Assembly (NCBI GenBank): GCA_015179125.1 | Contig: WHVA01000043.1 | Span: 248,001-312,000, forward strand | Source: Gautieria morchelliformis | Lineage: Eukaryota > Basidiomycota > Agaricomycetes > Gomphales > Gomphaceae | Reading direction: 5' to 3' | DNA length: 64,000 nucleotides | Shown: in pieces, positions 1-64,000 of the stretch | Numbering within the stretch: the first letter of the stretch is position 1 | Layout of the letters: each line of letters starts with the position of its first letter | Notes under the pieces: generated by a model | The model's database searches: none | Told to the model about the DNA's origin: nothing | What the model saw: the letters and a program-made list of their open reading frames with translations, nothing else | Position numbers and translations under genes: made by a program

Positions 1-413
1 GCTATGCATATATAATGGATGGCTGTGCCGTGTTCTGGAGTGTCAAAAGGCAGAATGTCATATCTTTATCACAACAGAAAGCAAGTATGTAGCAGCAACT
101 CACGCGGCGAAGGAAGCCCTGTGGATTCACTCCCTTATTAAACAACTCTTCAACATCGAGTTATCTCCCACTACATTGTTTTCTGATAATCAATCCACGA
201 TCACACTTACAAAGGATCATCAGTATCACATGTGAACCAAACATATCGACATACGTTACCACTTCATACGCTGGATTATCGAGCAAGGGGCAGTTCGCCT
301 CGTATACTGTCCCACAGATGACATGGTGGCCGATACGCTTACCAAGGCCCTGCCATCAACGAAGGTCAAGCATTTTTCAGTAGAGCTCAGGTTGACTGCA
401 GTTTGAGGGGGAG
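1..413 (+). mobile_element. Copia retrotransposon 3' remnant (RNase H end of pol)
   Basis: The plus strand reads as the end of a Ty1/Copia pol: an RNase H stretch with the motif SDNQSTITL and a TKHIDIRYHF segment, followed by the usual closing region. A polypurine run at 405-413 precedes a TGTAGAA start at 414, as expected for the 3' LTR. Only this terminal piece is inside the window; it is a broken fossil with at least one interruption. It faces the Copia remnant at 1398-5585 tail to tail. Confidence 0.8.
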
Positions 414-1397
414 TGTAGAAATGAATGCACAAGCTAGTGACAAACCGCATCACCTGTTAGAATAAGAGAGACACATGAATGAGAACGCGAGAGTGTGTGT
501 ATTTGAACATTTGTCCTGTGAGCTCGTTGGGGCAAACGGATGGTTACATACATGGAATGTAAAGATATATATATGTTCTCAGAACAATAAGAAGGTAGAA
601 CAATGAGAAAGCGAGAACAAAGGGCTTGACAATGGTACACGCAAACCTTTGATTACATGGGTGGAATGAACACATAATCAGCTTGTCATAATTCCAACAT
701 CACCCTGTGTCACCCCATTGTGACAAAGCAATGCACGGTTCCATTGTCCACAGCATATGCGCAGTCGCAAAATATTCTCTTTGCTTTATATTCCCAATGT
801 CCCTTGTCCCTATTGTTCCCTAGACACTATAAAGTAGATAGCATGTTTCCACTCTACCTCAGTACATTGCAACGAAGCATTTACTGGGGTAAGAGGCCTA
901 TTATTAGTCTCACATCAATTCCAACTCATCTATGCACATTTGTAGTAAACTCTCATATAGGTAATAATATATTAGTACATTGCAACAAAGCATTTACTGA
1001 GTAAACTCTCGTATAGTTCATATAATTATCACAGTTCTTACAGTGGCACCACAACACATCTCCGTTAGCACTATAGAAGTTGACTGATACTACTTAGAGA
1101 AGCTGAAATACAACTCAGTGCAAGTAAAACGAGCACTATAAATTTGTAGCTACCTGAAATACAACTAAACTACTGTTAGAACTTGGAGCATACATGAATG
1201 TAGACCTACTCACCTCAGCGCAAGTAACACGAGCACTGAGGTGGAATAAACACAACAGCTAGGATTTTATCCTACAGACTTAGGACTCAGCAAGACAATG
1301 CACACAGACTGAAAATAAACAAATACACATAATGGTACACAATGAACCATAATATGCTGCGCATCCACAATGACACGTAGGCTTGTCATATCCTACA
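414..1397. repeat. Two Copia 3' LTR ends, tail to tail
   Basis: The plus-strand remnant starts its LTR at 414 (TGTAGAA after a polypurine run). The minus-strand element starts its LTR at 1397 (reverse complement TGTAGGA, polypurine tract at 1398-1406). The two LTRs differ in sequence, so they belong to different families, and the border between them was not resolved. Inside are short direct repeats: AGTACATTGCAAC at about 863 and 976, GTAAACTCTC at about 947 and 1001, and GCAAGTAA with ACGAGCACT at about 1120 and 1220. No gene is visible here. Confidence 0.6.
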
Positions 1398-4300
1398 CTC
1401 CCCCTCAAGCCGAGCAGAGGCCAACGTAACTCACGAAGCGTTCAATTTTTGAATGGGGAAGGGGTTTGGTAAGCATGTCGGGGATCATGTCCTAGGTAGG
1501 ACAATATATGACAGAAATGACACCAGATTCAATGGCTTCGCGAATGAAATTGTAGCAAATATCGATATGTTTGGTGTGTGCATGGTGTTGATTGTCTTTA
1601 GCTATGACAATTGCTGGCTGATTGTCGGAATAGAGAGTGATTGGAGATGTTAGAGGTTGTGCAATCTCAGAAAGGAAGGTACATAGCCAAAATGACTCTT
1701 TTGTGGCATGCGTGGCTGCAATAAACTCTGCTTCAGTAGTCAAGAGTGTGACGATGGGTTGTTTCTTCGAACTCCAAGAAATAGTGCCACCGTCTATCAG
1801 GAAAACATATCCTGAAATGGAGTGATGGCGTTCTTGAGATCCCCAGTCTGAATCAGTGTAAGCCGTTAATCCGCTCTTCTCTTCTCCAAATATCAACCTC
1901 TTTTCTCTCCTTCCCTTTAGATATCTCAATATTCTTTTCAATGCTTCCCAATGCGGCCTCCCAGGATTTTCCATAAACTGTGAGAGGTAGGAAACTGCAA
2001 ACACGATATCTGGTTGCATCCCAAGAGCCACCCACATCAGTTAACCAACTGCCTTGCGATAGGGTACATTGTGCATCTCTTCAAAATGCTGTGATGTTAA
2101 GGGGCATTGTGATTTGGATAGGAAGCTATGTGAATTAAGTGGGATTGTGAGTGGGGCTGCGTCTTGTAAATTGAAACGTCTGAGGATGGTGTCGATATAG
2201 GCCTGCTGAGCAAACAAGATGGTACGTTTCCAATGGTTTCGTTTGACCTCCATTCCTAAGAGCCAACATAAGTCTCTGAGATTTTTATTTTTAATCTGGA
2301 TTTTAACTGTTATAGGCTTTTGAGCATTGGCTGTGATAGTTAAGTCATCTACTGCAACCGCCACGATGGTGTGTGCACCGTGAGCGTGTTTATAAAACAC
2401 AGCAGGATCAGCGGCACTACGGGTGAAGCCAAAGTCATAAAAGGCACGTGAAAGACATTTATACCATTTGCGACCTGATTGCTTCAGGAAATATAATGCC
2501 TTTTTCAGTAGGCAAACATGCTTCAGGCTTCCCTCGGTGAAATTTGGTGGCTGGTGCATATAAACTGGTTCTGTGAGAGGAGCATTGAGGTACGCACTAC
2601 TGACATCCATCCAGTGGAGAGGCCAGTCGTTTCTGCCAGCGAGTGAAGATATGATCTGGAGTGACTCTAGCGTAGCCAGAGGTGAGAATGTTTCATCATA
2701 ATCTACTCCGAATGCCTGCGTATATCTGTGGGCAACAAGCCAAGCTCTAAACTCCAGGATTTTTCCTTGGGCATTGCGCTTAATTCGGAAGACCCATCAG
2801 CAGCCAACTATATTTACATCTTCAGGTGTTTCAACGATGGTCCACATACCAGTATCATGCAGCGCATTGAGTTCTTTCTTCATTGCTTTCATCCACTCTC
2901 GTGCATTCTCACTCTGTACTGCCTCCTCCAATGTTTCAGGTTCTCCAAGATCCACTCATGCAGGCATGGCAAAAATATCTGGCTCATCTTCGTTGTCAGT
3001 AATCAGGGTTGGGATCTCTTCGATGAAGTCATCGAAGATTGAAAATGGTGGGTCATCCTCTTCATCCACAATCAGGGCCAGCAACTCATCCTCATCCTCT
3101 TCACTCTCTGCTTTGAAAAACATAGCAGTGGTGTGTTCTTTCAGCACCTGAAGCCCTTTTGGGAAAATAGGGCCTTTGGGATGACCATCGCTGGTACCTA
3201 CACCCTCTACAACTCGGTGTACATATTCTGATGGCTTCTTTACTCACAAACCATGTCCTTCTAGCTTGTCAGAATCAGGGGTCTTTTCAAAGTCTTCTAG
3301 TGGATCAGGTTCAGAAGGTGGAGGGGCTGGAAGTGGAACAGAAATGGATTTGAAAAGTACGCTTGGATTTTCCAGACCACTACTTGGTCTAATCTCCTCC
3401 TCGGGCTGGAGAATAAGAACAGAGGTGCATACTTTCTTTTCAAAAACAATATTGTGCTCCACTGTAACACTGCATTTTGCTGGCCAATAGATTCAATGTC
3501 CTTTGCTTTCGGTGCTGAATCCGACCCAATGCCTATCTGTTGCTTTAGCAAAACCTTTTCTCCCCATTTCGGCAACTCAGCTAGGTTTGGTTTCACCGCA
3601 TGAACCATTTCAAAGGGGGTTTTATCAGGGAGTGCATGTGTGGAAGTGCAGTTCTTCAGGTACGTCACATGCATTACTCCTTCACCCCAAAGGAACTTAG
3701 GCAAATTGGCATTGAGAAGCATGGCACGGGCATGTTCAATAATTGTGCGATTGAGGCGTTCGGCTACACCATTTTGTTCTGGTGTATTGTGGATGGTAAG
3801 TTGACATTGAGTACCTTGAGTGGCAAGGTAAGCTTTAAACTTGTTGCTGAGGTACTCACCTCCACGATCTGATTGCAGCGTTTTCATTTTGATGTTCCTT
3901 TGCATCAAAAGGAGAGCCTCATGAGCTTTGTATTTCTCAAAGGCTTCACTCTTTTTACGCAAAAGGTAAATCATCGTCTCACACGTGCAGTCATCCGTGA
4001 TGGAAATATAGTAACATTTACCACCTATCGTCTCGACCTGTGCAGGTCCCCACACATCTGTGTGTATTTTTTTTCCTTCAACTTTTGCTTTCCCGCTGAC
4101 TTGTTCTTTCGGTATGGGCTTTCTTGTAATGTTCGCCTTTATGCATGTTTCACAAAACTCGGCGGGTGCAGATAAGTTGCGCTCTATACCTTCGACTAGC
4201 CCATCACTGACTAGACGTTTTGCAATGATAGGAGAGATGTGGCCCATATGAGTGTGCAAATCTGTGAGTGACATAATGGTATGTGTCATATTGGCACTTA

Positions 4301-5585
4301 TTTTCATGTCATGCTCAAAATGGTAAAGGCCTTGAGTCTTCGGGATTGAGGCATAGACTTTGCCAGTAGCACTGTGAAGAGTGCACAAACCTCCACTGAA
4401 TGTGCAATAGAAACCTGAATTGTCGCAATGTCCAATCAAAATGAGCGTAAAAGCAATTATGGGGGCATAGAAGTCATTCTTCAGTGTAAGGCAAGTCATT
4501 CTGTTTTCATTTGGCACTTCAATTTTCATATCCCCTGGGCCTATAGCTTCAAAGACAGTCTTGTCTGCAGCATGGATAGTTTTAGGAGGGATAATGGGGG
4601 CAAAATTAGTGAAAAGGTCTCAATACGGCGACATATGAGTGCTTGCACCTGTATCCCAGATTTCAGTGACCTTGTCAGATTGTGATGCAGCTGTTTGAGC
4701 AAGAGTTGCTCCATCAAACGTAGTCGTGAAGGCACAATCATCGCCATCATCTGCTGCATTCACTCCGGCTGCATTTGGGGTACTGCCCCCTTTTTCTCTT
4801 TTACCCTTGCCTTTACCATGTTTGCCCCTCTTTCCACTTGGCCCCTGACCCTCTTTACCACCACCCTTTGCCCAGCAGTCGCTCTGGAAATGCCCCATTA
4901 ACTGGCAATTGTAGCACTTGACCTTTGACATGTCGGTGCAATTCAAGCGGCCTTCAGCTCCACATGTGTTTGCTGCAAGAGCATTGTTCTTGTTGCTATT
5001 GGTAGGGTGTGATTGAGCCTTTCATTGAGCTTACTCAGCTTTTATTAGGGTTGCAAGTTCATTGAGTTTGAGTGTTCTGCCTGTGGCAGATACAGCAGAG
5101 GTGATGGCATTCAGCATGATGTCATAGGACTCCAGGAGTGACACAAGAACAATGTTGTAAAACTCATTCTCATCCACTTTTGCTCCCATCCCGGCTAACC
5201 TCTTGTGCATCTCCACAAGGGGGTCGAGGTGCGCACGAACATCACCGCCATCCTCGCATCTCGATGCGTGCATTCTGCACTGCAGATCAACTTGGGCCAT
5301 CTTCGGCTTTACCTGATACTCAGTGCACACTGCATCTCACACCTCTTTCGATGTCGCAAGATTCTGGATGGATATGAGGAGGGAATCTGAGACTGATACA
5401 AAGATCTGGGCCTTTGCGTGACCCTCGCAGGCGAGGTACTTTTCCATTCTTTCCTCTTCCTTCTCAAGTGTCTCCAACTCATCAGGAGTGAGCATATGAT
5501 TAGGAGGGAAAGTAGTGGGATCAGGTGGGCGACGTGCAGGGCCTAGGACATGCTTTGTCAACACACGCATCAAATGAGGATTCAG
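1398..5585 (-). mobile_element. Copia retrotransposon remnant 1, minus strand
   Basis: Parts in minus-strand order: gag around 4620-5573 with a CCHC zinc knuckle (CYNCQLMGHFQSDC), pre-integrase and integrase around 3500-4530, reverse transcriptase around 2041-2950, RNase H around 1450-2037, then polypurine tract and 3' LTR. It is a broken fossil with more than five interruptions. The 5' LTR and leader are missing: gag sequence runs straight into the FunK1 gene near 5580. The 3' LTR lies below 1397. Confidence 0.85.
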
Positions 5586-7807
5586 TCGTCATGATTGTAA
5601 ACCTTGTGGAATTGCTAGGAGACCGCGGGAACATTTTTAAGAAGGCTTTCTCCTGTAAGCTCAGCCGCTCTTCTCGGTCCTCAGTGGTATGATGATCTGT
5701 TGGCGATGAGGAGCTGGAATCGTCAGGTGGGAGCGTATAATAGAAAATCTGCCAAACGGCGATCCACCACAGTGACTCCAGGTCATGCAGAGAGTTGTGA
5801 CGAAATTCTTTCGGCATGTCTTTGTATGAAGCGTAGGGATTGAACAAATACATTTCTTCGGCAACCTCACAAGCCATGAAATTGATTGTTCCCTACAGAC
5901 ACTTTTGATAAGGGCGAATGACAGAACAGGAATGTAGATGTACCGTTCGAGTATTATGAGCGGGAGTAACCTCGGACTCCTGCTTCATATATTCCAGGTC
6001 ACTCAGCAAGCCAACATTTTCACAGACAAGTATGTTTCCTGGGCTGATATCCCTGTGTACCCACCGATATGTCGCCATCAGTTGGAGAGCTGATTGATGA
6101 AAATGATAAGTATGACGAATCGAATGGACAGTTAGTACGCACCAATGGCGGCATCTCTCATCGCCAAGAAAAATTGGGGCAGAGTACGGATAGAGTATAT
6201 CGGCTGTGCAACTTGTGCGAAAATAAGACGATAGTGTGCCTTCGGCCGATATACGCGTCGGAACAAGGGCATAGTTGGATAGGTTATAGGTAACCCTCTG
6301 GTACTGACAGAGACGGCTATGCCATCTCGGAGCTCAAGCTCATCCGAGTCAAGTGGAATTTCGTGGCCACGCTGAATAAAATCGAAGGTGTCGTCAATTT
6401 GGCCATCGATGAGGACGTCGCCGGAAAAAAGCACAGTGACGAAGTGTTTTGCAATCTTGTCTTTATGCGTCTTATCATTAGAAGCTTGTTCTTCAAACAT
6501 TGTTCGAATGTCACCTTCCCGAACGCGGTCAGCATCAACCCATACGTCTTTAACGACGACGAGCATGTCGGTACCATCCGATTGCCGCAATAAAGCTTTC
6601 CAGACGCGCGTGCCACGTCCACAAACAGCATCGGCACCGAAGTCGGCGATGAGTTCGACTGTCTTGACATATACTACTTTTCCAGTGACTTTATCTTGAA
6701 CCTGTATTTCATACTGCTCGGAACTGCCAGCGATGGATAGGCACTCGATAGTGGGATCCCAACCCATTTGAGTTTCTGTTGCGAAGCAGAACGAGAGTGC
6801 AAAATGGATAAACTTCTCATGCTCCTGCAAGGGACAGGTGCTCATTAATGGCGATGCCGTGTACCGTATGACTGCTGGCACAACTTACTTGTATGAAGTT
6901 GAACGACTTTGTAACGTAAACCGTTGACCGACATGCAAACCATATTCTCGTCTGGGTGTTTTTGATCGTGAGCCCATAGGTGAATCTGCGACACGGATCC
7001 TTTCGCATGATGTGAGCCATAGCGTACAGAACCTTTTGTATATTCTATATGACAGTGCGCAATGAGACAAGTGTCGTCCTAATAGCTAGTAAGACTCACG
7101 TCATCCCTATCACTTTCAGAGGCGCCAAGCTTATACTCGCAAGGCAATGCAATGTTGAACCAACAGTAATTTGGCATGCGTGCCGACTTGGAGGGATCGG
7201 TTTCGGACGGTGACTCTAGGTCGTCGGAAGCTTTTAAACGCATGAAACAACCGTCTGGGTGGATAGTGTAATCGCCAGGGTGCGCGGGAGACGTTTTGGG
7301 GTGATGTACGAGCTTTGAACATTGCGGGTTTCCAGTGCCACCGGGAATAATGACAGCGACCTCGGCTTGAAAGGCTGCAATGATATGATCCACGAAAAGA
7401 GGCAATTTGCTGAAAACGGCATCTTCATCCTTCTTATTCGTTTCACTTATGTGCGCTGGGTCCTGCTCGAAGCAATGCGGTATCGTCCAGGACTGTTCGC
7501 CTTCCCCCGACGGTTCTGGAGAAACTGATTTTATTGTACCTTCATTCAAAAGTCGTTCTTTGACCTGTGAGACGCTAACCCGAGGTACCGGCAATGGGGG
7601 CAAGATATGCTCCAAAAACCAGTCTATAGGGACCTCTGGAATTTTGTCACCAATGTCCCGCGGTAGGGTGGAGCATTTTCGTTCCAGGTGACGTTCGCTT
7701 ATCGGCTCATTATGATCCGAATGACGGTACTTCGAGCGGGCAGGTGTATCCTTGATGTCAGATTGCCGACGAAGGGTTGATGGAGGGCTTTGTGGAACTC
7801 CAGACAT
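5521..7807 (-). CDS. FunK1-type protein kinase, five exons, 3'-truncated
   Basis: A fungal-specific FunK1 kinase, presumed intracellular. Exons on the minus strand: 7807-7100, 7044-6889, 6824-6143, 6089-5944 and 5892 onward; all four introns are 51-64 bp GT-AG and their phases agree. The start is the ATG at 7807 (MSGVPQ); an upstream extension in frame lacks FunK1 features. Exon 2 carries ADP-side N-lobe sequence including HIMRKDPCRRFTYG, exon 4 the catalytic HRDISPGNIL and the DLE variant of DFG, exon 5 the family signature FRHNSLHDLESLWW. The reading frame drifts after FPRSPSNSTRF near 5590, where Copia gag sequence begins, so the C-terminus is replaced by unrelated residues. Whether it is still active is unknown. 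FunK1 genes are expanded in Agaricomycetes; their substrates are not known. Confidence 0.85.
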
Positions 7808-8164
7808 GACGTTTAGACAAGCGAATGCACTTATCAAGAAGTATATGCCAGAGATGACGAGGTTCACATGCAATCGGACTGGATAGACCTAAAGGTTCAT
7901 TCAATGCATCGCCCTCGATCAATAGATATTCGACATTGAAGACAAATTAGAGGTTAAGAAATACTCACCCAGTATTCCTACAACAGAACTGAAACACAAG
8001 GCATATGAATCGGGAGTTGGAGAAGACTCTGCTGGACGTGCTTGCCAGTCAATTCGTCGGACTCACAATTTTCAATGCGCGAGCAATTATATGTCACCAC
8101 GACCGTGCAAATTACGGAACTTCTTTGCCAACACCGTCATGTCGCCGCTGCAAGTCAATTTATC
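7808..8164. other. Upstream region of the FunK1 gene
   Basis: No coding region or clear core promoter element was recognised. The stretch separates the kinase start from the inverted block that begins near 8165. Confidence 0.5.
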
Positions 8165-9930
8165 TTCGAAAGAAATTGCAAATACCAATCTGTTCTGGAT
8201 GGGACTGATAGAGGTGGGATGTTGTTAACCTCAGACAAGGGTTCAAATGACCAAAAAGTACGTCCTCTCGGATGGCTTTGGAGAGTCACTAATAGCATGC
8301 ATAAGGTTCAAAGCCAAGGTTCCGGTGGCCTGGAAGGACTTGAAGAAGACTTTTCGGATGGGAGGTGCATTGTCACCATATAACCAATCTGTTGTAGACT
8401 TTGAATTTGTTCCAGGATACAGTACGCTTTTGTGCGCGTAAAGATCCCAATGTACGTTCCTTGCCGTGCAGGCAGCTGAAGCAAATCTCACAACCAATAT
8501 ACCCTAGACCTAGCTATCGAAATTTGTAACTGGTGCTGGGATGGTGTACCACAGGCGAAGAAGGGCCTGTTTCGTACGTTGACCAGCAGCTCGGTCATTT
8601 GTATTCTAAATTCGTGCTCACAGGCACCCATTCAAGCAGAGTGGGAGGCTATCTAGAAGGGACGCCTGTTGTTGTCGATGCTAGCACCGAGGTGTGTTTC
8701 TCCTTGCCTTTTACCTGATGCGCACTCATAGCCTCATTCCGATGTGTCGCCAGCGCTCATCATGAAACGCGTAAGGGACGCATCTGGTGCCAAGTATTCA
8801 GTGCACAATGAGGCCACTCGTAGTGCAGACCCTATCGCGCCTGTTGGCACGAATTCCATATGCGGAGCTCGTTCTTGCTTTTGTTTATCTTAGTCGTTCC
8901 TGAGGAATGGGAGGCCAGGGTCGCACATTGGGACGGTGGTAGGTGGGACATACGCCAAAGATATTACGCTGGATGGTCGGGAATGCACTGAGCACATGGA
9001 TTGTTCCGGCCGCAAGACGCAGGGTTTGTAAGATTCGACCATGAATTCAGCGCAGTAGTTATGATACCCACAAGCCTGAAGGATCTAAATGAAAAACTTC
9101 CTCTTCAATATCTACTAAGTCCGGATTTGTGCAGTGAGCGCAAACCAAAACACTCAGGAATTTAATATGACGCACATCGACTGACCTGGTCCAGCGGTCC
9201 TGTGTCGGCACGACAGGCTGCATGTGTATACCTGTCAAGGCCGTAGATGCTCTCTAGAACTGCGAATAGGAGTGAACCGAACATAACCGAAAATACAGAA
9301 CTGACTGCCCAAGCGTTAGACAGGCCGCATCCTCGGCCGCGTCGGCACCTGTCCGAGGCTCTTCGCGTTCACAGTTGGCTTTGAATCTTTCTGTATACCA
9401 ACAAATATAATTTTTATCAGATATTTTAACATTATAGGTGTTTTCTGATATAGTATATTGACCATCCGCGCTACTATGTCAACGAAAAGGAAGCTATTGC
9501 TAGCGCCAGCGCGAATACGTCTGGTGAAAAGGACATACCATAATGGCCCAGTCCGGACATTTGTCTGGCATTCATGAGTCAGGAACGCGAAGATCATTGA
9601 TAGATGCGATGAAACAGAACAAGCCTCCGTGCGTAACACAGCCATTGCGTCCCAGCTGCCCAAGCTAAACGGTACGATCGGACGCCCCCCGGTGTCAGGA
9701 TCAACACATGTAGACCGATGAAGTTACGTAAGTTGACTCACCGAAGATTTTTGCTAAATGTCTCACTGCTAGATACCCACGGTCCAGGTCCCCAAGGTAA
9801 GCCGTCCTGGTGAGATGTGTACACCCATCCGGCGCTTGAGAGATGAGTGCGTTGCACGTGTCGCGAGCGCTAATGCATTCCTTCGGCTTCGGCATCCTGG
9901 CTTCGGGTTCCTGGCTACTTCTTGCGCTTC
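8165..9930 (+). repeat. Inverted duplicated block, arm A
   Basis: This stretch is matched in reverse complement by 24795-26580 at roughly 90% identity by eye, with small indels. The match runs from the first readable part of an ABP1-like pseudogene to a segment ending near CTGGCTACTT at about 9926. A 115-codon open frame at 9316-9663 is preserved in both arms, but most differences between the copies change the residue, so it does not behave like a constrained gene. No terminal repeats or target duplication were seen at the arm ends. Confidence 0.8.
8190..8865 (+). pseudogene. Drebrin/ABP1-like actin-binding protein pseudogene, copy A
   Basis: Fragments of an ADF-homology domain are readable in order but in different frames: a DKGSNDQKV block, then SGGLEGLEEDFSDGR, then FVRVKDPN, then GWCTTGEEGP, then LEGTPVVVDASTEV. 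After a likely intron (GTGTGT to CATAG, about 8689-8731) comes SPALIMKRVRDASGAKYS and APVGTN. This order matches fungal Abp1, which binds cortical actin patches through its N-terminal ADF-H domain. Several frame changes and stops separate the blocks and the C-terminal SH3 part is not seen. The second copy lies inverted at 25905-26560. Family assignment is from remembered motifs. Confidence 0.65.
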
Positions 9931-10101
9931 GTCCTCCCGATATTGGCAACTTGCCTTTCAATCGGAGCTTGGCGCTGGATGCTTCCGTTGATTGCCTTTT
10001 CTGCAACTTCCGTACTTCCGTGTGCCAGTTATAGCTCCGGTCATCAGTTTCTGTACGGCGCAACCCTTTTTTGTCCATGAGCGCGGAGACGTTTAGGTTC
10101 T

Positions 10102-10203
10102 ATCAGGTGTCTACTCGGTAGCGTTCTCTCCAGACGGCAAGCGCATCGTCTCGGGATCCGATGACGAGACGATCGGGTCACCGGTGTGGGACCTAGAGAC
10201 ATG
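10102..10203 (+). pseudogene. WD40 repeat fragment
   Basis: About one WD40 repeat is readable: YSVAFSPDGKRIVSGSDDET followed by a shortened VWDLET and then a stop. It is the kind of repeat used by NACHT-WD40 genes of this organism but is not a copy of the repeats at 36059-37735 (PDG rather than HDG). No NACHT part is nearby, so it is a scrap of another family member. Confidence 0.6.
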
Positions 10204-10440
10204 ATGGCAGGCCTGATATGGGCGAGGTACAGTAGGTGATGGATTCTCCAACAAGGGACCAAGCTGGTACTCCCTTTCTTATATCGCCGAGCTTGAGTAG
10301 CCGATATCCCGAAAGCTTCCGATTCGACACGCCGATCAGGGCAGCGATTGATGAGCGTGGCGTGATCGGGATCGCGTGGCATGATTGATGATCGGCGCGT
10401 GATCGCGATCACGTGGCGTAATTGCGTCCGCCTGGCGTCG
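10204..10440 (-). repeat. LTR-like dispersed repeat, copy 1
   Basis: This stretch is the reverse complement of part of 46696-47023: it shares ATCAGGCCTGCCAT, the GGTACTCC/ACCAAGTTGGTCC portion, a GCTACTCAAGC segment, and a series of ATCACGCC-type motifs. The other copy begins with TGTCACGCC and has a TATATATATA box, which suggests a solo LTR of a Gypsy-type element. This assignment is inference; no internal element region is present. Confidence 0.45.
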
Positions 10441-10493
10441 TTTCTTCTTCCTGACCACCACGACTGCACACCTGTTCGAGCATACTGACCTCA

Positions 10494-11568
10494 ATGGCTC
10501 CAGTGACTAAACGGAAAGCTCTACAGGAGATCAATCTGACCCAACTCCCTACCCGTTCCACTGTGCCAAAGAAGTCCTCAACTCACGATGAATCGAGCTC
10601 GAGGACCTGTCCTTTGTTGGGCCCTGCACCAACCGAAACCATCACTACCAATCCCAGTTCACGCACTCGCTTGGCCGAAAAAGGACTTGAGTATTGTACG
10701 TACCATCTATCTTGAGCTATTTGGGTAATCTACCATGGGATGTTCCAGAAATCCAGGTAGAGGCCGACAAGCAACGACTTGCCCATCAACGGGAACGTTG
10801 CCTTGCACGTGAGGAGCAAGCTCGAGCTCAAGAAGCCTTGAAAGTGGATGTCGCTGCTCTTAGGGATGAAGGCCTAGGGACGAGGAAATCGATGAGTTCC
10901 TCAACGACCCGAACGTGAATGATTCTGAGGACGAACCTGAGCCCCAGCCGCGTAAGTGTTCCTGTGGCCCCAAATATCTCCTCATTTTTTTCCTTCAGTT
11001 AGGTCCCGGAAGGATCCAGGCGAATGAGGTCCATCATCCACATAATCCTTTTTTATTTTTATTTTTATTTGTTAATGCACTCACATTATCTAGTTTGCGT
11101 TCAAGGGCTTCTTTCCACCCAATTCCCAAGGTCACCATCACATTGGTTTTCACCGCGGTACGTCCTAAACCCCCGTGTCATACCATTGCCGCAACAATAT
11201 TCTCGACCAGGTTGAGTATGCCGTATACCAGTGGACGTCTAGCATCCATGTCAAGGGTAGCAACTTTACCGAGGTCAAATATGCCGAGGTTTACCAACGA
11301 CACCTCAGCGGCCTTGAGGCGTGGCGCACGTACAGTGAAAGGTCTGGCCAGGCCCTGGCGCGTCACCAGCAGTGCCTGCATGATCACGGACAGTGCGTTT
11401 TTTCCACCTGTTTATACCTGAACCATTGTCTTACTTCCTGTATCTTGTTACAGTGCGCATGCTGGATTCCCGAACATTGTCACAAACCCTGGAAAGCCGG
11501 CGTTCAATGCCGCCAAATTCGCTCGCGCCGCCCAGGCACTCGATGACGACGAGCACTCGGATAGTTAG
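10494..11568 (+). CDS. Hypothetical protein, multi-exon, possibly decaying
   Basis: Not recognised. It starts at ATG 10494 with MAPVTKRKALQEINLTQLP and continues into a Glu/Arg/Gln-rich stretch likely to form a coiled coil (about 10755-10860) and an acidic segment (DEEIDEFLNDPNVNDSEDEP, about 10878-10940). Later exons encode VEYAVYQWTSSIHVKGSNF and a tail ending ALDDDEHSDS before TAG at 11566. Likely introns include GTAAGTG to CTTCAG near 10952-11000, GTACGT to ACCAG near 11159-11211, and GTGCGT to TACAG near 11391-11453. The phases of the first intron and of the acidic exon do not agree with each other, so either exon edges are misread or frames have been lost. It lies between LTR-like repeat and unannotated DNA. 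Confidence 0.45.
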
Positions 11569-14500
11569 AGGGCACTAGCTGCATCCTCGTTCCCGTGCAG
11601 AGAGCGTATAAATATATGTAATTATTCCATTTGCCCAATCCCAATGACTGTATTATACCCTATCTGCGTGCCTACCCGGGAATCCAAAGGCTGCGCCGCT
11701 GTTCTACACAACTATACACACCGTATGGGCATAGCTACACCCAATATGCAGCCATGGGGAGATGCTACTGCCCCCTACGGAGCTTGGTGGCGTGCTACAG
11801 CGCACTATGTCGCGCTACGATGGCAGGTGGTCGGCTACGGAAGGCTACATGACAGGGGGGGTTGCTACGACGCTAAAGGTGCTACGTGCACTACGTAAAG
11901 CTAAGTAACACCCTCTTTTTTTCCTGATGCCCGCCAGCGCTTGAGAGAGGAATTGATCTTTATTCGAATTCTTGCTCCTCTTCATGCACAACGGATAGCC
12001 GCTGACACCTACTCACAGGGATGACGAGAGCCCTTCCGAACCATGCCAAGAGCATGGCCGTGTTGCAACGTGTGCTGCACCGGACAGCTGGGAGATAGTG
12101 CAAGCAGCACTGGGACGGGTGCCAGCGCTGCATCAGCCATGTATGGGATAAGAGAGAGCACTGCGCTTCCATACCTTAAGCCTCCGCAGTGCAGATAGAG
12201 GAGAATGCGTATGAGGACCTTGTGGATGGAGGGATGTGAGTGGGGACGCAGCCGCCTCAAGTGTGGTGACCACCTTGCTCACAGATAATAGGTGGGTCCC
12301 CTGTGTACGCTCAACTGCCCAATAAGGCAACCCATCCTGGTGCTGAGGCCATGTTGGCATGTTTGCATGGCTGCCGACCGGTCTTCAGCTATCAGTCGCA
12401 TGCTGATGGTGATTTGGAAGTGGGACCCTGGTGAGATTGCAATTTAGTACTTTGGGTTCACTATGAAACTGCTCAAGCACAAGACAGGTTTCGTTTTTCT
12501 GTGTATTTACATTCTATCTTACCCACATCCCCGCCACCACAACGCTTACTGAGGGACTGTACTTAGAAGAAATAAATGGGCAGGGAGAAGAGAGCGTGAA
12601 GGGAGCGATGAGGAGAGGATGCGCGAACAAATGAAGGGTGAGTGACTTGGCACAGGCTGTAGTATAGTCTGTGAGTCTGTGTAAATAATCACTACCGCCA
12701 TTGTAATTGGAAAAACCAAGTGTCAGTATGTTCTGAATGCTGAAAAGACTCTATGCTAAGGGGAACATCTGTGCATCAACGGTGCACCCCCACTCGTGCA
12801 CCCTATACTCAGACTACGCACCACAGCTGCCCCGCTCCACCTGCGGCTGCACACTGCAGGAAGCGCGGGACCTGAACTTCAGTACCTGACGAACTGAAAT
12901 ATCAGTTCTGGATGCACTGAAGTTCAGTTCCGCAGGGCTGAAGATCAGTACGCAGAGATATGGACGGCTCGTTTGACCCGTACTGAATTTACATAGCGCC
13001 AATGTCACTTCACGTGCTTTTTTGCACTTAAGTACAGTTCTGGAGACACTGTAATTCAGGTATTTAGAACTGGAAAAAAGTGCAATTTATTTCTATAATT
13101 CAGTATCAACTGGATACAGAGCCGGATATCATCATAATCATAGTCCTTCAAGTGAGATACCCAACACCGATGCGGGTGCAAGTCTAGTCAACGAGAGCTG
13201 AGCGTGTGCAATGCCAAAGCCAGTGTGAGTCGAGGCCGGAGACCCGAGAGTGTGCAAGAACAAGTGCGCGATGCGAAAGCGAGCAGAAGAGAGCTGAGAG
13301 TGAGCAAGAACGAGTGTGCAATGTGAAAGCCAGTGAGAGTTGCCAGTGAGAGTTGACAAGAGCCAAGATTGCACGAGAACGAGTACGGATGTGAGTCGAG
13401 AGCCTAATAAGTGCTTTGCAAGAGTGAGAAGCCAGCCATATATCTGGCGTGTGAGGGGTGAGGCTGTGCTTCAAGTCGAGAGCATGATCAATTGCCATTG
13501 CGCGTTAGTGTGAGTGCGAGCTGGAACCTACGTAAATTTATCGCGAATGCGGGAGCGGGACGATGAATGCGGAGAAATGTCGGAGTGCCGTGGCCAGACA
13601 TCCATAAATTCTTGGATTTGGAGCCAGAGGGTGCGTTCTCGTTCATCTGGTGCGTGTGATAATAAGCAGCAAGAACAATAGAGACTCAAGCTCAAGTGAA
13701 CACGGGCAAACGCACCCGAGAACCCTTTTGGAAGGGTTAGAGATTCTGTTGCTCTGTAGTGCAATACCAATGTGCGTATGAGATTAGCAACAATTTACTT
13801 GCCAGTCTCCTATGCGGCCCCGACTCGATGCACTCCTAACGAAGGAACCATACGGTGAGCTAATAACAACGAGAACAAGGATGACTCACTAGAGCGGTCG
13901 GAGCACGTCCGGCCTATATTATCTTCGAGCGGCTGGTAAGCATGCATGGATAAATATAAAGTCATATACATCCTTTGGCAACTGCAGTGCCATTGGGTGG
14001 CGCTTGACCGTGAGTTTTCGCTTTGTTCCTTGGTTTTGATACCACAATTTGAGTCAGTTGCGATCGTATGAGAGTGTTTGGCTATTCCTTGCCTCTTTGA
14101 GCGCACGAGTGAAGTCACGTGTGGCCAATTGGTATTCGTCTCGGAAACAACGCACGATCCCCCACGTGCAAAAGAACGAGCAGGACGTGCGTAATGGTCG
14201 ACTCAGCTAACTGTCTGCAAGGGCACCTAGAGATCAACAAGACATGAAGTAAGATATAATTCAATGCCTACCCGGAAGGTATTTTTTCATGGAAGTGAAC
14301 ATAGCGTGCATTGGGGTCACTAGGATCTGTACTATAGATTGGCGGCATGGTCTGAGTCTGAAGCGTAACACGCACCGGCTCTCAGCACCCGTTCCGCTAT
14401 ATCATCGAGAGCGCTCACGCCCTGTATCACGATGCTGCTGTGGTGAAAGACGGTGTTCAGGGAAGGCGAGAGTGCTGGGATCCAGATTTAGTGCTAGGCA

Positions 14501-14990
14501 TGACTCCAATAATCCCAGGGGGGGTTGCGGCCGTGGTCCCTGTATAAGATATATGCATAATTCAGTACATGTGCTCAAATAAAATAAGAGGGTCACTCTA
14601 CAGAGACATTGGGAGGGAGCAGGCTCATTGGGTCTATACCCTGAGCAAAGAGAGAGTTGAGAACATATGGGATGGGTTGCAGAGCAGTGAGGTGCAGTGA
14701 TGCGGTTATAACACGGCCGGAAAAAACACTTACACCTCCCTTGTTTAGGAACCTGGTTGGACTTGCATTTTTTGGCAATTGGTCAGTATGTATGGCAAAA
14801 TAAAATCGATGGGACAGGTTGCAGTTGTCGGTAGTGGTTGCGGTGGTGGTGGTATAAGAAGAGAGACGTTTAGCACGTGACGAGCTGAGATTGAACTGAC
14901 TTCAGGATCTGGTAACGCACGCTAAGGTCAACGGCCATGATCATCCTCCTCAAGTCTGGCAAATATTTTATGGCAGATTAGAAGCAATTT
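11569..14990. other. Long stretch without a recognisable gene
   Basis: No supported coding region. At 11640-11900 the word GCTAC recurs irregularly. At 13140-13460 there is degenerate purine-rich repetition (GAGAGT, GCAAGAAC, GTGCGAT words) and no clean unit. Open frames here are short and lack family motifs. A GGTGGT microsatellite-like patch sits near 14838. Confidence 0.4.
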
Positions 14991-15248
14991 ATGACCTTGT
15001 ACTCCCCTTCTCATGCATGCAGGCTCAACCTTGAGCAACCATCCAGTTTTTTGGACCTGGTCACACCATGTTCGACCAGAGGTAAGGATGCCACGCGCGA
15101 GGTCACAATGTATGGGAACTCGACAACTTCGATCATCATCGACTTGCGGACAATGGAATGTGTGGTGGAGCGTGAGTGGCGTACAATTGACCACAGCGGC
15201 GACTTCGCTCGGACTGTGTTCGTGGATGCGGAGGATGACGATGACTAG
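14991..15248 (+). CDS. Hypothetical protein fragment
   Basis: An 85-codon frame from ATG 14991. Its second half reads like real protein (REVTMYGNSTTSIIIDLRT, then TIDHSGDFARTVFVDAEDDDD before the stop), while the first half is less convincing and may be intronic or upstream sequence. No family was recognised and there is no second exon in view. It could equally be a chance frame. Confidence 0.25.
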   Translation: MTLYSPSHACRLNLEQPSSFLDLVTPCSTRGKDATREVTMYGNSTTSIIIDLRTMECVVEREWRTIDHSGDFARTVFVDAEDDDD

Positions 15249-16844
15249 CCGTAGGGATATCCTTTAAGGTGTGTGTCTTATCTGCTGGAATTATAGTAAT
15301 ATTGATGATCATTTTTGAAGAGTAAGCACATGTACGGCTACATTACGGTCTCAACTGTAACGTATCTTAATTCCACCGTATGTTGGCTGCTGGAACGCTC
15401 AGGGATACGGGTACGGTGGTCATACGGCGGTCATACGGAACATACGGGGTATGTAGTGCAGGTATATTCCAGAATTAATATTTAGACTATATTATGTTTG
15501 GCACTTACACATAGAATTGATCCTTCCACTTTCCCCCGTGGGCTGGCACTTGTATATATAGACCATCGAGGCAAAAAAGTGCGCTTTTGCACTTAAAAAA
15601 AGTTCCCGGCGACAGTCTCAAAAGAAAAAAAGGGACTTTTCTAGAGTTCTAATAGGTACTGAAAATAAGTTCTATATTTTCGGAAAATCTGGAACGCTAT
15701 AACAGTACAAACTGGAACTGATATTCGGGGCAAGTGCATTGGGCGCGTATTTTAAGTTCCGATCTTTCCTACAGTGTGCAGCGCTTCTTCATATGCTCAG
15801 TGAGCGCATGACACATGCAGGCACACGCGTGGACAGCTTCGTGGTCGGCCGGAGCGCCACGATCACAAGGGAGAACGACCCTGTGCATCGCCGCATGAAG
15901 CGCACCGTGGCCAGCACGCTGGCGGATGCACGCTGGCGGATGTGGAGACAGAGAGGGGGCGGGCGGTGGACAGGGGGGATGACGTGAGTGGGCTGACCTT
16001 GATCGCAGACAGCGGGGCGTGGAGTGAGGTAGGGATGGTGGTGGAGAGGTCGAAGGAAGAGCCGGAGGGGGTGGGGCATGGGCACAAGCGAGGGTCGACG
16101 GTGTGGGCGTGCATGGGGAAAAGGCATTGGGGGTGGGGGTGGGTGTGTGGGCAGAGGGGGGGAGGGGGTGTGAGGACAGGTGTGGGTGTGCACGCAGGGA
16201 CGGGGCCGTCTAATTCCAAGAGGGTGCATGCATGTATGTTTTTGCACCGAGGAACTACAACAAATGAAGACGGGCCGTGTCAGCATGAGTGCCTAAAGAA
16301 AGTGCGTGTGCTGCGGGCGCGGGGCTCTCGCACGGGAGGTCTAGGTCTGTCCACGTGTGTTATGCCCCTGCCGCCGGACCACATTTCATGGCTCCGTGCC
16401 AACGCCGGGGGCATGTGCATGCGGGATGCTGATGGTGTACTTCTGTGGGACGAGAATCGCCGCAATGTGCAGCTCGTTCCATACAAGTTCAATCACCCGC
16501 TCGCCTTTGCCCATCCTACAGCGCGCCGCCACCATGCACATGGAGAAGCGCGCGAGTGGGGGACGCACCCGTGCGTGTGCAGCGCATTTGCGAGCGTCAT
16601 GAGGGTGAGGAGGAAGGGCACCCTCTCATGTAGCATCGTGGGCGCGGGGTTTGCCGGCGTGGGCGATGGTTGAGCACACTTTGGCCTGCTCGAAGACGGT
16701 GTCGGCAGCAAGGCGAGCAGAAGAGTGACTCTGGGTCGTCGTCGTGTAGGATTGGGGGAGCCACCCCACCGGTGCATCCGGACGCTCTGTGTGCGTCTGC
16801 TCCATCGTCTCTGGCGGACGGCTACGAGGTGGCGGCTTCAGGGC
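15249..16844. other. GC-rich and low-complexity stretch
   Basis: At 15360-15460 the word TACGG occurs at least five times close together. From 15940 to 16250 the plus strand is G-rich and purine-rich, giving long frames on both strands (proline/histidine-rich on minus) that look like composition effects. A plus-strand frame around 16370-16675 reads somewhat more protein-like but has no recognisable motif. No gene is called. Confidence 0.4.
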
Positions 16845-16978
16845 TTGGCTCGGGCTTGTCAAAACTTGAGCCAGGCCCGGAAGCCCGGCACCCCATCAGC
16901 TTGGGCCTGGCCCGGCTCGGGCTTTTGGGGGCTCGGCCCGGCCCAAGCCGCGGCCTGGGCCGGGTCGGGCCCATTGAT
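16845..16978. repeat. hAT-type subterminal repeat remnant
   Basis: The stretch is built of GGCCCGG, GGGCTT and GCCCGG words and ends at about 16976 with GGGCCCATTGATAG. Read on the minus strand this resembles the TAGTGATGGGC terminus of the element at 56395-57040. It looks like one decayed end, or a shrunken copy, of a related hAT-type element. No target duplication was found. Confidence 0.4.
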
Positions 16979-16982
16979 AGAA

Positions 16983-17400
16983 TGATAAGGTTTGAAGTAG
17001 AGTTGGGATGCCTCCTATAGCTCGAGGCCGAGTTCGATATAGAGCACAAGAGGCGAACGCGACTCGAAGTTAGACTAACTACTCGAAGTCAAACAAGATA
17101 TCAAAAGGTTCATGTTCTTCAATCATACATTGCGTACTACTTATAGCTACTCGGTTAGGGTCTCGATACATAGGGACGAATGATGGGGGTAGTGGGGTTG
17201 TGTGCATGGTAGGTGCGTACGTACCACCACTACCGTACATCCATGCTGCGGATCGCTCGTTCGGTCTGGCCTGGACATGAGGCGGAATAGAATGTCCTAG
17301 TGTGGTGGCTCGAGTGATGAGGCGGGATGGTAGGAGGGACTGGATAGGAATAACGTGCGCGGCTCGAAGGTAATGGAGAATATATGTTGCGTGCCCTGAT
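16983..17400 (-). repeat. Probable distal part of the Copia 2 3' LTR
   Basis: This piece shares the ACTCGA/CTCGAC-rich style of 20628-20990 and lies directly on the other side of the inserted TIR element, whose 8-bp target duplication (GCCCTGAT) joins the two pieces. If that reading is right, the LTR is about 770 bp long and ends near 16983. The outer end was chosen only because a CA terminus is possible there. Confidence 0.5.
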
Positions 17401-17740
17401 CACCTGTAGTGCCCGGTTAGTCATACCTTCTTAGCTAGGGTAACCGGCCGGGTTGCAGAGGCTAAGTAGGTATTGTTTGCAGAGAGGACCAGTACTACGA
17501 ATAATACTACGTATAATTCTTACTTGGCTACAAAATGTGACTGTGGGTGAGCTATGGACACCTGTCCTACCCGTCGGAACCACATCCAGCGTCTTGGGCC
17601 ACGTCTCAACTGTTCACGTGACCGTCTCCAGCGACCGCCACGTCGCATCAACCACTGCCACCGTTGTCGCACGCAGCGAGCTCAACCGGAAACTCTCCAC
17701 AGCTCCAAGATTTCCGGATTTTTTAGTGAGTTATGCCTCC
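17401..17740 (+). repeat. Left terminal inverted repeat
   Basis: Matches the reverse complement of 20291-20627. Differences cluster at the inner end (after about 17685); the outer 280 bp differ at only a few positions. The first exon of the plus-strand cargo gene lies largely inside this repeat. Confidence 0.85.
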
Positions 17741-18314
17741 TTAAACCTCCAGTATCAACCCTCTTCCATTGATGCATTTGCTTCACCTGATGCTGCCAAT
17801 ATTTCGTCTGTCTTCCCCCGTGCAACATGCAACGACATCTTGCAATTCTTGAAAGATCTCACTGAAGGTTTGTGTGTAACTCTATTGTCCATACCGACAC
17901 TAACCAACCTGTAGGTATCATTCGCAAACACACCATGTCAGCCCTTCTCATTTTTATCACAGAGAACGCCACACTTCCACATGGCGGGCCCCAGGACCGT
18001 GTGCTGGGGAAGCTCGATCTCGTATTATTTGACATCACTGGCACGCTTCATGGTTATTACAGTGACAATACGCAGGTATGTTTTCTATTGCGTATCACCA
18101 TCGCTGTTCCGCTAGCTTACACATTTTGAAGACATTTGCGCTCGAGGTAATTTATATCCTCTCAGCCATTATCACTTATTGATGCTACAACACCACGATC
18201 TGGCAGGCGGCACATGGATATTTCGACTTTTGTGACATCCTAAAGGCGGGTCTTATCTACGATGAATATACCAAGTTGCCCACAAATGACCGAGTTCGCG
18301 TGAAATGTGAATAA
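17453..18314 (+). CDS. Spliced unknown gene inside the TIR element, 5' end unresolved
   Basis: Four exons are readable: up to 17867, 17915-18075, 18132-18146 and 18207-18314 (TAA). The introns are 47-60 bp, start GT and end AG, one has a CTAAC branch-like site, and phases agree throughout; exon 3 is only 15 bp. The frame is open from 17453 but has no ATG, so the true start lies elsewhere or was lost. Readable segments include NVTVGELWTPVLPVGTTSSV, FPRATCNDILQFLKDLTEG, KLDLVLFDITGTLHGYY and AAHGYFDFCDILKAGLIYD. VLFDITGTL has a faint likeness to motif I of HAD hydrolases, but motifs II-IV were not found, so no function is assigned. The first exon overlaps the left inverted repeat and hence is half-duplicated at the right end. 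Confidence 0.55.
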
Positions 18315-18356
18315 AATCTTTCCGATGCATTTCGCGTTGGGAGACAAACAATGCAT

Positions 18357-19430
18357 CTAGTCCCAAGGCTCGACGACGTATCCTTCTTCCAATCCATCCA
18401 GTATGGTCTGAAGCCATCCGTTCGCAGCGGTTTTGATACCAGAATGTAAATGGTTTGACTTTCTCAAGAGATCGAAGTCAACCACACACCATTGATGCTT
18501 GTGGCCGTGATAAGGGCAGACAATACTCTGGTCTGTCGCAGGTGCCGCCAAGATATTTCTCTATCGGATGTCAGTATGTTCGATACTGAATCGACCCTTG
18601 TCGCTGTATATTTCACGAACATCCGGTCTGCATAACAAAGGATGTTCAGAAGCATGCATAGTTAGAGCTGGCCAGATGAACTTGAATGCATCCAACGGAA
18701 CACCTATGGGCATCACGTCCCCGAGTCTTTCTAAGACCAAGACTGAAAGAAAAGTCTTGTCGCTGCGGTTGCACACTGAGGCCGGATCGGCACGAGTTGG
18801 TTTGATGATTCGGGCACGTTTATCTCGACGTTCTTGTCTTAACTTCTCCCTTAACTTCCACCTTTCATCATTGCGCTTAAATACCGCTTCCAAGCTGAAT
18901 TCTTCCATCACCAGATCATCAGAATCTGTCCATGCGTAGAGGTCCCATGTATCCTCCGTGTCACCGTCATCCTCACTTGGGCTGGCCTCACCCCGAACGT
19001 CTACCTCCTCATCGCAATCCGCATCAGACTTTGCCCAATCCAATACCTCGCTATTCTGCTCGATTTCAGCGGTAAAGAATCCATAGCAGCGTGCGATGGC
19101 TACTCCCTGAATATCCTCCATCTCTTCGTAAAACCAGGCCTCATGAGCCAGGTCGTCAGAACGGCGCCGAGCAGCGACTTTTATTACAAGGGATGGAAGA
19201 GTGTTTACAAAGATTCTATAAATTTTAACCACCACGCGACGCGAGCCTGGCTCGTGTATGGCATGGCTCACCATGAGTACCAAGGCGCAGGGCCTGCACC
19301 GCACTCGCACCTGCGTCGAAGTTCCGCGCAGGATGAGGACGGACTGGCCGACGATGGGGAGCACAACGCAGGCGGCGGCAGCGGCGTCGGGCCCGGCCCA
19401 CAAAGCACCGGTGGGATGTCCGCTGAACAC
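18357..19430 (-). pseudogene. Fungal protein-kinase-like gene, interrupted
   Basis: The minus strand encodes a kinase-like protein of a type common in Agaricomycetes: VVVKIYR and LVIKVAARRRSDDLAHEAWF (lysine of the N-lobe), VAIARCYGFF, a long acidic insert, VLVLERLGDVMPIG, the catalytic-loop variant HTDIR and, further on, VVDFDLLRKSNH (DFD in place of DFG) and a C-terminal VVEPWD. A TAG codon stands directly after HTDIR (about 18556-18558) where related proteins have tyrosine, and the frame is open on both sides of it. The upstream part (before about 19330) is not family-like, so the first exon is uncertain. It is cargo of the TIR element and converges on the plus-strand gene, 42 bp apart. 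Confidence 0.65.
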
Positions 19431-20290
19431 AGGTTAGCGTGGAGGGGGAATGTTTGGACACCGGGTGTGAAGACCACGGCTGTGATGAGCTAGTAAGACG
19501 AGGATTCATTCAGTGAGCAGCTCAACTACAGGGTGGTTTCACATACTGGTAATCACCTGCAGTGATCGGGAGTTGATTCTCACAGACTGGGCATCGTTGG
19601 TTCCGAGCTCTGTGGTATCTGTATCACCGAACCCAACTCGGTTGGCACTCGGCTGTGCAACAAAGGGAAGATATCTTGATCGTCGGACCCTTTCTCCGCG
19701 ATAGCACTCAACAGCGCGACACAGGGACGTATCACAAGGGTCCATGCTGATACCTGACGATTATAAGATGAGACTTGTCGTCCGGAACTTGATTCAGTAC
19801 ATACCTGTCCGAAAGTCCTCGTAGCGGGACCTGTAAGATGATTACTAGTGCAAACCGCCCAGTTCCTTGGAATGTGTTACGCACTAAAGTCAGCATGGCT
19901 ACGGCTGATGATAAGTTCCGTCATTGAAACAAAGTACCCAAATATAAATATCCCTGATACTAAAACGCCCATGCGGGTGGTAGCGTTGGCGTGTTAACGA
20001 GGAACTAGGAATACGGGGTTGGAGTCACTGACAGTCAAGTATGGCGGGTAGCCAACCCCCACCACGGCGGTATGCATCGAGGACTAAGAGCTGCAATACG
20101 CCCCCACCCAGAGGCCGGCACATCCACCCCAAACATGAAGAAGAGAGGGTGCCTCGCGGTTGAGTATGGGGCTCAATCTCGGGGAGAACCTGTCGTTCCT
20201 CGTGAGTAAGGCATGAGAAAGTAGATATGTAAATACACACTTTGAGTTTACTTACTGTACCACAAATGGACAAGCTGAGTTGGGTCAAGC
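19431..20290. other. Interior of the TIR element without a gene
   Basis: Only short frames with no family resemblance were seen between the kinase-like gene and the right inverted repeat. No transposase motif was found on either strand. Confidence 0.5.
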
Positions 20291-20627
20291 AGGAGGCATA
20301 TTAAAAAAAGCCGGAAGTTTTGGAGCTATAGAAAGTCACCGGTTGAGCTCGCTGCATGCGACGACGGCGGCAGTGGTTGATGCGATGTGGCGGTCGCTGG
20401 AGACGGTCACGTGAACAGTTGAGACGTGGCCCAAGACGCTGGATGTGGTTCCGACGGGTAGGACAGGTGTCCATAGCTCACCCACAGTCACATTTTGTAG
20501 CCAAGTAAGAATTATACGTAGTATTATTCGTAGTACTGGTCCTCTCTGCAAACAATACCTACTTAGCCTCTGCAACCCGGCCAGTTACCCTAGCTAAGAA
20601 GGTATGACTAACCGGGCACTACAGGTG
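20291..20627 (-). repeat. Right terminal inverted repeat
   Basis: Reverse complement of 17401-17740. It ends ...CTACAGGTG at 20627 and is followed by the second GCCCTGAT copy at 20628-20635. An 80-codon minus-strand frame here is the duplicate of the first exon of the cargo gene. Confidence 0.85.
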
Positions 20628-20990
20628 GCCCTGATCGCGATGTGGGATCGACTCGTTCCATCCTGGTACTCGGCTCGTCAACTATACTCGTGCCTCAACT
20701 CGACTCGTGATACGGATCGAGGTGCTTGGGAGTAATGTGTTGGTCTCGACTTGACTCAGTGAGTATCAGTGTGTGTCTGTGGTATCGTCTCGTGTCTCGA
20801 TGGCTCGGGTGTGTGCGTATGTGTCTCGCGGTGCTCGGGGTGAGATTAGATAGTGAGAGAGAGATCGTTAGGGCAATCGTGAATGGAAATCATTGTAATA
20901 GACATTACGAGTCATTATTCGTGTGCGTGAAGTCATGAAATGAACCAAGTGAAACTGGAGTCTGTAGCTGATGGGTCTTTCCTCACGACA
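20628..20990 (-). repeat. Proximal part of the Copia 2 3' LTR
   Basis: The minus strand begins TGTCGTGAGG at 20990, immediately after a polypurine tract at 20991-20999, as expected for a 3' LTR. It is rich in ACTCGAC words. The LTR is cut at 20628 by the TIR element and appears to resume at 17400. Confidence 0.7.
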
Positions 20991-23975
20991 CTCCCCCTCA
21001 AGCCTGACGTATCCCTAGAAGTTCTAGGGTATGGAGGTGCTTGCGCGGTGCAAGTGGTTTCCTCAGTATATCGGTGGGGTTCTCGATGGTTTTGACATAG
21101 CGTAGATCGATGTTGCCCACCGTGACTTGTTCTTTAGTGTAGTGGTAATGTATGTCGATATGTTTGGTGCAATTGTTACTGACGCTGTCCTTGGAGAACG
21201 CGATAGCGGACTGATTGTCGGTGAAGAGGGGAATGGGGGTGAAAGTGTGTTTGAAGTCTTTTCCCAACCGAATGAGCCAAATCCCCTCCACCGTCCCAAA
21301 CGATCCTGCCACGACCTCAGACTCCATCGAGGACCTGCTAACGAGGTTCTGTTTCTTAGATGCCCAGGACATGGGCGCACCGTTAAATGTAAACACCCAT
21401 CCTGTCATCGACTTCCTGTCGTCTCTGTCTCCAGAGAAGTCGGCGTCGGTGAACCCCGCTAGATTGTGAATGAACCCCTTTACTCCCTCCCCCTCTCTAA
21501 TGTACATGATCCCATATTCCTTCGTATTCAGCAGATAGCGCACGATGCGCTTGGCTGCCTCCCAGTGAGTAAGGTTCGGCTTTGACGTATACTGAGCGCA
21601 TTTGTTGACTGCATAGGCAAGTTTGCCGCACGTCCGGATGTGATATTGAAGCGGTCAGTGATGGTAGTGATAAAGGAAGGTTGTGAAATGTGAATGGTCC
21701 CAAGGTCTCATCTTCTGATGATTCGAATGCCGAGTAAGCGCGTCAGATCACCCAGGTCCTGTATGTCAAAGCTCCCTCTTATGTCACTGATCTCACTGAT
21801 CATCCTCTCCATCGAAGTCATCGTGTTTGCTGCCAAGAGCCCGTCATCCACGTACCACCTGGCGATCTCCACATCTCCCTTCTCCCCAAACCTGAAAAAC
21901 ACCGTCTTGTCCGCCTCCCCCGCCATGAACCCGATCTTTTCCAATTCTCCCCTCAACGTCTCGTGCCACACTCTCACCGACTGCTTCAGCCCGTATATCC
22001 CCTTATTCAACCTGCACACCAGATTCTCCTCTCCCGGCTTGATGAATCCTTCAGGCTGGCGCATGTACATGGTATCTTCAAGCTTACCGTTGAGATACGT
22101 GCCCTTGACGTCGATGTGTCGTAGCTCTAGGTTGTACTTGCAGGCTAGCGCGAGTATGAGTCGTATGGAGGTAAGTCAGATGGTGGGGGAGTATGTGGCT
22201 TGGTAATCGACTCCTGGAATCTGTGAGTAGCCCTGCGTGATGAGCCTGGCTTTGAACTTATCAATTTGGCCCAGGTTGTCGTGTTTGACTCGAAACGTCC
22301 ATCGACTCCCGACTATGTTCCTGTTGGCCGGCCTTTCGACGAGTCCCCACGTGCGATACCCCTGTAAGGTTTCGTACTCTTCTTCGCATGCCTTCTTCCA
22401 CCTCTCCACGTGTTCTGACCTCATCGCCTCGTTATAGTTCCCCAGCTCATCCTCCGCCAACACCACAAACGCCGTCTCCGCCTCCTCTAGATCCGTCCTC
22501 CCATGCACCATCGCTGCTATCTCCGTGAGCAGTGCCGCGTGCCTCCTCCCCCTTCCGTACTCAGTGTTTGAGGGGTCCATCCATGGGCCCTTCGAGAACT
22601 CCTTCGGTGCGTCCTCTCCGTCGTCCTGATTTTCCTTACTGACTCTCGACTCTCCCGTTCCGTTCTGCCCTCCATTTGCTTCTTCAACACTATTCCTTCC
22701 GTCGAGCACCTCCGCATGCTCCTCTGCCTGTCCCCCATCGAGCACTTCCACAGGCTCCTTCGTCTGTCCCCCGTCGAGCACATCCACGGGCTCCTTGTCC
22801 CTGTCCTCTGCATCGCTTGACTCGTCCATGGTGAGTTTGGGTAATGCATCGTTGTGTTCCCACGTTTCAGCAGGCTTCACGTTGGTGTGTCTGAGGAAGA
22901 CTGGGATCTTGTTTTCGTGAGTCCAGAGCGTTGGTGTGTTGTCGTCGTCAGTGGCATGAATGGTGACGCGCTCGATGTGTTTCAGCTCATCGAAAATAAC
23001 ATCCCTGGCCTTGATTATTGTGTGTGTGTGAGGAATCCACACCTTGTAGGCCTTCTAATTGTCAAAATACCCAACGAAAATTCCTTCAATGGACTTGTAC
23101 TCCCCTTTCCTCCTCGTCGCTTTGGGGACCAATGCCCAACACCTCAACCCATAAACATGAGCCCAATCAAGCCTTGGTCTCGATCCCCAAAAGGCCTTGT
23201 ATGGGGACTTGTTGATCCTGTGGTGCAGGGTGCGGTTCTTGATAAAATTGACCGTATGCACACCGGACACCCAGAATCTGCCTGACAGGTTTGCCTCGTG
23301 CTGCAGCATGAGAGCTCCCTCTTGGAGCATCCTGTTATGTCTCTCGGAGACACCATTATGTTCAGGTGTGTGAGGTGAAGTTGTCTCGTGAACGATGCCG
23401 AGTTCGCTGCATAGGGTTGAGAACTCACTCCCGACGAACTCTCCCCCGTTATCCATCTGCACTATCTTCACATCCACGTCTCTCTGCTTGCTCAGCCATG
23501 CGATGAACTGTCGGAATGAGTTGGTAACTGTCACGCACTCTTTATTTTTCAAGAAGTCGATGCTGACGTAGCGAGTCGAGTGGTCGATCCAGGTAATGAA
23601 ATACTTGTACCCGCCGATCGATGTCTCGAATGGGCCGCAGAGATCGGAGGAGACTATGTCTCCTATGTTCTGTGGTAGACTCTCGACGTGTTTGAACAGT
23701 GAGCGCCTTTGTTTACCAAATGGACAGTCAGCACATTGACTTAACTCCTGCTTTGTGCTGATTCTCAGGAGCCCTATCGGCGTCTGGAGCGTCCACATCT
23801 TCTTGAGTGTCGATGGGGCGGCATGAGTGAGCCGATGGTGCCACAAGGTCAGCTCATTAGGCTCGTTTGAGTAGGCAGCTATCTCGGTCTCAGGCCCCGG
23901 CGACAGTTGGGCCATGTAAACAAATATATTATTAATCTTTGTCCCCTGAGCGATGATGTACATACTGTAGAGGAC
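20991..23975 (-). mobile_element. Copia retrotransposon remnant 2, minus strand
   Basis: Parts in minus-strand order: pre-integrase and integrase about 23055-23960 (with the zinc-binding HHRLTH...C..C region and a core ending NRTLHHRINKSPY), an acidic spacer and the start of reverse transcriptase about 22180-23040, the YVDDGLL-bearing part about 21708-22070, RNase H about 20998-21543 (TDADFSGD, SASKKQ-like, TDNQSAIAFS), then polypurine tract and LTR. Gag and protease and the 5' LTR are missing beyond about 23975. It is broken, with about three interruptions, and is a different family from remnant 1. Confidence 0.85.
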
Positions 23976-24200
23976 AGGAATTATAGGCAGTAGGTATGGA
24001 CTTGGTGCTCAAAAGAATAGACTAGAAATTAATTCCCTCTCTCGGTGAATTTAGTTGTCACTCTAAATATATTATACACTACCTAGAAATTAATTCACTA
24101 CAGAGAATTTCTAGGTCAATAAATCGAGAGAATACTAGACTAATTTACTTGCCTCTCTCAGTGAATTTAGTTGTCACTGAGAGAGGGGGAAATCTGTTTC
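23976..24200. repeat. AT-rich stretch with repeated CTCTCTC/GTGAATTTAG motif and a hairpin
   Basis: The words CTCTCTC and GTGAATTTAGTTGTCACT occur together twice, near 24031 and 24153. At the second site 24152-24164 pairs perfectly with 24174-24186 around a 9-base loop (13-bp stem). Several CTAGAAATTAATTC copies lie between. The look is that of a small MITE-like insertion placed at the truncated end of Copia 2; no clear target duplication was found. Confidence 0.45.
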
Positions 24201-24209
24201 ACTGTGCAT

Positions 24210-24775
24210 GTACTACTACCCGGCCCTTTAGCGCCCAAGGGCTCGCGCGTCGCAGTCATTTCAGACTCCGCTGGGTGCAGCCGCTTGTGAAAATAGAAAT
24301 AACAAGATGAAATGGAGAGGTAGGGAGTGACAGGAAAATTTCGAAAATAATCAGAGAAATGGGTGCATGGTACAAGAACAATGTGAGAAGAGATTGAAAC
24401 ACCATACAATAAATCGAATATATTATGCTTGATTTTGGTGCAGGAGCATAAATGCACCCAACACATACACTATTTACCCGCATTGCCCTTAAGCCAATGC
24501 ACGCTACTGGATTGCTTAGACAAGCACTGTACAGTTCTTGCATGGGAACCATGCGGTGGTTCCCCAGATCTTACCTTACAACTGTCACTATGTAGCACAC
24601 GGAATTACCACTAATTGGTCAAGTTCCGCTTGCCCTTGTTACACAAGGCAATAAGATTCACAATCTTACACCTTTTTGAACTTCCTGCAGTTGTTCGCCA
24701 AGCGAACAACTTAATTGTGGAAATCCACACGATCTTGAAAAAGATCGCGACATCGACGGCTGTTTACCGTCAAAC
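24210..24775. other. Run of perfect short hairpins (possible structured RNA source)
   Basis: At least ten short inverted repeats follow one another: 24223-24242, 24437-24458, 24480-24500, 24513-24526, 24544-24564 (8-bp stem), 24600-24628, 24630-24651 (one bulge), 24653-24667, 24689-24711 (10-bp stem, 3-base loop), 24716-24729, 24730-24747 (7-bp stem, GAAA loop) and 24755-24771. The stems are non-overlapping from 24544 on. Nothing coding was recognised. The density suggests DNA copied from a structured RNA or an organellar or other structured source, but no tRNA or rRNA was identified. Confidence 0.5.
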
Positions 24776-24794
24776 ATCATCCAGTAGGCCCCAA

Positions 24795-26580
24795 GAAGTG
24801 AAGCAGCCAGGAACCCGACGCCAGGATGCGCTTGGGGACCTGGGCCGTGGGTAGATGGCCATGAGACATTTAGCCAAATCTTCAGTGAGTCAACTTAACT
24901 TCACCCCTATCGGTCTACATGTGTTGATCCTGACACCCGGGGCCATCAGATCGTACGCTTTAGATTGGGCAGCTGGGACGCAATGGCTGTGTTACACATG
25001 GAGGCTGGTTCTGTTTCCTCGCATCTATCAATGATATTCGCATGCCTGACTCATGAATGCCAGATAAATGTCCGTACTGGGCCATTATCGTATGTCCTTT
25101 TCACCAGATGTATTCACGCTGGCGCTAGCAATAGCTTCCTTTTGGTTGATATAGTAGCACAGATGGTCAATCTACTATATCAGAAAACACCTATAATATT
25201 AAAATATTTGATGAAAATTATATTTGTTGGTATACAGAAAGATTTGAAGATAACTGTCAACGCGAAGAGCCTCGGACAGGTGCCAACATGGGGCTCCTTG
25301 ACCTCTGTATACTTCAACTAGCTAGTTAATTTCAAAGTTCCATGTAGCCTCAAATGGAAGCCTGTTTAAGAATCCGAGGATGCAGCCTGTCGATCGCTTG
25401 AGCAGTCAGTTCTTTATTTTCAGTTATATTCGGTTCACTCCTATTGGAGTTCTAGAGAGCCGCTCTATCTATGTGTACATGCAGCCTCTCAGAGGCATTC
25501 TAGCGTTTACAAACCGACCCCTTGCATGAAATGACTCTTTGTGCCGACACAGGACCGCTAGATCAGGTCAGTCGATGTGCGTCATATTAAAGTCCTGAGT
25601 GTTTTAGTTTGCGCTCACTGCACAAATTCCTGACCTAGTAGATATTGAAGAGGAAGTTTTCATTTATATCCTTCAGGCTTGTGGGTATCACTGCACTGAA
25701 TTCATGGTTGAATCTTACAAACCCTGCATCTTGCAGCCGGAACAATACATATGCTCAGTGTATTCCCAACCATCCAGTGTAATGTCTTTGGCATGTTTCC
25801 CACCTACCACCGTCCCAATGTTTGACCCTGGCCTCCCATTCCTCAGGAGCAACTAGGATAATTGTCTCCAGAACAAAAGAAAGAACGAGATCTGCATATA
25901 GAATTCCTGCCAACAGGCGCGATAGATTCTACATTACGAGTGGCCTCATTGTGCACTGAATACTTGGCACCAGATGCGTCCCTTACGTGTTTCATGACGA
26001 GCGCTGGCAACACATCAGAATGAGGTTATGAGTGCACATCAGGTAAAAGGCAAGGAGAAACACACCTCGGTGCTAGCATCGACAACAACAGGTGTCCCTT
26101 CTAGCTGGTGGCTCACTGTGCTTGAATGGGTGTCTGTGAGGATGAATTTAGAATACAAATGACCAAGCTGCTGGTCAACGTACGAAACAGGCCCTTCTTC
26201 GCCTCTGGTACACCATCCCCACACCAGTTTACAAATTTAGATTGCTAGGTCTAGGGTATATAGGTTGTGAGATTTGCTTCAGCTGCCTCCAGGGCAAGGA
26301 ACGTACATTGGGATCTTTACATGTACTGTATCCTGGAACAAATTCAAAGTCTACAACAGATTGGTTAGATGATGACAATGCACCTCCCATCTGAGAACTC
26401 TTCTTCAAGTCTTTCCAGGCCACCGGAACCTTCCTTGGCTTTGAACCTTATGCATGCTATTAGTGACTCTCCAAAGCCATCCGAGTGGACCTACTTTTTG
26501 GTCATTTGAACCCTTGTCGTAGGTTAACACCCAATCTATATCAGTCCCATCAGAACAGATTGGTATTTGCAATTTCTCAG
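24795..26580 (-). repeat. Inverted duplicated block, arm B
   Basis: Reverse complement of arm A (8165-9930). The copy includes the ABP1-like pseudogene at its far end and the shared 118-codon frame at 24965-25321. The arms lie about 15 kb apart with quite different sequence between them, so this is an inverted segmental duplication rather than one element with terminal repeats. Confidence 0.8.
25905..26560 (-). pseudogene. Drebrin/ABP1-like actin-binding protein pseudogene, copy B
   Basis: The same ADF-homology blocks as in copy A are readable on the minus strand: WVLTYDKGSNDQKV, then VVDFEFVPGYST where copy A has the same, GWCTRGEEGPVSYVD, LEGTPVVVDASTEV, and after the likely intron PALVMKHVRDASGAKYS and APVG. 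The blocks fall in different frames, so the copy is dead. Copy B keeps the WVLTYDKG start better than copy A. Confidence 0.65.
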
Positions 26581-27927
26581 AGAGAAGGAGACCAGAGAGA
26601 GAGAGGCAATACCTTCCCCATGCCATCCGGAGTCTTCAGGCTCCTGCTCATCATCATCAATGGTTTTGCAACTGCAAGCAGGTGTACTCTGAGGCAGTAT
26701 CACAAAAAAGCATGAATATTGGGTTTTGAGACATTGGTTTTCTCTGCGATTGTATCAGCTGAACAGTCACAACCTGTCATGCAAATTGGTAGATTACATG
26801 AACTCCAGTTTGGCAGTGCAATGTCAAGATTGGTTTTTAGGCGTTAATATCGTGTATTAGTGAACACAGCAAATGCCCGAATAACTTGTGCGAATAAGTA
26901 TGCCATTTGGCGAATAGGTGAACCAACAAATGTTCACAAGATAAGATGGCCGCCCAAACGGAGCTTGCCCTATCTACAGTCGTAATGAAATAGCCCATGG
27001 CACTTGACGATGTAAGGTGCAAGGTGTCACGGAAGGGTGGCCTAAGCGACGACAATCCCTTCGCTGCCAGCACAGAAAATAGTTCAAAGGCTAAGGTAAT
27101 GAAGATGAAGTATGAGAACTCACCAGTGATGCCTAAGTCCTCTTCTGGTTGAAGATAGAAATCTACAGAAGAAGGCTCAAGACGATAGTCACAGTGAGGT
27201 CAAGTTTGCACAAGATGGACGTATGATAATTGAACTGAGGAATATACATGTGAATGTAAACTACTTATATCGAATGCTCGTAAGGTATCAGCGAATAGGA
27301 AAGAGGCCGTCATGAGTCAGGGTTGGATAGGGGTGCGCAGTCATGATACAAATTAGATGAAATAAACATACAATAGAGTGAGGGAGGAGTGTGAACATGA
27401 AACGACAGAGAGTAAAGGTGGCGAAGGCACTTATGCACGAAACCATGTCTTGGGACCTGCATACATGCTACCCTGCACGGACTCTTCGTCTACTGGGTTG
27501 ATCCCATATGACCTACAGACAGGACGTCCTGCGAACGCATCCTGGCCATATGAACACCCAAAGGGGTTGGATAGAGAAGCTGATGGGACCAGTGACAAGC
27601 CATCATACAGGGTAGGGGACATCGATCATGTTTGATGGTGTGCCTCCTGGCAAATGATGTGAGCAGCGAATAGTCGTTCGGCGAATGTGAGGAAGGGCGA
27701 ACGGAGATGACATAGGGGAGGAGTGGTCTAAGTGAGGGGTGAAGCCGAGCGAACATGGAGGAGAAGTGGCGAAAGGGGAAATGGAGATAACTAGGTGCAG
27801 GAAATACACAAGTCGTGACAATCCGGTCATAGGAACAACATCGAAAGAGGGTTGAGCAGAGGAGGTGATAGGACCAGTGATGAACCACCAAGTCAGTCCA
27901 AAGATGTCGATCGTGCTTTGATGGTGT
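26581..27927. other. Non-coding stretch with degenerate GCGAA repeats
   Basis: No gene recognised. The words GCGAATA, GCGAACA and GGCGAA recur from 26875 to 27800. Two related segments of about 55-60 bp (GACCAGTGA...ATCGATC/CGATCGT...TTTGATGGTG) end at about 27640 and 27926, the second touching the Gypsy LTR. Sequence resembling part of this continues on the far side of the Gypsy element at 35091-35240. Confidence 0.4.
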
Positions 27928-28292
27928 TGTAGTGCGTCGTTCAGGCGTGGTGATACTCGATGAGTACGACTTAGAGGAAGGCTGTGCGAGTGAGAGGGGG
28001 CTCCAAAGAAAGATCTATTCAGTGGAGGCTTGTACTACTTATAGTCTGTGAGAACAAAGAAAATCTAAGAATAATGTGGTTCTTAAGGAACGGTGGACAT
28101 GATGTGCGTAAGCTATGTGGACAGTGGACATGATGTGCATAAGCTATGTGGACCGTGGACATGATGTGCGTAAGCTATGTGGACAGTGGACAAGAGCGGG
28201 CAGTGGACAAGTGATGCTTGTCCACGATTCACAGCTGTGTGTGGGTGCTTGTGTATGCATAATCCACAACTAGACAGCTACGCTGTCTTACA
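27928..28292 (-). repeat. Gypsy 3' LTR (365 bp)
   Basis: Bounded by TGTAGTG and CTTACA on the plus strand. It holds three tandem 31-bp units starting at 28093, 28124 and 28155, and a perfect 9-bp-stem hairpin (28203-28211 with 28217-28225). A TATAGTC/CTATAAG box lies near 28040, in the position of a core promoter for the minus strand. Confidence 0.9.
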
Positions 28293-29759
28293 TCTACTCC
28301 CACCCCTTGAAAGAACCGCTTACTCTACTCCTCCTCCCCATCCACCACCGCCTCCACATCCTCATCAACAGGAATCTCCGTGGAATCAACAACTGCCGTC
28401 ACATCGATGTAGGTGCGCGAGCGCGGATAATAGGGTATGAGGCGAAACACCACATATGGGAGTTTTGCGACGGCCCCGGTGAGTTCCGCAAGGATGTAGG
28501 CCCCGTTGCGAGTTCTTCTGACTACGATCATCGGCCCCAGATAGCGCGGCTTTGACTTGCGAGAGAGGTCGTTTTCAATACACGTGTTTCGGACGAGCAC
28601 GAGGGCACCGGGAGCAAAGTTGTAGTTTTGTATGGTATGTGCGTGGTCCCCCTCGAATTGTTCAATTGATGAGTAACGTGCCTTCAGAACACGGTCATGA
28701 ATGGCCGCCAGGTTGTCGTTGCGTTTCTCGAGCTGTCGTGCGTGAACTGCAATCAACTCCGCGTCTGTAAGCGGCTTCTCAAGTTTGGGCACAAGGAACG
28801 TTGCCTCCACCAGATCGAAAGGTAAGACTGCCTCTACCCCATGGACCATGTAGAACGGAGAATAACCCGTCGCTTTCCTCACAGTGATGCGGTCTGCCCA
28901 GAACGCAAATGGCGCAACTGTTGGCCAGCGTGTTGGGTCCCCACCGCACGCCTTGACGATGGACTCCCGGATCGTTCGATGGCTGCATTCGACGATGCCG
29001 TTGGCCTGCTTGTTATAAGGTGAGATCCAGATGTGGTTGATATGTTACGTCTTGCTAAGCCATTCGAGTCCAGCGACTATAGGAGCCCCGTTGTCCGTGA
29101 CAATCGTCTCAACCCCTCCCCACCTGCACAACCAACTCTCGAAAATAAACCTCCCCACAGCCACCCCCGTCTCTTTCTTCAACTTCGTCCACTCTGGGTA
29201 GTTCGTGAGGCTGCAGCGCGCTTGGACCAGATAGCGAAATCCCTGCGCAACTGGGAAGAGAGCCATATCGAAGTATGCTTTGCGGAATAAGGGCGTGGGA
29301 ATTGACGGTGTTGGTGGAATAAAAAGGTGTGCCGTATTTCTGATCTGACATTCGTGACAAGTTTTGATAAACCAAGCAACATCGTGTTCCAGTCCGGGCC
29401 ACCAAAACCTGTCCATAAGCATGCGCCGCGTTGAATACAGCCCCTTGTGCCCCAGCTCGTCGTGCGCCTGCATGATAAAGGCGAGTCGCTTCTCCGGATC
29501 GATAACCAGCTGATGATAACCTGTCTCCCGCCGCCTCCACAGTCAGCCATCCTTCAAGAAAAACTGACGTGCGTAGCTGAGAAAACGCCGCAATGGCTTC
29601 TCCTCCATACATGCCGGCTTCTGCGTCGTGTCCAAGAACTCCCGTACCTGTCTCAACACCCCATCCACCTCCTCGTCCCTCACCCCCCATGGAATCTGCA
29701 GGCCTGCGGTGGCCTGATCTGTCAGGGAAAAGACCGGAAACCGCAGAGCACCCTGCACA

Positions 29760-30490
29760 GAGTACCATCCCACTCCCTTTCCCCCTGCTCGTGCGTCCTC
29801 TCTCTCTTCTCCTTTCTCCGCCCCCTCCCTGTTCCCATCCTTGTCTTTCTCCCCCTCCGCTCTCTCCTTTTCCCCTTTTGTTCCCCCTTCATGTCCGTCC
29901 TCCTCTCCTGCTTTCCCTGCCCCACTTCCTTGTCCCCTCGCCTTGTCCCCCCTTTCTCTCTCTCCGTTCTCTTCCTGCCTTCTCCCTGCCCTCCAGGTCC
30001 TGTCCCTCGCTTCCTCACCCTCATCTCCCATATACCTTCCTCCCCTGCTCGTCCTGTCCTCCCTTTTTCCTCTCCCAACCTCTCCTGTCACGTTCTTCCC
30101 TCCTCATACCTTCCCGTTGTCTTTCGTTTCATCCCCATTTTTTCCCTTTTCTCTCCCATCCTCTCCCTTTGTGCCCTCCCTTCCCCGTTCGCTTCCGTCA
30201 TTCCCATCGTCATCTCAGAATCTCGTTCCTCTCCCTCAACCTGCCTACCCTTGCCATCTTCATCCTGCCAGTCCCCCATCTTTCCGTCCTCATCCTTTCC
30301 CGTCCCTTCCTCCCCTATCTTGCCCATCCAGCCCCGCTCCTTTCCCTCAACCTGCCTTCCCTTGCCGTTCTCACCCTGCCTTTCCCCAATCTTTCCAACC
30401 TCTCCCTTTATTCCCCCGTTCTCCCCTGTTGTGCCCTTCCTTCTCTTTCCATTTCGTCCCTTTCCCCGCATTCCCTTCCCATCGCTGTCC
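29760..30490. repeat. ~730-bp nearly homopyrimidine/homopurine tract inside Gypsy pol
   Basis: The plus strand is almost entirely C and T (words such as CCTCTCC, CCTTCC, TTCCC). On the coding minus strand this gives a linker rich in Glu, Arg, Gly and Lys between RNase H and integrase. Both strands therefore show long open frames. A charged linker there is unusual for the length; the compositional bias may reflect repeat expansion. Confidence 0.75.
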
Positions 30491-33400
30491 TTCCCTCACA
30501 ATTCTGAATACCCCGTCTCCACCAGGAATTCACCCAAACCCCCATGTCCAACATGTCGTCGATCCACTCCTCCACCTCGCCCTCCCTCTCCTCCGTATCC
30601 CCTTTCGCCTTCCTTCGTCTGGACAGCCCGTCAGGTCCTTTGTGGTTCTTCGCCGGTATGTGTACTAGCTTAAAATCGAAGAGCAAAATTCCAAGGATCC
30701 AACGCTTCATGGCAGCATTTGGCTGAATGTCAGGATTATTTAGCATTCCCGGAATGTACTTGGCGTCCACCTCAACATCGAAGGTCGGTAAACCAACAAG
30801 ATGGAGCCAATTTGCCCGTAGGGCCCGGAACAGCCCATACAACTCCAGCCTTGCCTGTGAGTACCTCGATTCTCGCGCATTCCATGCTATTGAACCGTAC
30901 CTCGAAGGACGGCGCTGTCCCTCCCCATCCAATTGCAATAGGATCCATCTGACCGCGAGGACGGATGAGTCTACTGTGAGAATAACACGACGCTGGGTAA
31001 TATCTTGTCCTGCCGCTGTGTAGTTGATCGCTGATAAAGCCTCCACCGACACCACCCCCGCCTTTAGCTTTGCCATCGCACCCTCCTCCCTCTCCCCCCA
31101 CACAAACTCCACCTGCTTCATCGTTAGCCTAACCAAAGGTAAAGCCAGCTCTGCGAAGCCAGGGATAAATATCCTGATGACCCCACAGGTTCCCAGAAAA
31201 CCACGAACTTCGGAGGTGTTCTGACAAGCTGGCCAGTTGACAATCTTATCGATCTTTTCCGTGTCTGGGATTCGGCCCTGGAAGGTACATCGATGTCCCA
31301 CCACGGTAAGCTCTGGAACCTCTAGAAACAATTTTTTCCCTGATATTGTTGCGCCAGCGTGTTTAAAGCGATGCAACACTTGATTTACATCTTCAAAATG
31401 CTCCCACACAAATCTCCGATTGCCAGGATTGTCCGGAATAGTTTCATACGTGCCATCTGCTTTCTCATAGCGAGTTCGGGGCCCTAGTATGGGGACATCA
31501 TCAATGAAAGGTGGCGCACAGTCTGTTTCGTCCTGTAGTATGAAACAGATGTCGCCATGGAAAATCGGCACCGAATTCGTCCATCCCATCGGTAGTGCCG
31601 TGAGGCGGTGAGGTCCGAGGGGTGTTTGGAATGTTGTGAGATCGCGGGAGTGCTTGGCCAAAGGTCTGTGATCATATCCCACAAATATGTCGCCTAATGA
31701 ATAGATTCCATGCCCCCCACACCTTTCCGCGTACTGTTCCACTGCTGGTGGCAGACTCGCGTCTTTAATCGTGACTGCATTTAAGGGCTGCAGGTCGTGA
31801 ACGATGCGGAGCGCCCCGTTCTTCTTTGCCTTACAGAACCACTTCGAATGGTAAGATGAAGACGAAGGTTCAAAAACCCCCGAAGCTATTTTGTCCTTGA
31901 CGATGGACACGACCTGCTCAAAGAGCCCGGGTGGAATAGGATAGTTGCGCTCTGCCCAAGGTTCATGCTCGATTGTCGGGATCACCACTGGTTCGAAGTA
32001 GTCATCTCTGAACCGTCCTTTCTCTGCTCCCGTCCATGCTAACCCCTCCTCATTGTTCTTCAGTGCCTCAAACGCTAACTTCACCTCCTCCTCCCATAAG
32101 AAACCATCCTCCCCCACTTTCAACGCCTCCCATCTTTCCTTCGTCAACCTTGATCCAAAATCCAACCTCCCCGCTGGCTTCGTTGGTAAAATGGTAAGTG
32201 TTTTTAATGGATCCTCTGGAAACCTTCGCTTGACATGACATTCCTCCGGTAGGGTGGTTGCCACGGGTCAGACTCACTTCTCGACAGGCTTATACCTACA
32301 CATCACAAAAACCTCTGCCGCAGTAAGCATGCCATATACTTCCCTCAGCCAGTAGTTAGCTCCGGCTGACACGTTAGCTCGCAACGCAGGAACAGTCGGT
32401 AACAATCTGCCGTACGTGGGAAGCTTCGGTAATGTGGCGAGGCCTAGGTAATGACTGCTATGTCGACATGGTGTCACATGGGGCCGAGTAGGTACGTGAA
32501 TCCTGTGATGGGTGTGGCGAGGGTCATGGATAACAAGTGTCTCACCAGCATTCATCATGTCAATCTTCCCGATAACCTGGAATGGCCGACCCAGCAGCAC
32601 ATCGCACGGTGCGTTGTCATCGACTACATGTGCATGGACAGGGATCATGATTGAACTTATCGTGATTTGCAGATTTTCCACTACTCCCGTTGTTGAATCC
32701 CCTCCACCATTAGCCATGGTCATGTTCACCCGTACATCTGGATTGATGGCAAGTCCCAGTTTCTTGACCAACCCATGGCGGATATTGACTAGTGACGAGG
32801 CCGTGTCGAATACTCCAATGACTTGATGTACACCCTGTAGCAGAATATCTAATTCTCGGGGCGGACAGTGATATGGGATAGTGATGTCATCACCCACTCT
32901 AAGTACGTCCGCACGCTCCGTAAACAAGGCAGGCGCTGATACCTTGCTCATTTTGAAATTGTCCACCATTCGACTTCGTACATCCGGACAGCTGGCGGCG
33001 ATGTGTCGAAGGGGCAGTGTGACCGGGGTATCCAACACCGCATTAAAGATATCTTCTGGTGAGCAAGAATCTTCTATCTTGGATCGGAACCTGTATTGAG
33101 ACATAGCTTCTGCGGCCTTGTATCCTCCAGCCCCCTGCGCACTGGCCGGTGCCACCAATACCGGACGCTCTTCCTTCACTCTTTCCTCCTATCCCTCATT
33201 CCTCTCCTCCTCTACTTCCACCACGAAACCTTCTGCCCCGTTCTTAACCAGTATGTCCACCTCCGTTCCAACAAACATGGTCTGCTGAGCTGGGACTTCC
33301 TGAATAGATGCACCTGTCATTCATCAATTTTCCCACTCCATGTCGATGACGTGTTTGATCCCTTTCTCATGCGTTAGAATGTGTGAGTTGTCCGGCCAGC

Positions 33401-34725
33401 GATACCAGTCCCCCCTCTGAATAATTTTTCCTTCCCTGATGTACTGCGCTGCTACCTCACATCTCCTCGTCGCGCACCCGAGCCGCTTGCAAAAGGCGCA
33501 AGGCCAAGGGCCATTGGACTGTAAGTTGTATGATGGCTTGTTGGTCCGGCAGGTGTACTCATCGCTGTATTCCCTGTCTGAAACGACGTTGGCGCTGTAA
33601 GACGGTCCGCCACAGTCGGGTAATAGAGCACGAGCTTCGCGTAATTGACCGCGTAGCTGGTGTCGTGTACTTTCAAAGAGGTAAGTTTCTTCATCAGGTC
33701 ATCCAGCAACTCCACTGACTCCTTTCCCTTCTCCTTCGCTTCCACTCCTTTTCCAAACCGCACTTTCCTGATCCTCCGCTCATCCTCCTCCTCCGTCTCC
33801 ATCCCCTTCTCCTCCTCTCTTTCTTCATCCTCCATATCCTCTGCCCAGGACCGCCGGCCTCGTCCATGCTGTGGCTGTGGGTCTAGGTCAAAAGCCTGGT
33901 TGTCAAAGAGGTACTTGGCCGCTTTGAGTACGTCCTTGTAGTCATAAGGTATGGAGATATCGTGACTTGGCTTTGAGATCTGTAGCTGATGTTTTAAAGT
34001 AGTCCTCGTTCGTGGGTGAAAACCGAACCAGAACTGTCGGTCACGGTCCTCAGTTGAAATTTTATTTTGAGTGATAAGCCACTGCGCAATAGGTAAAAAT
34101 GCACGGTAATAATCGTTTAACTCATCTTCATATGCTATTTCACTACGCGCAGCTTTAGCTGTAAATGTTTCCAGGGACTGGCGAGTATAGCGGCGTGCTT
34201 TGAAGGCGTTAGGGTACAGGTCGGCCAAGGACTTCTTGAACTCGTTCCAGTCGGCTGGGTCGTACCCATCAAGAACTTCGAAAAGGTTGCGCTGTTTCCT
34301 AGTGGCATACCTTCCTATCTGAGCAATACAGTCCGAGTCGGTGAGTTTTGCCGCCTCTGCTAAAGTTTCGAAGTGATCTAAGAAATCCTCTAATTCAGAA
34401 TCTTTTCCATCAAAGGTTTTAGGGGCCTTCGATGTTCCTGGTGCTGGCATAGCAGCTCATCCGGTGTTAGTAGCCGCCATCGTTGTCAGTTGCCTACTCT
34501 GGGCTCGGGTAGTTACCTGTACTGATTGAGTGGCACGCGCTGATGTCGTTGAAGGAATCGGGATTTGCGATCTGCATGGAATGTTGTGAGAGGTAGATGG
34601 TGTTGTCCAAGGATTAGGTGAGTGGCTCGTTGCGTTAGAGAGCCTCGAGAGGTGTCGATAAACTGATATAGTTGTAAGGTCTTCGTTGTCGGAGGCGCAG
34701 TTCCTCGCGGTGGAGCACACCAGTT

Positions 34726-35090
34726 TGTAGTGCGTCGTTCAGGCCTGGTGATGCTCGATGAGTACAACTTAGAGGAAGGCTGCGCGAGTGAGCGGGGGCT
34801 CCAAAGAAAGATCTATTCGGTGGAGGCTTGTACTACTTATAGTCTGTGAGAACAAAGAAAATCTAAGAATAGTGTGGTTCTTAAGGAACGGTGGACGTGA
34901 TGTGCGTAAGCTATGTGGACAGTGGACATGATGTGCATAAGCTATGTGGACCGTGGACATGATGTGCGTAAGCTATGTGGACAGTGGACAAGAGCGGGCA
35001 GTGGACAAGTGATGCTTGTCCACGATTCGCGGCTGTGTGGGTGTGCTTGTGTACGCATCATCCGCAACTAGACAGCTATGCTGTCTTACA
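34726..35090 (-). repeat. Gypsy 5' LTR (365 bp)
   Basis: Same length and features as the 3' LTR, including the three 31-bp units and the 9-bp hairpin. About 16 positions differ between the two LTRs, mostly transitions. Confidence 0.9.
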
Positions 35091-35774
35091 GCGTGCTATG
35101 GTGAATGGCGTGAACAGCGAAGATCGGTCACCGAACATGGCAAGGGCAATCGGAACGAAGACGGAGGTGGAGTGGGGAATGGGAGGACAGAGCATCTGAG
35201 TATAGGAAATAAACACGTCATGACATGCAACCTCAGAATATCTTATGCAATGCCACCGGCTCTTAGTATTTCCATGTGACTGGTTGCTCCAGCTCTTTGT
35301 ATAAAACCCACTCATGTATGTGTTCTAGCCTACAATTAGATAACCAACTTCAATATAGATAACCAACTTCAATACTTGACTCCCTCACATCATATTCTTA
35401 GCACAGCAAGTACTTGCAAGACCTCTCTGTCTCTCTGTCTTCCAACCTCCATCTCTCCGTCTTCCAACCTCTGTCTTCTGCCTTCTGCCTTCCAACATTT
35501 AACTTCTAACTCAATTTCTGAGATTCAGCTTAGATTGATTCTTAAACCCTTCTCTACCTGAACCTCTTCTGACTTCCAAGATCCAATACTTTAAATACTT
35601 AGGACAATAGTACATTGGGGCACAACATATACATTGAAGACACTGTCCTTTTAGATCCAAACTCCAGACATCTCAGAAAGCCCATTTCAATGAATGTAAA
35701 ATATGCCAGAAGTTAAATTACTATGATAGCAGGAGATGCAATATCTGTATGACAATGAGTATTTGCATTGAAAG
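35091..35774. other. Spacer between the Gypsy element and the NLR gene
   Basis: 35091-35240 resembles part of the sequence left of the Gypsy element. A 19-bp direct repeat with core AGATAACCAACTTCAAT occurs at about 35337 and 35356. 35395-35500 is CT-rich (CTCTCTGTCTTCCAACCT words). Being 3' of the minus-strand NLR gene, it may hold its 3' untranslated region, but no polyadenylation signal was pinned. Confidence 0.4.
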
Positions 35775-38700
35775 TTATGAGGCCTCTCTGCACTGGATCC
35801 ATGAAGTCCCATGCTCAAACTGGCTGAGATCAAGCTTTGTGTACCCTTTCCCAATGACAGCAGTATTCGCTGGCCGGCACAAACCTAACTGAGACCAGGG
35901 TGGGACCCAGAACAAAAGTTCTGAGGGTGAGTTGAGTATCCAGCCACTTTCTAGCCGTGAGTCATGTCGAAACCAAGGCCCTGTAGCTGTACAAATGATA
36001 TTAGAAGATGTCGCCATGTTCGAACAAATAAAAACAACAGCTACTGACTAGCCTGACCTGCAAATGGTGCTGCAATGAGCTCCCCTGTGTCTGCATGCCA
36101 CACACGGATCGTCTTGTCATCAGACCCGGAGACAATGGGTGTGCCGTCGTGCGAGAACACCACCGATGTGACCGAGTCACTGGGGCCTTTGAATGGTGGT
36201 GAAATGGCCTCCCCGGTGTCTGTATTCCACACACGGATCGTCTCGTCTTCAGACCCGGAGACGGTGCGCTTGCCGTCGTGCGAGAACGCCACCGACGTGA
36301 CCGTGCCGGTGTGGCCTTCGAACGGTGCTGAAATGGCCTCCCCGGTGTCTGCATTCCACACACGGATCGTCTTGTCACCAGACCCGGAGACGATGCGCTT
36401 TCCGTCGTGCGAGAACGCCACCGACCTGACCGAGCCGGTGTGGCCTTCGAACGGTGCTGAAATGGCCTCCCCGGTGTCTGCATTCCACACACGGATCGTC
36501 TTGTCACCAGACCCAGAGACGATGCGCTTGCCGTCGTGCGAGAACGCCACCGACACGACCCGGTGGGTGTGGCCTTCGAATGGTGCTGAAATGGCTTCCC
36601 CGGTGTCTGCATTCCACACACGGATCGTCTTGTCATCAGACCCGGAGACGATGCGCTTGCCGTCATGCGAGAACCCCACCGACGTGACCCAGTCGGTGTG
36701 GCCTTCGAATGGTGCTGAAATGGCCTCCCCGGTGTCAGCATTCCACACACGGATCGTGTTGTCATCAGACCCGGAGACGGCGCGCTTGCCGTCGTGCGAG
36801 AACGCCACCGACGTGACCCAGTCGGTGTGACCTTCGAATGGTGCTGAAATGGCCTCCCCGGTGTCTGCATTCCACACACGGATCGTCTTGTCATCAGACC
36901 CGGAGACGATGCGATTGCCGTCGTGCGAGAACGCCACCGACGTGACAAAGTGGGTGTGGCCTTCGAATGGTGCTGAAATGGCCTCCCCGGTGGCTGCATT
37001 CCACACACGGATCGTCTTGTCACCAGACCCGGAGACGATGCGCTTGCCGTCGTGCGAGAACGCCACCGACGCGACCCAATCGGTGTGGCCTTCGAATGGT
37101 GCTGAAATGGCCTCCCCGGTGTCTGCATTCCACACGCGGATCGTCTTGTCACCAGACCCGGAGACGATGCGCTTGCCGTCGTGCGAGAACGCCACCGACG
37201 CGACCCAGTGGGTGTGGCCCTTGAGTGGTGCTGAAATGGCCTCCCCGGTCTCTGCATTCCACACACGGATCGTCTCGTCATCAGACCCGGAGACGATGCG
37301 ATTGCCGTCGTGCGAGAACGCCACCGACGTGACAAAGTGGGTGTGGCCTTCGAATGGTGCTGAAATGGCCTCCCCGGTGTCTGCATTCCACACACGGATC
37401 GTCTTGTCACCAGACCCGGAGACGATGCGCTTGCCGTCGTGCGAGAACGCCACCGACGCGACCCAGTCGGTGTGGCCTTCGAATGGTGCTGAAATGGCCT
37501 CCCCGGTGTCTGCATTCCACACACGGATCGTCTTGTCATAAGACCCGGAGACGATGCGCTTGCCGTCGTGCGAGAACGCCACCGACGTGACACAGTGGGT
37601 GTGGCCTTCGAATGGTGCTGAAATGGCCTCCCCGGTGTCTGCATTCCACACACGGATCCTGTTGTCACCAGACCCGGAGACGATGCGCTTGCCATCATGC
37701 GAGAACACCACCGACGTGACCGTGCTGGTGTGGCCTACCAGAACGGTTTGAATAGGTGGCCACGTCGTCGCTTTGCCAGTCTGGACCCGTAGTAGTCGCG
37801 GAAACCGTGAGAGGTAAGTCTCGCACAGTTTCGACCTTTCAGGTGCAAACGGGAGTGCCGACAAATAGAGATGGGGGGTACTCTGGGATATGACACTGCC
37901 AAACGTACGTACAAAATTGAGGGTATCCGGTGCCAATGCTGCAATGTCCTCATCCTGAAGTTCATTAGATTCACGTCGGAGCTCATAACAACTCGGGCAC
38001 TCACCTGACTCCAGTCCATTATTGACAAGAGCGCTGCTGAAGCATCGGGTACCTGCTTGATCAGACTCAAAACTTCCAGCCATTCGAGTAGCTTAGTCTC
38101 GAAGAACTCCTCGACCTTTGCACCTATATGCGGTGTAAACTTGATGTCACGGACATGGTCCGCCCAAAAGCGGCAAGAGTAGGAAAGTTGTGGGGATATA
38201 TACTTCTTGGTCCGTATCGCCAAGTCGACAACGTCGTCGTTACGCAGATGCGATGTTTCAAGCTGACAAATGTTGAAACGAAGTTCATCCTTCATCACGC
38301 GCAAGCATGAGAGTGCAAGGTTGCCATGGTGTGAAGATGTATCAGATGTATCGATGTAGAATGCTTTACTTCGGTCGCGATCTGTCAAGAAGTCACGAAA
38401 AGACGTGTGCAGCAGAGTGATTGTGCCAGATTCTTGAGAAGGAAGGCTAAGCAGAGCACCCATAGGTCCAACGATAAGTTGAACCTTGGTACCCGAGTTG
38501 CCGCCCTTGCACAGTTCCTGCAGGGCAGACATGGAGAGCGGTTCTCTGGCAGTCAGGATGCAGGCCATCACCGAGCAAAAACGACCCTTGACCTTGTCCG
38601 TCAAGCCATCGCCATCCTCGAATATCTGCTTGAGAATACCGAGATACAGGTTATCCATCCCGCGGAACTTCTCGTCTAAAAGTTCATCCAGTTGCTCAAC

Positions 38701-40847
38701 AGGAGCCCGACCACCCTTCCCACCTCCTTGGACAAATCGACAAGCCGTGGACGCCCATTGAAAATGACCTTCGGATTTCTCGGCTAATAATCGACACCAG
38801 CGCTCGTCCGGCCATTTGCACTCGAGGTCCGTAATATTACCTAGTTCATGTTTCACAAAGCGGGCGACGTCATCGACAGGGTTCGGGTCAATCTGATATA
38901 GGGACATGGACCGCACGTGCTCCTTCCCTTGAAGGGCGCCCAGGATGTCTTTTTCGGCACGGGAGGTGATAAGAAGGCGGAGATTAGACGGCAGTTTTGC
39001 TGCTTCCTCGCTAAGGACAGACAAGAGATCCCCGCGAGATTTCTGGTCTCCGCTCTCATCCAAGGCATCAATGACGATCACGGTCGGGCCAACGGCCGTT
39101 AGGTCACTGGAGGGGTCTCGAATAAACTTTTGGAATTGCTCAGAAGGTACGCGCGTGGTCCGAAGTGCTTTCTGCTCCCCGACGACTTTCAGCAACGATG
39201 CTTTTCGTTCTGGATCCAGATCAGCCAGATCACGAGCAATCGTGCTAAACAGATTGTCGGGGGATCGCTGTACCTGAAGAGCGCGGTCAAAAAAGTACGA
39301 CGACCCGAGACGTTTGATGCTACTAAGTCGTTTAGCGACCTCGTGGGCAATGGCAGACTTGCCGGCACCCGCAACATCAGTCAAGAAAAATATGCGTGGC
39401 GTGTCCTCGCTATCCCGGTTGATCCAATCCCAGATCTCCGCAATAACTGTCTCCCGGGTATCCCGAAGACATCCCTTTTTAGGATTGAACTTAGCACCGT
39501 CTGCGTAGGGCATGTCAATCAGCAGAACTGCTGCAGCTGGTTGCAAGATGTATTAGCCTCGGAAAAGGCCCAAAGTCAGAAAACTCACAGAGGTCGCCGA
39601 CGGTATCCAGAACACGTAGTACTTTGATTTCGGTATGAATGACGGCATGTTCCTGTAACGCCAACCTGAGTGTGTTGAAGGTTCGCTGGTATTGTGTGAC
39701 AGTGGTGTCGACATCAGACCATAGATTTTTCGCTGTTCTTTTCCCTGAACAAAGATCATAAGTATGGCCACCTGATACACTGGGTCTAACATACAGAGGT
39801 TCGTGTCTTTGGCATAGTCCCGAATAAAGTAACTACACTCGAGCGTTTGAATCGTCAAGGATATGATAAGTGGCTTTTGCGATTCAATTTCCTTCAACGG
39901 CCCTGCCATGTGGACGATCGCATAGGTGTCTCCAATGAGCTCCGCCAGCGCATTGATGCTATTGTCCCGGTCCCTCTGAGCAATGATCGCCTGGGCCGGA
40001 CGTCAGATATGTCAACTCAGCTGGCGCGTGGGATAGGTCTACCTTTGATACACTAGACAGGATAGACCATGCCATTTTTGCGTAAGGATGGACCTAGAAT
40101 CAAGCAAATAGTGTACATGAGATGACCTGGGAGACCGCCGACGTTTGAACATACTTCGGAGATCCCATCCACGATCTCGGTAAACAGCCTGATCTTGTCC
40201 AGGAGCGGATCCCAGGCCACCATTGTCGGGATGACAGAATTATTGGTGGTGGAAATGACGCCATCGACCACATTCCCTGCTTCAATAATTCCGGACGGCG
40301 CTGGGTTCATACTATCGACCACTTTCACGTCACTGACTGCTTCACTCAACTGGGCCTTCCGTGCCTCGTCGAACGTCGCGAAACACGTGATGGTGAACTC
40401 TAGGACAGTCTGAACATCATCCATGTTCCCTTCCTTATGCAATTTTCGGAGTTTCGGAGCAACAGCTGCTGTGCTCGGTGATTACGCATGCATTCGGTCG
40501 ATGAGCGAAAAGGACTGACCTCCGGTTGCTCCTTGTGCAAGCAGAAACTGAATGCTTTCCTTCGCACCGCCTATAAAACCATCAGGTCCCTTGGTATGAT
40601 GCGCGTATACTGCAATTTCCAACACAGAAGACCGAGTCAAGTTGAAGCTGTGGATGGATTTAAGATCACATTGAGACACTAGCGCTGGAATTAACGCACA
40701 AATAGGATGAATTATTCCACGAGGCAGTATTGCCTCTCGCAGCTGACTCAGTCTTCTGGATGTCCTTATCAACGACGAGTTTCACGAAGAACCGACTCTG
40801 ACGCATGCCGAACAGTGAGACTTTGGGAAGGTGATCGCATTTCAGGC
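35775..40847 (-). CDS. NLR-like protein: C2, NACHT, 13 WD40 repeats, conserved tail
   Basis: Minus-strand exons: (first exon unresolved), 40847-40700, 40647-40520, 40468-40155, 40093-40043, 39990-39795, 39744-39589, 39536-38005, 37954-36058, 35986-35775. All introns are about 46-75 bp GT-AG and every phase agrees, giving about 1544 codons with no internal stop. Order: a C2-like domain (LPKVSLFGMRQSRFFVKLVV, SSVLEIAVYAHH, GPDGFIGG), a helical linker (EVHPYAKMAWSIL), NACHT with Walker A DVAGAGKSA and Walker B TVIVIDALDE plus LLITSR, then 13 WD40 repeats of 43 residues, and a tail with SELLFWVPPW and KLDLSQFEHGTSW. Fungal NACHT-WD40 proteins act as intracellular NLR-like sensors in incompatibility and defence; WD repeats are the presumed recognition surface and NACHT the oligomerising switch. 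No cell-death domain was recognised at the N-terminus; C2 may target membranes. Ligand unknown. Confidence 0.9.
36059..37735 (-). repeat. 13 tandem 129-bp WD40-coding repeats
   Basis: Each unit encodes 43 residues on the theme GHT..V.SVAFSHDGKRIVSGS.D.TIRVWNADTGEAISAPFE. Units are nearly identical in DNA; the first, fourth, twelfth and thirteenth differ most. Variation is concentrated in the two residues after GHT, the residue after the following valine, and the residues around SGS-x-D-x. Because 129 is a multiple of three, long shadow frames exist on both strands. Confidence 0.9.
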
Positions 40848-41509
40848 CTGTTGTCGATGGCCAAGAGTCAGTATACAATAGATAACGCAAACGAAAGAGT
40901 CTTTCCAGCAACTTTGATTGCTGCAGGAATACTTTGGGGTGGAGTGAACAGTTGCCTCTAGAGAAGCGATCTTGGGCTTACAGTGCTGTCCCAGTGCCCT
41001 CAGCGTTGTTCATCGTGCGCAGTGTTCGACGTGGGTGGTAGACGGAAAAAGACGACGAGAGGCGCCGCACGGCACTGCGTACTTCGGACCCACAGGTTCC
41101 CGGCGTCAATGTCAAGCGCCCGTCGATGTGGCCGCCTCGTCTCCGTAGGTAAGTACTCGGCCGTCTTCGTAAGTACAGCTTCCGTGTCTCAGAGGCAACC
41201 GTGCATATCATGTCGTGCACGCCTGGGCACGACAGATATTGGCAGTGTGTGTCCGTGTGGGTGCTGCTGTGTGATGTCTATTTATATACACCACCACTCT
41301 CGTGATGCGCCACAACTGCACAACTGAATTGTGGATCATACCCACATACTAATGGCACGAGGGAAAGGCCCTCCCTGCAGCCCTGGTGTGTGCGGCATCC
41401 CCAAGGTATGACAGCGGTACGTGGTACTTAACTCTCTCCCGTCTTGCTGAGATTGTCGTGCCCTCTACGCCACCCCACACCCCATTAAGGACTGGGTGCT
41501 GTTGTACGT
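40848..41509. other. 5' region of the NLR gene, first exon not resolved
   Basis: Exon 2 needs an upstream exon ending in phase 1. The most visible candidate, MNNAEGTGTA at 41011-40981 followed by a GTAAGC donor, ends in the wrong phase. An in-frame extension upstream of 40847 has no ATG. The rest of the stretch shows no gene. Confidence 0.4.
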
Positions 41510-41955
41510 TGATCACGCCAAAGTTCCTGGATCCGGTGAGCGAGTTCACTGTTGCAAATTTCGAGCTCAGACTGACGTTCTTTTGTGAGTACAGCATCCC
41601 AACCCACTCCGTAACGCTCCGGTCGGAGGACTGTCGCAAATAGCGCCTGGAGGGTCAAGAGATCACAATGACACATGAATAGAAATGCTAATTCTTTTTG
41701 CCTCAGGTCCATATGGTGTTCAAACTGTCCGGTGGGTGTGATTTTCTCGTCAGGAAGTCAGTGTTCACTCATCAGGTAACTAGAGCTGAGCTTCAAGGTG
41801 AGCCATCTCCATAGTTGAGCTACACAAACCCTCGCTGATTCGTATATGAGGAATAGAGGAACAGAAAGCTGACCTGGGTCGAAAGTAACCCTTGGGTGTT
41901 GGACTAACTTTGCCAAACGAGATAGAAGGCCGCCCGACCCGCCGCCTGTTGTTTA
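41510..41955 (-). repeat. Inverted repeat arm, left
   Basis: Matches 42468-42935 in reverse complement at roughly 80-85% by eye, with a ~510-bp spacer. The minus strand reads a protein-like stretch (QKELAFLFMCHCDLLTLQAL, ATVLRPERYGVGWD, LEICNSELAHRIQELW). No family was recognised. Confidence 0.75.
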
Positions 41956-42467
41956 CGAATGTAGGAAGTGTTTAATGCCAAAACCAATCATCCCACCGAA
42001 CAGGACTTTCCAGCTGAGTATGCCCTTTGCCTCTGTTTTTAGTCGTGCTGACCACAATTTTTGGATTGGCAGACAACTCGAGGTTGGGGGACTAATTTGT
42101 CATGTCGATCTTTACCCTACTCGACCTACGCCTTATCCTCAGTTAAGGCCGGTGGGTAGTTCTGGTGAAGGCTCTTCGGGTCTTCGGACGCTCCACCCCC
42201 TACACTTGTCGCCCCTATGCCACCTGCCGAAGAAAGCAAGGTTACAGAGTCGTTTTTTGGTACGACGTTCGCTCGTGCCGCCCCAATCAAGGGCTTGGAT
42301 GGAGACGAAGTCACCTTTTTTGTGTTCTCTGTGCGTCCAATGTCTCCTTCTGACTCGCTGACACAAAATTTTGCAACGTAGGATCTGCCTGTACGAACTG
42401 AAGGCCTGTGAGTAAAGCCGACTTCATACTCAAGGGACGTGGGGTGCCCATAAAAACCACTTTCAGA

Positions 42468-42935
42468 GGCCGGACAACAGGCGGATGGTCGAGTGGCCTT
42501 CTATCTCGTTTGGTGAACCTGGAAACGACTTCTAAGTGGAAATAAAAATATGTTAAACACCCGAGGGTTACTTTCGAACCAGGTCAGCTTTCTGTGCCTC
42601 TATTCAAAATACACGCATCAGCAAGGGTTTGTGTAGCTCAACTACGGGGATGGCTCACCTTGAAGGCCGGCCCTGGTTATGTGATGAGTGAACGCCGACT
42701 GCCTGACGAGAAAATCGCACCCACCTGATTGTTCGACAAGCATATGGATCAGAGGCAAAAGGAATTGGCACTCCTATTCGCGTGTCCTTGTGATCTCTTC
42801 GGTCTGGAACCATCCAGGTGCTATTTGCGACGGTCCTCCGACTGGAGCATTACCGAGTGGGTTGGAATACAAAATAACGTCAGTCTGAGCTTTACTGGTT
42901 TGAGATATCGGGTCCGGAAACTGTGTCGTCACATC
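42468..42935 (+). repeat. Inverted repeat arm, right
   Basis: Reverse-complement partner of 41510-41955. The plus strand carries a decayed version of the same frame (QKELALLFACPCDLF). The spacer 41956-42467 has no recognisable gene. The pair could fold as a long hairpin if transcribed. Confidence 0.75.
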
Positions 42936-43067
42936 CGTGCTCCACATAGACCCTCTTCCCGCTAACCGGAGTGTCCTCTTACAAGGGGCTCGGACGACGA
43001 GACAGTCGCAGAGGGAGGAGAGACGGGGTGACAGGGTGTGCTCGCGCGGTGCTTTATAGTATGGGCG

Positions 43068-44249
43068 CTGGGTGTGGATTGGCGTCGTCTTTCTCAAAGG
43101 AGAGGCGGCACAGCCAACTGGACGAAGCGTACAAAGGAAGGAGCGTGCCGGCATCGATTCACGGATATCGATTCCCACGCACGTGTGAGACGTGGTCACG
43201 TGACAGACGCCACACTCAGCCACGACACGAGCACGGCACACACAATGTCCTACGCATCCGCACCGTGCACACCGCGCGTCAGGCCCAACTTCCGTCCAGC
43301 GGACGACCGCGCACTCGACCTTGTCGCCCCGATGCCCGAGAGAGCGATGGCCAGCCTCCGCGCTGATGTGCGTGTGTCAGGATCGCGTTCCTTCCGACTC
43401 TGATCTCCCCGCAGATGCCCGCACACCCGACGACTCCCTCACCTACACCCAGGCATACCCGGCCACGTACGGACACGCCCCTCGAGCCTCATTCCCCACC
43501 CAACGTCCTCTCTCTACTCAGCCCCGCCCGCTCCCGACTGCCGCCGCCTGACTCCGGGCCCTGGTAGCTTTGCACTCGCGCTGATGTGCGTGTGTCAGGA
43601 TCGCGTTCCTTCCGACTCTGATCTCCCCGCAGATGCCCGCACGCCCGACGACTCCCTCACCTACATCCAGGCATACCCGGCCACGTACGGACACGCCCCT
43701 CGAGCCTCATTCCCCACCCAACGTCCCCTCTCTACTCAGCCCCGCCCGCTCCCGACTGCCGCCGCCTGACTCCGGGCCCTGGTAGTTTTGCACTCCTGCC
43801 CGTGCACATCGTGCTATGCTCCGTGATGGCACCGCGCTTAGGCTGGGTATGACGTGGGCGGGACGCCGGGGGTGGCGATGGCACCGAGAGGTCTTTGTAT
43901 GTGAGTGTGGCGCGCCTTGCCTGGGCTTGGGGCCTGTTTTGTCCTTTCTGGCGTAGACTGCCGATGCCTTTATTCCTCGATGCACGCGATACGCTTCCCA
44001 CCCGCCTATCCCGCAACCCCTTACGCTCACGCTACCCCGTCCCCGTAGCGCCTCGCGATGGCCCTCCTCGGCCAGCTCGGCATCCGCTGCTGCTCGTCCG
44101 CGCCGTCATCGACGCGAGCATTGAGGTGGGTCCTGCGCCTGTCGTCTCGCTCCGTTGCGGTTCTGACGGTATGTGCACATGTAAGTGAATTGATCTCTCG
44201 CGAACCCTCACTCGGTGTCTCGCCGCCCATCCCGCTGCGCGCTGCTTTG
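43068..44249 (+). repeat. Segmental duplication copy A, hypothetical gene
   Basis: Direct repeat of 47537-48538. A likely gene starts at ATG 43244 (MSYASAPCTPRVRPNFRPAD, then RALDLVAPM and AMASLRAD), has a GTGCGT to CCGCAG intron, and continues in proline-rich sequence. The second half is doubled in tandem (43361-43796). The product was not recognised. Relative to copy B the downstream frame is disturbed. Confidence 0.55.
43361..43796 (+). repeat. 218-bp tandem duplication inside copy A
   Basis: 43361-43578 is followed by a near-identical copy at 43579-43796. It includes the intron and the following exon (ARTPDDSLTYTQAYPATYGH and its twin with TYIQ). Copy B at 47.5 kb has this unit only once, so the tandem arose after the larger duplication. 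Confidence 0.85.
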
Positions 44250-46695
44250 AGTTACTCTTTGCGTTCCTTTCGTGTCCCTCTTTTGCGCCATGGTCCCTTT
44301 GCATTTCCTTTTTTTCCCTCGTTGGGTTAACTTTGAGATGCATGTTTTATTCGGATGTTCCTTGTTTCATTCGATTTGAGACGTTTCTGCGATGGCTGGT
44401 TGAGATGTGTTCCTTTGTGATACGTTCCTTGGTGAGTCTTGACGCACGTCTCCAGGTTCCAGTATATCCAGCGCCACCTATGCGTTGCGCAACGGGAAGT
44501 TGTGGTGTGGGTGTGTGCTACTCAGCGTGATAACAAGCACGTCTAACAGCAGAGATCAGGCACACTTTGGGTCACACTGCGGACGTGTATGACAGGCTGA
44601 CCATTTATGCGATGGTGTATTTCGAGACCAGTGTTGGGGGCTGGGGTCAGTGATTCTTCGGAGCTCGGTAGCCAAGTAACGCTCAACCAGCTAAGCGGTA
44701 AGCGACGTTGTTCTGCTCTGGATGTGAGTCCGCATGATCAACGCGCTGAACGCTTCAAATAATGCAGGGTGGACGCACGCTCGTCGACCACCGGTATGAC
44801 ATTATAGCACCATCGTACCTGATATCTACCACCCTCGCGCATACGCCCTACGCACGATAATTGAGCCCAATGTTGCTTTCTTCCATCAGTATCATCCTAC
44901 GCCTTTCTCGCAGCTTGTATGTTCCTCCACCGTTGTGAAATCAAGGCGATCCCTACCATTCCAGTGTCGCTGAATGTAACATGTTCGACACGTTCAAACT
45001 CCGCTCTTCCAAAAATTCGCTGAATTGCAACCTTGCGAGTTCAAATTCTGGGTTCATTGAGCTTTACTGACCCTAATCGAAAAAGCGTCTGACTGGTAGC
45101 AAAATCATGATCTCTATATGGTGAGGATACTTATTGTAAGGACTCTGCCTGCACGCAAAATGATTTCGCTGCCAGGGCATATCATTATGCAACATTCAAT
45201 TAACTTCAAGAGTAGCAGGACCCGTAATTGTCTAAAGTCCAAGAGCCCTGTGAGTCTTGAATCTAATATAGTTGATGCATCGGCTCACTAAAAATATAAA
45301 TCCTGGGGCTTACAAGGGATCAAATTCTGGAATTACTTTGCCACGTGAGTTGTTTTCCTGCGACACGATTTTCACAGTATACTGGCCATGGCTTTTTTCT
45401 ATGAGCTATTCAATCCCAGGTATGTAATATTTAAATAGTCTTCACCCGTCTGCACCTCGTTACAGTAAAGTAGAACATTATCAAAATAGGACCTCTGGTC
45501 TTTTCTTGTTACAGTAATATCATCATTTTTTCGGGAGAAAGAAGCAGCTTTATCAGTCCTTTTACAGAGAAATGCAATTCTCGCATACTGTATAGTCCCA
45601 GCGCGTTTCACGACGTACGCTTGCGACATAGGACGAGAGACTGGTCACGAGTATAAACATTGACAGTTTATGTAAATTTCCAAACGGTGAGGCCTGCTTG
45701 GTACGTCCTTGGCATTGTCCCGCCGAGATCAGTGCATTAACAAGGTTTTCCTTGCAGTCCTTACTAGAGGCTCATTGCTGTCCTGTCATATGCTTCTGAT
45801 CTTTGTCGGTCGCCCCCTCCATGGAGGTGGTTTTTCGTCACCCACTACCACTATTGAGTCGACGGGTCGGTTTCACCGTCCCATGTCCTTCTCTCATCCT
45901 TCCATCTCATTCTCATCCTATCGTCCTCTCATTTCATCGTCCCATCTGGTCATTCTCCCTTGTCTCAGAGTAACCCATTGGTACCGTTTAGCTCTCCTCA
46001 ACTACAAGGGCCTCCACAATCATGCTGACATAAAGGCAGGGGGACGTGAAGCAGGCGTCCAAGCAGGTGCCGTCGAGCAGGCGACGGCTACCAGGACGGA
46101 CGCGGGGGTTGGAGGTGTGCGTGAGAGCTTGTCTTCGCGACTGGTCGGCTTGTGCGAGGGTGCCAGGGTAGGACGCACTGCAGAATTCCGGACTACGCCA
46201 TGCCGGACCTGACAAGGCCGTGAGGCGAGAACACGAGATGGCTTTGGGACGCGAATATGCGAATGGAGGATGCCCCGCCTGCGGGACCCAAGCAACACCG
46301 TGACACGCCCGAAACATGGCGTAGACTGCGCACGTGGTCTTGCGTTTCCCAGGTAGATGTGATGATGCCGTATGGTGGAGGAGTGGGTGAAGGCCAGAGT
46401 AGTGGTTATATGGAGAGGAGTTGCGTGATGTAACGGGAGGCAGAACGGGAAGAGGAATGGAGAGAGACAGGAAACGAGAACGAGGGAACACCAGGAAAGG
46501 TGGAGCGCCAAGAGGCAGACGGTACCAGCTCAGGGTGAACACACGCACACGCACGCCACCAGGGCCCGAAAGTGCGAAGAGGGAACAACGGTGGATGGTG
46601 GATGAACAGTGACCCATCACAGATCTGACCTAGGTCGGAGGGTGGATAGAAAGACTCTAGCAATTGGCGGTTGAGAATCGCTGTGGGTGAGTTTC
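44250..46695. other. Stretch without a recognisable gene
   Basis: Frames are short or compositional. A minus-strand frame at 45988-46620 overlaps others and has no motif. 45830-45960 is CT-rich with TCATCC and CCCATC words. Nothing else supported. Confidence 0.4.
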
Positions 46696-47023
46696 TGTCA
46701 CGCCGCTATCACCGCGATGACGTGGCGCATCGCGACCCTGATCAGGGACGCGCCACGCGATCATGAATATGCCACGCGGACGCAATTACGCCACACGATC
46801 ACGATCACGCGACGATCATCAATCACGCCACACGATCACGATCACGCCACGCTCATCAATCGCTGCCCTGATCGGCGAATCGGAAGCTCTGGGGGTCTAT
46901 ATATATATATCGGCTACTCAAGCGCGGCGAGAAGAAACAAGCATTGGGAGTACCAACTTGGTCCCTTGTAGGAGAATCAATCACCTGCTGTACCTCTCCC
47001 ATATCAGGCCTGCCATGTATATT
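46696..47023 (+). repeat. LTR-like dispersed repeat, copy 2
   Basis: Starts TGTCACGCCGC, contains many ATCACG/CCACGC words, a TATATATATATA box at about 46899-46910, and ends in the ATCAGGCCTGCCAT portion shared with 10204-10440 (inverted there). The organisation (TG start, GC-rich upstream part, TATA box, short downstream part) suggests a solo LTR. No flanking duplication was established. Confidence 0.45.
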
Positions 47024-47129
47024 TGAGTTTTTCCCTGATCAGAGCATCGTTGCACAAGATGTATAGTAGTTATAATGTAATAATCTCTAAACCGTCGGGC
47101 AGTCAGACATCTATGACATAAGGAGCAAC

Positions 47130-47345
47130 AATACATCTGAATGTTGGCAAAGCTCATGCAACCCCTCTGCATTGTGTCCATAATGCACGAGGCACAAACC
47201 GGCGTTTTGTCGACCCATCCGCAATGACTGCAGTGTTCTCGGGCCACCACAAACCTAATCGTGACAAGGGTGGTATCCAAAGTAACAGCTCGAAGGGCGA
47301 CTTATGTAAACATCCATCCACTTTCTAGCACTGGGTGTAAGAATA
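47130..47345 (-). pseudogene. Remnant of an NLR last exon
   Basis: Compared on the minus strand with 35775-35990 (last exon of the NLR gene) this stretch keeps recognisable blocks, for example CACTTTCTAGC, AAACCTAA and GACTGCAG/GACAGCAG positions, at about 70% by eye. No WD40 or NACHT part is adjacent. It is a decayed tail of another family member. Confidence 0.45.
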
Positions 47346-47536
47346 GCGGAGCTAATACAAATGACTCAGTGTTAGATGGCAAAATTAGGAAGACAAAAGA
47401 AATGTCTTACACTAAGGCAAGACGCGCACTTTACTCGAAAGAGCCCATAGACGTGTGGCATCACGTGAGGGCTATCACGTGTTTGTCACTCACACGAGCA
47501 AGCTTCTAGTAGCTTCTAGCGCTCGCCATATTCCTA

Positions 47537-48538
47537 CACTGGGTGCCAGGTGGGGTGGATTGGCGTCGGCATTCCCAAAGGAGAGGCGGCACACACAACT
47601 AGGTGAAACGTACAAAGGAAGGAGCGTGCCGGTGATTAGATATGAGGCGGCGATGCATCGATCATATGGATTCCCACGCAAGGTGTGACGTGACAGACGC
47701 CACACTCAGCCCAGCCAGGAGCACGGCACACACAATGTCCTACGCATCCCCACGGTGCACATCCGTCCGGCCCAACTTCCGTCCAGAGGTCGACCGCGCA
47801 CTCGACCTTGTCGCCCCGATGCTGGAGAGAGCGATGGCCAGCCTAGGCGCTGATGTGCGCGTGTCAGGATCGCGTTCCTTCCGACTCTGGTCTCCCTGGA
47901 GATGGCCCGCACACTCGACTACTCCCTCCCCTACGCCCCAGCATACCTGGCCCCGTATGGACACGCCTCTCGAACCTCATTCCCCTCCCAACGTCCTCTC
48001 TCTACTCAGCCCCGTCCGCCCACGACTACCGTCGCCTTTCTACGGGCCCTGGCGGCGTTGAATTCCTTCCCCCGCGCACATCGTGCTGTGATCGGTGCTG
48101 ACCGCGAGCTTAGGCTGGGTATGGCGTGGGCGGGCCCCGGGGTGGGGGGGTGGGGGCGCAATGGCACCGAGACGTCTTTGAAGGTGAGTGTGGCGCGCGT
48201 TCCCTGGGCTTGGTGCCTGTTTTGTACCTTCTGGAGTAGATTGCTGACGCCTCTCTTGCTCCCGTTCGCATGCACGCGATACGCTTCCCACCCGCCTTTC
48301 CCACAACCCCTTACGCTCATGCTACCCCGTCCCCCAGCGCTTCGCGATGGCCCACCTCCTTGGCCAGCTCAGTATCCGCCGCTCATCATCCGCGCCGCCC
48401 GAGGCGTGAGCGTCGAGGCGGGTGCTGCGCCTGTTGTCTCGCTGTGTTGCAGTTCTGACGGTGTGCGCACATGTAAGTTAATTGATCTCTCGCGAACCCT
48501 GACTCGGTGTCTCGCCGCCTCTCCCGCTGCGCGCTGCG
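47537..48538 (+). repeat. Segmental duplication copy B, hypothetical gene
   Basis: Direct repeat partner of 43068-44249. The plus strand opens with ATG 47734 (MSYASPRCTSVRPNFRP, VDRALDLVAPMLERAMASL) and later has an open frame from about 47902 (TLDYSLPYAPAYLAPYGHAS, AHRAVIGADRELRLGMAWAG). Whether these join through the same intron as in copy A is unclear, since the acceptor here is poor. Product not recognised. Confidence 0.5.
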
Positions 48539-49437
48539 CCTGATCCACCGCCACGTGTGATGACTCGCAACCGAATCGAGGGTAATGCGGCACCGCGCGC
48601 TGCCGGGAGCCCAGAATAGAAACAGGGTTGGATTCGAAGATCGGAGCAAGCGCATTCTGGAAATGGGTTGATCGACAGATTTGGCTTGCAGCTGGGCCGT
48701 GACGAGAAAACACTAGCGCCGCGGTAAAGTTGATGAAGTGCTGACAGATGCCTTAGGATCCTACCAAATTAGTATGATTTTCCCATTTCTCACTAATCTA
48801 CACCGTAAAGCAGTCTGACGAGGATCCCTTCAAAATTTTGCGTATATCAATAGACCGATCACGCCGCGTATCTCAGCCACCCACTCGCGCACACTAGACT
48901 AAAGCCCTCGATCCCGTCGCTAAATCCGAACATAATATCTGCGCCTCGTCCTCTGCGCGCTGCGCGATACTCACATTTATACACTCGCGCCCCAAGCACG
49001 CCCTTGTACTTTCTCCTGGCGCCCGGGAGTCTGGCAGCGAATGCGGGTGCCTGGCACGCACAGGCCACCCGCTCTGCCGCTACCGCGTGGGTGCATATCG
49101 TCACTGCTTTCCCACGGACATTTAACTGACATGCCAAGAAGAACGCTTCCACGCCGCTCGATCAACTCACTATCCCACGTGACGCTGATCCTAGTGACGT
49201 GTTTACGTGTACACTGAGTTTGGAAGCGTCGCTTCCACACACTCGGGTCCATCTCATCGTCCCGCCACCGAGCTCTGCTCTCCATTCATGCGTGCCTCAA
49301 CCGTCATATTCTGATCCAATAACGGAGATGTGTTGTGGTGCCACGACTACGGACGGGCAAGATGCTCTTGGAGATTCTTGGTCGCACTATAAAGCCTGAA
49401 CGCGCTGACGGCGCGAACAATCCTCTGTTCCGGATTT
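48539..49437. other. Stretch without a recognisable gene
   Basis: No coding evidence. A 7-bp-stem palindrome (GGAAGCGTCGCTTCC) lies at about 49221-49235. Confidence 0.4.
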
Positions 49438-49731
49438 TGTCCCTTACAGTATAACGTAGCTGTCTAGTTGAGGATAACAGAGCAATCGGACGCGTACATA
49501 GGCACCCACACATAGCCGGTGGACAACGACACTTTGTCCACATTTCTTCGACCATTGTTTCGCTATTTCTATTTTTCCATTGTTCCGTTTACCATCTCTT
49601 TTTTCTCTTTTTAGATCGGCTTGGCATTGCCTAGAGTATAAGTAGTACAGGTTTTCACAGAATATAGACAGCTTTTACGTGGCGTAAGCAGACCAAACGG
49701 AAGACTTTCAACATCTCCCTCAGACCTTACA
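49438..49731 (+). repeat. Diverged solo LTR related to the Gypsy LTRs
   Basis: In the plus direction it follows the order of the Gypsy LTR read on its coding strand: AACGTAGCTGTCTAGTTG near the start, AGGCACCCACACA, a GGTGGACA...TTGTCCAC hairpin, then a pyrimidine-rich part and TATAAGTAGTACAGG. It starts TGTCCCTTACAG and probably ends at CTTACA. There is no internal element sequence beside it, so it is a solo LTR or LTR fragment. It ends 150 bp before the C2H2 gene, in the same orientation. Confidence 0.65.
49637..49643 (+). promoter_or_regulatory. TATA box of the solo LTR, candidate promoter for the C2H2 gene
   Basis: TATAAGT follows a pyrimidine-rich run (49556-49615) and is shared with the Gypsy LTRs (TATAAGTAGTAC), so it is the LTR core promoter. 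It lies 244 bp before the ATG of the zinc-finger gene and points towards it. Use by the gene is inference. Confidence 0.4.
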
Positions 49732-49880
49732 TTCCCTTATTCTTATCTGATGCCTAAGCATGCATGCGACCCATACACAGTTGATCCTGGCCATCGGCGG
49801 CGCGGCTCTCCCTCGCATACCAACGTCAACTTACCACATCTGCGTGATATCCTTAGCGGCAAGACATCCTACAATAGTCT

Positions 49881-50724
49881 ATGAAAAGATCCGCTTCTAA
49901 TACTTGTTCCACAGATCTGCTCGAGCAGCCACCTCCTGGCCGAGTGAGATTATCTCGAGCTCCGTATCCCCATGCTCAGCGTTCAAACCCCAGGGGCGTT
50001 CGCAACCAACGCCCAGACTTACCTCCGATCGCACGACACTCACGGCACTCATCTCGCAGCGATACTAACCACTCTATTCCCAGCAGCAACAATTTGTACA
50101 CACACTCCAGGACGTCGCAACCACTGCCTCCACCATACTCATCTGATCCCTTGAGTTCACCCAATCAAGGTGTAATACATCAAAGGTCCTCTGCCCGGGG
50201 CGATCTCAATGAATCAATTGCGAAACGTTCACTTCGCGGGCTCTCAGATCCAAAACGCAAACATGTATGCGCTGAGTGTGGCGATCGGTTCTTGAAGCTG
50301 AGCAATTTGAAAGCAAGCACTTTTTCAACTTTCCTTGTGCAACCAGAGTTATGATTTCATGTAGGACCATTTACGGACACATTCGGGTGAACGTCGTGCG
50401 TAGTGCTCCAATGTATCAGCGTGCGTAAACGATCCCTAACTATCTACATCAGCATTCGCATGTGGACATCCTGGGTGTGGCCAACGATTTAGCATAGCAT
50501 CTAATATGCAGCGCCATATGCGTACGCACACCTCTGCAAGCACATTTGAAATAGATACCACCGATGATGGAGATCGAGACACTCTGACAAGGCGGACTAC
50601 ACAATCGTCAAGTCGCGGTGGATCCAGCCTCGAAGGATCAAGTAGAGGATCATTTAGAGATGGTCCTCCTGAGCCCTATCATTATTTGTGGGCAAGCAGT
50701 AGTCCACACGAGAGAAAATCTTAG
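49881..50724 (+). CDS. C2H2 zinc-finger protein, 244 residues
   Basis: Exons 49881-50312, 50365-50395 and 50453-50724 with agreeing phases. Two adjacent fingers: CAECGDRFLKLSNLKDHLRTH (C-x2-C-x12-H-x3-H) split between exons 1 and 2, and the finger beginning CGHPGCGQRFS (C-x4-C-x12-H-x3-H), joined by the standard SGERPFA linker. The N-terminal ~130 residues are Ser/Pro/Arg-rich and disordered-looking. Such proteins are nuclear DNA-binding regulators; the target is unknown. Intron 1 starts GC (GCAAGC) rather than GT, a known minor class; intron 2 is GTGCGT to CATCAG. The gene looks intact. The start is the ATG at 49881, with no better upstream ATG. A solo LTR lies directly upstream. Confidence 0.8.
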
Positions 50725-50879
50725 TTTCGTGGATTTTGCTTTCAAATTGCTTTCGTCTCCTTCCCAGGTACCCCAATTAATTGGCATCACACGCTCTAGA
50801 GTTCACCACTTCTTCTTTCAGCACCCCTTCGATAGACGTATGAACGGTCGACGTGTATTATACAGTATACAATAAGTAT

Positions 50880-51208
50880 GCAGCGATAGATGCGGCGAAG
50901 TCCTTTGATTCATGCTCGTGTACTAGGTCGAAGACGGCTGCCGGAAAGGTGCCGCTTGTATAGCTCTTTGCAACTGGCAATCGGAACCGCCGATCTCCAG
51001 TCCCGGACACAGAAATGCTTCGAGATTACTCTTTCAAAAGAACAGACGAGGAGACTCACGGGGGCTCTGCATATGGAATTCCCAGGTACCTAGTTACCAA
51101 TCCGAGAGTGGTACCAACGAACGTAGCATTGTCGAGGGTGACAAACTGCACCACTGCACTTGCAGACAGACAGAGCACAAAGAAAAGTTTGGCGTGTAGA
51201 CGAGACAT
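50880..51208 (-). pseudogene. Carboxylesterase type B, 5' fragment
   Basis: The minus strand starts at ATG 51208 with a hydrophobic secretion signal (MSRLHAKLFFVLCLSASAVV) followed by the family start VTLDNATFVGTT and RYLGIPYAEPP, then a GTGAGT donor at about 51057. Beyond the intron RFRLPVAKSYTSGTFPAA is readable, but the acceptor and the residues before RFR do not fit in phase, suggesting a small loss. The catalytic domain (GESAG region and onward) is absent; the sequence ends near 50880. It is therefore a truncated 5' piece of a secreted esterase/lipase gene. Confidence 0.55.
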
Positions 51209-51567
51209 GGTGGTTTTGGGTCTATACAACCTAGCATGCACCTATTGATACTCTGGCTGTCGCGCTGTCCGCTGAACGGGGCGTGTATTCAAAGTTTGAC
51301 GTTCTTTCAGCGAGTTTCGGAGGGGCGCTCTTTATCATTTGTCACTTCGATCAGGGCGAAGCTGTAACGGACTGGAAAGTCGTTGAGCTTGAGGGTACTG
51401 ACGTCAGTCGGCACGTGCGACAGTCTTGCAAAGCGTGCTTCGTCGGAAAATATACAAGATTGAATTCCTTGGTCGCAGGCGCAGAAGAGAAGTCGAGTGT
51501 GTGACTCGCCTCGTTCCACGAATGCTACACCTGTGCCACGGACGCGTAAGCGTGTTTGAGTCGTAAC
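51209..51567. other. Stretch without a recognisable gene
   Basis: No coding region or repeat was recognised between the esterase fragment and the tRNA-like motifs. Confidence 0.4.
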
Positions 51568-51750
51568 GGTGCCCGAGCAGTGTCACACTGTCAGGCGAGG
51601 ATTCGAAGTTGTAACGCCGACATTCAACTTCAATTGAGAGTATCGTTCATCGTTCAGATCAGTGGTTGTCGCTGGAAATAGTAACCCCTCATACGGTGCC
51701 CGAGCAGTCGGATAGCAGTCAGACGCCGGCGGTTTGAATCATATACAGCC
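51568..51750 (+). other. Two tRNA-like segments (possible Pol III or SINE remnant)
   Basis: GGTGCCCGAGCAG occurs at 51568-51580 and 51695-51707. It resembles the A box of tRNA-Ser/Leu. Each is followed 31-36 bp later by a B-box-like word: GGATTCGAA at 51599-51607 and GGTTTGAATC at 51731-51740. No complete cloverleaf was found, so neither is called a tRNA gene. Confidence 0.35.
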
Positions 51751-51854
51751 CGTTGTAAATTACATGTACGACCTGCTGTAAAATACATGGGTGTGAAACT
51801 CAGACGCCCGTCCCTACGCCTCCACCTTCGGTTCCCCTGAACCATCCCCTCGCA

Positions 51855-52149
51855 TCCTCAGTACGGTGCACGTGCACCGTATCCCGCTGCCCCTCAGTAT
51901 GGTGCACGCGCACCGTATCCCGCTGCCCCTCACAGCACGGTGCACATACACCGTAGGCCGCTGCCCCTCCGAACGGTGCACCTGCACCGTATGCCGCTGC
52001 CCCTCAGTACGGTGCACGTGCACCGTAGGCCGCTGCACCTCACAGTACGGTTCACGTGCACCGTATCCCGCTGACCCTCCGTACGGTGCAAATGCACCGT
52101 ATGCTGCCACCCATCCGTACGGTGCACGTGCACCGTAGGCCGCTGCCCC
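51855..52149 (+). repeat. 36-bp array 1 with palindromic GGTGCACGTGCACC core
   Basis: About eight units of 36-38 bp, each with a TACGGTGCACGTGCACCGTA-like palindrome followed by a CCCGCTGCCCCTCAG-like spacer. A 36-bp unit is 12 codons; the frame reads YGARAPYPAAPQ-type repeats, and other frames also stay open. The array ends abruptly at 52149 where the NLR fragment begins. Confidence 0.85.
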
Positions 52150-52714
52150 AGTTCCGTGGGATGGATAACCTGTATCTCGGTATTCTCAAGCAGATATTCG
52201 AGGATGGCGATGGCTTGACGGACAAGGTCAAGGGTCGTTTTTGCTCGGTGATGGCCTGCATCCTGACTGCCAGAGAACCGCTCTCCATGTCTGCCCTGCA
52301 GGAATTGTGCAAGGGCGGCAACTCGGGTACCAAGGTTCACCTTATCGTTGGACCTATGGGTGCTCTGCTTAGCCTTCCTTCTCAAGAATCTGGCACAATC
52401 ACTCTGCTGCACACGTCTTCTCGTGACTTCTTGACAGATCGCGACCGAAGTAAAGCATTCTACATCGATACATCTGATACATCTTCACACCATGGCAACC
52501 TTGCACTCTCATGCTTGCGCGTGATGAAGGATGAACTTCGTTTCAACATTTGTCAGCTTGAAACATCACATCTGCATAACGACGACGTTGTCGACATGGC
52601 GATACGGACCAAGAAGTATATATCCCCACAACTTTCCTACTCATGCCGCTTTTGGGCGGACCATGTTTGTGACACCAAGTTTACACCGGATATAGGTGCA
52701 AAGGTCGAGGAGTC
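52150..52714 (+). pseudogene. Captured ~564-bp fragment of the NLR gene
   Basis: Nearly identical (about nine differences seen, roughly 98%) to the reverse complement of 38106-38669, the part of the NLR gene after the NACHT core. It encodes GMDNLYLGILKQIFEDGDGL through SCRFWADHVCDTKFTPDIGA with the frame preserved. It has neither start, P-loop nor WD40 repeats. Its left edge touches the 36-bp array exactly and its right edge passes into unrelated DNA, so it is a recent copied fragment, not a gene. Confidence 0.9.
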
Positions 52715-52867
52715 AAAATGAGGCTGGGTATGTGGTGACAGACGCACCGATCATGAGGAGGTGGCAGAATCCTGTTGAAGGAGGTTGTACGAGATTCTGC
52801 AGCAGTCACTTGGGTAAGTCGAGCAAAATTGTTTGGTTGAGAAAGCCGTTCTTGAATATTAACATCT

Positions 52868-53030
52868 TGTTGCGATTTCGGGGAGAGAGGACGCAAGCGA
52901 GGGGGACAGCACCGACTTGGTGTTGTGGCAGGTTACAAACGGATAGGGCAAATACATGTAAACTACCGCATTTGTAAGCTACGCATTGCGCGGTCACTCG
53001 ATGCCGCTCGCAAATCCGGGAATATCAACA
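52868..53030 (-). repeat. 3' LTR of the gag-only element
   Basis: Nearly identical to 54052-54213. Preceded on the minus strand by a purine-rich CGAGGAGGTG stretch that may serve as polypurine tract. Confidence 0.85.
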
Positions 53031-53072
53031 CACCTCCTCGAGCGGGAGAGAGTCCGAGGCACCTCCTGAAGC

Positions 53073-53834
53073 CTAGAACGCAAAGCCCTCGTCATCCTCT
53101 GCTCCAGCATCTGCTACATTGGCCGTGCCACGCCTCACAGAAGGACAATCGGACTGGTAGTGGCCCTTACCGTCGCAGTTGTAGCAGGTAATGTCCTCTA
53201 CCGGCCTCTTCTTCTTGGCAACAGCAGCGAGTGCGCCCTCCATTCGCTCGGTCTCCGACTTGGCTGCTTGGACCTGGCGCACCTCCTCATTCAATAGGCG
53301 AGTGATAACGATGTCGAGGGTGAGATCGTCGGCTGGAATGCTGTCGAGTGCAACGATGAAGGTGGAGAATGATTCTGGGAGCCCTTCAGTGAGTGCAAGA
53401 ATGACATCCTCATCGATGATGCTAACTCCAGCAGCTTCAAGCTGGAAGGCAGCGTTCTTGACGTCCGAGATCCATGAGACCATTGGTTGGTCGTCGCGCT
53501 TGCGCATGTAGAGAAAACGGCGGCGGAGTGAGAGGCGCGTGGCAAATCCACGAGCCCGGTGGACCTTCTCCAGGCTCTCCCAAATCTCCTTTGGGTCATC
53601 GTAGCGCGTGTGCGGAAGCTGGGATTTGTCGATGTTAAGGATGATCTTCGCGCGAGCAAGCTGTTGCTTTTTCGTAAACGCACGGACAGCTTTTGAGTTT
53701 GGGGAGCCAGTGGGTTGTGTCTCAGTGCCATCAACAACGTCCCACAGATCCTTCTCGACCAGTAGGGCAGCCATTACGTAGCGCCAGTCGTTGTAGTTCG
53801 TCTCGTTGAGTTTTTCGAAGTGTGTGTCGGGCAT
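53073..53834 (-). CDS. Copia-type Gag
   Basis: One open frame of about 253 codons from ATG 53834 (MPDTHFEKLNETNYNDWRYV) with the UBN2-type gag fold signature (LWDVVDGTE, EIWESLEKVHRARG), LTEGLPESFSTF, and a C-terminal zinc knuckle CYNCDGKGHYQSDC. It is the only protein of the element. The frame looks whole. Gag forms the particle that packages element RNA; the other functions must come from elsewhere. Gag of Copia remnant 1 (CYNCQLMGHFQSDC) belongs to a different family. Confidence 0.85.
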   Translation of the reverse strand: MPDTHFEKLNETNYNDWRYVMAALLVEKDLWDVVDGTETQPTGSPNSKAVRAFTKKQQLARAKIILNIDKSQLPHTRYDDPKEIWESLEKVHRARGFATRLSLRRRFLYMRKRDDQPMVSWISDVKNAAFQLEAAGVSIIDEDVILALTEGLPESFSTFIVALDSIPADDLTLDIVITRLLNEEVRQVQAAKSETERMEGALAAVAKKKRPVEDITCYNCDGKGHYQSDCPSVRRGTANVADAGAEDDEGFAF

Positions 53835-53849
53835 GGTGGACAAAATGGG

Positions 53850-54045
53850 GTGGGTACACTTTCAGTAGGTGTGTGCAGAGCTTTCGGTAGGCTCAGATTC
53901 AGTGCGCTTTCGGTAGGCGCAGTCGACGTGCTTTCACTAGGCACGGGTACGGTCAACGGTCGGTTCGGCACGCTTTCGTTACGCGTGGCACACTTCCGGT
54001 AGGTGCGACTTTTGGCGGGCAGCGCCTAGACAGATGTTGTGATCC
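53850..54045 (-). repeat. Repeated CTTTCGGTAGG motif in the leader of the gag-only element
   Basis: On the plus strand the motif CTTTCGGTAGG or a close variant appears about six times (near 53858, 53881, 53909, 53932, 53970 and 53992), usually inside GTGC...GCAC-like flanks that can form small hairpins. It occupies the region between the 5' LTR and gag, where packaging signals lie in LTR elements. Function is inference. Confidence 0.6.
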
Positions 54046-54051
54046 GTTTGT

Positions 54052-54213
54052 GTTGCGATTTCGGGGAGAGAGGACGCAAGCGAGGGGGACAGCACCGGCT
54101 TGGTGTTGTGGCAGGTTACAAACGGATAGGGCAAATACATGTAAACTACTGCATTTGTAAGCTACGCATTGCGCGGTCACTCGATGCCGCTCGCAAATCC
54201 GGGAATATCAACA
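54052..54213 (-). repeat. 5' LTR of the gag-only element
   Basis: Partner of 52868-53030. The outer flank CATCT at 54214-54218 matches 52863-52867. Confidence 0.85.
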
Positions 54214-54218
54214 CATCT

Positions 54219-54990
54219 ATCTGCCATCCCCTCGCTTTGACAGTCCTCTGCCTCGACCTATTAACCCACGCCTCCTTCAATCGTTATGGGACCCTCTACC
54301 CATTTCTTCCAAACCATAAGTATGCGCTCTTCAGCCGAGATGGTGGCCCGTAAGGCTGACTTGGCGTTTTACCTTCCTTCAGGAGTCAGTAATTAACAGT
54401 GTCTCGGGATGCACACCAACCCCTTAGAAATCCTGTAGGTCAATATACCAAGAAAACGAAATACCAAAAAATTACGGTTTGAGTTCGATGAAGACCTGGG
54501 GGAGGTGGTTTTATTCCTGGGAGAGGCAGTCGAGCTGCGCCCTGAAACTCACCTTGACCAATCGGCCTCCCCCAACATCATTGCAAGAATGTGCGTTCCG
54601 CCTAAGTCGTAGGCCAGGGCTCTGGTGGCGGTTGCGCCTGATTTAGCGCCCACGAGCATCTTACCTCAGCAAGGGTTTAGCGACCGTCCTCTTCACCTGC
54701 ATGCTTCGCACACGCATCCTCGCCACAGGTAAAGTACCAATTTTTTGGCTTTCTTTCCGCGTGCACACTAACTTTGCACTGTTTAGTTTCCTTTGTGCTC
54801 TATTTTAAGACTACGGATAGTCACCCAGTGTGAGTGTAGGTACATACCGATACAAATCCAAACAAGATATCTGAGGCACGTTACATCTCAGGTAATTGAG
54901 CTCCGAGCCTTTAGGTTCGCCGTTCAGTGTTAAGCCAACGTTTCCTATTCTGCAGTGAACGCCACTACCACGGCAATCCTGCGAACAGCC
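54219..54990. other. Upstream region of the F-box gene
   Basis: No separate gene. A short upstream frame (ATG 54701, MLRTRILAT) with a GTAAAG donor could join in phase to the TGCAG acceptor at 54951-54955 and extend the F-box protein by about twenty residues; this is possible but unsupported. Confidence 0.35.
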
Positions 54991-55959
54991 ATGGATAGGC
55001 TAGCCCTGGAACTCATTGATGACATTATCGGTCATGTTGACGATGACGATGTTAGCGGCTCTGACCTGCTCGCCTGCTCGCAGGTTTGCCGTTTTTGGCT
55101 TCCCTCAAGCCAACGTCGCCTCTTTCACCACATAGAGTTTCGATCTTTCATAATTCACGAGATCCATGCACAACTCCAGCGACTGGCTCATGTTCTACTC
55201 AACTCGCCCCATCTTGCCAGTTACATCCGAGTGCTAGACCTACCTGACATGTCGTGCTATCTGCTCGCTGCATGCTGCGAGGCCCGCGGGCTCCCCTTTC
55301 CAGGTCGGATTGCAATAGATAAGCCACTCTCCTCCCTATTGCACAAGGTCACCCAGGTACAGAAACTGAAAATTTGGAACATGCCTTGGGATATCTTACC
55401 GGGAAAGCTCAGACAGTCGCTTTGCCGGGTACTCGAGCTGCCCTCGATTGTGTTTGTATATATCCACCGTGGTCAATTTATCAGCAATGACACCTTTACG
55501 AACTTTATAAATCACGCCCGAGGCCCGATAGGCCTCTCCTTAACTTTTGTCGACACGTCATGGGTTCCTCCGCCTCCTTTCAAACTGGACAAGTTCGAGC
55601 GAAGTCGCATTTGTCACCTTACTCGCCTGGATATGAGGTTCTGGGACAATTCCAGATTTTCTAACTGGCTGCTTCGTTCTTTCAAACTGGAAACCAAACA
55701 AGCGGAGGACAATATAGACAAGGTCGAGCGGCATCGCATTTGCCGCCTTACTAGCCTGGATATGAGGTGCTGGGACATTTCCAGGTTTGTTAACTGGCTC
55801 CTGGAACCTCAATTTCATGTGGACGCATCGCATCTCCATACATTGCATATACATCTCCCTGACATTATTGAAGACGACGGTGTCAACGGGCTACTTTGTG
55901 CCATCGGCAGCTCACTCCGGCACCTCTCTATTTTCCTGTCATATTATGAGTGTGAGTGA
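54991..55959 (+). CDS. F-box protein, C-terminus lost
   Basis: The start is the ATG at 54991 (MDRLALELIDDIIGHVDDDD). The F-box follows at once: LALELIDDIIGHV...LLACSQVCRFWLPSSQRRLF. F-box proteins bind Skp1 in SCF ubiquitin ligases; the rest of the protein, here leucine-rich without clear LRR spacing, would choose the substrate. Agaricomycetes have many such genes. The segment RICHLTRLDMRFWDNSRFSNW recurs as RICRLTSLDMRCWDISRFVNW about 45 residues later, an internal duplication. The frame stops at 55957, but family-like sequence (DFGATAPFFNLAFNVNLEML, HLKVRRQCLSTISRVLST) continues in another frame to about 56100, where the 36-bp array begins. The gene is thus interrupted and its end replaced by the array. 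Confidence 0.75.
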   Translation: MDRLALELIDDIIGHVDDDDVSGSDLLACSQVCRFWLPSSQRRLFHHIEFRSFIIHEIHAQLQRLAHVLLNSPHLASYIRVLDLPDMSCYLLAACCEARGLPFPGRIAIDKPLSSLLHKVTQVQKLKIWNMPWDILPGKLRQSLCRVLELPSIVFVYIHRGQFISNDTFTNFINHARGPIGLSLTFVDTSWVPPPPFKLDKFERSRICHLTRLDMRFWDNSRFSNWLLRSFKLETKQAEDNIDKVERHRICRLTSLDMRCWDISRFVNWLLEPQFHVDASHLHTLHIHLPDIIEDDGVNGLLCAIGSSLRHLSIFLSYYECE

Positions 55960-56394
55960 CCACCTGTTTGATTGAATACAAAAACCTTCCTGACTTCGGA
56001 GCAACAGCCCCCTTTTTCAATCTAGCGTTTAACGTGAACCTTGAAATGTTAAGTCTGGTTCACCTGAAAGTGCGACGTCAATGTCTATCCACCATAAGCA
56101 GGGTCCTGTCTACGAATGGTGCATGTGCACCGTATCCCACCGACCCTCAGTGTGGTGCACATGGACCGTATCCCGCTGCCCTCAGTACGGTGCAGGTGCA
56201 CCGTATGCCGCTGCCCCTCAGTACGGTGCACCTGCACCGTAGGCCGCTGCCCCTCAGTATGGTGCACCTGCACCATAGGCCGCTGCCCCTCCGAACGGTG
56301 CAGGTGCACCGTATCCCGCTGACCCTCCGTACGGTGCAAGTGTACCATATGTTGCCGCCCATCCGCACGGTGCACGTGCACCGTATCCTGCTGC

Positions 56395-57040
56395 TAGTGA
56401 TGGGCATGGCCTGGCCCAGGCCGTGAGCCGAGCCAGGCCGAGCCGCCAATAGGCCGGGCCAAGCCAGGCCAAAGCCGTTGGTGCATCCGGCTCCATGGCC
56501 CGGCTCAGGTTTTTCCAGGCCAAAGCCGAGCCAGGAAGCCGTGGCCTGGCGAGCGCCTAAATACAGGACCTTCGGTCACCAAAAAGGGTATGTTTGCTCT
56601 GATACTGGTGGGTATATAACATTTTTCAATGATATGTAGTGTAGTTACAGTCGCCTTGCGTTATTTTTGGTTTAAAACATTAATTTTTCTGTCATAGCGG
56701 ACTTGTAAAACGCTTCCCTGTCATCGGCTAGTACTCGGCTCGATGTTCCGCGACGTTTAGAACGTGGAATTTAGGAATTTAGCTCTACGGAAAGTCACCC
56801 AATGATGTATCTACACTTCGCAGGCATATGTGAGCGTTTCACAAGGTAATAGTGTATATATCACAGTTATTAACCTTACTAATCTATCCCACCAACAGGC
56901 CACGGCCCAAGCCAAGGCCAAGCCCGAGCCGAGCCAGGCCAAGTGCTAATGGCCTGGCTCAGGTTTTTAGCAAGCCAAAGCCAGGGCGAGCCAGGCCAAA
57001 GCCACGGCTTTCAGGCCAAGCCAGGCCGTGCCCATCACTA
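56395..57040. mobile_element. Non-autonomous hAT-type element, 646 bp
   Basis: The left end starts TAGTGATGGGCATGGCCTGG and the right end is its inverted match (...CCAGGCCGTGCCCATCACTA). The 8 bases outside, CCTGCTGC, are identical (56387-56394 and 57041-57048). Subterminal regions are packed with GGCCAAGCC/GAGCCAGGCC words, as in many hAT elements, and the middle is AT-rich with no coding. An 8-bp duplication fits hAT. The element looks whole and mobilised in trans. Confidence 0.9.
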
Positions 57041-57200
57041 CCTGCTGCCCCTCCGTACGGTGCATGTGCACTATACTACAACGCCTGTGGGTACGGTGCA
57101 TGTGCACCATACGACACCTGTTGGTATGGTGAATATGTGCCATACCCGGCCTGCGAGGACAGTGCACACGGTAGGCCACCTGGCTGTACGATGTACCTGT

Positions 57201-57262
57201 ACCATACGCCGCCCCTCTCGGTACGGTGCACGTGCACCGTACTGTGAGGGGCGGCGTATGGT
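57201..57262. repeat. 62-bp palindrome at the array orientation switch
   Basis: 57201-57231 is the reverse complement of 57232-57262 except for one 3-base block on each side (TCG and TGT). Weaker inverted similarity extends to about 57187 and 57275. It marks the point where array units turn from plus to minus orientation. Confidence 0.85.
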
Positions 57263-57499
57263 GCGCGTGCATCGTACTGAGGGGCAGCGGCCTACGGTGC
57301 GTGTGCACCGTACTGAGGGGCAGCGGCCTGCGCATACAGTGCACGTGGGACCTCTTTTGCACTCCGACCACCACCATCGGCAGGGCGCTTAACTGGTTCT
57401 AAGCAAGTTCTCGGCATATCAGCGAAGCTACACTCCCAAAACGCCCTCTCTACGCACCAAGAGGACACGAATCCACCCATCGACCCCGCCCTGGCCCCG

Positions 57500-59413
57500 A
57501 TGTCGAACGAAGCGTCAACGAGCGGGGCGAGGGGAAGAGTCACTCCGACACAACGGCAGGCGACAACCCCGGCTATGGCGCAGACCAAGTTAGACACCCA
57601 GGGCCGAATACAGCCCAAAGTGACAGCGGCCCCGGCTAAGGAAAAACAGGCTGAGACGACGAGGCGAGCTGCACCCTCCGCTGAGAAACGGGCGCCTACG
57701 ACTCGCCCAGTCACCAGAGGGGCGGCAGCAGACACGGAGACGCTCACCCATGAGGAAATAAGGGGCCTGCCAGGCCAGGAAGTAACGAACGATGAAGAAG
57801 GTAAGCAGTACCTTGAACGCACCCTACTAACAGTACCAGGCGCTTCCTGGACGATCGACGTGCTGTCCACTGCACTACTGCAGGCCACGCAGTACAAAGG
57901 CGTGCCGCGCCAAGCGGTCAACGCGATGCGATCCGTCGCCTTCGTGATGGAGCGGCTAGGGGACGAAGCGAGAAGCGAGAGGATCGTGGAGATGGTAAAG
58001 GAAGGAGTAGGGGTGGAAAGGGCGGAGCTCGCAGGCCAGATACAAGAGGCCGCGGCCATGCTCAGCAAAGCCACCACGATAATCGAAGGCGCGGCCAGTC
58101 TTTCCCGCCAGGTGGTGGAGGACGCGGCGGCGGCCGTGACAGCGATACAGTCGGTGACCACTACAGTCGCCACGTCAGCATCCCAAATCAACGAATCCAT
58201 GGCAACCTACCGGGACGTCATCTTAAAAGCCGCGTCCACACCACAGCGGGCACCGACGGAGGCGACCACCCTGGACGCCAGGGTAAGAGCGAGGGAAGGC
58301 GTAAAGCAGAGACAGGTGTTAGTGGATGCGGCAAGCGCAGGAGATCGCATCCTAGGGGACCTTGACAATGCCCACCTCATTCTGAAAGCCAACGAAATCA
58401 TTGCCAGCATGGGCTCAGAAGACTCCCATGCCGTGGTCAGCGCCAGAAGACTCGCCAACGGGGGCATTCTCTTTGAACTCAGCTCCGAGGAGGCAGCAAG
58501 ATGGCTCAATGAGGTGTGACACAGGGTTCAATTCACAGAGGCATTAGCCCCAGACGCGAGAATGAAGATGCGCCTCTTCCCGCTGGTACTCCAATTCGTT
58601 CCACTACACTTCGAGCCAGAGAGGGAAGGCGAGCTCATGGGAATAGAGGAAAACAACCGGATCCCTCGCGGGGCGGTAGACAAGGCCAGGTGGATCAAGC
58701 CAACGCAGCGCCGGGCGGCCAACCAAACCTGCGGCCATGCGCTGGTCACCTTCACCACTCCAGAAACGGCCAATAGGGTGCTCACGGAGGGGCTGATAAT
58801 ATGCCAGAAACGGGTGTACGCCGAAAAATGCAAGAAGGAGCCCATTAGATGCCTCAAATGCCACGGATGGAACCATCTATCCTATGAATGCTCGCAATAA
58901 TACGACACGTGCGGCACCTGCGGGGGGAGACACAGGACAGCAACATGCAGCCACGCAAGACAGTTCTGCGTGTCATGCAGGTCGAATGACCACGCAAGTT
59001 GGGCTAGGACCTGCCCCACCTTCCTTGGTAAGTGCGCGGAAATGGATGCAAAACTGATCGAGAACCAGCTGCCATACTTCCCCACGGAGGAGGCTTGGAC
59101 GCACGTGTTGCAGCCGCCCAAACCGCCTCCGCCACCCCCAATACCCATGGTAACAGCCCAGCCAAACGCAGCGACGCACGATGTAGGCTGGGAAACAGTT
59201 CATCACAGGAAGGGCGGCTTCAGACAGATGACCCTACCGTACGGGCGCAGGACGCCGCCCCCACAGGATGGACGCATGGCACAGCCAATTTCCCCTCGAC
59301 ATCATACCAGCCCGGCCACTTCCCCCAACAACATCAGCATCGGCCCCTCCATCAGGGGGGGCAGCACAGGCAGAGAGGAAGGGACGCCCCGCCGAACCAC
59401 CCGCAATGAATAG
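57500..59413 (+). CDS. LINE ORF1 (Gag-like), two internal stops
   Basis: From ATG 57500 (MSNEASTSGARGRV). The N-terminal third is Ala/Thr/Arg-rich and basic, then a helical, probably coiled-coil part (ERIVEMVKEGVGVERAELA, ATTIIEGAASLSRQVVEDAA), an RRM-like region (NAHLILKANEIIASMGS...FELSSEEAARWL), and three zinc knuckles, the first CLKCHGWNHLSYEC and the last CVSCRSNDHASWARTC, followed by a proline-rich tail. In-frame stops are TGA at 58517 and TAA at 58898; coding continues in the same frame after each. ORF1 proteins bind element RNA. It overlaps ORF2 by eight bases (ATGAATAG, 59406-59413). Confidence 0.8.
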
Positions 59414-62400
59414 AGAGATAGGACCCACACCGAAGAGACTGAGACTATACCAACAAAACCTCAACAAGTCCGACAAAGCCCAATACGACCTCATCAACTC
59501 CGCGGCGCACAAGGAGTGGGACCTGCTACTGCTGCAAGAGCCTTACATCGACATGCTGGGAAATACAAAGGCGAACTATCACTGGCGAGTACTATACCCT
59601 TCCTCCCATCTCACTGACACTTCTACCAAGCGATCGGTCATCCTGGTGAACGCGGCGCTGGACACCAATACGTGGTCGCAGGTCCCGGTCGCAGGAACCA
59701 ACGACGTCACAGCCATTCAGTTCAAGCATCTCCAGGGAAAAATGACCATCTTCAACATCTACAACAACTGTGAGCATTCTGCAGCGCTGAGAGTGGTGGA
59801 CAACTTCGTCAGCTCAGAGCGCGAACGCATCCTGCAACATGGGGCGGACTCCATGATATGGTGCGGTGACTTCAACCGTCACCACCCCATGTGGGATGAG
59901 GAAAGAAGCCACCACCTCTTCACGGCAGACGCGACCAGAGCCGCTGAGGAGCTGATCTCTCTGATAGCAGATCACAACTTAGCTATGGCACTACCAAGAC
60001 ACCTTCCCACTCTGCAATCAATGTCGACAAAAAATTGGACGAGGGTCGACAATATATTCTGAACGGACAACATTGTCGACTCGGTCATCACCTGCGACAC
60101 CGCCCCCAGCAGGAGAGGCCCCGGCACGGATCACGTGCCTATCCTTACCACGCTGGACGTCGACGTAGCGGTCAAAGAGCCTGAGCCGTTCCGCAACTTT
60201 CGAATGGTGGACTGGGACGAGTTTAGGGAGTGGCTGGCGGAACTCCTGGAGGAAGTTCCAGACGTGAAGGAGATTGGCACCGTAGATGAGTTCAACAAGA
60301 TGGTCAACATGCTGACGGTGGCTATCCAGGATGCCATCGACTCGGTCGTACCGCTCTCAAAGCCAGTACCACACTCCAGGAGATGGTGGAATAGGGAACT
60401 ATCGGAGCTAAAAAAGGCCAAGAACCGACTGAATAATCTATCTTATATACATCGTGCCAATGCTGACCACCCCGCCCATGTAGAACACAGAGAGATCGGA
60501 GAAAAGTACGGCAAGGCGATCAGCGCGGCAAAGGCGCAACACTGGATCGACTACCTGGAGGGGCTCGACAAAGGGCTGCTGTGGAGGGCAAACAGGTACC
60601 TGACCAACCCTGCCACGGACGGGGGAAGGTCAAGGATCCCGGCACTGCGCACTACCAGCGCCGGGAGCAGCGCGCAGGTGGCAGAAACCAACGAGGACAA
60701 GAGCAAGGCACTAGCAGCAGCGTTCTTCCCGCCCAAGCCAGCCGAGTCACAAGTACCACCAGGCTATCGATACCCAAAACGGGTGCCGCACGACTTCCAG
60801 CTCCACGAGGACCAGCTCAGACGTCAGCTGGGACGGCTGAAACCCCACAAGGCGCCGGGGGACGACGGGATCCCGAACATCATCCTAAAGGAGTCGGTGG
60901 ATCTGCTTGCTGAGTACCTCATCTGCATCTACCGGGCCACTTTTGCGCTGAATACCTACAGTGATGGCTGGAAGGCCTGGATCACGGTGGTCATAAGAAA
61001 ACCGGGAAAGGCCGCCTACGACGTCCCAAAGGCATACTGACCCATCGCTCTCCTCAACACAATAGGAAAGGTCCTCTCGGCGATCGTTGCCGAGGACCTG
61101 GTCTATATGACAGAGAAGTACGGTCTCTTACCAGCTAACCACTTCGGGGGAAGGCCGGGAAGGACGACTACGGACTCTATCCATCTGACGGTCAACAAGA
61201 TAAAGGGCGCGTAGCGGAGGAAGAAAGTAGCTGCCATGCTCTTTCTGGACATAGAGGGCACTTTCCCAAATGCTGTCACAGACCGCCTGCTCCACAATAT
61301 GAGGAAGCAGAAGGTGCCAGAAGCCTACGTGCTCTTCGTTGAACAAATGCTGGACGGCAGGCGCACCAGGCTCAAATTCGACGATTTTGAGTCAGACTGG
61401 GTGCCGATAGACAACGGAATAGGGCAGGGCGACCCACTGTCGATGATCCTATACCTGTTTGCCAATGCTGACCTTCTAGATGTCGCCTCGGGAAAGGGCC
61501 AGGCAGCGATAGCCTATGTGGATGACACCAGCCTATACTCTGAGGGGAGCACGTATGAAGAAGCATATGCTGGCCTGAGGGAGATGTTAATGAAGGAAGG
61601 CGGGGCAAGGGAATGGTCGCAGACCCACCAGTCGCGCTTCGAGAAGTCGAAGTTCGCGGTGGTCGGCTTCTCAAGAAGGCGAGTCCCAGACCCCGAATGT
61701 CCAGGTAAGACCATGCGGGAGCCAAGGCCGGCCTTTGAGTACGAGGGGACGACGGTTCAACCCACCTCAGCACACAAGTTCCTGGGGGTCTACCTTGATG
61801 AAGAGCTCCAGTGGAAAGCGCAGGTGGAGAAGGCGGTGGCGAAAGCCGTTAAGTGGACATTACTTGCCCGCAGATTATCTAAACCTTCCACAGGGATATG
61901 AGCGACATACATGAGACAACTGTACTGTGCGGTCGCAATACCCAAGTTCACCTATGCGGCCGACGTCTGGTTCGTGCCAGTTCAAAGAGAGGGAAGGGGA
62001 AAGAGGGCTACAGGTTCAGTGGGGGTGGTACGCAAACTGACATCTGTACAGCGTATAGCTACCGTCGCTATCAACGGGGCCATGCGCACCACTGCCAGTG
62101 ATGTCCTAGAGGCACATGCCAATGTGCAGCCGATAGAACTGCTACTGTCGGACGTCTGCCACAGGGCGGCCAGCCGCATGATGGCCCTCCCTAAACAACA
62201 TCCTCTCCACCGCCCCATCCGCTCCTGCGCCCGCAGGCTGGTCAAGCGGCACCCATCCCCGATACACCAGCTAACACACAGGTTCAGCCTTGACCTGGCT
62301 GTATATGAGAAGATCATCCCCTTTGCTCATGCACCTGACGCGCCCTGCCTCTTCTCCACGGAGATAGCGGATTCTAGAGAGGATTCGAAGGAGGACGAGG

Positions 62401-63359
62401 ACCGGAGCACGGCGGACATCAAGATCTACGCGGATGGCTCAGGGCTGGATGGGGCTGCAGGAGAAGCAGCGGTCCTGTACAAACAGGGGAGAAGAGTCCC
62501 AGCACTACGGTACCGGCTGGGACCACTCACCAGCCACACCACCTACGAAGCCGAAGCAATCGGCGTCGCGCTGGCCCTCGAGCTGCTGGGGCGAGAGAGA
62601 GGCGTCAGGGCATCAACGATCTTGCTGGATAATCAAGGGGTGATACAGGGGCTGAGAAATGTCCGGCCCAGGTCGGCACAGCACATTCTGGGACACGTAT
62701 ACGATCTGGCAAACAGGACCGTGGCACCCTCCTGGAGGCACCACCTAACCCTGAAGATAGCCTGGATATCGGGTCACGACAAGGTTGCGGGCAATGAGGA
62801 TGCTGATCGGGAGGCTAAGGAGGCAGCTTCAGGAGAGAACAACCAGATGAGTGCCCTCCCGTTCTTCCTGAGAACTGACCCGCTGCCGCGCAGCCTGGCG
62901 GCGGCGAGGCAGGCGTACAGGACGCACGCGGGGCTCACTTGGCGGGAGAGGTGGAGACAATCGCCACGCTACGCTTGACTAGCAAGGATCAATGGCAGCC
63001 TCCCCTCACACAGATATCTTAGCGATACCGCAGCCTTCACGTGTGCACAACAGAGCCTGATTATGCAGCTGTGGACCGGCCATCCGCCGCTCAACAAACA
63101 CTTACACAGGATTAAGAAGGCACCCTCCCCTATGTGCCCAGCGTGTCACAGGGCCGAAGAGACGACCCACCACTTCCTCTTCGACTGCCGCGCACACGAG
63201 CATGCCCTTCATGGGCTACGACGAAAGCTGGGCAGGAAATCCAAGTCAGTCCGGGAACTACTGGGGAAGCGTGATTCGATGGCAGCATTGTTGAGATATG
63301 TTGCCGCGACGGGGTGGCTCAAAGGGACCTTCGGTGATGTCTCTCCCCCATTGCCCTAA
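59406..63359 (+). CDS. LINE ORF2 (endonuclease, reverse transcriptase, RNase H), five internal stops
   Basis: Begins at ATG 59406 (MNREIGPTPKRLRLYQQNLN) inside the end of ORF1, suggesting reinitiation. The endonuclease domain has LLLLQEPYID, WCGDFNRHHPMWD and TDHVPI (about 59460-60145). Reverse transcriptase spans about 60780-61800 with KAPGDDGIPN, LFLDIEGTFPN, GIGQGDPLS and catalytic YVDD at 61515-61526. RNase H spans about 62415-62835 (IYADGSGLDG, DNQGV, SGHDKVAGNEDADREA). The end has CPAC...HHFLFDC. The single frame of 1,317 codons is broken only by stops at 60060 (TGA), 61038 (TGA), 61212 (TAG), 61899 (TGA) and 62976 (TGA). Product would nick DNA and prime reverse transcription at the target. 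Confidence 0.85.
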
Positions 63360-63889
63360 ATTAACAGCAGAATCACTACTCTGGCAGACTACACGCACTG
63401 ATGACGAAACGAGGACAAGGCCCAATCACGAATATGCCCATGCATCATGCCCCTCACCATCGTTCCTCCCACCAAACCACAACCCAAAACTCTCACAACA
63501 CTTCCCATGAAGCCTGTGCAGCGGCGCGTAATGACTCGGCGCAGCAAGATCATGAAGACCCAACAAACCTTTATCCTCTTCAACTGCGGCACTCCTTCTC
63601 GTCGTGCTAGCTCGCTTCGGCGACCAGGCACTTACGAAGCCAGACCACCATCATCAGTAACCACCGAGACATATGAAGGAGTACTTACCTCGCAAGAGTG
63701 GGGCGGTAAACGGTCCAAGGGGCTGGGCCGGCGGGGGGTAATGGGCCCGTCGTCGGTGCAACCGCCTGCTCGAGGACGCAGTGGGTTGGGAGTCCCAGGG
63801 AGCGAGGGGAAAGGCCCACCCATTTTAGGTACAACGTGTGTAGCGACCACCATAGGCCCAGCCTGAGGTCGATTAAAATGATTTAAAAG

Positions 63890-63920
<31 letters not shown>
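63360..63920 (+). other. LINE 3' region and poly(A)
   Basis: No conserved coding; short frames overlap. The poly(A) run begins at 63890 after AAAATGATTTAAAAG and is 32 bases long, unusual length for an old insertion. Confidence 0.75.
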
Positions 63921-63922
<2 letters not shown>

Positions 63923-64000
63923 AGTGCACGTGGCCCGTACTGAGGGTCAGGGGGATATGGTGCACGTGTACGATAACTGCGACGCAGCGGGTTGAGGGAT
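63921..64000 (-). repeat. 36-bp array remainder downstream of the LINE
   Basis: Opens with the second copy of the LINE target duplication (ACAGTGCACGTGG) and continues with GTACTGAGGGTCAG and GGTGCACGTG words, i.e. array units in the minus orientation that also precede the LINE. The window ends inside it. Confidence 0.8.

Follow-up and report, generated by a model that had tools for sequence, protein, structure and literature searches.

A TIR transposon that carries gene-like cargo and no visible transposase raises the question of which machinery moves it and how the cargo came to lie between its ends. In the 64,000-nt stretch of Gautieria morchelliformis DNA analysed here (the window), a reading made from the letters alone (the sequence-only reading) had described a 3.2-kb element of this kind with an exact 8-bp target duplication and inverted ends of ~340 bp at ~96% identity. 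These features were confirmed. The element occupies 17401-20627 (3,227 bp) and is flanked on both sides by GCCCTGAT; its 324-nt arms (17401-17724 and 20304-20627) are 96% complementary, or 94.7% over a 341-column local alignment; and no transposase, KDZ included, was found in the window copy itself. The features are listed in Table 1.

Table 1. Features of the transposon and its insertion site, in window coordinates.
Feature	Position	Strand	Evidence
Left flank, repeat adjoining a copia-type retrotransposon, read as LTR; insertion target	16975..17400	-	40 matches scored among 272 candidates, with the window copy itself counted
Left target-site duplication, GCCCTGAT	17393-17400	.	exact 8 bp; empty-site comparison
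Left terminal inverted repeat, A-type subfamily	17401..17724	+	arm complementarity; 23/23 diagnostic sites A; tree
M24-peptidase gene fragment, cut at 18180	17828..18180	+	PF00557; limits are those of the stretch shared with E545
Kinase-like gene fragment, without N-terminal region, TAG after HTDIR	18181..19204	-	96.7% to C1048:64100-65126
Subterminal sequence of B-type (C582-like) right end	19204..19557	+	85.6% to L032:8948-9343
Third captured fragment	19558..20141	.	91-96% to C437:259932-260631 and C201:80429-81129, each in two pieces
Right end, B-type, with inverted-repeat arm 20304-20627 inside	20142..20627	-	C582 right-end match; arm complementarity; 18/23 diagnostic sites B
Right target-site duplication, GCCCTGAT	20628-20635	.	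exact 8 bp; empty-site comparison
Right flank, same repeat continuing (probable LTR)	20628..20990	-	ungapped empty-site alignments

The insertion interrupts a repeat beside a copia-type retrotransposon, of which RVT_2, rve and gag_pre-integrase were detected on the minus strand at window 20.6-26.6 kb (two of six frames). The repeat is read as an LTR by inference only, because the second LTR of the retrotransposon was not found within the window. All seven fetched copies of the repeat that lack the element aligned ungapped to the joined flanks across the insertion site (six over 200 bp and one over 174 bp); the comparison was with the repeat at other places, not with an allele of the window locus, and the 8-mer at these places was GCCCTGAT in three and one base off in four. 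No empty allele of the window locus itself was seen, the best flank matches elsewhere (92-94%) being other repeat copies.

A mobile family should have the same ends at other loci with varying 8-bp duplications, as the sequence-only reading had suggested checking, and this is what we found. Across the 122-Mb assembly, exact matches to the terminus pattern CACCTGTAGTGCCYRG numbered 40 (19 forward and 21 reverse), and its backward control had none. Among 13 distinct two-ended loci, 12 were flanked by an identical 8-bp duplication, each with its own 8-mer, and at the remaining one (C654) the duplication matched at 7 of 8 positions; one-ended loci were left out of this count, as were C330, which has lost its left terminus, and C611, which is rearranged. 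As to the suggested autonomous copy, two long members with the same ends (10.8 and 17.1 kb; the long copies are those in C892 and C582) both hold KDZ transposase sequence that is 96% alike over 3.7 kb. The KDZ domain PF18758 of the C892 copy was detected with an E-value of 2.8e-41 in an open ORF and of 1.8e-58 with stops masked, the region having two in-frame stops that are either introns or damage. In addition, of the CxC cysteine clusters that lie ahead of the KDZ domain in this superfamily, C892 gave matches to CxC1 (E 9.3e-5; 23.0 bits, below the cut-off of 26.9) and CxC3 (E 0.0057). Because two long family members hold KDZ sequence, the most likely identity of the window copy is that of a non-autonomous KDZ element, and the transposase predicted from the long copies would move it by a cut-and-paste mechanism acting in trans. 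The family combines a KDZ transposase domain in its long members with TIRs and 8-bp duplications. Duplications of 8 bp and TIRs are also described for Zisupton, and 8-bp duplications for the Dileera element Zisupton-1_PGr; the 324-nt arms and 8-bp duplications found here do not match Kyakuja, which has 7-bp duplications and no TIRs (PMC12730594).

The cargo is a set of fragments from three sequences unrelated to one another, and at least two of the fragments resemble parts of genes. In the M24-peptidase piece, PF00557 was detected with an E-value of 5.2e-7 (30.1 bits against a cut-off of 23) over profile positions 53-97 of 208, and a comparison with PDB sequences matched M24 enzymes weakly, at E 0.0082 for the best hit. 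As read from the sequence, this piece keeps two GT..AG introns, at 17868-17914 and at 18076-18131, and the beginning of another at 18147; its introns support capture as genomic DNA and not through RNA, as had been proposed. No source gene for it was found elsewhere in the genome. The other two pieces, judged by their sequence matches, probably have their sources elsewhere in the genome. The probable source of the kinase-like piece, on C1048, has an open gene frame that is intronless over the 316 codons read, and the kinase-like sequence occurs at 27 places outside the transposon family, multicopy and clustered. The description of a kinase-like gene rests on Gly-loop-like, VIKVA, HxDxRxxN and DFD motifs read by eye in the source copy, which we take to be kinase motifs, so that the label is one by motif only; it found no backing in the searches, in which the source protein, whole or trimmed, gave no credible Pfam or PDB sequence match to a kinase domain. 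A kinase-like-looking ORF in the C330 element likewise had no match in Pfam or PDB. At window 44909-45040, a candidate relative of the kinase-like family (36% across 44 residues; E 0.009) was not backed by Pfam. The third piece is also present at C770, and its probable sources could be repeats themselves.

Relatives within this one genome show a stepwise gathering of gene parts, forming a ladder from M24 only, through M24 plus kinase, to M24 plus kinase plus the third piece. Furthermore, the two ends belong in the main to different subfamilies: the left arm is A-type at 23 of 23 diagnostic sites and the right arm B-type at 18. The separation is incomplete, since 5 sites of the right arm are A-type, all of them within the first ten. 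The A-type half meets the B-type end at ~19204, and 20220-20627 matches the C582 right end at 92.5%. E139a, which lacks the kinase piece, likewise has one A arm and one B arm. Divergence between the arms was rejected as a way of dating the window copy, because they belong to two subfamilies. The KDZ identity, the third fragment and the two-subfamily ends go beyond the earlier reading. In our view the window element is probably a KDZ transposon of the Pack-like kind, non-autonomous and carrying gene fragments. When the capture junction was compared with an uninterrupted arm, arm sequence was found to be lost where the kinase-like piece sits. The piece would have entered as filler DNA during repair of a break in one arm, with ~1,160 bp from the source taking the place of ~350 bp of arm. 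Fusion of a B-type end to an A-type half that carried the M24 and kinase pieces would have come later, and this A/B element would then have spread to at least six loci.

Several other explanations were weighed against this one. It is scarcely conceivable that the element is a hAT transposon and the KDZ sequence of the long copies a passenger: 8-bp duplications fit hAT too, and capture of host genes by hAT elements is on record in fungi (PMC3538342, PMC6710886), but the closely similar KDZ sequence is present in both long copies, similarly built KDZ elements are active in Cryptococcus (PMC12810828), and no hAT domain was found in the scanned C892 frames, which are part of all frames (L017 plus strand 1900-5504 and minus strand 5500-9900, ten ORFs). 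A Starship-like cargo element was set aside, since long TIRs and KDZ-bearing relatives account for the case. The sequence-only reading had seen two spliced genes lying tail to tail, with kinase cargo that could spread signalling genes. The convergent layout holds, though both pieces are truncated fragments and the kinase-like source is intronless over the stretch read. We regard it as very improbable that a kinase or peptidase works here under selection, serving host or element. The kinase-like frame is open in three of seven copies (E437 and, over the parts they hold, E1015 and C611), and pN/pS between source and element copies is 0.33-0.65, values that also include selection on the source itself; however, the N-terminal region is missing, four of the seven copies examined have a premature stop, pN/pS among the copies reaches 1.57 (0.38-1.57 in 21 pairs, near 1 for the window copy against E437 and E196), and the M24 piece covers only 45 of 208 profile positions. 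Two working genes were thus rejected on the premature stops and the pN/pS among copies, and the proposed spread of signalling genes is not supported, given the missing N-terminal region and the stops. We take the cargo to be a passenger, and no function is ascribed to it.

Two further explanations concern how the cargo and ends were assembled. Nested insertion of other mobile elements, in place of captured gene DNA, is suggested by the multicopy, clustered kinase-like family and by the presence of the third piece in several places, but it is improbable given kinase-like junctions with neither duplication nor inverted ends, the ~350 bp of arm missing there, the spliceosomal introns of the M24 piece and the open gene frame of the kinase-like source. 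It is also conceivable, if rather doubtful, that capture is correct and the mixed ends arose through exchange between copies, by homologous recombination or gene conversion, instead of by the joining of two elements at a break. The A-type sites clustered in the right arm are as conversion would leave them, and the mixed arms of E139a mean that mixing took place either early or on more than one occasion. However, the change from A to B sits at the end of the kinase-like piece, at its non-homologous joint with C582-type sequence, and simple arm conversion would not create a new joint at that place.

The window element, read as a Pack-like KDZ transposon, has counterparts in several known systems. 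KDZ1 of Cryptococcus neoformans is ~11 kb long, with 241-bp TIRs, 8-bp duplications and KDZ and CxC1 domains; the long members here share its size class, long TIRs, 8-bp duplications and KDZ sequence, and the CxC1 match in C892 lies below its cut-off. The available accounts of KDZ1 deal with elements that have a transposase, and not with short ones that contain pieces of host genes (PMC12810828). TET/JBP-bearing elements are likewise fungal KDZ transposons with host-type cargo, but they are described as having the gene beside the transposase, and here several broken pieces are carried without one (PMC12730594). In the hAT transduplication of histone H3 in ascomycetes, a TIR element with 8-bp duplications also multiplies a host gene; that case, as far as the available text goes, involves one intronless gene obtained via a transcript or retrocopy, unlike the intron-keeping M24 piece in a KDZ element (PMC3538342, PMC6710886). 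Plant Pack-TYPE elements are non-autonomous TIR elements that carry host gene pieces between ends common to autonomous elements, and new ones form by fusion of smaller ones (PMC8903248). By analogy, the window element would work as they do: it has no transposase, its ends are common to transposase-bearing elements, and cargo sources were found for the kinase-like and third pieces but not for M24. The Pack-TYPE superfamilies named in the available text are MULE, CACTA, hAT, PIF and Mariner of plants, not KDZ, and the word 'fungi' is absent from it (PMC8903248). The sequence-only reading had called such gene-carrying elements little described in basidiomycetes. This stands for Pack-like gene-fragment carriers among KDZ elements, of which our literature search found no report, but for fungi there are published cases of KDZ elements with TET/JBP genes, of Helitrons with captured genes and of hAT transduplication. 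Helitrons are rolling-circle elements and, unlike the window element, are not known to have TIRs or duplications. In the basidiomycete Pleurotus ostreatus, Helitrons reportedly carry captured gene pieces (PMC4289320).

How cut-and-paste elements pick up host DNA is still argued. Here, arms without interruption, captured segments, a close source and a two-subfamily joint are all present in one genome, and the break-repair and end-fusion models therefore become testable on fixed junctions. If the Pack-like reading is true, KDZ becomes one more superfamily that gives rise to carriers of gene fragments, and gene shuffling in fungi has, besides the Helitron and hAT cases, a route by TIR elements in which introns are kept. 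We tentatively propose, as a view that may nearly as easily hold as fail, that KDZ in this host is a standing gene-shuffling system and joins the Pack-like superfamilies, with end exchange between subfamilies, serial uptake (M24, kinase-like, helicase, SDR and others) and the intermediates of each step preserved in one genome. Elsewhere in the family, other relatives carry DHX9-like helicase or SDR pieces.

The outer 408 bp of the element were searched against the 122-Mb assembly, which returned at least 40 matches (the best 40 of 62 candidates). Exact sites of the 16-base terminus pattern numbered 40, and its backward control had none. We fetched 27 stretches around family matches; below, C and a number denotes a contig of the assembly and its element copy, and E and a number the element on that contig. 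Identical 8-bp duplications were found at 12 of the 13 distinct loci with both termini, all 12 differing among themselves, and at the thirteenth, C654, the duplications agreed at 7 of 8 positions. The count leaves out C330 (left terminus lost), C611 (rearranged) and one-ended loci, and takes C1054 and C1004 as one locus. These two copies (fetched stretches L029 and L030) are the same insertion on two contigs, with 99.98% identity over 4,993 columns, and thus the assembly contains duplicate or haplotype contigs. Two-ended copies ranged from 2,766 bp to 17,094 bp (C582:91482-108575, limits from terminus-pattern sites), and ACCATTAC flanks the C582 copy on both sides. In the C196 copy, the right arm contains about 4.5 kb of other sequence (stretch L015, about 3345-7898), probably a nested insertion. 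The window copy, claimed in the sequence-only reading as a TIR transposon with kinase-like cargo, has the duplication GCCCTGAT on both sides. Collectively, these results demonstrate past mobility.

Features of the window copy (window positions)
Feature	Position	Strand	Length	Evidence
TIR element	17401-20627		3,227 bp	
Inverted arms	17401-17724 and 20304-20627		324 nt	96% complementary
M24-peptidase fragment	about 17828-18180			PF00557 E 5.2e-7, profile positions 53-97 of 208
Kinase-like fragment	18181-19204	minus		96.7% identical to C1048:64100-65126
Third fragment	19558-20141			91-96% to C437:259932-260631 and C201:80429-81129; lower to C770:160132-164869

Both flanks of the window copy are dispersed repeat, with at least 40 matches to the left (best 40 of 272 candidates) and at least 41 to the right (best 40 of 220 candidates) in genome searches, self included. 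Since the repeat is dispersed and adjoins a copia-type pol region, we read it as an LTR; no partner LTR was found in the window. At all seven element-free repeat places fetched, the flanks joined at one duplication aligned without gaps (six over 200 bp, one over 174), and the 8-mer was GCCCTGAT in three and differed by one base in four. The empty-site test proposed earlier was thus borne out at other copies of the repeat, with no allele of this locus among them. Elsewhere in the window, a self-match ladder at 36054-37736 marks a tandem array whose period is close to 129 bp, and long repeats at 8171-9796 and 24831-26577 form an inverted pair, 86-90% identical in two pieces.

The Pfam KDZ model matched 91 stretches of the genome, often more than one per gene. 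One match lies within the 10,833-bp copy C892:434326-445158, with E 2.8e-41 for an open ORF and E 1.8e-58 when stops are masked; the KDZ stretch there has two in-frame stops, either introns or damage; a CxC1 match in this copy was under the Pfam cut-off. Region L017:1777-5499 (the fetched C892 copy) matched C582:99960-103672 at 96% and was otherwise matched in pieces only, the longest being 634 bp on C302 (best 40 of 116 candidates). Further long ORFs of the C892 copy, L017:6335-7443 (minus) and L017:8288-9769 (plus), had no Pfam match and are possibly a second transposon gene or additional cargo. Nothing in the window copy matched the transposase region of C892, and the window copy has its ends in common with KDZ-bearing copies; a KDZ transposase may move window-type elements in trans. 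Published accounts cover KDZ transposons that carry TET/JBP genes (PMC12730594), KDZ elements that are active in Cryptococcus and make 8-bp duplications (PMC12810828), KDZ elements of Pleurotus (PMC7641404), transduplication by hAT elements of ascomycetes (PMC3538342, PMC6710886) and gene capture by Helitrons in Pleurotus (PMC4289320). Among the titles and abstract openings listed, chiefly of open-access literature, none described a KDZ copy bearing several pieces of host genes.

Two of the cargo pieces have close copies elsewhere in the genome. The kinase-like piece occurs outside the family at no fewer than 27 places at 77-97% (best 40 of 132 candidates), including seven on C615, six on C1048 and three on C602, and its protein matched 123 stretches, with several open frames near 380 aa. 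Contigs C615, C1048, C602, C1047, C13 and C2 hold a clustered multicopy kinase-like gene family with no Pfam match and several ~380-aa open frames. The window piece lacks the region preceding TLPSLVIKV and has a TAG codon directly after HTDIR. Among the seven copies examined, with C892 and C302 (internal deletion) left out, four have a premature stop, and the piece is incomplete in two of the remaining three. The pN/pS ratio was 0.33-0.65 between source and copies and 0.38-1.57 among copies (21 pairs), with few changes in each comparison. The third-fragment source is multicopy (C437, C201 and C770), and at C437, C201 and E1015 its two pieces are separated by 103-118 bp of sequence absent from the window copy. 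Within the M24 fragment, GT..AG introns were read from the sequence at 17868-17914 and 18076-18131, with a third beginning at 18147, and the frame across the second is DNTQ-TFALE, as in M24 proteins. The 87-residue M24 ORF matched 16 places in the genome (all candidates scored), of which 15 belong to known copies of the family and the other lies on C203, and this search found no M24 source gene. Other copies carry a DHX9-like helicase piece (C1004/C1054; PDB 3llm, E 2.2e-25; no Pfam match), also found in C654 and partially in C582 and C161, or an SDR piece (C330; PF00106 E 9.8e-11).

The cargo forms a ladder when 27 element sequences or fetched stretches are compared, a set that includes parts and duplicates. 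E545, E737 and C113 have M24 without the kinase-like piece, as does E139a with 23% of M24; E231, E892 and C302 have both; and the window copy, E359, E437, E196, E1015 and C611 have all three pieces, with parts missing in E1015 and C611. The right 9.8 kb of C582, the stretch fetched, contained 54% of the helicase piece but no M24, kinase-like or third piece, and no C582 match came up when the genome was searched with the M24 and kinase-like proteins (all candidates scored). An uninterrupted arm was observed in E231_R, E892_R and E545_L (right and left arms), and kinase-bearing arms break after CTTATT, directly followed by source sequence. Arm and source share no bases at this junction, and two bases at the far junction are of ambiguous origin. 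In C892, the source match covers C1048:63967-65126 minus 499 internal bp and occupies the place of right-arm positions 773-1126, about 350 bp. Because the copies have the near junction in common, sequence comparison points to a single capture of the kinase-like piece; the uninterrupted right arm would be the older state, and cargo may have been captured through break repair.

The terminal repeats fall into two subfamilies, A and B, distinguished by 23 diagnostic sites at which the A arms of E231, E892 and C302 and the B arms of E654, E1004 and C582 show fixed differences. The tally leaves out these reference arms, C330 and E196_R, which other sequence interrupts. The left arm of the window copy was A at 23/23 sites, and its right arm had 18 B sites and 5 A sites, the latter all within the first ten. 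One A arm (23/23) and one B arm (19, 19 and 21 of 23) are likewise present in E437, E359 and E1015, E139a is A at 21 sites in one arm and B at 21 in the other, both arms of E545 and E737 are A (22/23), and E196_L is A at 23 sites. A tree of 26 arms gave the same split with support of 97/99, with 11 of 23 inner branches open. The ends of the window copy are thus mixed. Recombination or conversion between copies would also mix A and B ends and is the main rival for the joining step, in which an A half would have been joined to a B end and the joined element would have spread later. Such joining would resemble the fusion of smaller elements reported for Pack-TYPE transposons (PMC8903248). The A-to-B change of the window copy lies at about 19204, at the point where the kinase-like piece gives way to C582-type end sequence.
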